DNA from: a virus | IMG/VR virus record: IMGVR_UViG_3300044904_000206 | Location: 1-40,597 of that record | DNA: 40,597 nt | Reading direction: 5' to 3' (one strand) | Shown: piece after piece, positions 1 through 40,597 of the stretch | Numbering within the stretch: the first letter of the stretch is position 1 | Layout: every line of letters starts with the position of its first letter | Notes under the pieces: model-generated | Database searches by the model: none | The model's input: only the letters and a program-made list of their open reading frames with translations | What the model was told of the DNA's origin: nothing | Made by a program: the position numbers and the translations under genes

Positions 1-95
1 GCTTTGTGAAAGCCGTTGGTCAAGTGGTGCAGGCAAGGTGGCGCGGCAACTTTGAGGCAGCCTTTCAGCAGGCGGTGAGGACAAGCACACGATGA
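1..95 (+). CDS. gpZ-like minor tail protein, 3' end (duplicate by circularity)
   Basis: This is the last 31 codons and stop of the gene that is complete at 39906-40565, repeated here because the circular molecule was opened inside it. It adds no new gene. Confidence 0.9.
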   Translation, partial: FVKAVGQVVQARWRGNFEAAFQQAVRTSTR

Positions 96-127
96 ACGAA
101 ATCACGCGCACAATCTCGGTGGATGGG
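1..127. repeat. Terminal direct repeat, left copy
   Basis: The first 127 bases are identical to 40471-40597. The repeat cuts through two genes (the end of the gpZ-like gene and the start of the small ORF at 92), so it is the closing overlap of a circular assembly and not a biological repeat. The exact length of 127 equals a common maximum assembly k-mer, which points to an assembly artefact of a circular or circularly permuted molecule. Confidence 0.95.
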
Positions 128-274
128 CAGCGGCTGGTGATCTTCGACGGGATCCGCAACATCGCCGTATGCACGGAAGCGAAGCCGCGCGGCAAAATGC
201 AGATCGTCGCGTTCACCGTTCCTGGCCTGGATGGCAGGCCGCGCACAGTGGTGTTGGTGTTAGGACTGAATTGA
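92..274 (+). CDS. Small hypothetical protein (60 aa)
   Basis: Starts with an ATG overlapping the stop of the gpZ-like gene (ATG at 92, stop ending at 95), the coupling used throughout this genome. It is followed after 9 bases by the next gene. The product is short and beta-rich (alternating hydrophobic residues, with an ISVDGQRLVIFDG stretch), without Cys or membrane segments. I do not recognise a family. Its position at the head of the replication module suggests an early gene. The coupling and the absence of a competing frame make it likely to be real. Confidence 0.6.
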   Translation: MNEITRTISVDGQRLVIFDGIRNIAVCTEAKPRGKMQIVAFTVPGLDGRPRTVVLVLGLN

Positions 275-283
275 GGGAGGCAA

Positions 284-628
284 ATGGAGAAAGAGCAAAC
301 GTTGAAGTTGAGCAACCTGTGTCAGGGCGTCGCGGAAGAAATCTTCCAACGCGACCTGGCAAAAATCCTGGAAAACATCGCGGACGTGAATACACCTTCG
401 GATACGGTCCGCGAACTGACGTTGAAAATTAAATTCGCGCCATCGCTCGATCGCCGCTCGGCGATGGTGGAATTTATCGGCTCAGTCCTAACGACCAAGC
501 TCAGCGGCGTCGCAGCAGTGAGCGCCAAAATCTACTTTACCAGGCAGGGTAATGAAATGAAGGCGTATCCGGAAAACCCCAGCCAGACGGCGCTTTTCGG
601 CAAACCCGCGACGGAGGCGGCGCAGTAG
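284..628 (+). CDS. Phage 'replication terminator'-type protein
   Basis: The 114-aa product follows the pattern of small phage proteins annotated as replication terminator protein in Firmicute phages: an N-terminal helix (SNLCQGVAEEIFQRDL), then ADVNTPSDTVRELTLKIKF and a beta hairpin ending near the QTALF motif. The assignment is from memory of the family and the true function is unknown. In those phages it is also followed directly by a DUF2303-like gene, as here. It ends in TAG. Reading past that TAG stays open for 21 more codons to a TAA at 692-694, overlapping the next start, but that tail does not look clearly coding. Confidence 0.65.
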   Translation: MEKEQTLKLSNLCQGVAEEIFQRDLAKILENIADVNTPSDTVRELTLKIKFAPSLDRRSAMVEFIGSVLTTKLSGVAAVSAKIYFTRQGNEMKAYPENPSQTALFGKPATEAAQ

Positions 629-686
629 AAGTGCGCAGTTGTGTTCAGGAGTGAGGCTCTAACGTTTCGAACGATAGAGGAAGATT

Positions 687-1286
687 TTGATTAAAGAGGC
701 AATGGAGTATCTGAATTCGCTCGTGCCGCCGACGGTCAGCGCAGGCAAGCCCGGGCATGTGCTTAGCGATCGGACGCTGAGCGAATACGACCAGCGGCCG
801 GCGCTCCCCGAGTCGGTGAGCATTACAACCCTTTCGGCACTGGTCGACCTGATCGCGGCGGACCTGAATGCCATCGGTACCGACGCGCTGGGCTTAATCG
901 TCAGGGTCGACGATCATGCATCGGTGCGCTTGGTGTCGCGGCTGTGCGATGACTTTGCTCGGAGAAAATATCACATCCAGGCGAAGCTGCCGCAGCTCGA
1001 CGGCTTCAAGTTCGGCCAGTTCTATGATCACGAAACATTCATGATCGCGCTGGCTGCCCAATTCACGCTGACCGAGGACCGCGAGTATCTGTTACGGATC
1101 GCGGCCAACTTGACGGACGAGCACGTCAGCAGCTCGGAAGACAGCGGTATCACGCAAAAGGTCGGCATGAAAACCGGCGCAGTGTTGAAGACTACGGAGA
1201 CGCTTCGCCCGCGCGTCACCCTGGCACCATTCCGCACCTTTCGTGAAGTGGTCCAACCGGCGAGTGAGTTCATCTTTCGCGTGTAG
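687..1286 (+). CDS. DUF2303-like phage protein, cut by an in-frame amber codon
   Basis: TTG start with a GAGG eight bases upstream. An ATG at 702 is the alternative. The 199 residues resemble the protein that follows the replication-terminator gene in many siphophages: IKEAMEYLNSL at the N-terminus, a central FGQFYDHETFM segment and a C-terminal FRTFREVVQPASEFIFRV. In the homologues I recall, the chain continues after FRV/FRM into an ALFEADGG..W.L block. Here that block is present in the same frame but only after a TAG at 1284-1286. The ordinary reading is therefore a truncated product; the full frame runs to 1415. Such proteins are usually near replication or recombination genes; the biochemical role is unknown. 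Confidence 0.7.
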   Translation: MIKEAMEYLNSLVPPTVSAGKPGHVLSDRTLSEYDQRPALPESVSITTLSALVDLIAADLNAIGTDALGLIVRVDDHASVRLVSRLCDDFARRKYHIQAKLPQLDGFKFGQFYDHETFMIALAAQFTLTEDREYLLRIAANLTDEHVSSSEDSGITQKVGMKTGAVLKTTETLRPRVTLAPFRTFREVVQPASEFIFRV

Positions 1287-1415
1287 CAAGCGAAAGAAGA
1301 GATCCCGAAGCTGGCGCTGTTTGAAGCCGACGGCGATAAATGGCGCATCGATGCAGCCCTGGCAGTGCGTGATTGGTTGCAAGCGCGCATCACAAACATC
1401 CTGGTAGTGGCATAA
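1287..1415 (+). other. In-frame extension of the DUF2303-like gene beyond the amber codon
   Basis: After TAG 1284-1286 the same frame stays open for 42 codons to TAA at 1413-1415. It encodes the conserved-looking C-terminus with the block KLALFEADGDKWRIDAAL, which matches the end of full-length family members in type and position. The initiator start at 1526 lies only 110 bases further. This supports either a recent nonsense mutation, amber readthrough or suppression, or a sequencing error. It does not support a natural short gene. Confidence 0.7.
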
Positions 1416-1525
1416 CAGGACGTAACAGACGAGCGGCCGCTGCTATGCACGGCGGTCGCACTTTTAGAGGCGAGGGCAATGCAAGCCATTCAGGGGCAAC
1501 GGAGTTGAGCGAGCGCAATGCGCCT

Positions 1526-2404
1526 ATGAGGGCGCTTCTGACACATCCGGTGGCGTTTCATCCCGTGCTGGCGCGCATCTGCGGCAGCGTGACGGCGGGG
1601 CTGATGCTCTCGCAGGCGATCTATTGGAGTGAACGCACCCAGGCGGTCGATGGATGGTTTTACAAGACGCGCGAAGACTGGATCAGGGAAACCTGCCTTT
1701 CGCGTTGGGATCAGGAGCAGGCCCGGGAAATCCTATGTGCGCGCGGGTTTTTGCGTGAGGCAAAGCGTGGGATGCCCGGAAAGATGCACTTTTGCGTCGA
1801 TATTGATCGCGTCTGCGAAGCTATTTCCCAGTTGGCTAGTGGCTCACCAACAAGTCGGCTAGAGACTAGCCAACAAGTTGGTGAGTCTCTAGCCAACTTG
1901 TCGGCTAGTGGCTCACCAACATGTTGGCTAGAGACTGACCAACCTTATAAGGAAGCAGAGACTACTACAGAGACTACTACAGAGACTACTACAAAAAAAC
2001 CTCACGCCTGCGGCGCGGAGCTGAATCCGGCTGAAGCGGTTGCACCGGTTTCGGAAAACGCCAAAGCTCTGGAGGCGTGGCTGGCGATCAAGGAAGAGCT
2101 TCGCAATCTCGTCCCCGAGAAAGAGTGGAAGCTGTGGGTGCGTCCGGCGTATCTGACCAAGCTTGTGAGCGGCGGATTGCTGATTGCGCTGCCGCCGAAT
2201 GGACGAATCATCGAAGCTTGCCGGGCGCGTTTGCCGTGCCTGAACGAGCTGGCGCAGCGCGCTGGATATGCGGGCGTCGGTCTGACACGCTATCCCGACG
2301 CCTATGAACGCAAGCAATTGCGCGAGCGATTTCCAGAGGCCTTCGCGCAGATGCTGGGCCACCGCAAAGAGCACAAATCGAACGGGCAAGCGAGGCCGCA
2401 ATGA
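1526..2404 (+). CDS. Replication initiator / replisome organiser
   Basis: 292 aa from ATG 1526. The frame is open upstream to 1373, but that part looks non-coding and overlaps the previous gene. Residues 1-95 look like the winged-helix N-terminus of phage replication proteins (HPVAFHPVLARICGSVTAG, then SQAIYWSE and WIRETCLSRWDQ). Residues 100-160 are a low-complexity linker rich in Ser and Thr, encoded by the iteron origin and by three ETTT repeats. Residues 180-250 resemble the N-terminal domain of DnaA (AWLAIKEELRNLVPEKEWKL, LLIALPP), known to recruit helicase. This layout, with the origin inside the initiator gene, parallels lambda O. It is the only initiator candidate in the genome. Confidence 0.8.
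   Translation: MRALLTHPVAFHPVLARICGSVTAGLMLSQAIYWSERTQAVDGWFYKTREDWIRETCLSRWDQEQAREILCARGFLREAKRGMPGKMHFCVDIDRVCEAISQLASGSPTSRLETSQQVGESLANLSASGSPTCWLETDQPYKEAETTTETTTETTTKKPHACGAELNPAEAVAPVSENAKALEAWLAIKEELRNLVPEKEWKLWVRPAYLTKLVSGGLLIALPPNGRIIEACRARLPCLNELAQRAGYAGVGLTRYPDAYERKQLRERFPEAFAQMLGHRKEHKSNGQARPQ
1831..1943 (+). repeat. Five iterons of 21 bp (replication origin)
   Basis: Five 21-bp units occupy 1831-1851, 1854-1874, 1877-1897, 1900-1920 and 1923-1943, each separated by exactly two bases (AA, AA, TT, AT), giving a strict 23-bp period. Each unit has inverted arms GTTGG or GTCGG and CCAAC around a core CTAG-R-CT-type sequence. The middle unit is in the opposite orientation. Two pairs of units form a 44-bp repeat (1831-1874 and 1900-1943) matching at 39 of 44 positions. 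Such arrays inside an initiator gene are binding sites for the initiator it encodes, as in lambdoid origins. Confidence 0.85.
1957..1992 (+). repeat. Three perfect 12-bp tandem repeats beside the iterons
   Basis: The 12-mer AGAGACTACTAC is repeated three times without interruption and followed by a run of seven A. It starts 13 bases after the last iteron. By position and by strand asymmetry (purine/pyrimidine blocks, poly-A) it is the likely duplex-unwinding part of the origin. It encodes ETTT three times in the initiator linker. Confidence 0.75.
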
Positions 2405-2943
2405 ATCTGAAGTCGGTGCCATTCGAGGCATTGGATCAGTTGGAACGTTTTCACTGGCTGGTGTATGTGCGTCCGCGCTTTCCGTTGGGTGGCGATGTCG
2501 AGCGGTACGAGCGGGACGGTTTTAAACGACTGATCGCTGGCGAGTATCGACGGATCAGCGTCGAAGGTCAGAAGTACCACGAGGCCCCGAATTTCTGCGA
2601 AGTGCGGCTGCGGTTGTTTGTGCTCGAAAAGCTGGAAGGCGCGTGTCCGTATTGCACCCGGCTGATGGGATTGGCGAACTTTGGGCTTGTCTATGACACA
2701 TCACCCGGCCGCGCCTTCTCGCATTGCTTTCAGCTGGCAAATCTTGTGTGCTGCTGCGGCTGCTGTGCGAAGGCAAAGGGTTCGCTGAGCGGCGGCGAAT
2801 GGCTCGACATCCAGGCCGCGCTAAAGGCTGCGGATCCGAATGCCGCGCACGAAATGAAAGTCGCGCTGTGCGCCGGCAGAGCAGTAGTAGTGCGTCGGAG
2901 GGCGGGTCGCGGGTCCTCCCCCGGGGGTGCCGCCCGCGAGTAA
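2401..2943 (+). CDS. HNH-nuclease-like zinc protein (degenerate)
   Basis: 180 aa, start coupled to the initiator stop (ATGA). A zinc-ribbon HNH-like core spans residues 82-134: CPYC (82-85), YDTSPGR where active HNH proteins have a DH-x-P motif, LANL (112-115), a Cys cluster (117-122) and KGSLSGGEW. The usual catalytic Asp-His pair is not obvious, so it may be an inactive or DNA-binding derivative. Phages often place an HNH-fold protein beside the initiator. The C-terminal 30 residues are basic and Gly-rich. Confidence 0.6.
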   Translation: MNLKSVPFEALDQLERFHWLVYVRPRFPLGGDVERYERDGFKRLIAGEYRRISVEGQKYHEAPNFCEVRLRLFVLEKLEGACPYCTRLMGLANFGLVYDTSPGRAFSHCFQLANLVCCCGCCAKAKGSLSGGEWLDIQAALKAADPNAAHEMKVALCAGRAVVVRRRAGRGSSPGGAARE

Positions 2944-3006
2944 CGCGCGAGTTGCACGGGAGGGCTAGTAATACGCGGAAAAAGTAGGTTGATTTCGAGG
3001 TTGATT

Positions 3007-3504
3007 TTGCCGCACGAAGCACAATCCGTTACGCCGATGCCGCTCACTGACGAGCAGATCCGCGCCGCATTTGCTGGCGTGCGCTGCCCAGCCTGCGATC
3101 GCGCCAAGGCCGCATTGTGGGCCTTCTGTCTGACGGACACCTCGGCCCTCACGCCCTGGGTGCGCAACTGGCTGGCGCGCGGGCCGGAGGACCCATACTT
3201 CGCTGCGAATTTCCGCTCGGCGCTCGAGCATTTGCGGTTGAATCCCTTTCGCAAACGCGTCTTTGGCTGGCCCTATACAAAACCCGATGACCTTTACGAT
3301 GCCGGTTACGCATTGGCCGGCCATGGCCGGTGTTCTGTGCCGGGTTGCCGGGCCGCGATCGTCTGGTTTTGGACGCCGACGCGCGATCGGCGTGTGGCTG
3401 TGAACTACGATTGCTCGCTGCATCGCGATACCTGCCGGGATCCGGAGTACTTTACCGCCCGCGCCGCGCCAACGTCTGCACCCAAGCGGAGGGCTCGACG
3501 ATAA
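3007..3504 (+). CDS. Cys-rich hypothetical protein (zinc-binding)
   Basis: TTG start chosen because GAGG lies six bases upstream; ATG 3037 has no Shine-Dalgarno sequence. The product is 165 aa. CPAC near the N-terminus and a C-terminal CSVPGC followed by CSLH and C suggest two zinc sites. Family not recognised. It sits between the replication genes and the Xre regulator, so an early regulatory or DNA-binding role is plausible but unproven. A degenerate copy of the dispersed palindrome lies near its end. Confidence 0.6.
   Translation: MPHEAQSVTPMPLTDEQIRAAFAGVRCPACDRAKAALWAFCLTDTSALTPWVRNWLARGPEDPYFAANFRSALEHLRLNPFRKRVFGWPYTKPDDLYDAGYALAGHGRCSVPGCRAAIVWFWTPTRDRRVAVNYDCSLHRDTCRDPEYFTARAAPTSAPKRRARR
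3466..3481 (+). promoter_or_regulatory. Degenerate copy of the dispersed palindrome
   Basis: Matches CTGCAAACGTCTGCAC at 13 of 16 positions, with the right half intact. It lies inside the end of the Cys-rich gene, about 180 bases before the Xre regulator. It is weak evidence on its own. Confidence 0.3.
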
Positions 3505-3505
3505 G

Positions 3506-3652
3506 ATGCACATTCACCTGGAAAACGTTGGCTTTTGGTGGTACGGACGGCTGCTGCACCGGCCGCCGGCCAGCGATCTGTGGTGCAGTGTGCGCTGGGG
3601 TTGGTGGATGCTGCGCATCTGGCGCTCCGGCTGCACGCGGAGGCCGCAATGA
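3506..3652 (+). CDS. Tiny Trp/Arg-rich hypothetical protein (48 aa)
   Basis: ATG one base after the previous stop; its TGA overlaps the next ATG (ATGA at 3649-3652). The product is Trp-rich (FWWYGRLL, WGWWMLRIWR) and basic, possibly membrane-associated. Coupling on both sides is the main support. No family recognised. Confidence 0.5.
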   Translation: MHIHLENVGFWWYGRLLHRPPASDLWCSVRWGWWMLRIWRSGCTRRPQ

Positions 3653-3909
3653 GTGAACTTGTAGCAACGATTGGACGGAATATCCGACAGGTCCGCCAGA
3701 GCTATCGTTGGAGCCAGTTTCGATTTGCCCGATTTTTGGGAATCACACGTCAGACGTTATATGCCTACGAAAAAGGCCACACCTGTTGCCCGAGTGACGT
3801 TCTATTGAAGGTCAACAGGTTCACGGGTCATACCGTCGATTGGTTTTTTGAAAAAGATCATGACGATTTGAAGTTTTTGTCTTTCCATTGCAGCGGGGAT
3901 GACCATTGA
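3649..3909 (+). CDS. Xre-family HTH transcriptional regulator
   Basis: 86 aa. A lambda-repressor-type helix-turn-helix lies at residues 7-62, with the recognition helix region FARFLGITRQTLYAYEKG at about 27-43. There is no C-terminal peptidase or dimerisation domain, so it is Cro-like in size. It lies in the same direction as the structural genes and there is no divergent partner, so no classic cI/cro switch is visible. It is the best candidate in this genome for binding palindromic operators, but that link is inferred. The next gene overlaps its stop. Confidence 0.8.
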   Translation: MSELVATIGRNIRQVRQSYRWSQFRFARFLGITRQTLYAYEKGHTCCPSDVLLKVNRFTGHTVDWFFEKDHDDLKFLSFHCSGDDH

Positions 3910-4535
3910 AGCCACGGCTGATGTCTCAGAAGGCTTACGCCACGCTCAAGGGCGTCTCGCCGCAGTATGTCAACAAGCTGGTGAGCCAGGGAAAAATTCA
4001 GAGGGTCGGCCGATTGATTGACGCCCACCAAGCGAACGCGGTCATCAAAGCTTTTGCACGCCCGGCGGCGGCGAAACCGGCGAAACCGTTGCCGCGCAAG
4101 AAGACAACGGCCAGGAACGCGCCACCCAGGAAGGCCGCTGGGTCTCGCAAGGCCGCCAGTGCCAGCTTCAATCTCACCGCCGCACGCTTTCAAACGGAAC
4201 AATACAAGGGGCTGAAAGCGAGGCTGGATTTTGAAGTCCAATCCGGTAAGCTCCTGCCGCGCGCCGAGGTCCTCGATCTGGAGCGGCGTAAGAACACCAA
4301 CATCCGCACCATGCTGCGCCGCCTACCGCGCTCGCTGGCGCAGTTACTGGCGCGCGCCGACGGGCCGGCGGAGATCGAGACGCTGCTGCTGGCGGAAATC
4401 GACCTGGTGCTTGAGCAGCTCGCCCGCAATCCGCTGGGGATGCATGATGATGCCCCGCCAGCCGTTGCGGAAGCGGAACTGCCGGCAGTGCTGCCGCCCG
4501 CGGCGCCGGCCAAAGAAATTGCGGAGGCCTCGTGA
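3906..4535 (+). CDS. terS: Terminase small subunit
   Basis: Starts at TTG overlapping the previous TGA, with GGGG about eight bases upstream; ATG 3921 is the alternative. 209 aa. Residues 6-45 form a DNA-binding HTH of gpNu1 type (SQKAYATLKGVSPQYVNKLV). An Ala/Lys/Pro-rich linker follows, then a helical segment (about 90-170) for oligomerisation and large-subunit contact. An acidic, Ala/Pro-rich tail ends the chain. Position before TerL and the HTH-plus-coil layout support the call. It recognises the packaging site of the phage DNA. Confidence 0.8.
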   Translation: MKPRLMSQKAYATLKGVSPQYVNKLVSQGKIQRVGRLIDAHQANAVIKAFARPAAAKPAKPLPRKKTTARNAPPRKAAGSRKAASASFNLTAARFQTEQYKGLKARLDFEVQSGKLLPRAEVLDLERRKNTNIRTMLRRLPRSLAQLLARADGPAEIETLLLAEIDLVLEQLARNPLGMHDDAPPAVAEAELPAVLPPAAPAKEIAEAS

Positions 4536-4557
4536 TGATCATAGAAAGGAGAAAACA

Positions 4558-4866
4558 TTGAAATATCAGATTGACGCGAAGGTGCTCAGTGCGCTCCATG
4601 ATGAGCGTGTCTTTCAAAACCGCAAGTGGGGAACTATCGCCGAGCATCCACATGAGGTTGGTGGATATCTCACGCTGATGCGTAAACTTTTAACCGAAGC
4701 TGAATTCGCGTGGTCAAGCCAACGTGGAGACGTAGGCGCGCTGGATGAGATTCGCAAGGTTGTGGCTGTCGGTATCGCTTGTATGGAGCAGCATGGCACT
4801 ATTCCTCGTTCGCCATTGTCGTTCGTAGCACTTCAGGGCGGCAATGTTCAGCACACCGTCGATTGA
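4558..4866 (+). CDS. MazG-like / nucleotide-pyrophosphohydrolase-like phage protein
   Basis: TTG start with a strong AAAGGAG seven bases upstream. 102 aa. The sequence follows small phage proteins of the all-alpha NTP pyrophosphohydrolase-like type: ERVFQNRKWG, LTLMRKLLTEAEFAW, then LDEIRKVVAVGIACMEQHG. Acidic helix residues (E-x3-E patterns) could bind magnesium. It probably cleans or modifies nucleotide pools, but activity cannot be confirmed from sequence alone. It interrupts the terS-terL pair, a common site for such small inserts. Confidence 0.65.
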   Translation: MKYQIDAKVLSALHDERVFQNRKWGTIAEHPHEVGGYLTLMRKLLTEAEFAWSSQRGDVGALDEIRKVVAVGIACMEQHGTIPRSPLSFVALQGGNVQHTVD

Positions 4867-4875
4867 TGTATTGAC

Positions 4876-6972
4876 ATGAGCGCCCTGCAAACGTCTGCAA
4901 CCGCTGCCGCCTTTCATGAAGCGGCGCAGGTCTTCCGGCCGCCGCCCAAGCTCACCGTGCTGGAGTGGGCGGAGCGCGAACGTATGCTCTCCTCGGAATC
5001 CTCCTCCATGGTCGGCCATTACCGCTCCGATGTCGCCCCCTACCAGCGCGGCATGCACAACGCCGTCAACATCCCCGGTGTCGAAGAGGTGGTCTTCTTC
5101 ACCGCCGCCCAGATGGGCAAGTCGCTCACCGAGGAAAATATCTTCGGCTACTTCTGCGACCGCGACCCCTGCTCGATGATCTGGATGTGGCCGACCGACC
5201 TGGTCGCCAAGGCCTGGTCGCTCGATACCCTCGATCCGCTCTTGCAGGATACCCCGGCGCTGGCCGAGAAGTTCAGCCGCGGCAGCCGCAAGGCCGCCAG
5301 CGCCACCCTATTCAAGAAGTTCCCCGGCGGTTGGCTGGCGGTCATCGGGGCGAATGCGCCGGCGGGCCTGCGCCGCCGCCGCGCCCGCCTGGTCATCGCC
5401 GACGAGATCGACGGCTATCCCGAGAGCGCCGGCGAGGAGGGCGATCCGATCGGGCTAGTGGGAAGCCGCCAGGAGACCTTCTGGGACCGCCTGCTGATCC
5501 TCGCCTCCACTTGCACCCTCAAGAACGAGAGCCGCATCGAGGCACGCTATCTCATCAGCAATCAGCAGCGCTACTACGTGCCCTGCAAGGATTGCGGCGA
5601 GTTCCAGCTCCTGGCCTGGAAGCGTCTGGTCTATCCCAAAGATGCGCCTCCGACCCGCGACAACACGCACTACGCCTGCGAGTTCTGCGGCTCGGCGCAT
5701 GACGAGCTCGACAAGATGCAGCTCTTGCGCCGCGGCGAGTGGCGCGCCGCTCGCCCGGAGATTACCAAGGTGCAGGGTTTCTGGATTTCCAAGATGTACT
5801 CCCCGTTTCTTTCCTGGGCGCAGATGGTGGAGCGTTACATTAAGGCCTCCGCCCAGCTCCCCGACAACAAGCAGCCGCTCAAGGTCTTCGTCAATCTCGA
5901 TCTGGCCGAGACCTGGGAAGAGCGCGACGAGCTGGTCGACCGCGAGGGCCTGGTCAAGCGCTGCGAAGATTACCACAACGCTGCCATCGTGCAAGTCGAC
6001 GATGCCGGTACGCCCGCTGGGATTGCGGCCGCCGGCCCACTGCCCGATGGCATTGTCCTGCTCACCGCCGGCTGCGACGTGCAGCCCGATCGCATCGAGC
6101 TGGAGCTGGTGGGCTGGGGCCGCGGGGAAGAGAGTTGGTCCTGCGACTGGCGCGTCTTCGAGGGCGACACGGCGCGCCCCGAGGTTTGGGCCCAGCTCGA
6201 CCGCTATCTGGAGCTCGAGTTCCCGCACTTCCGCGGGCCGCGCCTGCCGATCGCCGCCTGCTTTGTCGATTCCGGCTATCACGCCAGCGAGGTTTATGCT
6301 TATACCAAGCAGCGCGCCACACAGCGCGTCTTTGCCTGTAAGGGCAGCTCCATCTTCGGGCACGTTCCGCTGGCCAAGAAGCGGCGCGTCGATCGCGCCA
6401 ATGTCTGGTTATTTGTGGTGGGGGTCTCGCAGATCAAGAAGACGATTTACGAGCGCCTGCGCCTGGAAACGCCGGGACCGCGCTTCATGCACTTCACCCA
6501 CGCCCACAACACCAACGAGTACTTCGCGCAGTTGACCTGCGAGGTGTTGAAAAAAGAATACCGTCACGGCTTTCCGGTGCGCTTCTGGAAAAAGCCGGAC
6601 GGTGCCCGCAACGAGGCGCTCGATCTGCGCGTCTATGCCTATGCAGCCTTCCTGTCGTTGTCGGAGCTGCCAGCCAAGCTGCTGGAGCGCGAGAGCCAGC
6701 GGCTGCACGAGGAAGCGCGCAAGCTCGCCGAGCAGCGCCGCCTCAAATCCGATCCCAACCAGTTGCCCTTATTGCCGGAAGTTGCCGCGTCGATCGATCC
6801 CGCCCCGGCCTCACCGCTGTCGCCTCTCGCTGTCATCCTGGGTGTGCCATCCGGCGACGCAAAGGATCCCGGGACGGCGCCCAGCAGTGAACCGCCCAAA
6901 GTTTTAGAAACGCCGCTGGTGGATCCGCCGCGCTCTGAAGGCCAGCGCACTAGAATTGTCAGGAGATGGTGA
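4876..6972 (+). CDS. terL: Terminase large subunit, lambda gpA family
   Basis: 698 aa. This is the ATP-driven DNA packaging motor and endonuclease. Walker A-like AAQMGKS at 77-83, Walker B LVIADE at 172-177, a four-Cys zinc insert typical of the GpA family (CKDC 237-240, CEFC 268-271), and nuclease-domain acidic residues in GCDVQPDRIE (D401) and FVDSGYH (D465). The tail after about 590 is Pro-rich and less conserved. Membership of the gpA family suggests cos-type packaging. No good Shine-Dalgarno precedes the start. A copy of the dispersed palindrome overlaps codons 4-9. Confidence 0.95.
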   Translation: MSALQTSATAAAFHEAAQVFRPPPKLTVLEWAERERMLSSESSSMVGHYRSDVAPYQRGMHNAVNIPGVEEVVFFTAAQMGKSLTEENIFGYFCDRDPCSMIWMWPTDLVAKAWSLDTLDPLLQDTPALAEKFSRGSRKAASATLFKKFPGGWLAVIGANAPAGLRRRRARLVIADEIDGYPESAGEEGDPIGLVGSRQETFWDRLLILASTCTLKNESRIEARYLISNQQRYYVPCKDCGEFQLLAWKRLVYPKDAPPTRDNTHYACEFCGSAHDELDKMQLLRRGEWRAARPEITKVQGFWISKMYSPFLSWAQMVERYIKASAQLPDNKQPLKVFVNLDLAETWEERDELVDREGLVKRCEDYHNAAIVQVDDAGTPAGIAAAGPLPDGIVLLTAGCDVQPDRIELELVGWGRGEESWSCDWRVFEGDTARPEVWAQLDRYLELEFPHFRGPRLPIAACFVDSGYHASEVYAYTKQRATQRVFACKGSSIFGHVPLAKKRRVDRANVWLFVVGVSQIKKTIYERLRLETPGPRFMHFTHAHNTNEYFAQLTCEVLKKEYRHGFPVRFWKKPDGARNEALDLRVYAYAAFLSLSELPAKLLERESQRLHEEARKLAEQRRLKSDPNQLPLLPEVAASIDPAPASPLSPLAVILGVPSGDAKDPGTAPSSEPPKVLETPLVDPPRSEGQRTRIVRRW
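4885..4900 (+). promoter_or_regulatory. Dispersed palindrome copy at terL start
   Basis: CTGCAAACGTCTGCAA, 14 of 16 matches to the perfect palindrome at 15261-15276. It begins nine bases inside terL and could act as an operator or transcription roadblock at the entry to the packaging genes. Confidence 0.5.
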
Positions 6973-7385
6973 TGAGAACACTTTCGCTGTGGCAGCCGTG
7001 GGCCTCGCTGGTGGCGCTCGGCAAGAAGAAATACGAGACCCGCGACTGGCCGATGCAGTTCACTGGGCGCCTGGCGATCCACGCCGCCAAACATCCCTTC
7101 AACCCGAAAGAGTACGATGCGGCCTGGCTGCGCGAGTTCTACCATGAGCTCGCGGCGGATGAAATCGATCTCGGCCACCTGAAGTATGGCTATGTGGTCT
7201 GTGTCGTTGACGTTCCCGCCCCGAGCGTCCGCACCGAAGAGATTCGCGATGGACTGGGCGCGAAAGAACGGATGTACGGCAACTACACCGACAATCGCTT
7301 CGCCACCAGGCTGGCAAATGTGCGCGCACTCTCGCCCGCGCTCCCCTTCAAGGGCAAGCAGGGTTTTTTCGATGTGCCGCTATGA
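6972..7385 (+). CDS. ASCH-domain protein
   Basis: 137 aa from ATG 6972, which overlaps the terL stop (TGATG) with AGGAG six bases upstream; ATG 6966 lies too close. An ASCH (PUA-like RNA-binding) fold is indicated by LSLWQPWASLVALGKKKYETR at the N-terminus (the W-x-W-A and K-x-x-E-x-R signature) followed by GRLAIHAAK. Phages and bacteria use such proteins for RNA binding or nucleoside processing. The role here is unknown. It is an accessory gene between terL and the connector genes. Confidence 0.8.
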   Translation: MRTLSLWQPWASLVALGKKKYETRDWPMQFTGRLAIHAAKHPFNPKEYDAAWLREFYHELAADEIDLGHLKYGYVVCVVDVPAPSVRTEEIRDGLGAKERMYGNYTDNRFATRLANVRALSPALPFKGKQGFFDVPL

Positions 7386-7870
7386 ATCTGACTAAGCAGC
7401 AACGAGCAGAATTGCGAATGAAGTTCGGCGGCAAGTGCGCTTACTGCGGGTGTGATCTTCCGGAGAAAGGATGGCACGCCGACCATGTTGAGCCGGTTCA
7501 CCGCGAATGGTGGAAGAAGTCTACTTGGTGGAAAGAAGCGCATGGGTTTAAATGGGAGTTTGACGAGGCAGCGGGAAAGCTGAATAAAATGCAGGTAGAA
7601 ATCGAAAAGGCAGGTTTGGAGCGGCCGGAAAACGACACACTGGAGAACCTTTTCCCCTCCTGTCGGGCCTGCAACATCGACAAACACGCAACTCCATTGG
7701 AGCTGTGGCGACAGCAGATGCAAGACCGCGTGGGTGTCTGCCGTCGTAACTACTCTGCATTCCGGCACGCCGAACGATTTGGTTTACTGATTGAGGTAAA
7801 AATCCCGGTTGTCTTCTGGTTTGAGAGGTACGCCGAAGCCCTGAAAACGGAAAGCGAGTTATGTCTATAA
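7382..7870 (+). CDS. HNH endonuclease (free-standing)
   Basis: 162 aa, ATGA overlap with the ASCH gene. Full HNH motif: zinc CAYC (19-22), catalytic HADH (32-35), N89 in LENL, and SCRACN (93-98). Its base composition is visibly lower in GC than its neighbours, fitting a homing-type endonuclease that arrived by transfer. It may instead serve packaging, since HNH proteins beside terL assist cos cleavage in HK97-like phages. No split host gene is seen, so it is not an intron endonuclease here. Confidence 0.85.
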   Translation: MNLTKQQRAELRMKFGGKCAYCGCDLPEKGWHADHVEPVHREWWKKSTWWKEAHGFKWEFDEAAGKLNKMQVEIEKAGLERPENDTLENLFPSCRACNIDKHATPLELWRQQMQDRVGVCRRNYSAFRHAERFGLLIEVKIPVVFWFERYAEALKTESELCL

Positions 7871-8027
7871 GTCCCTTCTAAAACATTTTTCCGCCCCTTA
7901 TTCGGGAATCGTGTACAGACCCGAAACCCCTTCAACCCCGCATCAACACTGCCTCCAAAAATAAAAATTGATTTCGCCCCCCCGGGTTGGCGCAGGATCG
8001 TATTTGTAAGCTGGAGAGTGTCTTCGG

Positions 8028-8630
8028 ATGCGGCAACCCTTCGGACAAACGCTGATCGCGGGCGATGTGTGGAGTTGGACCCTCCGCCTCGAGGACCGTA
8101 ACCTACAAACGTCTGCAGGGGTCACCCTGAAGTATTTCCTGCGCGGCCCGGGCTCACAAGCGCTCGATCTGGATTCGACGCTGACCGCCGACCAGGCCTT
8201 CAGCTTTACCGCGACCTCGGAACAGACGCTGGCGCTGAATCCCAGCGGCGGCCTTCCCGTCGAGCTGAGCTGGCAGCTCTGCCTCTTTGATGCCTCCAAC
8301 AATCGCACGGAACTGGCCCGCGGCACGGTGACCATCCTGCCCGATCTCGCCGGCGCCACCGGCGGCATCGATGCCCGCTCCTGGGTCAAACAGGCGCTGG
8401 ATGCCGTCCAGGCCGTCATCCAGGGCCGCGCCTCGCGGGTCGAGAAGGAATATCAGATTGCTGGCCGCCACGTTGGCCTGCTCTCGCCCGCTGAACTCCT
8501 AGAGCTCGAGGGCGACTTGCAGGCCAAATACGACCGCGAGCTGATTGCTAATGGCCAGAGTTCGGGCCGCGGCACGCAGATCCAGGCCGCCTTTGGTCCG
8601 CGCCAGACCGGCGCCGGAGTGTGGAAATGA
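8028..8630 (+). CDS. gpW-like head-to-tail joining protein with N-terminal beta domain
   Basis: 200 aa. Residues 1-108 form a beta-rich domain (AGDVWSWTLRLED ... VTILPDL). Residues 118-175 follow the gpW pattern: WVKQALDAVQAVIQGR, YQIAGRHVGLLSP, then ELEGDLQAKYDRE. The place between terL and the portal is where lambda W lies, although W itself is only 68 aa, so this is a longer fused form. The 157 bases before it (7871-8027) hold no gene that I can support. A dispersed palindrome overlaps codons 26-31. The stop overlaps the portal start. Confidence 0.75.
   Translation: MRQPFGQTLIAGDVWSWTLRLEDRNLQTSAGVTLKYFLRGPGSQALDLDSTLTADQAFSFTATSEQTLALNPSGGLPVELSWQLCLFDASNNRTELARGTVTILPDLAGATGGIDARSWVKQALDAVQAVIQGRASRVEKEYQIAGRHVGLLSPAELLELEGDLQAKYDRELIANGQSSGRGTQIQAAFGPRQTGAGVWK
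8103..8118 (+). promoter_or_regulatory. Dispersed palindrome copy in the gpW-like gene
   Basis: CTACAAACGTCTGCAG, 14 of 16 matches to the perfect palindrome. It lies 75 bases inside the gene at the entry to the connector genes. Confidence 0.5.
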
Positions 8631-10207
8631 GCTGGTACGATCGCGCTCTTCGCTCCGTCGGCCTGCAGCGTGTGCAGGAGCCTGCCCGGCGCCAGCGCTT
8701 CAGCGCCATACAGACCGCCTATGCCGGCGCCAAGATCGACCGCCTTTCGGAGGATTGGGTAGTTGCGCTCATGTCGCCCGATCAGGAGATCCGGGTTTCG
8801 CTGCGCAACCTGCGCGCCCGCTCCCGCCAGTTGGCCATGAATAACAACCATGCGCTGCGCTTCCTCAATGCGGCGAAAGAGCAAGTTGTGGGCCCGGGTG
8901 GCGTTGCTCTGGAGCTGACGTTTTCCGAAGACGACTTCACCGGCGCCGGGAAGTGGAACCGCAATCTGGAAAAGGCATGGGAGTGCTGGTCGAAGTGCTG
9001 CACCGCCGATTCTAAGCTCAACCTGACCGCGGCCGCGCAGTTATGGCTCATCTCCTTGCTGGCCGACGGGGAAAGTTTCACCCATAAAATCAAAGGCTAT
9101 CCGCACAACGATTTTGCCTTTGCTCTGCAGTTTGTCGATCCAGATCAGGTCGACATCAACTGGCAGCGTCTGCGGCGCCCGGGCGATCCCGGGCCGAACG
9201 AGATCCGCATGGGTGTTGAAGTCGATGAATACCGCCGCGTGGTTGCCTTCTGGACCTATCGCGGCCATCCCTCGGAATTTTCCGGCATTATCCGCGAGCG
9301 CGTTCCGGCCAGCCAAATGGATCAGTCGTTTGTTTTCAAGCGCATCAATCAGACGCGCGGCGTTCCCTGGATGCATGCCGCCATGAGCACCATGAACCAG
9401 CTTGGCCAGTATGATCTGGCCGAGGTGGTCGCCTCCCGCTGGGCCGCCTGTAAGATGGCCTTTCTGGTTTCCAAGACCGGGGACGAATACGCCGGCGGCA
9501 AAAAGAAAAACGAGGGGCCAACGCAGATCAACGTCGAGCCGGGCATGATGGAAGAGCTGCCCGAGGGCATCGAGCCTAAGGTGGTCGATTGGCAGCATCC
9601 CTCGCACAATTACGAAAGCTTTTCGCTAGCCGCCTTGCGCGGCATCGCCGCCGGCCTCGATTGCTCCTATACCACACTGACCGGCGATCTGCGTGCCGTC
9701 AATTTTTCCTCCATCCGCCAGGGCATCCTCACCGAGCGCGATGGCTGGAGCGTGCTGCAGGGACAGCTCGTCTCCGGCTTTTACCAGCCGACATTTGAAA
9801 GCTGGCTGCCGATGGCGATCCTCACCGGCCAAATCGAGCTTCCGCCGCGCATGACTGTGCAGGATGTCCTTGAGGCGGTCTTATGGACGCCGCGCGGCTG
9901 GGATTGGGTCGACCCCTATAAGGACGTGCAGGCCTCGGTCTCAGCGATCCGCTCCGGCCTCTCCACCTATCAGCGCGAATGCGCCAAGCGCGGCCTGGAT
10001 TGGCGCAAGGTCTTCGCCCAGCGCGCCGCCGAAGATGCCGAAGCCAAAAAGCTCAACCTGGCGCTCGATCTCACCACCAGCGGGGCCGGCGGCATTCAGG
10101 GCGAGGAATCGCAAGAGGATCCGCAGCGCGGCGCCCAGCCGACCACCGGCAAGACGCTGCCGGCGCCCACCAGAAAGCCCAACGGACAAGGAGCTCTCCC
10201 GCAATGA
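8627..10207 (+). CDS. Portal protein, lambda gpB family
   Basis: 526 aa from ATG 8627 (ATGA overlap; GTG 8621 is an in-frame alternative). It forms the dodecameric gate through which DNA enters the head and the tail docks. Seen: the family opening (SWYDRAL), LRARSRQLAMNNNHALRFL, the wing region with FVDPDQVD, and the stem and clip region ending in IAAGLDCSYTTLTGDL and NFSSIRQG, which are hallmarks of lambda-type portals. The C-terminal 60 residues are polar and variable. Confidence 0.95.
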   Translation: MSWYDRALRSVGLQRVQEPARRQRFSAIQTAYAGAKIDRLSEDWVVALMSPDQEIRVSLRNLRARSRQLAMNNNHALRFLNAAKEQVVGPGGVALELTFSEDDFTGAGKWNRNLEKAWECWSKCCTADSKLNLTAAAQLWLISLLADGESFTHKIKGYPHNDFAFALQFVDPDQVDINWQRLRRPGDPGPNEIRMGVEVDEYRRVVAFWTYRGHPSEFSGIIRERVPASQMDQSFVFKRINQTRGVPWMHAAMSTMNQLGQYDLAEVVASRWAACKMAFLVSKTGDEYAGGKKKNEGPTQINVEPGMMEELPEGIEPKVVDWQHPSHNYESFSLAALRGIAAGLDCSYTTLTGDLRAVNFSSIRQGILTERDGWSVLQGQLVSGFYQPTFESWLPMAILTGQIELPPRMTVQDVLEAVLWTPRGWDWVDPYKDVQASVSAIRSGLSTYQRECAKRGLDWRKVFAQRAAEDAEAKKLNLALDLTTSGAGGIQGEESQEDPQRGAQPTTGKTLPAPTRKPNGQGALPQ

Positions 10208-12636
10208 TGAACTATGAGCGAGTATTGGCCGCCGTGCTCAATTATCCCTGGGCGATTCTGCCGCAGACTTTGACTGCGATTGCGGAAGTCCTGGCGCGGC
10301 GCGAAGCCGGCGTCCACTTTACCGAGAAAGAGATTGCCGAGGTCATCGGCGCGAAGAAGCTTGATCGCGATCCCTGGCTGGCGGAGTTTTCCGCCGACAA
10401 GGTCTGGCTGGCCCACCGGGGAGATATTACGGCTGCCAGCGGCAACGGTGGCAGCGGCGGTGCGCGCAAGCTCATTGCCGTGCTGCCCGTCTATGGCATC
10501 ATTGGTCCCAAGGCAGCCGAGTTCGAAGATGTTTCGAGCGGCGGTGGCACCGGCATCGACAAGCTGACCGCACAATTCCGCGCCGCGCTCTCGAATCCCG
10601 ATGTCCGCAGCATCGTCTTCGATTTCGACTCTCCCGGCGGCTCGGTCTATGGCGTCGACGAATTGGCCAGTGAAATCTTCAACGCACGCGATCAGAAGCG
10701 GATCGTGGCGCAAATTGCGCCGATGTGCGCCAGCGCTGCTTATTATCTGGCCTCGGCCTGCATGGAAATTGCCTGCATCCCAAGCGGCGAGGTGGGCTCG
10801 ATCGGCGTCTTTGCCGCACACCGGGACATCTCGAAGGCCATGGAGATGCACGGGATTAAAACCACATTGATCTCAGCCGGCAAATACAAAACCGAGGGCA
10901 ATCCTTACGAGCCGCTCGATGATGATGCCCGCGAGTATATGCAAGGCCGTGTCGGCGAGTATTACGACATGTTTATCAAAGCGGTGGCTCGAGGCCGCGA
11001 GGTCAAAGCCGGCGACGTGAAAAACGGCTTTGGCCAGGGGCGCATGGTGAGCGCCTCCGAAGCCAAGAAGCTCGGCATGATTGACCGCGTCGCCACCCTC
11101 GAGGACACGCTCGCCCGTCTCGGTGGCGATAGCGCCAAGATCCTGCCGATAGCCGCAAGCTCAACTTCTCAACATCCGGCGGCGGCACAGGCCGCTGTCG
11201 AGATCACGGCGATAGCCGAACCCACGAAGGAGGACACTATGTCCACCCAAGCAATACTCCCGGCGGCTTCCGCCGAGATTCTCCAGGTGCGCATCGAGCC
11301 GATGGCGGAGATCGCGCGCTGCAACGAGATCATCGCCGTGGCCAAATTGCACGGCATGACCGCCAAAGCCGAAGGCTGGATCAGCACCGGCAAATCCATC
11401 AAGGATGTGCAGGTGGAGATCCTCGGCGATCTGCGCGCCCATGCGCGGCCGTTGCTCGCTCCCGGCAGTGAAACGATCGATGCCGGCAGCTTCCACGATG
11501 AAGCCGACAAGACGCCCGGCTCGATCCGTATCGTCCGCATGGCGCGTTGCCTGGCCTTTGCCAAGCTGCAAGGGGCGCCCGGCAACCGCGATGTGGCCCG
11601 CGAGCATGCGCTGAAAATGGGCGACCGGGTAGTGGCCAGCGCCTTCCAGATGGCCCTGCCACAGGTGGCTTCGACGCTCGCCGGCGGCGGTGCCCTGATC
11701 CCGGAGAACTTCATCCCGGATCTGATCGAGTATTTGCGCCCGGCCGCGGTTTTCCGCTCCCTGGGGCCCTCCGGCTACCCGCTCATCAACGGCAACCTGA
11801 CGCTGCCCAAGTTGAGCCTCGGCGGCTCGGCCAGTTATATCGGCGAGTCCACCCAGCCGGGCGTGCCGGCGAGCAGTGCTGCGTTCGCTCAGGTGAAGGG
11901 CTCGGCTAAGAAGTTGGCGGCCCTGATCCCGATCTCGAACGATCTCATCCGCTATGCCGGTCTCTCGATTGATGCCGGACTGCGCGATGACATGGTGCGG
12001 GCCTTGGCGCAATCCGAAGACACCGCATTCATTCGCGGCATCGGTTCGCAGTATTCGCCGAAGGGCTTGCTCTACCAGGCTCTGGCGGCCAACAAGATGA
12101 ATTCCGGCATCACGCAAGCCACCCTGGCTTCGAATGCCGCCGCGGGACAGACGGGCGCCACGGCGACGATGTATGCCATCTTGGCCGACGTGGCCAAGCT
12201 GGAATTGGCGCTGACCAACGCCAACGTGCGCATGATCCGCCCTGGCATCCTGATGAGCAAGCGCGTGGAGAATTTCCTGAAGTTCCGCGCGATTGACGCC
12301 ATGGGCAATCCGTTCTTCCAGGCGGAAATGGCGCGCGGCACCTTCTGCGGCTACCCGTACAGGGCGACCACGGTCATCCCGAACAACCTGAGTGTGGTCG
12401 GCTCCGCTATCGATTCGGAGATCTACCTGGCCGACTTCGTCGACGTGGTTATCGCCGACGCGCCGACCATCTCCATCGAGGTCTCGATGGAGGCGTCCTG
12501 GGTCGACGGTGGCGGGGTCACGCACAATGCCTTCCAGGAAGATACGACCCTGGTGCGCTTTATTGAAGAGCACGACCTGCTGGTACGTCACCCCGAATCG
12601 GTCGCGGTCCTGCAGGGCGTGGAGTACGGCTCGTAA
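10204..12636 (+). CDS. Prohead protease (S49) fused to HK97-type major capsid protein
   Basis: 810 aa from ATG 10204, overlapping the portal stop. Residues 90-305 are an S49/SppA-like protease of the lambda gpC type: FDSPGGSV, nucleophile Ser177 in MCASAAYYLAS, and the general-base lysine in AGKYKTEGNP (K229 most likely). A linker of about 40 residues follows. From residue 346 (internal ATG 11239, strong AAGGAGG five bases before) a 465-aa capsid protein begins: a helical delta/scaffold-like part, then GGGALIPENFIPDLIEYLRP and the HK97 fold to ...EEHDLLVRHPESVAV. No stop separates the two. Both a fusion and a free capsid protein are probably made. Confidence 0.9.
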   Translation: MMNYERVLAAVLNYPWAILPQTLTAIAEVLARREAGVHFTEKEIAEVIGAKKLDRDPWLAEFSADKVWLAHRGDITAASGNGGSGGARKLIAVLPVYGIIGPKAAEFEDVSSGGGTGIDKLTAQFRAALSNPDVRSIVFDFDSPGGSVYGVDELASEIFNARDQKRIVAQIAPMCASAAYYLASACMEIACIPSGEVGSIGVFAAHRDISKAMEMHGIKTTLISAGKYKTEGNPYEPLDDDAREYMQGRVGEYYDMFIKAVARGREVKAGDVKNGFGQGRMVSASEAKKLGMIDRVATLEDTLARLGGDSAKILPIAASSTSQHPAAAQAAVEITAIAEPTKEDTMSTQAILPAASAEILQVRIEPMAEIARCNEIIAVAKLHGMTAKAEGWISTGKSIKDVQVEILGDLRAHARPLLAPGSETIDAGSFHDEADKTPGSIRIVRMARCLAFAKLQGAPGNRDVAREHALKMGDRVVASAFQMALPQVASTLAGGGALIPENFIPDLIEYLRPAAVFRSLGPSGYPLINGNLTLPKLSLGGSASYIGESTQPGVPASSAAFAQVKGSAKKLAALIPISNDLIRYAGLSIDAGLRDDMVRALAQSEDTAFIRGIGSQYSPKGLLYQALAANKMNSGITQATLASNAAAGQTGATATMYAILADVAKLELALTNANVRMIRPGILMSKRVENFLKFRAIDAMGNPFFQAEMARGTFCGYPYRATTVIPNNLSVVGSAIDSEIYLADFVDVVIADAPTISIEVSMEASWVDGGGVTHNAFQEDTTLVRFIEEHDLLVRHPESVAVLQGVEYGS
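11227..11241 (+). promoter_or_regulatory. Internal Shine-Dalgarno and start for free major capsid protein
   Basis: AAGGAGG at 11227-11233, spacing five, then ATG 11239 in frame with the long ORF. This is among the strongest ribosome sites in the genome and lies exactly where capsid homology begins, so it probably drives bulk capsid production. Confidence 0.75.
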
Positions 12637-12650
12637 CGAGCGCCGGTCAT

Positions 12651-12682
12651 CCGGGATGGCCAGCCCACGGGCGCCGTCCCGG
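12651..12682 (+). terminator. GC-rich hairpin after the capsid gene
   Basis: A 10-bp stem (CCGGGATGGC with GCCGTCCCGG, one T-G pair) and a 12-base loop, 14 bases after the capsid stop. There is no clear T-run, so it may be a partial terminator or an mRNA-stabilising element. Confidence 0.4.
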
Positions 12683-12725
12683 GAACCTTTAACGGTTGTC
12701 GAGCTCAATCTGAAAAGGAGACGTT

Positions 12726-13187
12726 ATGAGCTTCAGTGAATTTCACAATATCGCAGCGGAGATCGTTCCCGTCAGCGCGGGCGCTGCCGGCGCCCAAACC
12801 GCGGGCGCCCTCTCTGCCGTTACGGGCGAGGTCATCATCGACCGCGAAGCCCACAACATGCCGCTCAGCGCTGTCCTGTTGATCATCTGGCAGGCCACCC
12901 TGGTGTCGACCCACACCTTCTCGCTGGCCTATGAGGTTGATCATGGCGAGGCGGCCAATCTGTCCGATACGGCTTCCCTTGCCAGCGCCACAGCCGCCGT
13001 GGTCTGCACGGGCATTCTTGCCGGCACCGCGCAGGACGGCGTGCTGGCGATCCCGCTCGACCTGGGCGGCGCTAAGCGTTACCTGCGCGTCACGGTCACG
13101 CCGACTACCAGTGCCGGCTCGGCCGACACGGTGATCTTTGCCGCTGCCTTTATTCTCGGCGGCGCAAGCTTGGTACCGGCGGTCTAG
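12726..13187 (+). CDS. Capsid-adjacent decoration-like protein, copy 1
   Basis: 153 aa with AAAGGAG before the ATG. Beta-rich and low in charge. It belongs to a type often found directly after the capsid gene in siphophages (SFSEFHNIA start, central VIIDRE and LSAVLLIIWQA, C-terminal KRYLRVTVTPT and GGASLVPAV). It is a paralogue of the next gene. A role as head decoration or stabilising protein is inferred from position and composition. It ends in TAG followed immediately by TAA. Confidence 0.7.
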   Translation: MSFSEFHNIAAEIVPVSAGAAGAQTAGALSAVTGEVIIDREAHNMPLSAVLLIIWQATLVSTHTFSLAYEVDHGEAANLSDTASLASATAAVVCTGILAGTAQDGVLAIPLDLGGAKRYLRVTVTPTTSAGSADTVIFAAAFILGGASLVPAV

Positions 13188-13199
13188 TAATCGCTGCGA

Positions 13200-13234
13200 G
13201 CCCCATTCAAGCCCGCGGTTGGCTTGAGTGGGGC
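13200..13234 (+). terminator. Strong intergenic hairpin, terminator-like
   Basis: A 14-bp stem GCCCCATTCAAGCC / GGCTTGAGTGGGGC (one G-U pair) with a 7-base loop, followed by AGTTTCC. The weak T-run makes it a likely attenuator that sets capsid and decoration transcript levels above those of downstream genes. Confidence 0.55.
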
Positions 13235-13273
13235 AGTTTCCGACTATGCACTCTGTGGTGAAAGGAGACGGCC

Positions 13274-13741
13274 ATGGGCTGGAGTCAGAATCACGATCTC
13301 GGGGCTTATGTCGGCGAGGTTTCCGCGGCCGCGGTCTGTGCGCAGACGGCCGGGGCAACGGCTCCGGTTACCGGCGTCATTATCGATCTGCAGGCGGTCG
13401 GCCCGCCGCTCTCGGCCGTCGTCATGATTGTTTTTGAAGCGGTGCTGGCAGTAGGCAAAACGCTGAAGTTTACCTATAGCCTGGCGACCAGCGCGGCGGC
13501 CAATATGTCTTCACCGACGGTGCTGAAATCGCAGGATGGCACGCTCGCGGGCACGGCAGCATCCGGCACCGGCGGCGCCGGCGGTTCGACTGTCGATGGC
13601 ATCCTGACGGTCCCGGTCAATTTGAGCGCTGCACAGCGTTATCTGCAGTTCGGCTTTACTCCGGTGCTGAGCGCCACCGGAACGGATACGGTGACCGCGG
13701 CTTCGCTGCTGATTCTCGGCGGCGCGGGCACGATCACTTAA
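13274..13741 (+). CDS. Capsid-adjacent decoration-like protein, copy 2
   Basis: 155 aa, GAAAGGAG before the ATG. Same architecture as copy 1 with recognisable shared blocks: AQTAGA-x-x-PVTG, VIIDLQA against VIIDREA, PPLSAVVMIVFEAVL against MPLSAVLLIIWQATL, and AQRYLQFGFTP against AKRYLRVTVTP. It is a diverged tandem duplication. Probably a second decoration or surface protein. Confidence 0.7.
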   Translation: MGWSQNHDLGAYVGEVSAAAVCAQTAGATAPVTGVIIDLQAVGPPLSAVVMIVFEAVLAVGKTLKFTYSLATSAAANMSSPTVLKSQDGTLAGTAASGTGGAGGSTVDGILTVPVNLSAAQRYLQFGFTPVLSATGTDTVTAASLLILGGAGTIT

Positions 13742-13836
13742 AGGATATACCATGCGTAACCCATCATGCCGATGGCGCGGCGGAGATGGGGAATCGCGCC
13801 AAGGGCCCCCGCGCCAACTTTTCGAGGTAGATGGCC

Positions 13837-14043
13837 ATGATCGAGGTTCGATTTCTTCGCCATTACGGCTCGTACAACGGCGGCGAGGTTGCCGGCTTTC
13901 CCGATCGGGATGCGCAGGCTTTGGTGGATTCGGGTAATGCCGAACTCTTTTTGCGGCCTCCCGTTGAGGAAGTGGCGCCGCCGCCGGAAGTGGAAGAAAT
14001 CGCGATCGATCCTCCGCCGGCGCGGCGCAAAAGGAATCGGTGA
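13837..14043 (+). CDS. Small head-region protein (68 aa)
   Basis: ATG 13837 is preferred over ATG 13831 because GAGG is nine bases away (three for the other). The product starts MIEVRFLRHYGSYNGGEVAGFPDRDA, cut here as MIEVRFLRHYGSYNGG then EVAGFP: this is a short phage protein type common between capsid and connector genes, with a KOW/SH3-like look. The tail is Pro/Glu-rich and ends with a basic RRKRNR. Function unknown. The stop overlaps the next ATG. Confidence 0.65.
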   Translation: MIEVRFLRHYGSYNGGEVAGFPDRDAQALVDSGNAELFLRPPVEEVAPPPEVEEIAIDPPPARRKRNR

Positions 14044-14345
14044 TGGCGATCGGTGACCAGGATATTGTGGCCGGCTTGTTCTTCAATGACGGTGTCGCCG
14101 TCGTTGATGCCGCCGGGAATAAGGCGAACGCGGTGATGGATTGGCCGGAAGAGGTCGAGATGCTGCACGGGCGCCTGACGCCTGGCATCGTCGTCGGCAA
14201 GCCCAAGATCACTTATGCCTCCGGCGCGCTGAATTTGAAGAGCGATGCCCTGGTGACGGTCAACGGTACCCGCTACCAGGTCTGTCACGTCCGCCGCATT
14301 GATGATGGCAAACTGAGCGTGGCGGAGCTCAACAAGGCGGGGTAA
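14043..14345 (+). CDS. Head-tail attachment protein, gpFII-like
   Basis: 100 aa. Place and layout match lambda FII: an N-terminal helix, then beta strands with a VEMLHGRLTPGIVVGKP region and a final VTVNGTRYQVCHVRRIDDGK strand pair, comparable with the LTIGEENFWVDRV part of FII. It would seal the connector and bind the tail. Assignment rests on fold pattern and synteny. Confidence 0.55.
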   Translation: MAIGDQDIVAGLFFNDGVAVVDAAGNKANAVMDWPEEVEMLHGRLTPGIVVGKPKITYASGALNLKSDALVTVNGTRYQVCHVRRIDDGKLSVAELNKAG

Positions 14346-14800
14346 TGGCATCGATCGGCGATCAACTCATAACGGCCATGGTGGCGGCGCTGAATGCGCC
14401 CGCCGGCAAGCCGTTGCCCACGGTGCGCCAGCGGCCGCGGCCGGTTGGCGCCGAGAACCAGGATGGCAGTAGTGGCATCGACGCCATGTTGCTCTACACC
14501 AAGGCGGAGCAGTCAAAGCGGGTCTCGGCCAACCGAGTCAAGCGCGAGCGCACAATCGCCCTCGAGATCCCGATCGCGGGCACGGCCGACGATGGGCCGC
14601 TCGATGCCGCGGCGGATCCGCGCTATGTCTTCGCGGTGAATACCCTCTTTGCCGACCCCACCTTCGGCGGCCTTTGCCTCTGGCTGGAAGAGGTCTCGGT
14701 GAATTGGGAAGTGGCCTCGGACTATCTGGACATCGCGGTGACGCTGCTGGAGCTCAAGGTGGTCTTTGAGACCACCGTGGATCCCTCGGTGCTGCCTTGA
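14345..14800 (+). CDS. Tail terminator / minor tail protein, gpU-like
   Basis: 151 aa; ATG overlaps the previous TAA. An N-terminal helix (IGDQLITAMVAALNAP), then strands and a C-terminal LDIAVTLLELKVVFETT strand typical of tail-completion proteins, with the sequence order helix-strand-strand-helix-strand. In this position phages encode the protein that caps the tail tube. Identity is by synteny. Confidence 0.55.
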   Translation: MASIGDQLITAMVAALNAPAGKPLPTVRQRPRPVGAENQDGSSGIDAMLLYTKAEQSKRVSANRVKRERTIALEIPIAGTADDGPLDAAADPRYVFAVNTLFADPTFGGLCLWLEEVSVNWEVASDYLDIAVTLLELKVVFETTVDPSVLP

Positions 14801-14808
14801 GGTTGGTT

Positions 14809-14967
14809 ATGAAAGCGTGCAAGTTGAAATCTGACACGGATCGCAAGCATGCCGAGCGTGCAGAACATCGCCGGCGCGCTTGCACCTATAAAGATCGGCC
14901 CGTGCAAAAGGGTGAAACGTTTTTGGAACGGCAAGAGCGCATTTTGCGCGAAAGGATGGAGTCATGA
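14809..14967 (+). CDS. Small basic protein (52 aa)
   Basis: GAGG seven bases before the ATG; TGA overlaps the next start (ATGA). Highly charged, Arg/Lys/Glu-rich, helical C-terminus (LERQERILRERMES). Not recognised. Coupling supports expression; a nucleic-acid or protein-binding role is only a guess. Confidence 0.5.
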   Translation: MKACKLKSDTDRKHAERAEHRRRACTYKDRPVQKGETFLERQERILRERMES

Positions 14968-15245
14968 GTTGGGGTGTGAGTGCAAGTGGGAAACCCGAAG
15001 AGGTGAAAGCGGAACTTGAACGCCAATTTGCTTATCCATTGGCGGATGGTTCGGCCGGCTTGGCAGACGCCGGCGAAAAAGAGACAGTCCGGCGAATTGC
15101 CGAAACGATCGCGCAATGCCTTGGAACGTTCGACCCGGAAAAAACCGTCATGGTCAGCGCGAATGGCCACATGGGCTTCAAGAATTGGGACACAAAGGCG
15201 GGCGCGTATCAGAGCGTGGGCTTGTCGATTACGCCGGGCCTTTAG
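14964..15245 (+). CDS. Small hypothetical protein (93 aa)
   Basis: Starts at ATGA with AAAGGATGGAG upstream. Contains a helical part (EEVKAELERQFAYPL, ETVRRIAETIAQCL) and a C-terminal strand segment with VMVSANGHMGFKNW. The style matches small phage proteins found near tail genes. Function unknown. Ends in TAG just before the perfect palindrome. Confidence 0.6.
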   Translation: MSWGVSASGKPEEVKAELERQFAYPLADGSAGLADAGEKETVRRIAETIAQCLGTFDPEKTVMVSANGHMGFKNWDTKAGAYQSVGLSITPGL

Positions 15246-15258
15246 GCCCTTGAAATTA

Positions 15259-15278
15259 GCCTGCAAACGTTTGCAGGC
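15259..15278 (+). promoter_or_regulatory. Perfect 20-bp palindrome, best copy of the dispersed motif
   Basis: GCCTGCAAACGTTTGCAGGC is fully self-complementary and lies in the intergenic gap before the decoration-like pair. Its CAAACG-CGTTTG type centre is like LacI/PurR-family operators. It is the reference for the other copies at 4885, 8103, 20430 and 32024. Confidence 0.65.
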
Positions 15279-15312
15279 AGCGCAATAACCCCAGCGCAAC
15301 GAGTGCGCACAA

Positions 15313-15336
15313 CCCCGGGGCCGTCGGGCCCCGGGG
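15313..15336 (+). terminator. Perfect GC hairpin upstream of 15357
   Basis: CCCCGGGGCC, loop GTCG, GGCCCCGGGG: a 10-bp all-GC stem ending 20 bases before the next start codon. No T-run follows, so attenuation, RNA processing or start-site structuring are as likely as termination. Confidence 0.4.
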
Positions 15337-15356
15337 CGTAAGGCAAAGGAGAAGCG

Positions 15357-15710
15357 ATGGCAAATCCAAGACTCACGCTGACGCCGCAGTTGATTGTCGC
15401 CAATGGTGGCGCCGTTTTGACGATGGTGGCTGCCGACGCCGCCGACGGCATGAAATTCGTGAACAATGGCCGCACCGAGCTGGTGATCGAAAACGGCGAT
15501 GCAGCCGACAAGACGGTCACTATCACGAGTGTGCCTTGCTCGCATGGGCGCCTGGGCGATGTGGTTGTAACGGCCACGGCCGGCAAGACAACCATCATTG
15601 GGCCGCTCGATCCGTCGCTTTTCAATCAGACGTCGGGCGCGGATATGGGCTCGGTCTATTTCAGCATCAGCGATGCCACTAGCGTCACCGTGGGCGCTCG
15701 CTGCTCCTGA
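15357..15710 (+). CDS. Virion surface/decoration-like protein, copy 1
   Basis: 117 aa with AAAGGAGAAGCG before the ATG. All-beta product of a common phage type: VANGGAVLTMVAADAADGM, FVNNGRTELVIENG, and the signature IIGPLDPSLFNQ before a final strand SVTVGAR. Such proteins occur next to tail-tube or capsid genes and are thought to sit on the virion surface. Paralogue of the next gene. Confidence 0.7.
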   Translation: MANPRLTLTPQLIVANGGAVLTMVAADAADGMKFVNNGRTELVIENGDAADKTVTITSVPCSHGRLGDVVVTATAGKTTIIGPLDPSLFNQTSGADMGSVYFSISDATSVTVGARCS

Positions 15711-15767
15711 CCTGGGCGGCACTTTGTTTTGGGGCTCTAACATTCGCAACTCCGGGAGGAAGCGACA

Positions 15768-16109
15768 ATGTCAAGAACGGCGATTGTAGTGCAATCGATC
15801 CCCAACAATACCGGCGCGGTGGTCACCATGTCCGCGGCCGATGCCAGCGCCAACATGGCACTACCCAACGACGGCCACACCGACCTGCTGGTCGAGAATG
15901 GTGGCGCGGTGAGCTGCACGGTCGCGGTGCACAGCGTCGCCTGCTCGCACGGGCGCATCGGCGATCTCTCGATCGTGATGGCGGCCGGGACGCGGGCGAT
16001 CATTGGGCCGCTCGATCCGGCGCTGTTCAATCAGCCGACCGATCCGGCCAATGTTTGGGTGGATTTTACCGAAAGCTCCGTTGTCACGGTGGGTGCGCGC
16101 AAGCATTAA
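15768..16109 (+). CDS. Virion surface/decoration-like protein, copy 2
   Basis: 113 aa with a GGGAGGAAGCGACA leader. Shares with copy 1 the blocks GAVVTMSAADASANM, GHTDLLVENG, VACSHGRIGDL and IIGPLDPALFNQ. A tandem duplication that has diverged but keeps all core positions. Probably the same role or a heteromeric partner. Confidence 0.7.
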   Translation: MSRTAIVVQSIPNNTGAVVTMSAADASANMALPNDGHTDLLVENGGAVSCTVAVHSVACSHGRIGDLSIVMAAGTRAIIGPLDPALFNQPTDPANVWVDFTESSVVTVGARKH

Positions 16110-16145
16110 AGGATGGTCGGCGTTCGGATTCTCGATTTCGGTCAA

Positions 16146-16173
16146 TCTGAAATCTGAAATCCGAAATCTGAAA
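16146..16173 (+). repeat. Four tandem copies of a 7-mer (TCYGAAA)
   Basis: TCTGAAA, TCTGAAA, TCCGAAA, TCTGAAA in a row, in the leader of the tail tube gene. AT-rich against a GC-rich background. It may be a simple slippage repeat or keep the leader unstructured. Confidence 0.6.
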
Positions 16174-16204
16174 TAGCTGTCTATTTTGCAGAGGAGGATG
16201 TGCG

Positions 16205-16630
16205 ATGTCGACTCAATCAATTGCTGGGTATAACGGCGTATTTTCGGTTTCGCCGGATGGAGGCACCACTTGGACTGCCGTCGGCGAGCTGCAGGATGTC
16301 ACCCTCAAGCTTGCCACCAAGATGCTCGACGCCACGTCGCACGCCTCGGCCGGAAACGAAGAGTATACGCCCGGCAACACCAATTGGACGGCGACGGTGC
16401 AGGCGTTGGCAATCTTTGCCGATGTTGCTCAGGCCGCCATCACGGCTGCACTGACGCCCAAGACGAAGCTGTATTTCCGCTTCGATCCAGCCGGCACCGC
16501 TACCGGCAAGCCGCGGCGCCAGGGCTACGGCTACATCGAGGACTGGGAAGAGAAGGAGCCCAACGCCGAGCTGGAGACGGTGAACCTCACCATCCGCGGC
16601 ACCGGCATTCTTGCCTTCTCGACGCAGTAG
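16205..16630 (+). CDS. Major tail protein (tail tube)
   Basis: 141 aa with a strong AGAGGAGG leader. The beta-barrel pattern of siphovirus tube proteins is seen: GYNGVFSVSPDGG, the L-x-D-V-T-L strand, LDATSH, then ATVQALAIF and a final LTIRGTGIL strand. Hexamers stack to form the tail tube. Position before the frameshifted chaperone pair and the tape measure supports the call. Confidence 0.8.
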   Translation: MSTQSIAGYNGVFSVSPDGGTTWTAVGELQDVTLKLATKMLDATSHASAGNEEYTPGNTNWTATVQALAIFADVAQAAITAALTPKTKLYFRFDPAGTATGKPRRQGYGYIEDWEEKEPNAELETVNLTIRGTGILAFSTQ

Positions 16631-16754
16631 TTTTTGGCGCCCCAGGTTCGCCCGTATCGCGGTCCACAGCGAGGGCCATTCGCTGGGGTGTAGGTTTCCG
16701 GCGGTTGCATGCTGTGCGGGGAGATCCCGCAAGCGGTCAAGGATAGGTCACCGC

Positions 16755-16922
16755 ATGAAACACAACCGCCGGATCGCATCTTTAAGGCAGTCGACGAAAC
16801 GGGTTTTATATACATGGACTCCCTTGATTGTGCATTTTGTGGTGTTTGAACTCAATCTAGAGCCGGCTGACCATCTGTGCGGGCCGGATTGCCCATGCTG
16901 GGATAGGGAATCAAGTATATAA
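16755..16922 (+). CDS. Possible small protein (55 aa) between tube and chaperone genes
   Basis: ATG with AGG seven bases upstream in a 326-base gap. The product is basic at first, then has a hydrophobic stretch and ends CGPDCPCWDRESSI, a Cys cluster. A competing frame (ATG 16708, 46 codons, with MLCGEI and DCAFCGV) overlaps it, and I cannot decide between them from sequence alone. It lies in a lower-GC island. Confidence 0.35.
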   Translation: MKHNRRIASLRQSTKRVLYTWTPLIVHFVVFELNLEPADHLCGPDCPCWDRESSI

Positions 16923-16956
16923 GTCCCGATGAAAACCACCCAGGAAAGGAATTCGG

Positions 16957-17349
16957 ATGGAACCGATCTTCGATGCAGCTACCGGCACCGCAACCATCAC
17001 CCTCAAGGACGGCATCCCGCGAAAATTGCGCTTTGACAATCGTGCGATGCGCCGCGTGGAGGTACTTCTCGGTCATCCGTTTGGGTTAACAATTGCCCGC
17101 TCGGCGCACACGATGACAGATCTGAACGCCCTGCTGGTAGTCGGCTTAATGCAGGACGCGGCGGGTCGGAAAGAGAATCTCACGATCGATCTGATGGATG
17201 ATCTGATCGACATCCATCATCTCGGGGAGCTTCGCCTCGCGGTCGCATGGGCTTGCGAACAATACATCACCGGCCCGGTAGGACCTGCCGAGGGGGAAAC
17301 CTCGGCGAGCGCGGAGAGATTAAACGCCGACCTTGGACCTGGCGCTTAG
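16957..17349 (+). CDS. Tail assembly chaperone, gpG-like
   Basis: 130 aa with AAAGGAA before the ATG. It matches the first chaperone of siphovirus tails by place (between tube protein and tape measure) and by its alpha-rich body (RAMRRVEVLLGHPFG, DLMDDLIDIHHLGEL). It coats the tape measure during tail assembly. Its end overlaps an open -1 frame encoding the T-type extension. Confidence 0.7.
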   Translation: MEPIFDAATGTATITLKDGIPRKLRFDNRAMRRVEVLLGHPFGLTIARSAHTMTDLNALLVVGLMQDAAGRKENLTIDLMDDLIDIHHLGELRLAVAWACEQYITGPVGPAEGETSASAERLNADLGPGA

Positions 17350-17654
17350 CGCTGACGCTCGCCTGGCAGCTTTTAGGGATGAAGCCGGAGGAATTCTGGT
17401 CGCTGCAGCAGTGGGAATTTATTCTCCTCTGCCATGCGGCATTGGAAGAGCAAGCGGACGAACGGCGCTTTCAGGCATTGATGGTGGCGGATCTCATGAA
17501 TTGCTGGTGCAAGAAAACGGTGACCGTCGATCACTTGCTGGGAATCAGTAAGCCCACCGTAGTGAAGTCTGCAGATCAGCTCATTGGCGAAGCTAAGCAA
17601 TGCGGTAGGACTTATGCCGATTATTGCAAGGAGCACGGCATCGAGAAATGCTAA
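17247..17654 (+). CDS. Tail assembly chaperone T-type extension (-1 frame)
   Basis: This frame is -1 relative to the G-like ORF and overlaps its last 100 bases. After the overlap it encodes the typical second chaperone part: LAWQLLGMKPEEFWSLQQWE, then helices through LMVADLMNCW. It is probably made as a G-T fusion by ribosomal frameshifting. A separate start at ATG 17379 lacks a spaced Shine-Dalgarno. No canonical X-XXY-YYZ heptamer is in frame; the best slippery spot is the GGGGG run at 17292-17296. Confidence 0.65.
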   Translation: MGLRTIHHRPGRTCRGGNLGERGEIKRRPWTWRLALTLAWQLLGMKPEEFWSLQQWEFILLCHAALEEQADERRFQALMVADLMNCWCKKTVTVDHLLGISKPTVVKSADQLIGEAKQCGRTYADYCKEHGIEKC

Positions 17655-18085
17655 AGCATCTCAAAGCCGCAGTTCGAGAAGCGACCGATCTCCTTGCCGC
17701 TGCGCCAATCTTTAACCCTGAAGTCGACGCAAGAGTTGAGATTGCCGGAGCTGGAACTAACGGCTCGCGCGTTCAGGTAGCAACTGATCGCTTTTGCGAG
17801 TCCCTCTTTTGTGGAGAAGTCCAGTTCGTAAAATCCCGGTCCGGCTTCGATGTTGCCAACTTCGGGTCGCCGTCGCAGGATCTGCAACTCGACCGCGCGG
17901 TCGATCAGTTTCCCGCATTTCAGCAAGTTATCGTTCGCCTGCCGGATTTCCTTCTGGCGGATCGCCTGGTCGCTCTCATCTTGGGGTGGATGTACTGCAA
18001 GTTGAACGTCGCTTCGCCTGTTGAGCGCGAAGCCAAGAATCACCAGGCCGACGAGCGTGAACAAGGCGATAAGAATATTTCGCAT
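17651..18085 (-). CDS. Minus-strand membrane-anchored protein (moron-like)
   Basis: The only minus-strand protein gene. 144 aa with GGAGGT four bases before the ATG. N-terminal membrane anchor at residues 4-20 (ILIALFTLVGLVILGFA), then a soluble polar domain with four Cys. No family recognised. It sits between the tail chaperone and tape measure genes, where tail operons are otherwise continuous, and has its own promoter, so it is a classic moron: a gene expressed from the prophage, often altering host surface or excluding other phages. That role is inferred. Confidence 0.75.
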   Translation of the reverse strand: MRNILIALFTLVGLVILGFALNRRSDVQLAVHPPQDESDQAIRQKEIRQANDNLLKCGKLIDRAVELQILRRRPEVGNIEAGPGFYELDFSTKEGLAKAISCYLNARAVSSSSGNLNSCVDFRVKDWRSGKEIGRFSNCGFEML

Positions 18086-18106
18086 GGTGACCTCCGTGCG
18101 CGATTG

Positions 18107-18135
18107 AGCATACGCCCGTTAGGACTTTCTGACAA
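18107..18135 (-). promoter_or_regulatory. Sigma70-like promoter for the minus-strand gene
   Basis: On the minus strand, TTGTCA (18135-18130), 17-base spacer, then TATGCT (18112-18107). Four or more matches in each box and ideal spacing place transcription start about 15 bases before the ATG leader. Confidence 0.65.
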
Positions 18136-18150
18136 GGGGATTGTATAAAA

Positions 18151-20412
18151 ATGCCCGACAATACAGTCAAAGTCACGATTCAGGGCGAGGATCAGAGTGG
18201 CCCGGCCTTTAAGACAGCCGAGGCTTCGCTTGCGGAGCTCGGCTCTTTGGTGGCCGGCCTTGGCGGCGCGCTGGGCACCGGTGGTCTGCTGGCGGGCCTG
18301 GCGGCCATTGAAAAGTCAGCGGCCGAAGCGGCGCTGCAAATGGACAAGCTCGCGCAGAAGGTCGGCGCTTCGGTCCCATTTCTCGCCGAGATGAGCTATG
18401 CGGCAAAGATGGTCGGCGTGGAACAGGACAGCTTGGCTTCTTCTTTGAAATTTCTCGACCGTGCGATTGCAGAGGCTACCAACGGAAATCAAAAATATCG
18501 CGATGCATTTAAAGGCCTCGGCGTGGCGTTTGCCGATGCACATTTGCAAGCGCGGCCGCTGCAGGATGTGTTTATGGACCTTGTGCGCGTCTTCTCCCAG
18601 GCGGCCGACGATCCTAATAAAATCGCCTATCAGCTACGGTTGTTGGGGCGTGCCGGTAATGAACTGGCGCCAGTTTTTAATCTTGGAGTTGAAGGATTTA
18701 AAAAGTTTGGCGATGAATTGATGTCGCTGAATGGTGTGCCTACTGCGGAGAATATCAAGCAGGCCCATGCGATGGAAGAGGCGTGGGTGCGATTCGGGGC
18801 GGCGTTGCGCGGCTTGGAAAACATCACGATGCCCTCGTGGATTGTCCATCTTGCTGAGATGACAAACGCGCTCGCTGGTGTCGTCCACGATATTACGACC
18901 GGAAAGATTCTGATCGATCCCGAAGCGATGGCGCAATTCGAATTGCTGAAGGGCCCGGATGCCGCCACGATGGCGGAAATGAAGGGATACACTCTGCGCG
19001 CTCCTGGTGCCGGACCAGAAAAGAAAAAGCTCCCGAACATCCCCAATACGGCCGCCGACGATGCCATGGCTCGGGCACAGACTCACCTCGCCGAAGTACA
19101 GGCGCAACGCATGGTGCAACTCGCGCAGGAAGAGGCCAAGGGGCAACTGGCCGCATTGAATCTCCTGAAAGATTCGGGACTGATCACCCAGAAAGAATAT
19201 TACGCCGAGCGCATCAAGATCGAAATTGATAGCCTGAACGCCGAGATCGACGCGCTCGCCGTCATGCAAGCGGCGGCGCAGGCGGCCGTCGCCAAAATGT
19301 CCAAGGGGCCGGACAAGATCAAGGCCCAGGCCGACACGGAGAAGATCGGCGGTGACCTCGACAAGAAGCTGCAAGAGCGCAGCGCCAAAATCATCGAGGC
19401 GACCCTGCAGGAGCAGGAGGCGGAACGCAAGCTCGGTTACCAGGTCGAAGCGATAGAGGCGGAGATCCGCGGCGCCAAGAACCAGACGGCCGACGTCGCC
19501 ATCGCCGCCATCCACAAGGAATACGACGAGAAGCGCCGCACCCTGGTCGCCGGTGGCAAGGACACCTCCGGGCTCGGCGCGCGCGAAGACCAGGCCGTCG
19601 CCGCCGCCAAAGCCCAGGTTGTGGGCCGCCAGATCGAAGAGACCTTCGCCTCGCTCGAAGAGCGCACCCAGGCGGTCAAGACCGCCGAGGAAAACTACCA
19701 GGTCTCGACCCTGACCGGCGAAAAGCAGATCAACGAAATGCGCGACCAGGCGCGCGCCAAGGTTGACGGCCTGGTGCAGAGCTACCGCGAGCTGGCGCAG
19801 GCCTCCGGCGATCCCAAGCTGATCCAGAACGGCGACAAGTACGCCAAGGAGATCGACAAGATCACCGTCTCGGTGAACGTGCTGCGCAAGGACGCCATGC
19901 AGGAGGGTCAGCGCGACATGGAACATTTCTTCAACACCATCCTGGAGGGCGGCAAGAAAGGCCAGAACGTCTTTGCCGCACTGGCGATGTCGATCGTGCA
20001 GTCGCTCGATCGCATGCTGGCCAAGATGTTGGCGGTGCGCGCCATGGGCGCCCTGATCGGCCTGTTCGGCGGCGGCAACACCCCGGTGGCGCTGCCCGGC
20101 GCCGGCGGCAGCGATTCGCTCGGCCCGGTGGAAGGCCCGAACCTGTATGCCTCGGGCGGAAGCATGGACGCCGGCCAGATGGGCATCGTCGGCGATGCCG
20201 GCCCGGAGCTCTGGGTACCGGACCAGGCGGGCACGGTGCTGCCGAACAGCCAGCTCGGGGGCTCCAGCCACACCGTCAACTACAACATCGATGCCCGCGG
20301 CGCCTCGCCAGGAACGGCGCAGGAGATCCGCCGGGCGCTGGCCATGACGGAAGAGCGCGCCGTACAGCGTTCCATCCTGCAATCGCGCGAAATGAGCCGG
20401 AGGGGAGCATGA
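18151..20412 (+). CDS. Tail tape measure protein
   Basis: 753 aa; AAGGGG lies before the ATG. Seen: an N-terminal VKVTIQGEDQSGPAFKTAEA motif typical of tape measures, hydrophobic stretches (about 30-50 and 620-640) and a long coiled-coil, Ala/Lys/Glu-rich centre (about 280-560). It sets tail length and enters the host envelope during DNA ejection. At about 0.15 nm per residue it predicts a tail near 110 nm. The end overlaps the tailspike start (ATGA). Confidence 0.9.
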   Translation: MPDNTVKVTIQGEDQSGPAFKTAEASLAELGSLVAGLGGALGTGGLLAGLAAIEKSAAEAALQMDKLAQKVGASVPFLAEMSYAAKMVGVEQDSLASSLKFLDRAIAEATNGNQKYRDAFKGLGVAFADAHLQARPLQDVFMDLVRVFSQAADDPNKIAYQLRLLGRAGNELAPVFNLGVEGFKKFGDELMSLNGVPTAENIKQAHAMEEAWVRFGAALRGLENITMPSWIVHLAEMTNALAGVVHDITTGKILIDPEAMAQFELLKGPDAATMAEMKGYTLRAPGAGPEKKKLPNIPNTAADDAMARAQTHLAEVQAQRMVQLAQEEAKGQLAALNLLKDSGLITQKEYYAERIKIEIDSLNAEIDALAVMQAAAQAAVAKMSKGPDKIKAQADTEKIGGDLDKKLQERSAKIIEATLQEQEAERKLGYQVEAIEAEIRGAKNQTADVAIAAIHKEYDEKRRTLVAGGKDTSGLGAREDQAVAAAKAQVVGRQIEETFASLEERTQAVKTAEENYQVSTLTGEKQINEMRDQARAKVDGLVQSYRELAQASGDPKLIQNGDKYAKEIDKITVSVNVLRKDAMQEGQRDMEHFFNTILEGGKKGQNVFAALAMSIVQSLDRMLAKMLAVRAMGALIGLFGGGNTPVALPGAGGSDSLGPVEGPNLYASGGSMDAGQMGIVGDAGPELWVPDQAGTVLPNSQLGGSSHTVNYNIDARGASPGTAQEIRRALAMTEERAVQRSILQSREMSRRGA

Positions 20413-23400
20413 GAGGGATTCACAGGTTCGTGCAGACGTTTGCAGTGGCGCTGGCGCTGGCCGTCTCGGCCTTCGCCCAGGGGGGCGCCTATTACCACGA
20501 CAGCGCGGTCACGCTCGTCAACGGCGTGCTCGCGCCCATCCCGCAGGCGCTGGTGCGTGCCTGCCCGGCCATCTCCGGCTGCGCCGCCGGAACCTTCGCC
20601 GCGGTCCCGGCCTGCGTCTCGCCGGCGACGCTCTACGGCAACGCCGCTCTCACCGCCTCGCTCGGCTCCGCGATGCATGCCGACCCCGGCGGCAACTTTG
20701 CTTTTTGGGTGTCCGCGGCCGGCCCTTATGATCTCCAGATCGTCGCTCCCGGTGGCGCCGGCTATGTGCAGTGCGCCGTTCCCTTGCTGGCCTCGAACCC
20801 GGTCGGCACCTCGCTCCCCGGCGTCACCAGCGACGGCGCCAACGGCATGGCGGTGGCGGGTAAGGTCGCGGTGGGCGCGACGGCACCAAGCGCAGCGCCC
20901 TCGGGAACCGTCGCTGCGATCATGATGTACTCTCCGACTGGTCCGATCAACGTGATGGCGTTTGGCGCGAAGTGCGATGGCGCGACCGATGATTCGACCG
21001 CTCTCGCTCTCGCGGTTGCTTCACAAACTTCTGGACAGATGCAATCGTTGGTGTGGCCGAAGGCAACATGTACGTTCTCGACCGGATTAGCCCATGCTGG
21101 AACGCTGCAATGGGAAGGCTCTGGAACCGGCTCGATTTTGCAATACACTGGGTCGGGCACAGCAATTACGCTCACGGGTTCACCTGCCGGACAGATTAAT
21201 AATCTGGTTCTGATCTCTTCCGGTTCGGCTGCAATCGGCATCGACGCGACCGGGCTCACGCAGTTTGAATCGCACGGGCTTTATATTGGTGGGAGTCCAT
21301 CCACGGCGTTTGGCGTAGGTGTGCGGCTGCGTGGAAGTAGTGGAGAGTTCTACAACTTCACGTCCTCATGGAATCCAGTCGGGGTATTGCTTGACTACTA
21401 TTCGGGCATCAATAACGGGATTTTGTTTGAGAATGGGACGTTCTGGGAAGAATCCACCGCAGCGTTTGAGTTGCTCGACGTAGAAGGGCTGACGGTTCGC
21501 AATTCATGGTTCGAAGCGGTGCAGGATGCAATTCTCATCACCAACCCATCGTTTGCGAACATCCTGAACGTAAAAATCAAAGAGAATGTCGCTAGCCTCC
21601 AGACCACCTATTCACCGCCGAGCCCGATATTCACTAACCCGCAATTCCTTCATGTAAACGCCGTGGGCTCGGCAAATCAGCTCATCCTCAAAGGGCTACA
21701 GGTTTCCGGCAACATCCTGAACAGCAGCGGCGGATCGTATTGCAACATCCTGACTCGTGCAGGAGGGCTGGCAAATTCGCTAGACCCTTGGATTGTTGAG
21801 TTCGACAATAACAACTGGTCGAACTGCACCGCGGCTGCAATCTACGCAGACAACTCGGTCACAAACATTATCGCGAATCAGGAAACTTACACGGGCTTGG
21901 CTTTGACGGCAGGCTCACCAACTGTATTCAGCGAGACCGTGGATACAGGCGGGACGAAGCACTTTAACGGCAACCTGGCCGTGGGCGGCAGCACGTCACT
22001 CCAGTCGCTTTCGTATGCGTCGGCAGCGTCCAGCGACGGCTTATCGGGCTATGGCACGATCCAAAACCTGCTTCTTTACAGTTCCGCGTTTAGTACCTCT
22101 CCGTGGACTGGCGGAAACAAAACAATCACGGCTAACTCAGTCTCTAGCCCTTTTGGAGTAGCCACAAGCGCCAGCACGCTTACCGAGAGTTCCGATTCGA
22201 CTGCTCAATATCACTTTATCTATCAGCCTGTGACCGTAAGCTCTGGCCTTTATACGCAGTCTATCTATGCGAAAACCAACGGCGACAATCTCTACATTGC
22301 GAACGGTTCTGGTGGCGCATATTTCGACCTCACCAACGGCGTAGTCCAGTTTGTCAGTGCAGGCTATTCTGCGACCATCTCTAACACAGGGCTTGCGGCG
22401 GGCTGGTATCGCTGCGCGCTGACGTTCACGCCGGGAAGCGGCTCGCAGAATTTCTACTATTATCTCGCCAACTTGTCTTTCACCGACGACTACATCGGTG
22501 GCGGAACAAACGGAGTTTACCTCTGGGGCGCATCACTCAATCCCGGCAACGTGGCGTTTCCTTATGCGGGCACGACTTCGGCGGCCTTTGGGCCGATCAC
22601 AGCAAGCAGCACTCCTGCCTTGGTCATCAACGCGGCTACCCCGATAACGAGCCAGAGCAGCGCCAATTCTCAGGTTGTGACCTGTCCGCCCGAAGGCAGC
22701 ACGACTCAGGTCTGCGACGCGGCGGGAAATTGGATTCACACGGTTCTCGCCACCCCCGCCCCGCCAAACTATGTGATGGCGACAGACCCATCTGGAAGTA
22801 CGTCTGATCCGCCCTCCCTTCGCGCTCTGGTATCGGCTGATTTGCCAAGTTCCATTGCCGCGAACACCAGCGGATCGGCGGCGAGCATCTCCGCCACAGC
22901 AGCGCCAAACTATGTGATGGCGACCGCTCCGACCGGCAGCACGGCCGCCGCCCCAACTTTGCGGGCTCTGGTCAGTGCCGACATTCCAGCAAACGCCGCG
23001 AACACCTCTGGTACGGCGTCAAATCTGTCTGGTACGCCTGCTTTACCTTCTGGCACGACGGCAACAACGCAGGCGGTCAATGATAACAGCACTAAGCTTG
23101 CAACCACGGCATACGCCGATCGTCAGCAGTCGATTCAGTACGCGGTCAATTCCGCCAACCCTACCGCAAACACAACCTATTACTTTGGAGCGGGGCTATC
23201 GTCTGGCTTCACTACAGACTTGGTTCCAGCGTTTACTTTCGCCAAGGCATGCGCGCTGGTCTATGTGCAATTTTGCCAGTACGTCAGCGGCACGCTTGAC
23301 ACGGCCGCGGATGTTGCAACCCTGAAAATCATCTCGGGCGGCAACAATGTGGGGTTTGGCACGGCGATGGCGGACACCGCCGTGACCTTGGCGCTCAACA

Positions 23401-23540
23401 GTCACAGTAATTGCGGGACAGCTACTCCAGCCGACAATCTGAGCGAGGCGACTCCGTATGTAGTGCAGGTTGCCATGCCTGTGAGTTTTGGCACGTCGCC
23501 GACAGGCATCTACTATTCGGCGCAGTTGGTGTGCAAGTAG
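20409..23540 (+). CDS. Tailspike/tail fibre with signal peptide and pectate-lyase-like beta-helix
   Basis: 1043 aa. Residues 1-23 form a textbook signal peptide ending AFA. Residues 25-130 are a small beta domain. From about 175, NVMAFGAKCDGATDDSTA opens a pectate-lyase-3/tailspike right-handed beta-helix (about 175-500). Residues about 555-725 form a jelly-roll-like, carbohydrate-binding-type module. Two 47-aa repeats starting PNYVMAT follow, then ATTQAVNDNSTKLATTAYAD and a C-terminal domain. It likely binds or cuts host surface glycan. A signal peptide on a virion protein is unusual; I know the style from acidobacterial prophages. Confidence 0.8.
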   Translation: MRGIHRFVQTFAVALALAVSAFAQGGAYYHDSAVTLVNGVLAPIPQALVRACPAISGCAAGTFAAVPACVSPATLYGNAALTASLGSAMHADPGGNFAFWVSAAGPYDLQIVAPGGAGYVQCAVPLLASNPVGTSLPGVTSDGANGMAVAGKVAVGATAPSAAPSGTVAAIMMYSPTGPINVMAFGAKCDGATDDSTALALAVASQTSGQMQSLVWPKATCTFSTGLAHAGTLQWEGSGTGSILQYTGSGTAITLTGSPAGQINNLVLISSGSAAIGIDATGLTQFESHGLYIGGSPSTAFGVGVRLRGSSGEFYNFTSSWNPVGVLLDYYSGINNGILFENGTFWEESTAAFELLDVEGLTVRNSWFEAVQDAILITNPSFANILNVKIKENVASLQTTYSPPSPIFTNPQFLHVNAVGSANQLILKGLQVSGNILNSSGGSYCNILTRAGGLANSLDPWIVEFDNNNWSNCTAAAIYADNSVTNIIANQETYTGLALTAGSPTVFSETVDTGGTKHFNGNLAVGGSTSLQSLSYASAASSDGLSGYGTIQNLLLYSSAFSTSPWTGGNKTITANSVSSPFGVATSASTLTESSDSTAQYHFIYQPVTVSSGLYTQSIYAKTNGDNLYIANGSGGAYFDLTNGVVQFVSAGYSATISNTGLAAGWYRCALTFTPGSGSQNFYYYLANLSFTDDYIGGGTNGVYLWGASLNPGNVAFPYAGTTSAAFGPITASSTPALVINAATPITSQSSANSQVVTCPPEGSTTQVCDAAGNWIHTVLATPAPPNYVMATDPSGSTSDPPSLRALVSADLPSSIAANTSGSAASISATAAPNYVMATAPTGSTAAAPTLRALVSADIPANAANTSGTASNLSGTPALPSGTTATTQAVNDNSTKLATTAYADRQQSIQYAVNSANPTANTTYYFGAGLSSGFTTDLVPAFTFAKACALVYVQFCQYVSGTLDTAADVATLKIISGGNNVGFGTAMADTAVTLALNSHSNCGTATPADNLSEATPYVVQVAMPVSFGTSPTGIYYSAQLVCK
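20430..20445 (-). promoter_or_regulatory. Dispersed palindrome copy at the tailspike start
   Basis: On the minus strand CTGCAAACGTCTGCAC, 14 of 16 matches to the perfect palindrome. It lies 21 bases inside the tailspike gene, over signal-peptide codons 8-13. Confidence 0.5.
22763..22924 (+). repeat. Direct 21-bp repeat within a 141-bp (47-aa) tailspike repeat
   Basis: An identical 21-base segment occurs at 22763-22783 and 22904-22924, exactly 141 bases (47 codons) apart. The encoded repeats share PNYVMAT, LRALVSAD and NTSG. Typical fibre-domain duplication that could recombine. Confidence 0.75.
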
Positions 23541-23603
23541 CTTCGTTATCGAGACGAAAGTACTAAGTGTTGAAGCGATCGGGACAAAGTAGCGAGGGAT
23601 TGG

Positions 23604-24272
23604 ATGACTGTTATTGTACAACCCGGAAGCAGCGCTGGCATCGGCCTCACCTCGGCTGTTTTCCCGCTGGCCCTGCCGGCGCTGCCGTCCTTCGCCTCGA
23701 TCAAAGTGAAGATGCACGATGTTGTTGGCGTCTCCGAATCTCCCTACACTCTCTCGCGGCAGAGCTTTGAGTGGCCCGGTAAAAAACTGTTTGCGGCCAT
23801 GTCGTTGCCGCCCGGCACGCTGCAGGATACCGGGCGCGCCTGGGTTGCTTTCCTGGCGCTGATGCGCGGCCGCGCCGGCGTCTGCCTGCTCGGCGATACC
23901 AGCCTACCAGTGCCGCGCGGATCCGCCGCCGGCGTCCCGCTGGTCAACGGCGCTAATCAGGCAGGAATGACGCTAGCAACGAAGGGCTGGACGGCGAGCG
24001 CCCCGTTGGTGCTGCGCTCCGGCGATTGGATTCAGGTCGGCACCGGCCTTACGCAACGGCTCTATCTGAACTGTCTTGATGTGAATGCCGATGCGAGCGG
24101 CGATGCCACGCTGACCATCTATCCGCCGCTGCGCGAGTCGCCGGCCGATGGCGCCTCGATCATCACTCAATATCCCAAGGGCTGTTTCGCGCTCACCAGC
24201 AACGATCGCGAATTCGATGTCGACGACGCGCTCAGCTATGGCATCACGCTCAGCCTCGAGGAGGCCATCTAA
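23604..24272 (+). CDS. Distal tail protein
   Basis: 222 aa. A frequent siphovirus tail-tip type: FPLALPALPSFASIKVKM, VVGVSESPYTLSRQSFEWPG, LPPGTLQDTGRAWVAFL, then LLGDTSLPVPRG and TLTIYPPLRESPADGA. The N-terminal half resembles the ring-forming distal tail domain. It connects the tube to the hub. The next gene starts two bases after its stop. Confidence 0.7.
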   Translation: MTVIVQPGSSAGIGLTSAVFPLALPALPSFASIKVKMHDVVGVSESPYTLSRQSFEWPGKKLFAAMSLPPGTLQDTGRAWVAFLALMRGRAGVCLLGDTSLPVPRGSAAGVPLVNGANQAGMTLATKGWTASAPLVLRSGDWIQVGTGLTQRLYLNCLDVNADASGDATLTIYPPLRESPADGASIITQYPKGCFALTSNDREFDVDDALSYGITLSLEEAI

Positions 24273-24274
24273 TC

Positions 24275-24907
24275 ATGCCGCGCGACCTCACGGACGATCT
24301 GGCGGCCGCCTACGAAGGCAAGAGCCTGCAGCCAGTGCTCTTCGTGGAAATCCAGTTTGTCTCCGGCTGGGTGCGCATGTGGAGCGGCATCGGCTCGATC
24401 TCCTGGAACGGAAAGACCTGGCTTGGCATTGGCTTGCCCAATGGCGAGATTCTGGGCGGCCTCACGCTGCTCACCGAAACCAGCGACGTGCAGGCGCAGG
24501 GCATTGCGCTCTCGCTCTCGGGGATCCCGTCTTCGGCCGTGCAGCAGGTACTCAATGAGACCCGGCAGGCCTTCACGGCCAACATGTACCTGGGCGCCAT
24601 CGATCCGTCAACGATGGCGATTATTGCCGATCCCTACCTGGCCTGGAGCGGCACTACGGATGTGGCTACCATCAACGTCACCGGCGAGACCTGTACCGTC
24701 ACCATCACCGTCGAGAATTACCTGCTCGATCTGCAGCGCCTGCGGCGCTGGCTTTACACCCACGAGGATCAGCAGATTCTTTCGCCGGGCGACACCGGCT
24801 TCCGCTTTGTTCCGCAGTTGCAAAACACCACCATCTGGTGGGGCACGGTAACGCCGTCGATCGTGACCCTTGTCAATCCGACCGGTAGCGGGATAAGAAC
24901 GGGATGA
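24275..24907 (+). CDS. Tail tip/hub assembly protein (gpL-like position)
   Basis: 210 aa, beta-rich, of a widespread siphophage family: LQPVLFVEIQFVSGWVRMWS, WNGKTWLGIG, then ITVENYLLDLQRLRRWLYTH and EDQQ. Its order between the distal tail protein and the gpK-like peptidase corresponds to lambda L. Lambda L carries an iron-sulfur cluster, but no suitable Cys set is seen here. Confidence 0.65.
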   Translation: MPRDLTDDLAAAYEGKSLQPVLFVEIQFVSGWVRMWSGIGSISWNGKTWLGIGLPNGEILGGLTLLTETSDVQAQGIALSLSGIPSSAVQQVLNETRQAFTANMYLGAIDPSTMAIIADPYLAWSGTTDVATINVTGETCTVTITVENYLLDLQRLRRWLYTHEDQQILSPGDTGFRFVPQLQNTTIWWGTVTPSIVTLVNPTGSGIRTG

Positions 24908-25359
24908 ACTCAACGACCAAACGTCGCGAAGACTGGCCGGAACGGCTCGCCGAGTATCTGCGCAGCAAGCGTGGCCAGCCCTTCGTTTGGGGTGCAAACG
25001 ATTGCGCCCTACTGACCTGCGGCGCAGTGCTGGCGATGACGGAGGTGGACCTGGCCGCCGATTTTCGCGGTAAGTACACGGACGCCGCCAGCGCCACCAA
25101 GGTCATGCTGCAAGTTTGCGGTGGCAACCTGGAAAAACTGGCGGAAAAGATCGCCGCCGATCGCGGCTTCCAGGAAGTGAAGCCGGCGCTGGCGCGCCGC
25201 GGCGACGTGGTGCTCTTCGATGTCCGCGACGATGAAGCGGTTCAAGGGCCAGCTTTGGGCGTTGTCGCGCTGAATGGCCACACCGCGCACTCGACCGGCC
25301 CTGGAGGGGCTGTGGTAGTGCCCATTAAAGCCTGGCGCCGCGCCTGGAGGATCGGGTAA
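24904..25359 (+). CDS. NlpC/P60-like tail protein (DUF6950, gpK-like)
   Basis: 151 aa; ATGA overlap. The segment FVWGANDCALLTCGAV carries the catalytic Cys of the fold, and the His is probably in NGHTAH. It may cut peptidoglycan during tail-tip assembly or DNA entry, as lambda K is thought to. Length is at the short end for the family and matches DUF6950 proteins. Confidence 0.7.
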   Translation: MNSTTKRREDWPERLAEYLRSKRGQPFVWGANDCALLTCGAVLAMTEVDLAADFRGKYTDAASATKVMLQVCGGNLEKLAEKIAADRGFQEVKPALARRGDVVLFDVRDDEAVQGPALGVVALNGHTAHSTGPGGAVVVPIKAWRRAWRIG

Positions 25360-28300
25360 TGCCGAAGGTCGTCGAGATCGCCATCGGCGTGGCATTGATC
25401 GGGATCGCCGCGTTATCCGGCGTCGGCCTGGTTTCGTTGCCCGGACTTTTGGCGGGGCACGCCCTTGGCTTATTTTTAGCCGGCGCGACGATGTTCATGG
25501 GCGGCATTACGGCACTGTTGCAGCCGAATCCCTTGAGCGGGATGAACCCGATTACCATCCGGCAAGCCGTTGCGCCGCGGGTGATTCTTTACGGCCAGGC
25601 CCCGCTGGGCGGTTTTCTGAGCTACATCGCGAGCGCCGGCTCGAGCAATGAATACCTGCACCTGGTCTTTACCTTCAGCGGCTGCCAGCTCACCGCGATC
25701 GACGAGGTCTGGTTCGATAATAATTTGTTGCAATTCCGGCTGCAGGGTGGGAGCGTAGCGCCAGCAGCGCTGCTTGAAACCGGGTATTACAACGGACTGG
25801 TGCTGGTGGAAGAGAAGCTCGGCGCGCCCGGCGAAGCAGCCTTCCCGCAGCTCATCGCTGACACGGCCGGCCTCGGGGCTTGGGCCTGGAGCTCGACCGA
25901 TCGCCAGGACGGCTGCTGCTCGATGCACTTCCGGCTGAAGTGGGATAACAACCATTTCCCCAACGGCGTGCCGCAAATCAAGATCATTGCCCGCGGCCGT
26001 CCGCTCTATGATCCGCGCACTAGCGAGAGTGCCTACACGCCTAACCTGGCGCTGGTGATTCGCGATTACCTCACCGATCGCTACTTTGGGGTACGGGCGC
26101 CCGCGGCCGTCGTCAATGACACGCTGATGATGGCTGCCGCCAACCTCGCCGATGAACTGGTCGATGTCCTGCAACCTCCGGTTTATGCCTCCGGCACGGC
26201 CTACGGCGCCGGCGCGCGCGTTGTCGATGCCAACGGCAATGTGCAGAGCGCCACCGTGCCCGGCGTCTCGGGACCGAGCTCAAGCGGACTTACTTATACC
26301 CCGGACGGAGGCTCTGCGATCTATGGCGCCTGGAATCCGACTACCGGCGGACTGACCACCGATCAGAATCCAGGGGAGCAGATTATCTGGGAGAACATCG
26401 GCCCGCTGGCGACGAACGAGGCACGCTATCAGTGTAACGGCGCGTTCACCCTGGATCATTCCCCGCAAGATATTTTGCAGGCCCTACTGGCCGCCGGCAA
26501 CGGCCGCCTCTCCTGGATCGCCGGACTGTGGAACGTTTATCTCGGCGCCTGGCGCGAACCGGAGCTGTCGATCGATCAGGATGGGTTGCGCGATACGGTG
26601 GTCATCGAGCGCCATGCCAGCCGCCGCGATGCCGTCAACGCCGTCAAGGGAACGTTTTTAGATCCCGGCAACCAATGGCAAAAAAACTCCTTTCCGCCGG
26701 TCATTCGCGCCGCCTATGTCGCCGATGACAGCGGCTTTCCGGATGCCAACGATCGCGGCTTCTGGGCTCTGGGCTCCATTTACGCGGTGAATGATGCGGT
26801 GATCGACGGCGGCGACATCGGGCTGGCCGCGGGCTCGAGCGGCGGGGCCTACATTTGCACCCAAGCCCACACCTCGTCGGCGACCAATCGGCCGAACGGC
26901 GGCTCGTCCAGCTCTTCTTATTGGACCCCCTGCCTGGAAATTGCCTGGAAGGATGTCGATTACGCGTTGACGACCTCGCCTTCGATGGCGCAGCGGCTGG
27001 CCTCGATGGAACTGGAGCAGGCGCGGCGCCCGAACCGGCTGACCCTGCCGGCCAAGTTTGGCGCCTACCAGGCCCAGCCGCCGGACACCTTTACCTTCGC
27101 TTTTCCCTTCCTTGGTTTCACCGACCAGGCCTGGGAAATCCAGCAGCTCAAGGTGGCGCTGGCGGAGGATCTGGCGATCGGCGTGGACCTGATCTCGATA
27201 GAAACCGACAGCGGCATCTATGCCTGGTCGACTGCGCAGGAGCAGTTGATGGGCGCCAGCCTGCGCACGCCCGCCCTGGTCAATCCTACAGCGGTCGCGC
27301 CGGTCACCAGCCTCAGCTTGGAAAGCGGCCCGGCCACCATGATCACCAACTCGGACGGGATCAACTCGCCGCGCATCCTGGTGATGTGGAACCCGCCGGC
27401 CGATCAATTCGTGCTCGCCGGCGGCAAAATCTTTATCGATTACCAGGTCCATGCCAGCGGCAATTGGATCTCCGGCAACGAGGTCGACGGGGCCGTTACG
27501 CAATGTTATCTGCAGGGAGTGACCAGCGGCGTGAGTTACGACGTGCGCGTGCGCTGCCGCAACGTGGCGGGTTGTTTCAGCGCCTATGCGGAGCAGGATT
27601 CGCTCACCGCTTCCTGTACGGTCTCTTCATTTGTTGGCTCCCTCGGCGCGGGGCTGCAATCGAATGGGCAGAATTTGGCCGACAACCCAAGCTTCGAGAT
27701 CGCCGCCACGCCGAGCAGCGGTGACTTGGTTGCCGGCTGGTATGCCCAGGGCGTCTCGTCGGCAACGATGGCCTCCGGCGATGGGCCCTCGGGCCTGACG
27801 GTCACGCCTGTCTCTGGGGTGAACGTCGTTTCCATGTCGTTTTATGCTGGCACAATTCCGGAGAACAACTCCTGGCTGGGCATCATCGCCGCGCGCAAAT
27901 CGGTCAGCGTGGCGCCTGGGCAGCTCTATCAGCTCTCAGGACAAATTCAGGTCAAGTGGAATAGTACGCTGCCCTCGGGCGTCAGGGCGTATGCCTATCT
28001 GATCGCAATCGTGACCTACACCGATGCGTCGATCGACTTTTTTTCGCCGGGCGCTGTATTTCAGGGGACCTTCGGCTGGCAGCCTGTGTTGTTGGCGTTC
28101 AATATCCCGGCGTCCAATGGCAGTGGCAGTCTTCCGGTCAGCATGACTTGGGGACTGCGGGCGGTGGTGCTAAACTTAAATAGTTCCCCTGCGACTGTGG
28201 GTCAGTGGCCGCTGATCGCTTACTTCGACAATTTTTCCATCCGGCAGGCAACGGAGCAATCGCAGCTCCCGCCGGTCACCCAGGCCAGCTTTAACTCTGC

Positions 28301-28667
28301 CATCGTCGGCGGCGGTTCGCCGCTCACAGCAATCGATGCGGGCACGAGCGCCACGATCGAGGTCGCGGCCTTTGCCCTGCAGACCGGCTGGGGCATTGTC
28401 TATTACAACGCCGGCAGCATCGCCGGGCTGGCTTACAACACCGGTTACTACGTTTACACCGACGACCCAACCATGGCGGGCGGCTCGGTCACTTATCTGG
28501 CGGCCACAACTCCGGACGAGGTTGTTGTCGCACAGGGATATGTGCTGGTCGGTGTGATTATTACTCCCAAGGCTGCATCCGCGCCTACCAGCGGTTCCGG
28601 CGGCGGCGGCCATAGTCCTGGCTGGGAGCCGGGCGGCGGCGGCGGGGGCGGCGGGGGCGGTGGATAA
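25359..28667 (+). CDS. Tail tip / host-specificity protein, gpJ-like
   Basis: 1102 aa; ATG overlaps the previous TAA. Two hydrophobic helices near the N-terminus (residues 4-50), then the hub region with PITIRQAVAPRVILYGQ and a long beta body. A fibronectin-III-like domain occurs at about 665-750 (VMWNPPADQF ... YDVRVRCRNVAG). A jelly-roll-like region follows (about 770-970). The C-terminus is a poly-Gly run. It forms the central tail fibre and contacts the host receptor. The two N-terminal hydrophobic helices match tail-tip proteins of the lambda I+J type. Confidence 0.75.
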   Translation: MPKVVEIAIGVALIGIAALSGVGLVSLPGLLAGHALGLFLAGATMFMGGITALLQPNPLSGMNPITIRQAVAPRVILYGQAPLGGFLSYIASAGSSNEYLHLVFTFSGCQLTAIDEVWFDNNLLQFRLQGGSVAPAALLETGYYNGLVLVEEKLGAPGEAAFPQLIADTAGLGAWAWSSTDRQDGCCSMHFRLKWDNNHFPNGVPQIKIIARGRPLYDPRTSESAYTPNLALVIRDYLTDRYFGVRAPAAVVNDTLMMAAANLADELVDVLQPPVYASGTAYGAGARVVDANGNVQSATVPGVSGPSSSGLTYTPDGGSAIYGAWNPTTGGLTTDQNPGEQIIWENIGPLATNEARYQCNGAFTLDHSPQDILQALLAAGNGRLSWIAGLWNVYLGAWREPELSIDQDGLRDTVVIERHASRRDAVNAVKGTFLDPGNQWQKNSFPPVIRAAYVADDSGFPDANDRGFWALGSIYAVNDAVIDGGDIGLAAGSSGGAYICTQAHTSSATNRPNGGSSSSSYWTPCLEIAWKDVDYALTTSPSMAQRLASMELEQARRPNRLTLPAKFGAYQAQPPDTFTFAFPFLGFTDQAWEIQQLKVALAEDLAIGVDLISIETDSGIYAWSTAQEQLMGASLRTPALVNPTAVAPVTSLSLESGPATMITNSDGINSPRILVMWNPPADQFVLAGGKIFIDYQVHASGNWISGNEVDGAVTQCYLQGVTSGVSYDVRVRCRNVAGCFSAYAEQDSLTASCTVSSFVGSLGAGLQSNGQNLADNPSFEIAATPSSGDLVAGWYAQGVSSATMASGDGPSGLTVTPVSGVNVVSMSFYAGTIPENNSWLGIIAARKSVSVAPGQLYQLSGQIQVKWNSTLPSGVRAYAYLIAIVTYTDASIDFFSPGAVFQGTFGWQPVLLAFNIPASNGSGSLPVSMTWGLRAVVLNLNSSPATVGQWPLIAYFDNFSIRQATEQSQLPPVTQASFNSAIVGGGSPLTAIDAGTSATIEVAAFALQTGWGIVYYNAGSIAGLAYNTGYYVYTDDPTMAGGSVTYLAATTPDEVVVAQGYVLVGVIITPKAASAPTSGSGGGGHSPGWEPGGGGGGGGGGG

Positions 28668-28678
28668 GGAGATTGGAA

Positions 28679-29083
28679 ATGTCAACGACGGCAATTGCCT
28701 TGCAAGTGGGGACGGCAACCCCGGCCACGGTGCCAGGCCTGGCAGCGGGCCAGACGGCTTGGACGCTCGATACCGGCGACATGGTCGTGATTGAGGCCAC
28801 GCAACCGCCGATCGCCGGCGCACCTTCCAGCCCGGCGGCGCAACAGCATGTAGCCATCAAGATGCGGGCCTGGAAGGTGAATGCCGATGGGACGCCGGCC
28901 GCCGATAGCGCCGGCATCAAGCTTGAAGCTCCGGCCAGGGTGGAGACGATCCTTGCCTCCGGCCTGGCCGAGAATACGGTGACGTTGAGCGCGCAGCTTG
29001 CCAGCTACACCACGGCGGCGCTCAACCGCATCCGTACCTGGCTGCTGGTGAAGGCCCAGCTTGCCTCGATTCCACACTCGTAA
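28679..29083 (+). CDS. Tail-tip-associated hypothetical protein (134 aa)
   Basis: ATG 28679 with AAGGAG six bases upstream. Beta-rich, Ala/Thr-rich (TPATVPGLAAGQTAWTLDTG, HVAIKMRAWKVNADG). Resembles small proteins encoded after gpJ that decorate fibres. No firm family. Confidence 0.55.
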   Translation: MSTTAIALQVGTATPATVPGLAAGQTAWTLDTGDMVVIEATQPPIAGAPSSPAAQQHVAIKMRAWKVNADGTPAADSAGIKLEAPARVETILASGLAENTVTLSAQLASYTTAALNRIRTWLLVKAQLASIPHS

Positions 29084-29099
29084 CCCAAGAGAGGCCCTG

Positions 29100-29414
29100 A
29101 TGGCGCAGACGGAGCTTGGTGACGTGATAGCTATTAAGATCATAGAGGTTTTGTTGCTGGCGATGTTGTCAGCGCTGAGCACGGTGACTTTGATTGTCTG
29201 GAGCTCGATCCGGAACGATCTGAGGCAGACGCGCGCCTATCAGCATAACTGCATGATGCTCACCTTCCAATTGCTGGCGCGGCTGCATCCCGGGAGCGCC
29301 CAAATTATTAACGAGGCGATGGCTAGTTATATGCGCGCCAAAGATAACGTCAACGGCTTTGGCCCCGGCACCGGCAGCAACGGCCGCGCCTATAGCGCTT
29401 CCGCCAGGGGCTGA
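29100..29414 (+). CDS. Small membrane protein in the lysis region
   Basis: 104 aa from ATG 29100 with GAGAGG upstream. One clear membrane segment at residues 12-34 (IKIIEVLLLAMLSALSTVTLIVW) and a cytoplasmic-type polar tail. Placed directly before the endolysin, so it could be a holin, pinholin or antiholin. The better two-helix holin candidate is at 31420. Confidence 0.55.
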   Translation: MAQTELGDVIAIKIIEVLLLAMLSALSTVTLIVWSSIRNDLRQTRAYQHNCMMLTFQLLARLHPGSAQIINEAMASYMRAKDNVNGFGPGTGSNGRAYSASARG

Positions 29415-29427
29415 GGGAGGAACTACG

Positions 29428-29928
29428 ATGCCAAGAATTACTCCGGATCAGGCCGGCGGGGTCAATCTCTGCGCCTTTCTGGATATGATCGCGCATTCCG
29501 AAGGGACCGCCGGCAAGGGCGACGACGGCTACAACATGATCGTCGAGCCGGGTGGATTCTTTATCAGCTACGCCGATCATCCGCGCGTGCTTGTCCAGCT
29601 CCGGCCGGGGCTCGCAAGCACGGCCGCCGGGCGTTATCAGTTGCTGGCGAGGTACTTCGATGCCTATAAAGCCCTGCTGCACTTAACGGATTTCGGGCCG
29701 CTCGCGCAGGATCGGATCGCGCTGCAGCAGATTAAAGAGGCCCGGGCAACTGCACTGATCCAGACGGGCCAATTGGTGGAAGCGATTGCACGTTGTGCTC
29801 ATCTATGGGCGAGCCTTCCCGGCGCGGGCTATGGCCAGCGCGAGGTTGCCTTGAGCGAGTTGCTAAATGTCTATCTGTCCGCCGGCGGCTCGATCGCTCC
29901 GGCCGCCACGGAAAGTGTGAATGCATGA
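29428..29928 (+). CDS. Endolysin, lambda gpR-type lytic transglycosylase
   Basis: 166 aa from ATG 29428 (GGGAGG upstream). Very close in pattern to lambda R: FLDMIAHSEGT with catalytic Glu25, SYADHPR, STAAGRYQLLARYFDAY, DFGPLAQDRIALQQIKEA and AHLWASLPGAGYGQ. It cleaves the glycan strands of peptidoglycan to release virions. No signal peptide, so it needs a holin. Stop overlaps the nuclease start. Confidence 0.92.
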   Translation: MPRITPDQAGGVNLCAFLDMIAHSEGTAGKGDDGYNMIVEPGGFFISYADHPRVLVQLRPGLASTAAGRYQLLARYFDAYKALLHLTDFGPLAQDRIALQQIKEARATALIQTGQLVEAIARCAHLWASLPGAGYGQREVALSELLNVYLSAGGSIAPAATESVNA

Positions 29929-30665
29929 AACGCTGTAAGCTTTTCTTTCTTGTTTTTGCGTTGCTGGCCGGCTCCCGGCTGGGCGCGGCGACCTGCCCGG
30001 ATATCCCGCTGCCGAAGCTGGCGGCCTCGGCCGAAGTCGTCTGCCATCGCGCTTATGTCGCCCTCTACGATTCCGCGTTGCAGCTTCCGCGCCTGGTTGC
30101 CTATGAGCTCACCGGCAAGCATTCTCTGGGTTGCATCCCGCGGGCCTCGGGCTTTCATGCCGAGCTCGATTCCGCCAAGCCTTCGTCCTACAACGCTAGC
30201 GGCTACGATCTCGGCCACATGATGCCGGCGCAGGATGCGGCCTGGGCGGACGATGTCAGCCATGATTCGTTTTCGATGATCAACGTGGCGCCGCAACTTC
30301 CCGGCTTGAACCGCGCCGAGTGGGAGCGCCTGGAAGAGACGGTCCGCGCCTGGGCGCTCGAGCGCGGCGACCTGCTAGTTTATGTCGGCCCGGTGTTCTC
30401 GGACCATCCCAAGCGGCTGGGGAAGGTTGCTATTCCCGCGGCGTTTTTTAAGGTCGTCATCGACCGCCAGAGCGGCGAGATGCTGGCCTTCGAGCTGCCG
30501 CAGAAGGCGGAAGCCAAGGGTGACCTGAAGCCCTGGCTCACCGCTGTGACGGCCATCGAGGCCGAGACCGGCCTCCGCTTCGAGAAGCATGTCAACGGCA
30601 ACGCGCTGTGGCCGGCGGACCTCGCCGCCTGGCATGAGGCGCACAAGAAAGCGTGCGGCCAATGA
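29925..30665 (+). CDS. Secreted DNA/RNA non-specific endonuclease
   Basis: 246 aa; ATGA overlap with the endolysin. Signal peptide at 1-22 (CKLFFLVFALLAGSRLGAA). The beta-beta-alpha-metal nuclease motif is present as DLGHMMPAQD (95-104, catalytic His98; the usual DRGH has Leu for Arg), then MINVAPQLPGLNRAEWERLE with the metal-binding Asn120. The chain fits the NUC1/Serratia-nuclease family. It would act in the periplasm or outside the cell, perhaps destroying released host DNA, thinning the lysate or excluding other phages. Inclusion in a lysis cassette is unusual. Confidence 0.8.
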   Translation: MKRCKLFFLVFALLAGSRLGAATCPDIPLPKLAASAEVVCHRAYVALYDSALQLPRLVAYELTGKHSLGCIPRASGFHAELDSAKPSSYNASGYDLGHMMPAQDAAWADDVSHDSFSMINVAPQLPGLNRAEWERLEETVRAWALERGDLLVYVGPVFSDHPKRLGKVAIPAAFFKVVIDRQSGEMLAFELPQKAEAKGDLKPWLTAVTAIEAETGLRFEKHVNGNALWPADLAAWHEAHKKACGQ

Positions 30666-31411
30666 ACCTGGATGGCAAGCTGCGGACGGCCCTTCATGGC
30701 GCCGTGATGATTGCGGTGATCTTCGCCGCCGCCTGGATGTGGGAGCTGCGCTGCCTGACGCGCGAGGGCAGGACCTCGCAGGCGATGGTGGCGGCCGATG
30801 CGCACAACCTGGCTGTTGCCTCCATCGCTGAGGTCAGCAACGCCCGCGCCGATTTTGGGGGGTTCGCGCGTGTTGCCACCGATAAGGTGAGCGGCATCGG
30901 AGAGGATTTCCGGCGCAACCTGGATATCCTCGGCGGCAGCCAGAACGAGTTGCGGCACTTGATCGGCGATCCGCATAAGCGAACCGGCTTCTTCGAAACG
31001 CAGGATCGCTTGAACGCGATGCTCGGCGATCCGCAGCAGCGCACTGGATTCTTTGAGACGCAGGACAAGTTCAGCGCCCTCTTTGGAGATCCAACGAGGA
31101 AAAGCGGCTTCTTCGCGACCCTGGACAATTTGGATCAATTGCTGGCGTCGGGGAAGAGCTTCATCGATCACGGCGATAGCTTCGTCGTTGGCCCGGTATT
31201 CCAGCGGTTGACCGTTAGCTCGGCGGATTTGCTCGATCATTCCGCCGGGATCGCGGGCAACGTCGAGGTCTGGACGAAAAAGACTCTCAACCCCGCGCCC
31301 TATCAGGGCGACCATCCGCGTTTGCACAAGTTTGGCGCGGTCAGCTTCGGGGCTATCAAAATGCTGCCTTACGTAGCCGATGGCGTAAGGACGGCGAACG
31401 CAGGAAAGTGA
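30662..31411 (+). CDS. Membrane-anchored protein with three 20-aa repeats
   Basis: 249 aa; ATGA overlap. Membrane segment at 11-26 (HGAVMIAVIFAAAWMW). A helical stretch follows, then three tandem 20-residue repeats from about 100 to 160 with the pattern GDP-x2-R/K-x-GFF-x-T-x-D (GDP at 102, 122, 142). The rest is mixed. Not recognised. The topology (N-terminal anchor, long periplasmic helix) would suit an i-spanin-like lysis factor, but no o-spanin lipoprotein is visible nested or adjacent. Confidence 0.65.
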   Translation: MNLDGKLRTALHGAVMIAVIFAAAWMWELRCLTREGRTSQAMVAADAHNLAVASIAEVSNARADFGGFARVATDKVSGIGEDFRRNLDILGGSQNELRHLIGDPHKRTGFFETQDRLNAMLGDPQQRTGFFETQDKFSALFGDPTRKSGFFATLDNLDQLLASGKSFIDHGDSFVVGPVFQRLTVSSADLLDHSAGIAGNVEVWTKKTLNPAPYQGDHPRLHKFGAVSFGAIKMLPYVADGVRTANAGK

Positions 31412-31419
31412 GGGGGAGT

Positions 31420-31584
31420 ATGGATCAATTAAAGCAGCATGTAGGGCCGTTGGCCTTTGCCATCATGACGCTGCTCTTCGGATGGTTTGGCGTGCATTAC
31501 GGCAGTCTGTGGGCACAGGGCATGGCAGCGACCGCCTTCTCGGCCGCGTGCGTGGCCTTTCAGGTGCAACCCAAAAGTTCATAA
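31420..31584 (+). CDS. Holin-like two-helix membrane protein (54 aa)
   Basis: ATG at 31420 with AGGGGGAG just upstream. Two hydrophobic segments, residues about 9-25 (PLAFAIMTLLFGWFGVH) and 31-48 (WAQGMAATAFSAACVAF), separated by a short turn, with charged ends. This size and topology fit a class II or III holin that lets the endolysin reach the wall. Confidence 0.6.
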   Translation: MDQLKQHVGPLAFAIMTLLFGWFGVHYGSLWAQGMAATAFSAACVAFQVQPKSS

Positions 31585-31642
31585 AGCGGGTATCAGGCCC
31601 GATTTTGTGAGGGCGGTGAAGCCGCCCGGAAAGAAGGAAGTC

Positions 31643-31987
31643 ATGTCGTTCAGTTTAGGTTCGGTAGCCCATGCATTCGTACTCGGCGCCGAGAAGTTGA
31701 AGTCCGCGCTGATCACGGCGGAAAACCTGATCAAGAAGGATGCCCCGCAGATTGCCGAAGCGGAGACGCTGGCCAATGCCGTGGTGAGCCAGATCTACCC
31801 GGGCGCGGCACCGGTCACGGCCGCCATCGAAGCCGGTATGGCGAAGATCTTCGACGCCGTGGATGCCGCGGGGGATGCCGCTGTGGCCAACGGTTTGAGC
31901 GTCTCGCTCGATACCGCGACCGTGGCCGCCATTAAGGCTGCGCTGCCCATGGTCAAGGCGCAGGCGGCCACCGTCCCCGGAAGCTGA
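31643..31987 (+). CDS. Helical Ala-rich hypothetical protein (114 aa)
   Basis: ATG 31643 with AAGGAAG upstream. Amphipathic helices rich in Ala, Lys and Glu (LKSALITAENLIKKDAPQIA, AAIEAGMAKIFDAVDAAGDA). Last gene of the rightward lysis block. Not recognised; similar short helical proteins follow holins in other soil-phage genomes. Confidence 0.6.
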   Translation: MSFSLGSVAHAFVLGAEKLKSALITAENLIKKDAPQIAEAETLANAVVSQIYPGAAPVTAAIEAGMAKIFDAVDAAGDAAVANGLSVSLDTATVAAIKAALPMVKAQAATVPGS

Positions 31988-32023
31988 TCGCGTCCGGTCG
32001 CCCCTGCTCCCGCCTCGGCGCGC

Positions 32024-32039
32024 CTGCAAACGTCTGCAC
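32024..32039 (+). promoter_or_regulatory. Dispersed palindrome copy upstream of the integrase
   Basis: CTGCAAACGTCTGCAC, 14 of 16 matches to the perfect palindrome, in the 153-base gap between the lysis block and int. A place where a repressor could set integrase expression. Confidence 0.55.
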
Positions 32040-32140
32040 GGCGTGCCGGGGCGGAGCTGTGCCCGCCATGGGCCGCCCACAAGGCCCGCGGACCTTGGTA
32101 CCCTTGCCGCCGCGCCCCGCCCGCGCTATCGTGGCGCCCG

Positions 32141-33310
32141 ATGGACGAGCCCACCCAGCATACGCTTGGGCATGTTGCCTGTTCTGCCTGCGAACGCATG
32201 GGACAGGCCCGCATGCACGGTTCCGCTCTTGCGGAGTTCCTCTTTCCGCAAGCCGCCGCACTCTGGCTGCGCGAGCGGCACGACATCGCGCCCAGCACCC
32301 GCAAGCACTACCAGGATTACATCGGCTGGCTGGGCCGCTTCTTTCGCCTGCTGCGCCTGCGCGAAATTACTCTCGGCCACATCATCACCTACCAGATCTC
32401 GCGCCGCGAGGCGATCCGCGGTTCGCGCCGTCACCAGGCCGGCCGTCGCGGCGTGGAGGGCCAGGGCGAGCGCCCGGAATCGGACGGTGCCTCGCGCATC
32501 AACCATGAGCTGAGCTGTCTCGGCCAGATCCTGCAGCAGGCCGGGCTGTGGGAAGCCCTCCGCCGCTTCTACCGGCCGCTGCCGCTGCCGCGCCACGGCC
32601 CCGGCATTGCCCTGACCCCGGACGAGGAAACGCATTTCTTCCAGGTGGCGCGGTCGCGGCCGCGCTGGCGCGTGGCCTTTTGCTGCGAGCTGCTCTCGCG
32701 CAATACCACCGCGGGGCCTGGCGAGATCCTGCATCTGCGGCTGATGGATGTCGAACTTGACACCGCGGCCGGCTCATTCATCCACATCGAAGAGGGCCTC
32801 AAGAACGAATTCCGCCGCCGGCCGGTGCCGCTCAACGCGGACGCGCTCAAAGTGGTGCGCTGGCTGCTCGGGCGCGCCCATGCCCTGGGCGCCCGCGAGC
32901 CAGAGCACTACCTGCTGCCGCATCGCGCCCGGCGCCGCAGGCAAGGAGCCGACCCGGCGCGCCCGATGGGAAGCTGGAAGCGCGCCCATGAGTCCATCTG
33001 CCGGGTCGCCGGCAAGAAGTTCCCGCGCCTGGCGCGGCTGCGGCCCTACGACTTCCGCCACACGGCCGCCACCGACATGCTCGAGGACCCGGCGATCGCG
33101 TATGCCACGATCGAGCATATGATGGGCCACCGGCTCAGCTCCAACACCAAACGCAAATATGATCACCTGCGCAACACGGCGCTGCAGGTCGCCGCCGACT
33201 CGCTCAACCGCGACCATGCTGGCAGCCTCGAAGAGCCGGAGCGAAAACGACCCCAAAGCGCGCCCGGCGCCGCTTTCGACTTCTTTACCCTGGCGCGCCA
33301 GGGCGGCTGA
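32141..33310 (+). CDS. int: Tyrosine recombinase (phage integrase)
   Basis: 389 aa from ATG 32141 (ATG 32215 also possible). N-terminal SAM-like core-binding domain (about 35-140), catalytic domain (about 160-350). Seen: beta-hairpin lysine K221 in KNEFRRRPVPL, Y303-D-F-R306 in place of H-x-x-R, H330 in MMGH, nucleophile Y340 in KRKYDHL. The first catalytic Arg, normally in the G-x-R-x-x-E box, reads NTTAGPGE, with Gly192 at its place. I recall this form from acidobacterial integrases. It drives insertion at the att site just downstream. Confidence 0.9.
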   Translation: MDEPTQHTLGHVACSACERMGQARMHGSALAEFLFPQAAALWLRERHDIAPSTRKHYQDYIGWLGRFFRLLRLREITLGHIITYQISRREAIRGSRRHQAGRRGVEGQGERPESDGASRINHELSCLGQILQQAGLWEALRRFYRPLPLPRHGPGIALTPDEETHFFQVARSRPRWRVAFCCELLSRNTTAGPGEILHLRLMDVELDTAAGSFIHIEEGLKNEFRRRPVPLNADALKVVRWLLGRAHALGAREPEHYLLPHRARRRRQGADPARPMGSWKRAHESICRVAGKKFPRLARLRPYDFRHTAATDMLEDPAIAYATIEHMMGHRLSSNTKRKYDHLRNTALQVAADSLNRDHAGSLEEPERKRPQSAPGAAFDFFTLARQGG

Positions 33311-33354
33311 TGACGGTCGCGAACCAAGGCGGTAACATAAGTTTACGATTTTAC

Positions 33355-33384
33355 TTGACGCGAGCAGAATACATGATCCAGAAT
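33355..33384 (+). promoter_or_regulatory. Possible promoter for the ParB-like/accessory operon
   Basis: TTGACG, 18-base spacer, CAGAAT, in an AT-rich pocket after int. The leader to the ParB-like start would be about 220 bases and contain the tRNA-like segment. Confidence 0.35.
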
Positions 33385-33484
33385 TGCGATCGTTTAATCC
33401 TTTCGTACTAAGCAGGTCCGCGCACAGTACATCGGCTCGCCGCCGCGGAACAGAGCCAGGGCTCACCGGGACCCTTTTGCAGGC

Positions 33485-33511
33485 GCTGGATAGAGCATCT
33501 GCCTTCTAAGC
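33485..33511 (+). other. Candidate attP core: tRNA-Arg(TCT) fragment
   Basis: These 27 bases read like the D-loop-to-anticodon-loop part of a bacterial tRNA-Arg(TCT) (GGATAGAGCATCTGCC, then TTCTAAGC), but the acceptor, full D-stem and T-arm are missing. They match the complete minus-strand tRNA at 37610-37634 at 23 of 25 positions. Next to an integrase, such a fragment is usually the crossover core shared with a host tRNA gene. Confidence 0.6.
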
Positions 33512-33612
33512 CCACGCTCTGGGCGGCGGGGAAAAGTCGTAAGGGCTGCAGGAATGCTGCAAGAGCATCGGCCCAGGCGCGGACCTCTAAAAAGTTTAAG
33601 GAGCGTTCGCCC

Positions 33613-35697
33613 ATGGAAACCACCCCGCAATCCCCGCTGGCTCCGCAGCCGGACTCATCAGCGGAAACCGTTTCTTCCACTTCCAAACCCCGAAAAAACA
33701 AAACGTCGGCCGCCGCTGCCGATCCGGGCCCCGCGAGTGCGACGATCCCCGCTCCATTTCTTGACGCTGCTCTGGCAGCCAAGGAACGCGTCACCGAATG
33801 GCCTGCAGACTTTCGCCTCATTCCTACCGCACAGATCGTCCCCAGCAAAACCAACCCGCGCAAAAACTTCGACGGCCCGGAGATGGATGAGCTGGTCGAG
33901 AGTGTCCGCCAGCATCGGCAATTTGGCGGCGTCCTGGTTCCGGTCTTGGTGCGGCCGAGGCCGCATGTTTACACGCAGGGGGATGGCCCATCCTGCGTTT
34001 TTGACGATGCGCGGCCGGGCTCCGAGGAAAGGGTCTTTGAATTGGTCGCCGGCGAGCGCCGCTGGAGGGCCGCTCAAGCTGTCGGATTGGAAGTTATTCC
34101 CGCCATGGTGCGCGAGTTGACGGACGAGGAGGCACTCGAAATCCAGCTCATTGAGAACCTGCAGCGCAAGGATATCTCCGCGCTGGAGGAGGCGGCGGGC
34201 TATGTGCAGCTCGTCGATGCCATGAACGCGGTGCAGCACAACCAGCCGGGCAGGCATTTGACGCGGCAGGAAATCATCGAGCAGATCGCCCAGAAGATCG
34301 GCAAGAGCGCGCGTTATGTCTACGCCCGCATGAAACTCGACACCCTGATCCCGGAAGTCAAGCAGGCGCTCGCCGCCGGCCGCATCGAGCCCAGCCACGC
34401 CGATCTGCTGGTGCGCCTCGATGGCAAGCGGCAACTGAAGTTCCTGCGAGAGGACGTGTTCGAATATACAGCTGAAGATGCTCACCCCGGCGAAGATAAG
34501 ACCCTGCCGCACGGTCCGGCGGTGAGCGTACGCGATCTGGTGCAGCGCATCGAGTACGATTCGCCGGGGCTCAATAAAGCGCCCTGGAAGCTGGACGACG
34601 CCAGGGCGAAGGGTTTGCCGGTATGCTCGAGCTGCGAAAGCAACACCGCAACCCAGGAAGGCAGCGACCCCAAGAAGCCGCGCTGTTTGAATAGCGCCTG
34701 CTTCGAGCAAAAGCGCTCGCAACTGGTAGAGCTCGACCTGACGCACCTCGAAGCGAAGACCGGCAAAAACCGCATCCGCATTCAGAAATCGGAGTACGGC
34801 GCCCCCAAGGGCGTGCTGCCAAAAAGGGATTGGGCTGCGGCAAAACTAGGCTCGTGCGACAACGTGGCACCCGGCGTGGAAATCGAATGTCACTTCCGCG
34901 AGGGCGCCAAAAAAGGTGCCGAAATCTCGGTGCGCGCCGTCTGCACCAACAAGAAGTGCAAGACGCACTTCCCGGCGGCCAGCAAGGATGCCTCGGTTTC
35001 CAAGGAAGCGGCCGCTAAGCGGCTTCATGCAGCGGCGAGAAAGCAGGCCACCGGGCGGGAATGCACGGTGCGCTATGAGTTGGCCGCGAACTTTATCGCC
35101 ACGGTCACAAAGCTGACACCGGAAATTTTGCGAGCAGTGTTGAGGGATCTCGCCTGCCATCGCTGGGCACGGCTGCACGAGGAAGCGCGCAAGCTCGCCG
35201 GCGTCGAGATCGAAGACGTGCTGGCCAACGGTAAGACCGATTCGCCTGAATTTGCCAAAACCATGGCCGCCTGCCTGCTCACGAACGGAATGATCGTGAA
35301 TGAGTGGCTAGGGCCGGAGGCCGGCCGAAAAGAGTTTCATGAGGAGCTGGCCAGCCTGGGTTTTGATCCCGTCAGCGAGCGCCGCAAGATTGAGGCGCGC
35401 CTTAATGCCGCCAAGACGGCGGCGAAAATTGAAAAGGGAAAGTGCCGCTACTGCGGTTGTACCCAGGCTCATGCCTGCGTCCTCGAACTCCCCAAGGGGA
35501 AGAAGGCCGCCGTTACCTGCAAGTGGGCGGATGCCGGCAAGACAGTCTGCTCCAACCGCGAGTGCATGAAGAAAGCCAAAGCCGATCCGGCGGTCATGCC
35601 GGATAAAAAGGTCGCGGCCGCGAAAAAGCCACCTGCTGAGCCGCTCAAGCAGGCAAAACCGGCAAACAAAAAGACAAAGAAAGCGGGCCGCAAATGA
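33613..35697 (+). CDS. Large ParB/Srx-domain protein with zinc motifs
   Basis: 694 aa, AAGGAG upstream. ParB N-terminal domain at about 68-210: IPTAQIVPSKTNPRKNFD, the CTPase/ParB box ELVAGERRWRAAQAVG (144-158) and IQLIENLQRKDISALEE. An HTH region follows (about 215-270). The C-terminal half carries Cys pairs (CSSCES, CTNKKCK) and a final knuckle CRYCGC ... CKWAD ... CSNRECMKKA, then a basic tail. Phage ParB-like proteins act as DNA-binding clamps, silencers or nucleases. No parA is present, so simple plasmid partition is not supported. Confidence 0.85.
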   Translation: METTPQSPLAPQPDSSAETVSSTSKPRKNKTSAAAADPGPASATIPAPFLDAALAAKERVTEWPADFRLIPTAQIVPSKTNPRKNFDGPEMDELVESVRQHRQFGGVLVPVLVRPRPHVYTQGDGPSCVFDDARPGSEERVFELVAGERRWRAAQAVGLEVIPAMVRELTDEEALEIQLIENLQRKDISALEEAAGYVQLVDAMNAVQHNQPGRHLTRQEIIEQIAQKIGKSARYVYARMKLDTLIPEVKQALAAGRIEPSHADLLVRLDGKRQLKFLREDVFEYTAEDAHPGEDKTLPHGPAVSVRDLVQRIEYDSPGLNKAPWKLDDARAKGLPVCSSCESNTATQEGSDPKKPRCLNSACFEQKRSQLVELDLTHLEAKTGKNRIRIQKSEYGAPKGVLPKRDWAAAKLGSCDNVAPGVEIECHFREGAKKGAEISVRAVCTNKKCKTHFPAASKDASVSKEAAAKRLHAAARKQATGRECTVRYELAANFIATVTKLTPEILRAVLRDLACHRWARLHEEARKLAGVEIEDVLANGKTDSPEFAKTMAACLLTNGMIVNEWLGPEAGRKEFHEELASLGFDPVSERRKIEARLNAAKTAAKIEKGKCRYCGCTQAHACVLELPKGKKAAVTCKWADAGKTVCSNRECMKKAKADPAVMPDKKVAAAKKPPAEPLKQAKPANKKTKKAGRK

Positions 35698-35963
35698 CGG
35701 CGCTGCTCTGCGCTTCTGAACCGCCGCGGCCGCGCTACGGCGACCCGCATCTGGAATCCCTGCGCGTTGGCCAGCATGCGGGCTGCCTGATTGTTCTTGG
35801 CGAGTGCGTCGTGGGCTTGCGCGATCCCTTTGCCGAGTACCTGCAGGCGCGGGCGGATCCGCGCTTGCTGGAGTTTGTCGGGCAGAAGGCCTCCGAGATC
35901 ATGGACTTCCTGCGCGAGCTGGAAAGGCCGGTGCTGCCGCCCGCCAAAGGCGGTGTGCAATGA
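35694..35963 (+). CDS. Small hypothetical protein (89 aa)
   Basis: ATGA overlap with the ParB-like gene and with the next gene. Acidic helical C-terminus (DPRLLEFVGQKASEIMDFLR). Not recognised. The double coupling indicates translation within the accessory operon. Confidence 0.55.
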   Translation: MTALLCASEPPRPRYGDPHLESLRVGQHAGCLIVLGECVVGLRDPFAEYLQARADPRLLEFVGQKASEIMDFLRELERPVLPPAKGGVQ

Positions 35964-36163
35964 AACTGAGCAATAAGCCCCGCCACTTTGCCCCGAAAAA
36001 CACCAAGATTGTAGGCATGAATTCCAATTGTCCCGGTCACAAGTCGCTGGGCGGCATAAAAGTGTTCGAATCCGAGGGTAATCTGCTTGATTATTTGCTC
36101 ACCCTCTTTGGGATCTTCCGAAAGAAAGACCAACTCAAGCAGCCAAAAGGAGCCAACTCATGA
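35960..36163 (+). CDS. Small hypothetical protein (67 aa)
   Basis: ATGA overlaps at both ends. Basic N-terminus (KLSNKPRHFAPKNTKIVG), a single hydrophobic patch (LLDYLLTLFGIF), basic tail. Lower GC than its neighbours. Not recognised. Confidence 0.55.
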   Translation: MKLSNKPRHFAPKNTKIVGMNSNCPGHKSLGGIKVFESEGNLLDYLLTLFGIFRKKDQLKQPKGANS

Positions 36164-36735
36164 TCCCGGAACGGGCTCGCCGGCTGGCTGATTTTCTCTA
36201 CGACGCGACGGTGCTGGCGCGCGAGCGCGGCCTCAGTTACTTCGAGGGCCGCGTCGCCATGCTGGCCGCCGCCGAGCTGATGGCGGTGGCGCCGCATGTC
36301 ACCGGCATCGGCGAGGAAAAATACGACGCCCTCGCCCTGGCGATCATCGAGCGCGCCGCCCGCAACCTGAAGCACTTCCCGCGGATCGTCTGCCTCTGCG
36401 GCTCGCCCCGGCATGCGGCGGAGATGCAGCAGGCGTACTTCCTGGAAACCATGGCCGGCAAAATCGTGCTCGCCCCGGTCTGCCAGCCGCTCGATATCAC
36501 CAGGGACGCAGTGATTACGCTGGAGGAGCTGCAGCAACGCAAGATCGAGCTCGCCGAGGAGGTCCTGGTAGTCGATGCCGGCGGTGACCTGGGCGATTCG
36601 ACGATTCGCGAAGTCGAGCATGCGGTGAAACTTGGCAGGCCGGTGCGCTACTGGTCGCGCGGCGAGGTGGGCCACTGCGCCACCGCGCCACGGCAGGCCG
36701 CCGCTCTAGCCTGCGGCGCGGGCGGTGTGCAATGA
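36160..36735 (+). CDS. Nucleoside 2-deoxyribosyltransferase-like protein
   Basis: 191 aa. Residues 76-170 follow a phage family with a Rossmann-like fold: RIVCLCGSPRHAAEMQQAY, ETMAGKIVLAPVC, the block LQQRKIELAEEVLVVDAGGD, then GDSTIREVEHAVKLGRPVRY. The acidic and Ser positions of the nucleotide-binding loop are kept. It may act on modified nucleosides or sense nucleotides. Residues 1-70 form a helical extension not usual for the family. Confidence 0.65.
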   Translation: MIPERARRLADFLYDATVLARERGLSYFEGRVAMLAAAELMAVAPHVTGIGEEKYDALALAIIERAARNLKHFPRIVCLCGSPRHAAEMQQAYFLETMAGKIVLAPVCQPLDITRDAVITLEELQQRKIELAEEVLVVDAGGDLGDSTIREVEHAVKLGRPVRYWSRGEVGHCATAPRQAAALACGAGGVQ

Positions 36736-37709
36736 AGGAAGAGCTCCCTGAAGTGAAACGAATCATGGATTCCCTCGCGCGCCGGCTTGAGGAAATTACA
36801 AAGCGGTATGAGCTGTCGGTTCAGGAACGGATGTCATCGCTCATGATCGCCCGAGCGGCCCTTCGGACCCTCCACAACCAAGAGCTCGGTGGGCGCCCAC
36901 CCGCAATACCGAGCTCTCCCGCCAATTCTGCTGCCGTAGATCCTACTCGGAAAGGAGGTGGCGGAGAACTGCCAGAGCGATGGGCTTTGCGCTTGGAACA
37001 AATCTCGGGGGAGAATGAGCCGGGCGCAGGTCTCATGTTTACCGCGGCCGATGCGATCCAGGCGCATGGCCTGGGCGTGGCGCTGGCGCGGCCGCTCCGC
37101 GAACCCAAGGAGGCATGCCGTGCAATTTCTGATCGAGATACCCGACGAGGTGATCCGCGCTGCCTACGATCACGACCACGCGGAGCAGGCGCGGGTGGAG
37201 ATCGAAGAGGCGTTGTGCGTAACCTACTTCGATGCAATCAGCGTCAAGGTGCTGCTAGGAGGCGTGTCATGGCCATAGAGTTTCTGGCATTGGTGCTCTT
37301 GACGTTTGCGCTGCTCTCGCTGATTCGCTTTTTGTGCCGGCGTTCGCGCCGCCAGGGCGAGCGCGCATCGCGCGAAGCCTTCGCCGGTCTGCGGGCGGAG
37401 GAACCACGGCGTGCCGCCATCGAGATTGCGGAAGCGGCGGAGCGCGGTTTTGCCCTGGGCGTGAGTGAGGCCGCCAACCTGTGCGGCGAAGCGCTCTTTC
37501 CGGATTTCGGCAGCCACAAGGTCTGCCTGATGGCCAAGGGTCACAACAGGGAGTACGTGGTGCTGGCCGTGGCTGGCGGGAGCGGCAGGACTCGAACCTG
37601 CGGCCCTTTGCTTAGAAGGCAAATGCTCTGTCCACCTGAGCTACGCTCCCCTTTGCTCCAGCGCGCCAAGCAACCGGATCATTCTAGCACTGCGGGAGGC
37701 ACGGAATGA
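36732..37709 (+). CDS. Open frame of 325 codons, possibly two genes merged
   Basis: The start is coupled to the previous stop, so translation from 36732 is likely. Residues 1-55 are helical (VKRIMDSLARRLEEITKRYEL) and residues to about 130 look coding. From 37120 to 37268 the sequence is better read in another frame (next entry). From 37269 the same frame encodes a separate membrane protein with its own start. Either a stop was lost and two genes fused, or the first product ends by frameshift. Function unknown. Confidence 0.4.
   Translation: MKEELPEVKRIMDSLARRLEEITKRYELSVQERMSSLMIARAALRTLHNQELGGRPPAIPSSPANSAAVDPTRKGGGGELPERWALRLEQISGENEPGAGLMFTAADAIQAHGLGVALARPLREPKEACRAISDRDTRRGDPRCLRSRPRGAGAGGDRRGVVRNLLRCNQRQGAARRRVMAIEFLALVLLTFALLSLIRFLCRRSRRQGERASREAFAGLRAEEPRRAAIEIAEAAERGFALGVSEAANLCGEALFPDFGSHKVCLMAKGHNREYVVLAVAGGSGRTRTCGPLLRRQMLCPPELRSPLLQRAKQPDHSSTAGGTE
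37120..37278 (+). CDS. Small acidic protein (52 aa, GTG start)
   Basis: GTG with AAGGAGG six bases upstream. Product QFLIEIPDEVIRAAYDHDHA then an acidic helix: compact, charged and coding-like. Its stop overlaps the ATG at 37269, the spacing style of this genome. It lies inside the 36732 open frame in a different frame. Not recognised. Confidence 0.6.
   Translation: MQFLIEIPDEVIRAAYDHDHAEQARVEIEEALCVTYFDAISVKVLLGGVSWP
37269..37709 (+). CDS. Single-pass membrane protein, tail overprinted on a tRNA
   Basis: ATG with AGGAGG six bases upstream. Membrane segment at residues 3-20 (IEFLALVLLTFALLSLIRF), then a basic and an Ala/Glu-rich helical region. Codons from about 37574 to 37650 are the reverse of a tRNA gene (the familiar SGRTRTCGPLLRRQM artefact), so the natural product probably ended earlier and the present C-terminus was created when the tRNA arrived. 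Function unknown. Confidence 0.55.
   Translation: MAIEFLALVLLTFALLSLIRFLCRRSRRQGERASREAFAGLRAEEPRRAAIEIAEAAERGFALGVSEAANLCGEALFPDFGSHKVCLMAKGHNREYVVLAVAGGSGRTRTCGPLLRRQMLCPPELRSPLLQRAKQPDHSSTAGGTE
37574..37650 (-). tRNA. tRNA-Arg (anticodon TCT)
   Basis: Full cloverleaf on the minus strand: acceptor GGGAGCG/CGCTCCC, D-arm GCTC...GAGC, anticodon stem TTTGC/GCAAA with 7-base loop CTTCTAA (anticodon TCT, reads AGA), 5-base variable loop, T-arm GCAGG-TTCGAGT-CCTGC, discriminator G and an encoded CCA. All stems pair perfectly. AGA is rare in GC-rich coding DNA. The phage copy may help translation or replace a host gene hit by integration. Confidence 0.95.
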
Positions 37710-37710
37710 A
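37681..37710 (-). promoter_or_regulatory. Possible promoter for the tRNA
   Basis: Minus strand TTCATT (37710-37705), 18-base spacer, TAGAAT (37686-37681), about 30 bases before the tRNA. The -10 box is good, the -35 weak. Confidence 0.35.
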
Positions 37711-37858
37711 TTGGCTTTGGATGGCGGCCTAGTGTGTGGGGCTCTTGCTTGCAGCGTTGGCGCTGCTGTTTGTCTGGTCCCTTTGTGTCATCTCAGCTCG
37801 CGCGGATGAGAACCCGGCGCGGATACAAGCGGTTATAGCTGCTAAGAGGAGGCGCTGA
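37706..37858 (+). pseudogene. Small membrane protein ORF interrupted by an in-frame amber codon
   Basis: ATGA overlap with the preceding gene, GGGAGG before the ATG, and TGATG overlap with the next gene frame a 51-codon ORF broken only by TAG at 37730-37732 (codon 9). The parts are MNWLWMAA before it and a membrane segment after it (CVGLLLAALALLFVWSLC), then a polar basic tail. Reinitiation at GTG 37736 would give 40 residues including the membrane segment. Decayed, suppressed or recoded. Confidence 0.6.
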
Positions 37859-38103
37859 TGGCGCAAATGCAGACGGGTCCTTGTGCATTCTCGAATGCCT
37901 GTGTAACGCCCGGCCCGCGGGTGCGGATCGAGGGCACCAACCGGAGCTGCTGTGCGCCGCATGCAGCGCTGCTACAGATTACCGTCGCTACCGGTCTCGG
38001 CGCCGTGCCTTTGCGGCTGACGGAGGTGCAGCTCGAGGCGGCGTTCGCTCGCTTGCCCTCCGATCTCAAGTGCGTGGCCCTGGCCGCCGCGCTGGAGGCC
38101 TGA
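37858..38103 (+). CDS. Small Cys-containing hypothetical protein (81 aa)
   Basis: ATG with AGAGGAGG seven bases upstream. N-terminal CAFSNACVTPGPRV and CCAPH may bind zinc; the C-terminal half is helical (VQLEAAFARLPSDLKCVAL). Not recognised. Precedes the DUF5131 gene by four bases. Confidence 0.6.
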   Translation: MAQMQTGPCAFSNACVTPGPRVRIEGTNRSCCAPHAALLQITVATGLGAVPLRLTEVQLEAAFARLPSDLKCVALAAALEA

Positions 38104-38106
38104 GCA

Positions 38107-39072
38107 ATGGGCGACACCAAAATCGAATGGGCGGACAAGGTGTGGAACCCGGTGACCGGCTGCACCAAGGTCAGCGAGGGCTGCCGCCACTGCTATGCCG
38201 AGCGTGATTTCGCGCGGCCCTACCCGGGCCGGAAGTTTACCGACGTCGTCTGCCACGAAGACCGGCTGGAGGCGCCGCTGCACTGGCGCAAGCCGGCGCG
38301 CATCTTCGTCAACTCCATGGGCGACCTGTTTCATGAGGCCGTGCCGGATGAGTTCATTGCGCGAATTCTTAGCGTGGCTGGCCTCGGCAAGGGTAAACAT
38401 CACGTTTATCAGATATTGACAAAACGGCCAGCGAGAATGAAAGCGATCATCGAGGATATCTGCGCGGTTGGAAATTGCATGCCGCCTTCAAATCTTTGGC
38501 TCGGCGTCTCCGTCGAAAACCAGGCGACGGCCGACGAGCGCATTCCGCTGCTCTTGCAGACGCCGGTGGCGCTGCGCTGGATCAGCTACGAGCCCGCCCT
38601 GGGTCCGCTCGATCTACGCGCAATTGAACAAGCCGACGATGAGGATGGAAGCGGTGCTCTGTTTTTTCCGCTCGACGGTGAATTTACCTGCGAGGGTAGG
38701 AATGAGCCCGCGCCAATCAAAAGCGGCGGGATACGCTGGGTGGTCTGCGGCGGCGAGAGCGGCCCGCAGGCGCGGCCAATGCATCCGGATTGGGCGCGCG
38801 CCGTGCGCGATCAATGCCAGGCCGCAGGAGTGCCGTTCTTTTTTAAGCAGTGGGGCGAGTGGGAGCCCTCACTTAAATTTCTAGAACAGTTCAAAGACGT
38901 TTCTCCTAAAACCCCGGTGCTCCGTTTATCCAGTGATGCCCATATTGGGCATAACTTGGCCGAGATGGAAGGCCATCCGCGCCAGGGTTTGATGGTGAAG
39001 ACAGGAAAGAAGCGCGCCGGTCGCCTCCTCGACGGCCGCGAGTGGAATGAGTATCCCGAGGTGCACGCATGA
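38107..39072 (+). CDS. DUF5131 (phage Gp37/Gp68) family protein
   Basis: 321 aa. Clear family signature: KIEWADKVWNPVTGCTKVSEGC, CRHCYAE (Cys 19, 26 and 29 in a radical-SAM-like arrangement), the SMGDLFHE block, ILTKRP, then WLGVSVENQATADERIPLL, WISYEPALGPLDL, VCGGESGP and FFFKQWGEW. The fold is related to radical SAM enzymes. Its substrate is not established. Common in soil and actinobacterial phages as an accessory gene. ATGA overlap with the next gene. Confidence 0.92.
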   Translation: MGDTKIEWADKVWNPVTGCTKVSEGCRHCYAERDFARPYPGRKFTDVVCHEDRLEAPLHWRKPARIFVNSMGDLFHEAVPDEFIARILSVAGLGKGKHHVYQILTKRPARMKAIIEDICAVGNCMPPSNLWLGVSVENQATADERIPLLLQTPVALRWISYEPALGPLDLRAIEQADDEDGSGALFFPLDGEFTCEGRNEPAPIKSGGIRWVVCGGESGPQARPMHPDWARAVRDQCQAAGVPFFFKQWGEWEPSLKFLEQFKDVSPKTPVLRLSSDAHIGHNLAEMEGHPRQGLMVKTGKKRAGRLLDGREWNEYPEVHA

Positions 39073-39791
39073 CGCGCGGCCTCTATCGCCACCCGGTGCC
39101 GTGCCGTCTCTGTCCGAGTCAATACGCCGCGCCGAAAGATGGCCTCTGTTTGGGCTGCCGTGGCCGCTTGCTCCGGCAAAAGTACTTCTGGAACCCCGCC
39201 AAGGATGAAATCGTGCGCCGCGCTTGGACGGCCGGAACGAGCGCTCAGGAACTGCGGCGGCAGATCGCGGCGGCAACCCGACTGATCGGTTATCCGCGGC
39301 ATATGGTGAGAATGCGCGCCTCGCGGCTGGGGCTGACGCATGACAAGCGTCGACCGTGGTCTCCCGAGGACAAATTGTATTTAAGGGAACACGCCGGCAC
39401 GGTCAGCGTGAAGAAGCTGGCCTCTTCCCTGGGGCGTTCGCATACGAGTGTGCTGGCGGCCTTGGATCATTTGCGGATCGCCTACCGCTTGACCGAGGGT
39501 TACACCATCGAGGATCTGCATGCGCTGCTCGGGGTGGCCACCGATACCGTGCGGCAATGGGAGCGGCATGGCTGGATCCGGCGCTACTACGGACGTTTTC
39601 ATGACCCGGTGGTGCTGCGATTTTTGCAGACGCATCCGGAGGAATACGATCTGCGGCGCGTCGATCAGGCCTGGTTCAAGGGGATACTCTTTCCGCGCGC
39701 ACCATGCTTTACCCCGGAGTTGACGCTGAAAAGACAGGCAGCTCCGAACGGCGAATATGACGACGACTTCGGCGAGGCCGAGCTGGCGTGA
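39069..39791 (+). CDS. Zinc-finger, multi-HTH regulator
   Basis: 240 aa. N-terminal zinc knuckle CRLC (12-15) with CLGC (27-30). Myb/GcrA-like HTH regions at about 43-90 and WSPEDKLYLREHAGTVSVKKLASSLGR, quoted here in part as WSPEDKLYLREH (97-108) onward. A MerR-like helix pair lies at about 145-180 (YTIEDLHALLGVATDTVRQW). Three DNA-binding elements in one chain suggest a late-gene activator or similar phage regulator. Strand and position upstream of the gpZ-like and replication genes fit control of these. Confidence 0.65.
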   Translation: MTRGLYRHPVPCRLCPSQYAAPKDGLCLGCRGRLLRQKYFWNPAKDEIVRRAWTAGTSAQELRRQIAAATRLIGYPRHMVRMRASRLGLTHDKRRPWSPEDKLYLREHAGTVSVKKLASSLGRSHTSVLAALDHLRIAYRLTEGYTIEDLHALLGVATDTVRQWERHGWIRRYYGRFHDPVVLRFLQTHPEEYDLRRVDQAWFKGILFPRAPCFTPELTLKRQAAPNGEYDDDFGEAELA

Positions 39792-40027
39792 AGGAGCGGG
39801 TGTGGTGCGTCGGCTGCCAGGAAGAGCTGTCAGGCGACGAGGTGCTGGTGCTCTTCCACGCCCAGGCCGGGCATGAGATTGAAGTGGAAGAGGAGAGTGG
39901 AGCTGATGGCGATCGTCAACATCAAAATCGAGGGCATGGCGGCGGTGCAGCGCGAATTCGCCGACATCGCCGCCAACCAGATTCCTTACGCGACGGCGCT
40001 CTCGCTGACCCGCACGGCGCAGGATAG
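39788..40027 (+). CDS. Small zinc-ribbon-like protein (79 aa)
   Basis: GTGA overlap start. CVGC near the N-terminus and HAQAGH suggest a zinc site. After about residue 39 the frame is a shadow of the gpZ-like gene, with which it overlaps by 122 bases, so only the first half is likely constrained. Low certainty. Confidence 0.4.
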   Translation: MKERVWCVGCQEELSGDEVLVLFHAQAGHEIEVEEESGADGDRQHQNRGHGGGAARIRRHRRQPDSLRDGALADPHGAG

Positions 40028-40565
40028 CCAGGCGGTGATTCGCGACCAGGTGCTGCCGAAGGAATTTATCCTGCGGCGCGCGAGCTGGGCGCGCAGCGGC
40101 ATCCGCATTACCGCGGCCACCAAGCGCGTGCTGATGGCGGCGATCGAGGACATCAACAAGTACATGGAACTGCAGGAGACTGGCGGCACCAAGCTCCCCT
40201 ACAAGGACATGCTGGCGGTCCCTCTCTCGGGCGCGCGGCCGACGCTGCGCTCGCTGATCCGCTTTGAGGACTACCCGGCGCAGGTGATGGCGCGCGGCGG
40301 CTTCATCAATAAAGTCGGCAGCACGCTGGTGATGTTCGCGGTGGCCCTTAAGCGCGGCCGCCAGAAAGGGCTGTCGCGGCGGGTCAAGGGCTTTGCCCAG
40401 GCGAAGTGGTCGCGCCAGGTGATTCCGATGTATGCCTTGGTGCCGCGGGCGACGATCCCGGCGCGCTACGGCTTTGTGAAAGCCGTTGGTCAAGTGGTGC
40501 AGGCAAGGTGGCGCGGCAACTTTGAGGCAGCCTTTCAGCAGGCGGTGAGGACAAGCACACGATGA
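39906..40565 (+). CDS. Minor tail protein, gpZ-like
   Basis: 219 aa from ATG 39906 with GGAG upstream. Pattern of lambda Z: an N-terminal helix with YATALSLTRTAQDSQAVIRDQV, a basic middle (KLPYKDMLAVPLSGARP), and a C-terminal YALVPRATIPARYGFVKAV helix leading to the end. Lambda Z helps join the tail to the head. Here the gene is far from the tail module, just before the replication genes on the circle, which is unusual. Assignment is by pattern only. Confidence 0.55.
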   Translation: MAIVNIKIEGMAAVQREFADIAANQIPYATALSLTRTAQDSQAVIRDQVLPKEFILRRASWARSGIRITAATKRVLMAAIEDINKYMELQETGGTKLPYKDMLAVPLSGARPTLRSLIRFEDYPAQVMARGGFINKVGSTLVMFAVALKRGRQKGLSRRVKGFAQAKWSRQVIPMYALVPRATIPARYGFVKAVGQVVQARWRGNFEAAFQQAVRTSTR

Positions 40566-40597
40566 ACGAAATCACGCGCACAATCTCGGTGGATGGG
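40471..40597. repeat. Terminal direct repeat, right copy
   Basis: Exact copy of bases 1-127. Joining the two copies gives one circle of about 40,470 bp and restores an uninterrupted gene order across the junction. Confidence 0.95.
40562..40597 (+). CDS. Start of the small ORF at 92 (duplicate by circularity)
   Basis: The first 12 codons of the 60-aa ORF, repeated because the sequence overlaps itself at the ends. Complete copy at 92-274. Confidence 0.85.
   Translation, partial: MNEITRTISVDG

Follow-up and report, generated by a model that had tools for sequence, protein, structure and literature searches.

In tRNA-dependent lysogeny, which has been described mainly in actinobacteriophages (Guerrero-Bustamante & Hatfull 2024, PMC10865867), a phage integrates into a host tRNA gene that is not rebuilt, and brings along a tRNA of the same isotype; these two features define the mechanism. 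The published examples, i.e. Fionnbharth K4, cluster L, Cain, Mollymur, and Gaia, have common cores of 8-17 bp and target tRNA-Lys(TTT), tRNA-Ile2(CAT), or tRNA-Leu(CAA) (PMC10865867). As further criteria of the mechanism, the core common to attP and attB should be short (about 10 bp), the host tRNA should be essential, and viable lysogens should need the phage tRNA (PMC10865867). Close relatives can differ in whether the target is rebuilt or replaced, as in the pairs Cain/Ximenita and Gaia/Omega; the same paper cites Lj965 of Lactobacillus johnsonii, and the authors ask how far tRNA-dependent lysogeny extends (PMC10865867).

The window analysed here is the whole of the virus record IMGVR_UViG_3300044904_000206 (40,597 nt). 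Its ends are identical over 127 bp (positions 1-127 and 40471-40597), so that the record is circular and represents a complete phage genome in which the att site is intact and unrecombined. The sole tRNA identified in the window by ARAGORN is a complete tRNA-Arg(TCT) with intact arms and an encoded CCA on the minus strand (37574-37650; Infernal/Rfam, 70.8 bits, E = 1.2e-13), which we propose as the replacement for a host tRNA. It lies antisense within the 3' end (residues 102-127) of an ORF of 146 aa with a hydrophobic N-terminal stretch (37269-37709, plus strand). When this tRNA was compared with its own record by BLAST, the single other match was located at 33487-33511 on the plus strand (23/25, E = 2.5e-5). 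An earlier note on this DNA had described a tRNA-Arg(TCT) piece beside the integrase gene, a complete tRNA with the same anticodon elsewhere, and a 23/25 match between them in opposite orientation, all of which were confirmed using ARAGORN, BLAST, and Infernal.

The piece, our proposed attP core (33485-33511, plus strand), extends from the D-loop to the anticodon loop and includes 2 nt of the 3' anticodon stem; the assignment is based on BLAST, on exact matches to tRNA genes, and on the equivalent position in relatives. Over its full 27 bases, the core agrees with the phage tRNA at 24 positions (counted by eye), whereas 26 of the bases (33486-33511) are found exactly in complete tRNA-Arg(TCT) genes on many IMG/VR contigs (at least 120 stretches, on which ARAGORN was run). 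Because the core fits these other genes better than the phage tRNA, it is of separate origin and stems from some tRNA-Arg(TCT) gene that is not the phage's own copy. The two also differ in the anticodon stem (TTTGC/GCAAA in the phage tRNA versus TCTGC in the core) with pairing kept, and the altered stem might make the phage tRNA a poorer substrate for its own integrase.

The core begins 174 bp past the integrase gene, in an intergenic slot (33311-33612) that separates this gene from one for a ParB-like protein (33613-35697, plus strand). The integrase gene (32141-33310, plus strand) points at the slot and encodes a tyrosine integrase of 389 aa (phrog_1 integrase, E = 1.1e-27; PF00589, E = 1e-11; fold matches to Tn1549 Int and Cre). 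Downstream of the core in this slot (33512-33612), a short element, AGAGCATCGGCC at 33562-33573, matches core bases 33492-33503 at 11 of 12 positions, 70 bp downstream of these, and is possibly an extra integrase site; a similar extra copy is present in the relative G039, upstream of its own core. Other repeats in the window are a perfect 31-bp direct repeat, with copies at the end of the terminase gene (6700-6730) and in the ParB-like gene (35170-35200), and, at 1821-1950, densely clustered GTTGGCTAG/CTAGCCAAC units that are repeated and partly inverted relative to each other.

Alignment-based scans of IMG/VR identified 23 relatives of the integrase with 63% to 27% identity. The alignment used in the first productive scan consisted of the window integrase and two hand-written generic rows that set the patterns; a tblastn comparison using the unchanged integrase confirmed its matches. 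Later alignments contained real sequences only, and decoy rows with substituted residues were left out. Single-protein scans of IMG/VR with the integrase and with the ParB-like protein yielded no useful relative, nor did comparison of the integrase with phage and plasmid records, where the phage records contained no close integrase relative. No TerL relative was accompanied by a related integrase, and a scan of genome contigs returned unrelated short matches only. In the tree, the window integrase groups with L226 (63% identity) and then with L227-L229, both groupings being fully supported, opposite a clade of 19. The L226 record is trimmed at the integrase stop codon, so that the closest relative neither confirms nor contradicts our reading of the slot. 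All 24 aligned integrases (window and L226-L249) lack the usual first catalytic Arg, which is replaced by Gly192 in the window and by Ala, Ser, or another residue elsewhere, and Tyr replaces the first His in nearly all of them (Y303xxR306 in the window). K221, R225, R227, R306, H330, Y340, and an N-terminal HxxxHxxCxxC motif are invariant among the 24.

Members of the sister clade carry tRNA anticodon-loop pieces in the equivalent slot. In five of them, L232, L237, L238, L244, and L249, the order integrase gene, tRNA piece, ParB-like gene is conserved, and of these L244 and L237 also have a DUF5131 gene in common with the window. The tRNA pieces of these five records span the anticodon stem to the 3' end and belong to tRNA-Met(CAT) (L232 and L244), tRNA-Thr(CGT) (L237), and tRNA-Lys(TTT) (L238 and L249). 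Three relatives, G031, G037, and G039, are integrated: the tRNA is complete at one end and partial beside the integrase gene, and attL and attR are identical over 50-54 bp, a stretch that starts at the anticodon stem and reaches CCA or extends past it. Taken together, the tRNA pieces in the slot and these integrated elements argue that the slot between the integrase and ParB-like genes is attP, and the anticodon stem-loop is the part common to all cores, including that of the window. Since these relatives supply the 3' half of the tRNA, they rebuild their targets. Outside the att junctions, none of the target-rebuilding relatives contained a complete tRNA whose anticodon matched; G028 and G025 contain tRNAs for Trp and Leu with lower scores. 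Among these records, only the window both lacks a 3' half and has, at a distance from the att junction, a complete tRNA with the matching anticodon.

Several other arrangements were observed in the records surveyed. In L229, the att slot (11212-11251) holds a complete 5' half of a tRNA with a CAT anticodon, ending at the anticodon loop, without a 3' half, and no complete tRNA was found in that record; here the target may be restored by a 5' half that the phage brings. In G007 (L223, 5883-7154), a second, different integrase gene ends 14 bp before a complete tRNA-Lys(TTT), which suggests two elements at one tRNA. L132 and L133 had been considered as proof that the integrase family targets tRNA-Arg(TCT) and were dropped, because closer relatives use other tRNAs, which indicates that target choice varies within the family. 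L133 (IMGVR_UViG_3300011989_000484, 6492-6672) is an AT-rich element with a different integrase, in which a 5' half of tRNA-Arg(TCT) is cut at the anticodon loop and followed, after ~60 bp and with the same orientation, by a complete tRNA-Arg(TCT) adjoining the integrase gene. This arrangement resembles the replacement considered here in its integrated state, in which the new tRNA would be transcribed from the host promoter.

We consider it probable that the phage uses tRNA-dependent lysogeny, in which a broken tRNA-Arg(TCT) target is replaced by its own copy. The tyrosine integrase would recombine the 27-bp core with its counterpart in a host tRNA-Arg(TCT) gene and exchange strands at or close to the anticodon loop. 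Neither junction would rebuild a tRNA, since the 3' half is absent from the phage and its 5' flank does not pair. The phage tRNA-Arg(TCT) would take over the lost decoding of AGA/AGG, and a lysogen would live only if the prophage tRNA is kept and expressed. We infer the host identity, the actual junctions, the single and essential status of the host gene, the viability of lysogens, and the expression of the phage tRNA.

The junctions were simulated with 90 distinct core-containing tRNA-Arg(TCT) genes, each joined to the phage flanks. ARAGORN called a tRNA in 0/90 simulated attL sequences and in 90/90 intact attB controls, and neither these simulations nor Rfam revealed tRNA similarity 3' of 33511, where the relatives hold the 3' half. 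Upstream of the core, at most two of the four D-stem pairs can form in any register, versus 4/4 in intact tRNAs and in L229. The usual feature of tRNA-restoring phages, an attP with the 3' half or the whole 5' half, is thus absent from the window. An attP that provides neither a 3' half nor a pairable 5' half would leave the host gene broken, so that integration should destroy the host tRNA-Arg(TCT) gene. The comparison with integrase relatives supports three points of the earlier note, all of which agree with the published mechanism (PMC10865867): the fragment is an attP core, a host tRNA-Arg(TCT) would be broken by insertion there, and the lost function could be supplied by the phage tRNA. 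Nothing observed favours the internal recombination or inversion that the note also envisaged.

A first alternative accepts the core as attP and the host gene as broken, and assumes that a second AGA-reading host tRNA covers the loss while the phage tRNA serves another purpose, such as resistance to tRNA-cutting defences or help in translation. Phage tRNAs that act against tRNA-degrading defence are known (PMC10865867), and tRNA-Arg(TCT) is frequent in viral contigs (at least 120 IMG/VR stretches). However, AGA and AGG together account for only 40 of the 560 Arg codons in 26 phage genes, and this rarity makes a translation aid a weak motive for the tRNA; furthermore, in the relatives that rebuild their targets, no complete tRNA with the matching anticodon occurs outside the att junctions. 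We therefore regard this explanation as unlikely.

It is more doubtful still that the 5' flank of the phage supplies a usable 5' half, making attR a working tRNA-Arg. This idea draws on L229, a member of the same subclade with a complete 5' half of its CAT tRNA, on a GGGACCC sequence near the acceptor position, and on ARAGORN, which called tRNA-Arg in the simulated attR of 56/90 hosts. However, when the flank was replaced with random flanks from the window, calls ranged from 1 to 83 of 90 (mean, 28.5) and reached at least 56/90 in 9 of 60 draws; ARAGORN also accepts the partial copy on the integrase side of G031 despite the complete copy at the other end. Because random flanks give similar calls, the attR calls are not informative and were dropped as evidence, and attR could still be a crippled tRNA. 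The poor D-stem weighs directly against a working one. The idea that the fragment is a relic, with integration elsewhere and the shared anticodon coincidental, is similarly improbable: although a junction was not observed, short tRNA pieces can outlast a change of target, and the frequency of Arg(TCT) among phage tRNAs makes coincidence possible, the fragment occupies the slot used as att by relatives, includes the anticodon loop at which the identity between their att copies sets in, and still agrees with intact tRNA genes at 26/26 positions.

Returning to replacement by the phage's own tRNA, the homologous integrases of the target-rebuilding relatives make the change from rebuilding to replacing traceable within one clade. 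A further reading, less likely than not, is that the subclade switched the side of the tRNA that it donates: its sisters give the 3' half, L229 gives the whole 5' half, and the window gives neither and carries a complete tRNA instead. If so, a clade that lacks the usual first catalytic arginine would show the steps from target rebuilding to target replacing. A replacement role would also explain, independently of codon usage, why a temperate phage carries a lone tRNA. The only pointers to an acidobacterial host are L226 (IMG 637000001), whose host genome is presumably that of Koribacter versatilis Ellin345, and the similar integrases of acidobacteria. The host is probably a bacterium from a phylum other than that of the actinobacterial hosts, and the candidate thus bears on the reach of tRNA-dependent lysogeny beyond actinobacteriophages.

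In the absence of the first catalytic Arg from its usual place, the window integrase resembles IntCTnDOT and IntDes, and it shares with IntDes the Tyr in place of the first His (Y303xxR306), whereas IntCTnDOT comes from Bacteroides-type conjugative elements and IntDes from Desulfovibrio (PMC8138268). With the tRNA-restoring L232, L237, L238, L244, and L249, the window has in common a homologous integrase, the gene order, and a core in the anticodon stem-loop; these five supply the 3' half and rebuild the tRNA, whereas the window has no 3' half. In Sinorhizobium meliloti (PMC11476347), the core lies centrally within tRNA-Leu(UAG), the gene is inactivated, and the prophage carries the same isoacceptor, an arrangement similar to that of the window; that case differs in its alphaproteobacterial host, its target, and its known integrated state. 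The window fits the actinobacteriophages (PMC10865867) by sequence, but its tRNA-like core of 27 bp extends towards the 5' side and is longer than their 8-17 bp, which speaks against the reading, although the stretch shared with the true attB may differ in length; its probable target is tRNA-Arg(TCT). Like them, it encodes a tyrosine integrase and carries, elsewhere in the genome, a complete tRNA, here with the isotype and anticodon of the proposed target; as in Fionnbharth, this tRNA overlaps the 3' end of an ORF in antisense (PMC10865867). Its proposed attP core matches part of a tRNA, and no rebuilding is predicted. The mechanism has already been described in other phages, to which the present locus likely adds tRNA-Arg(TCT) as a target.
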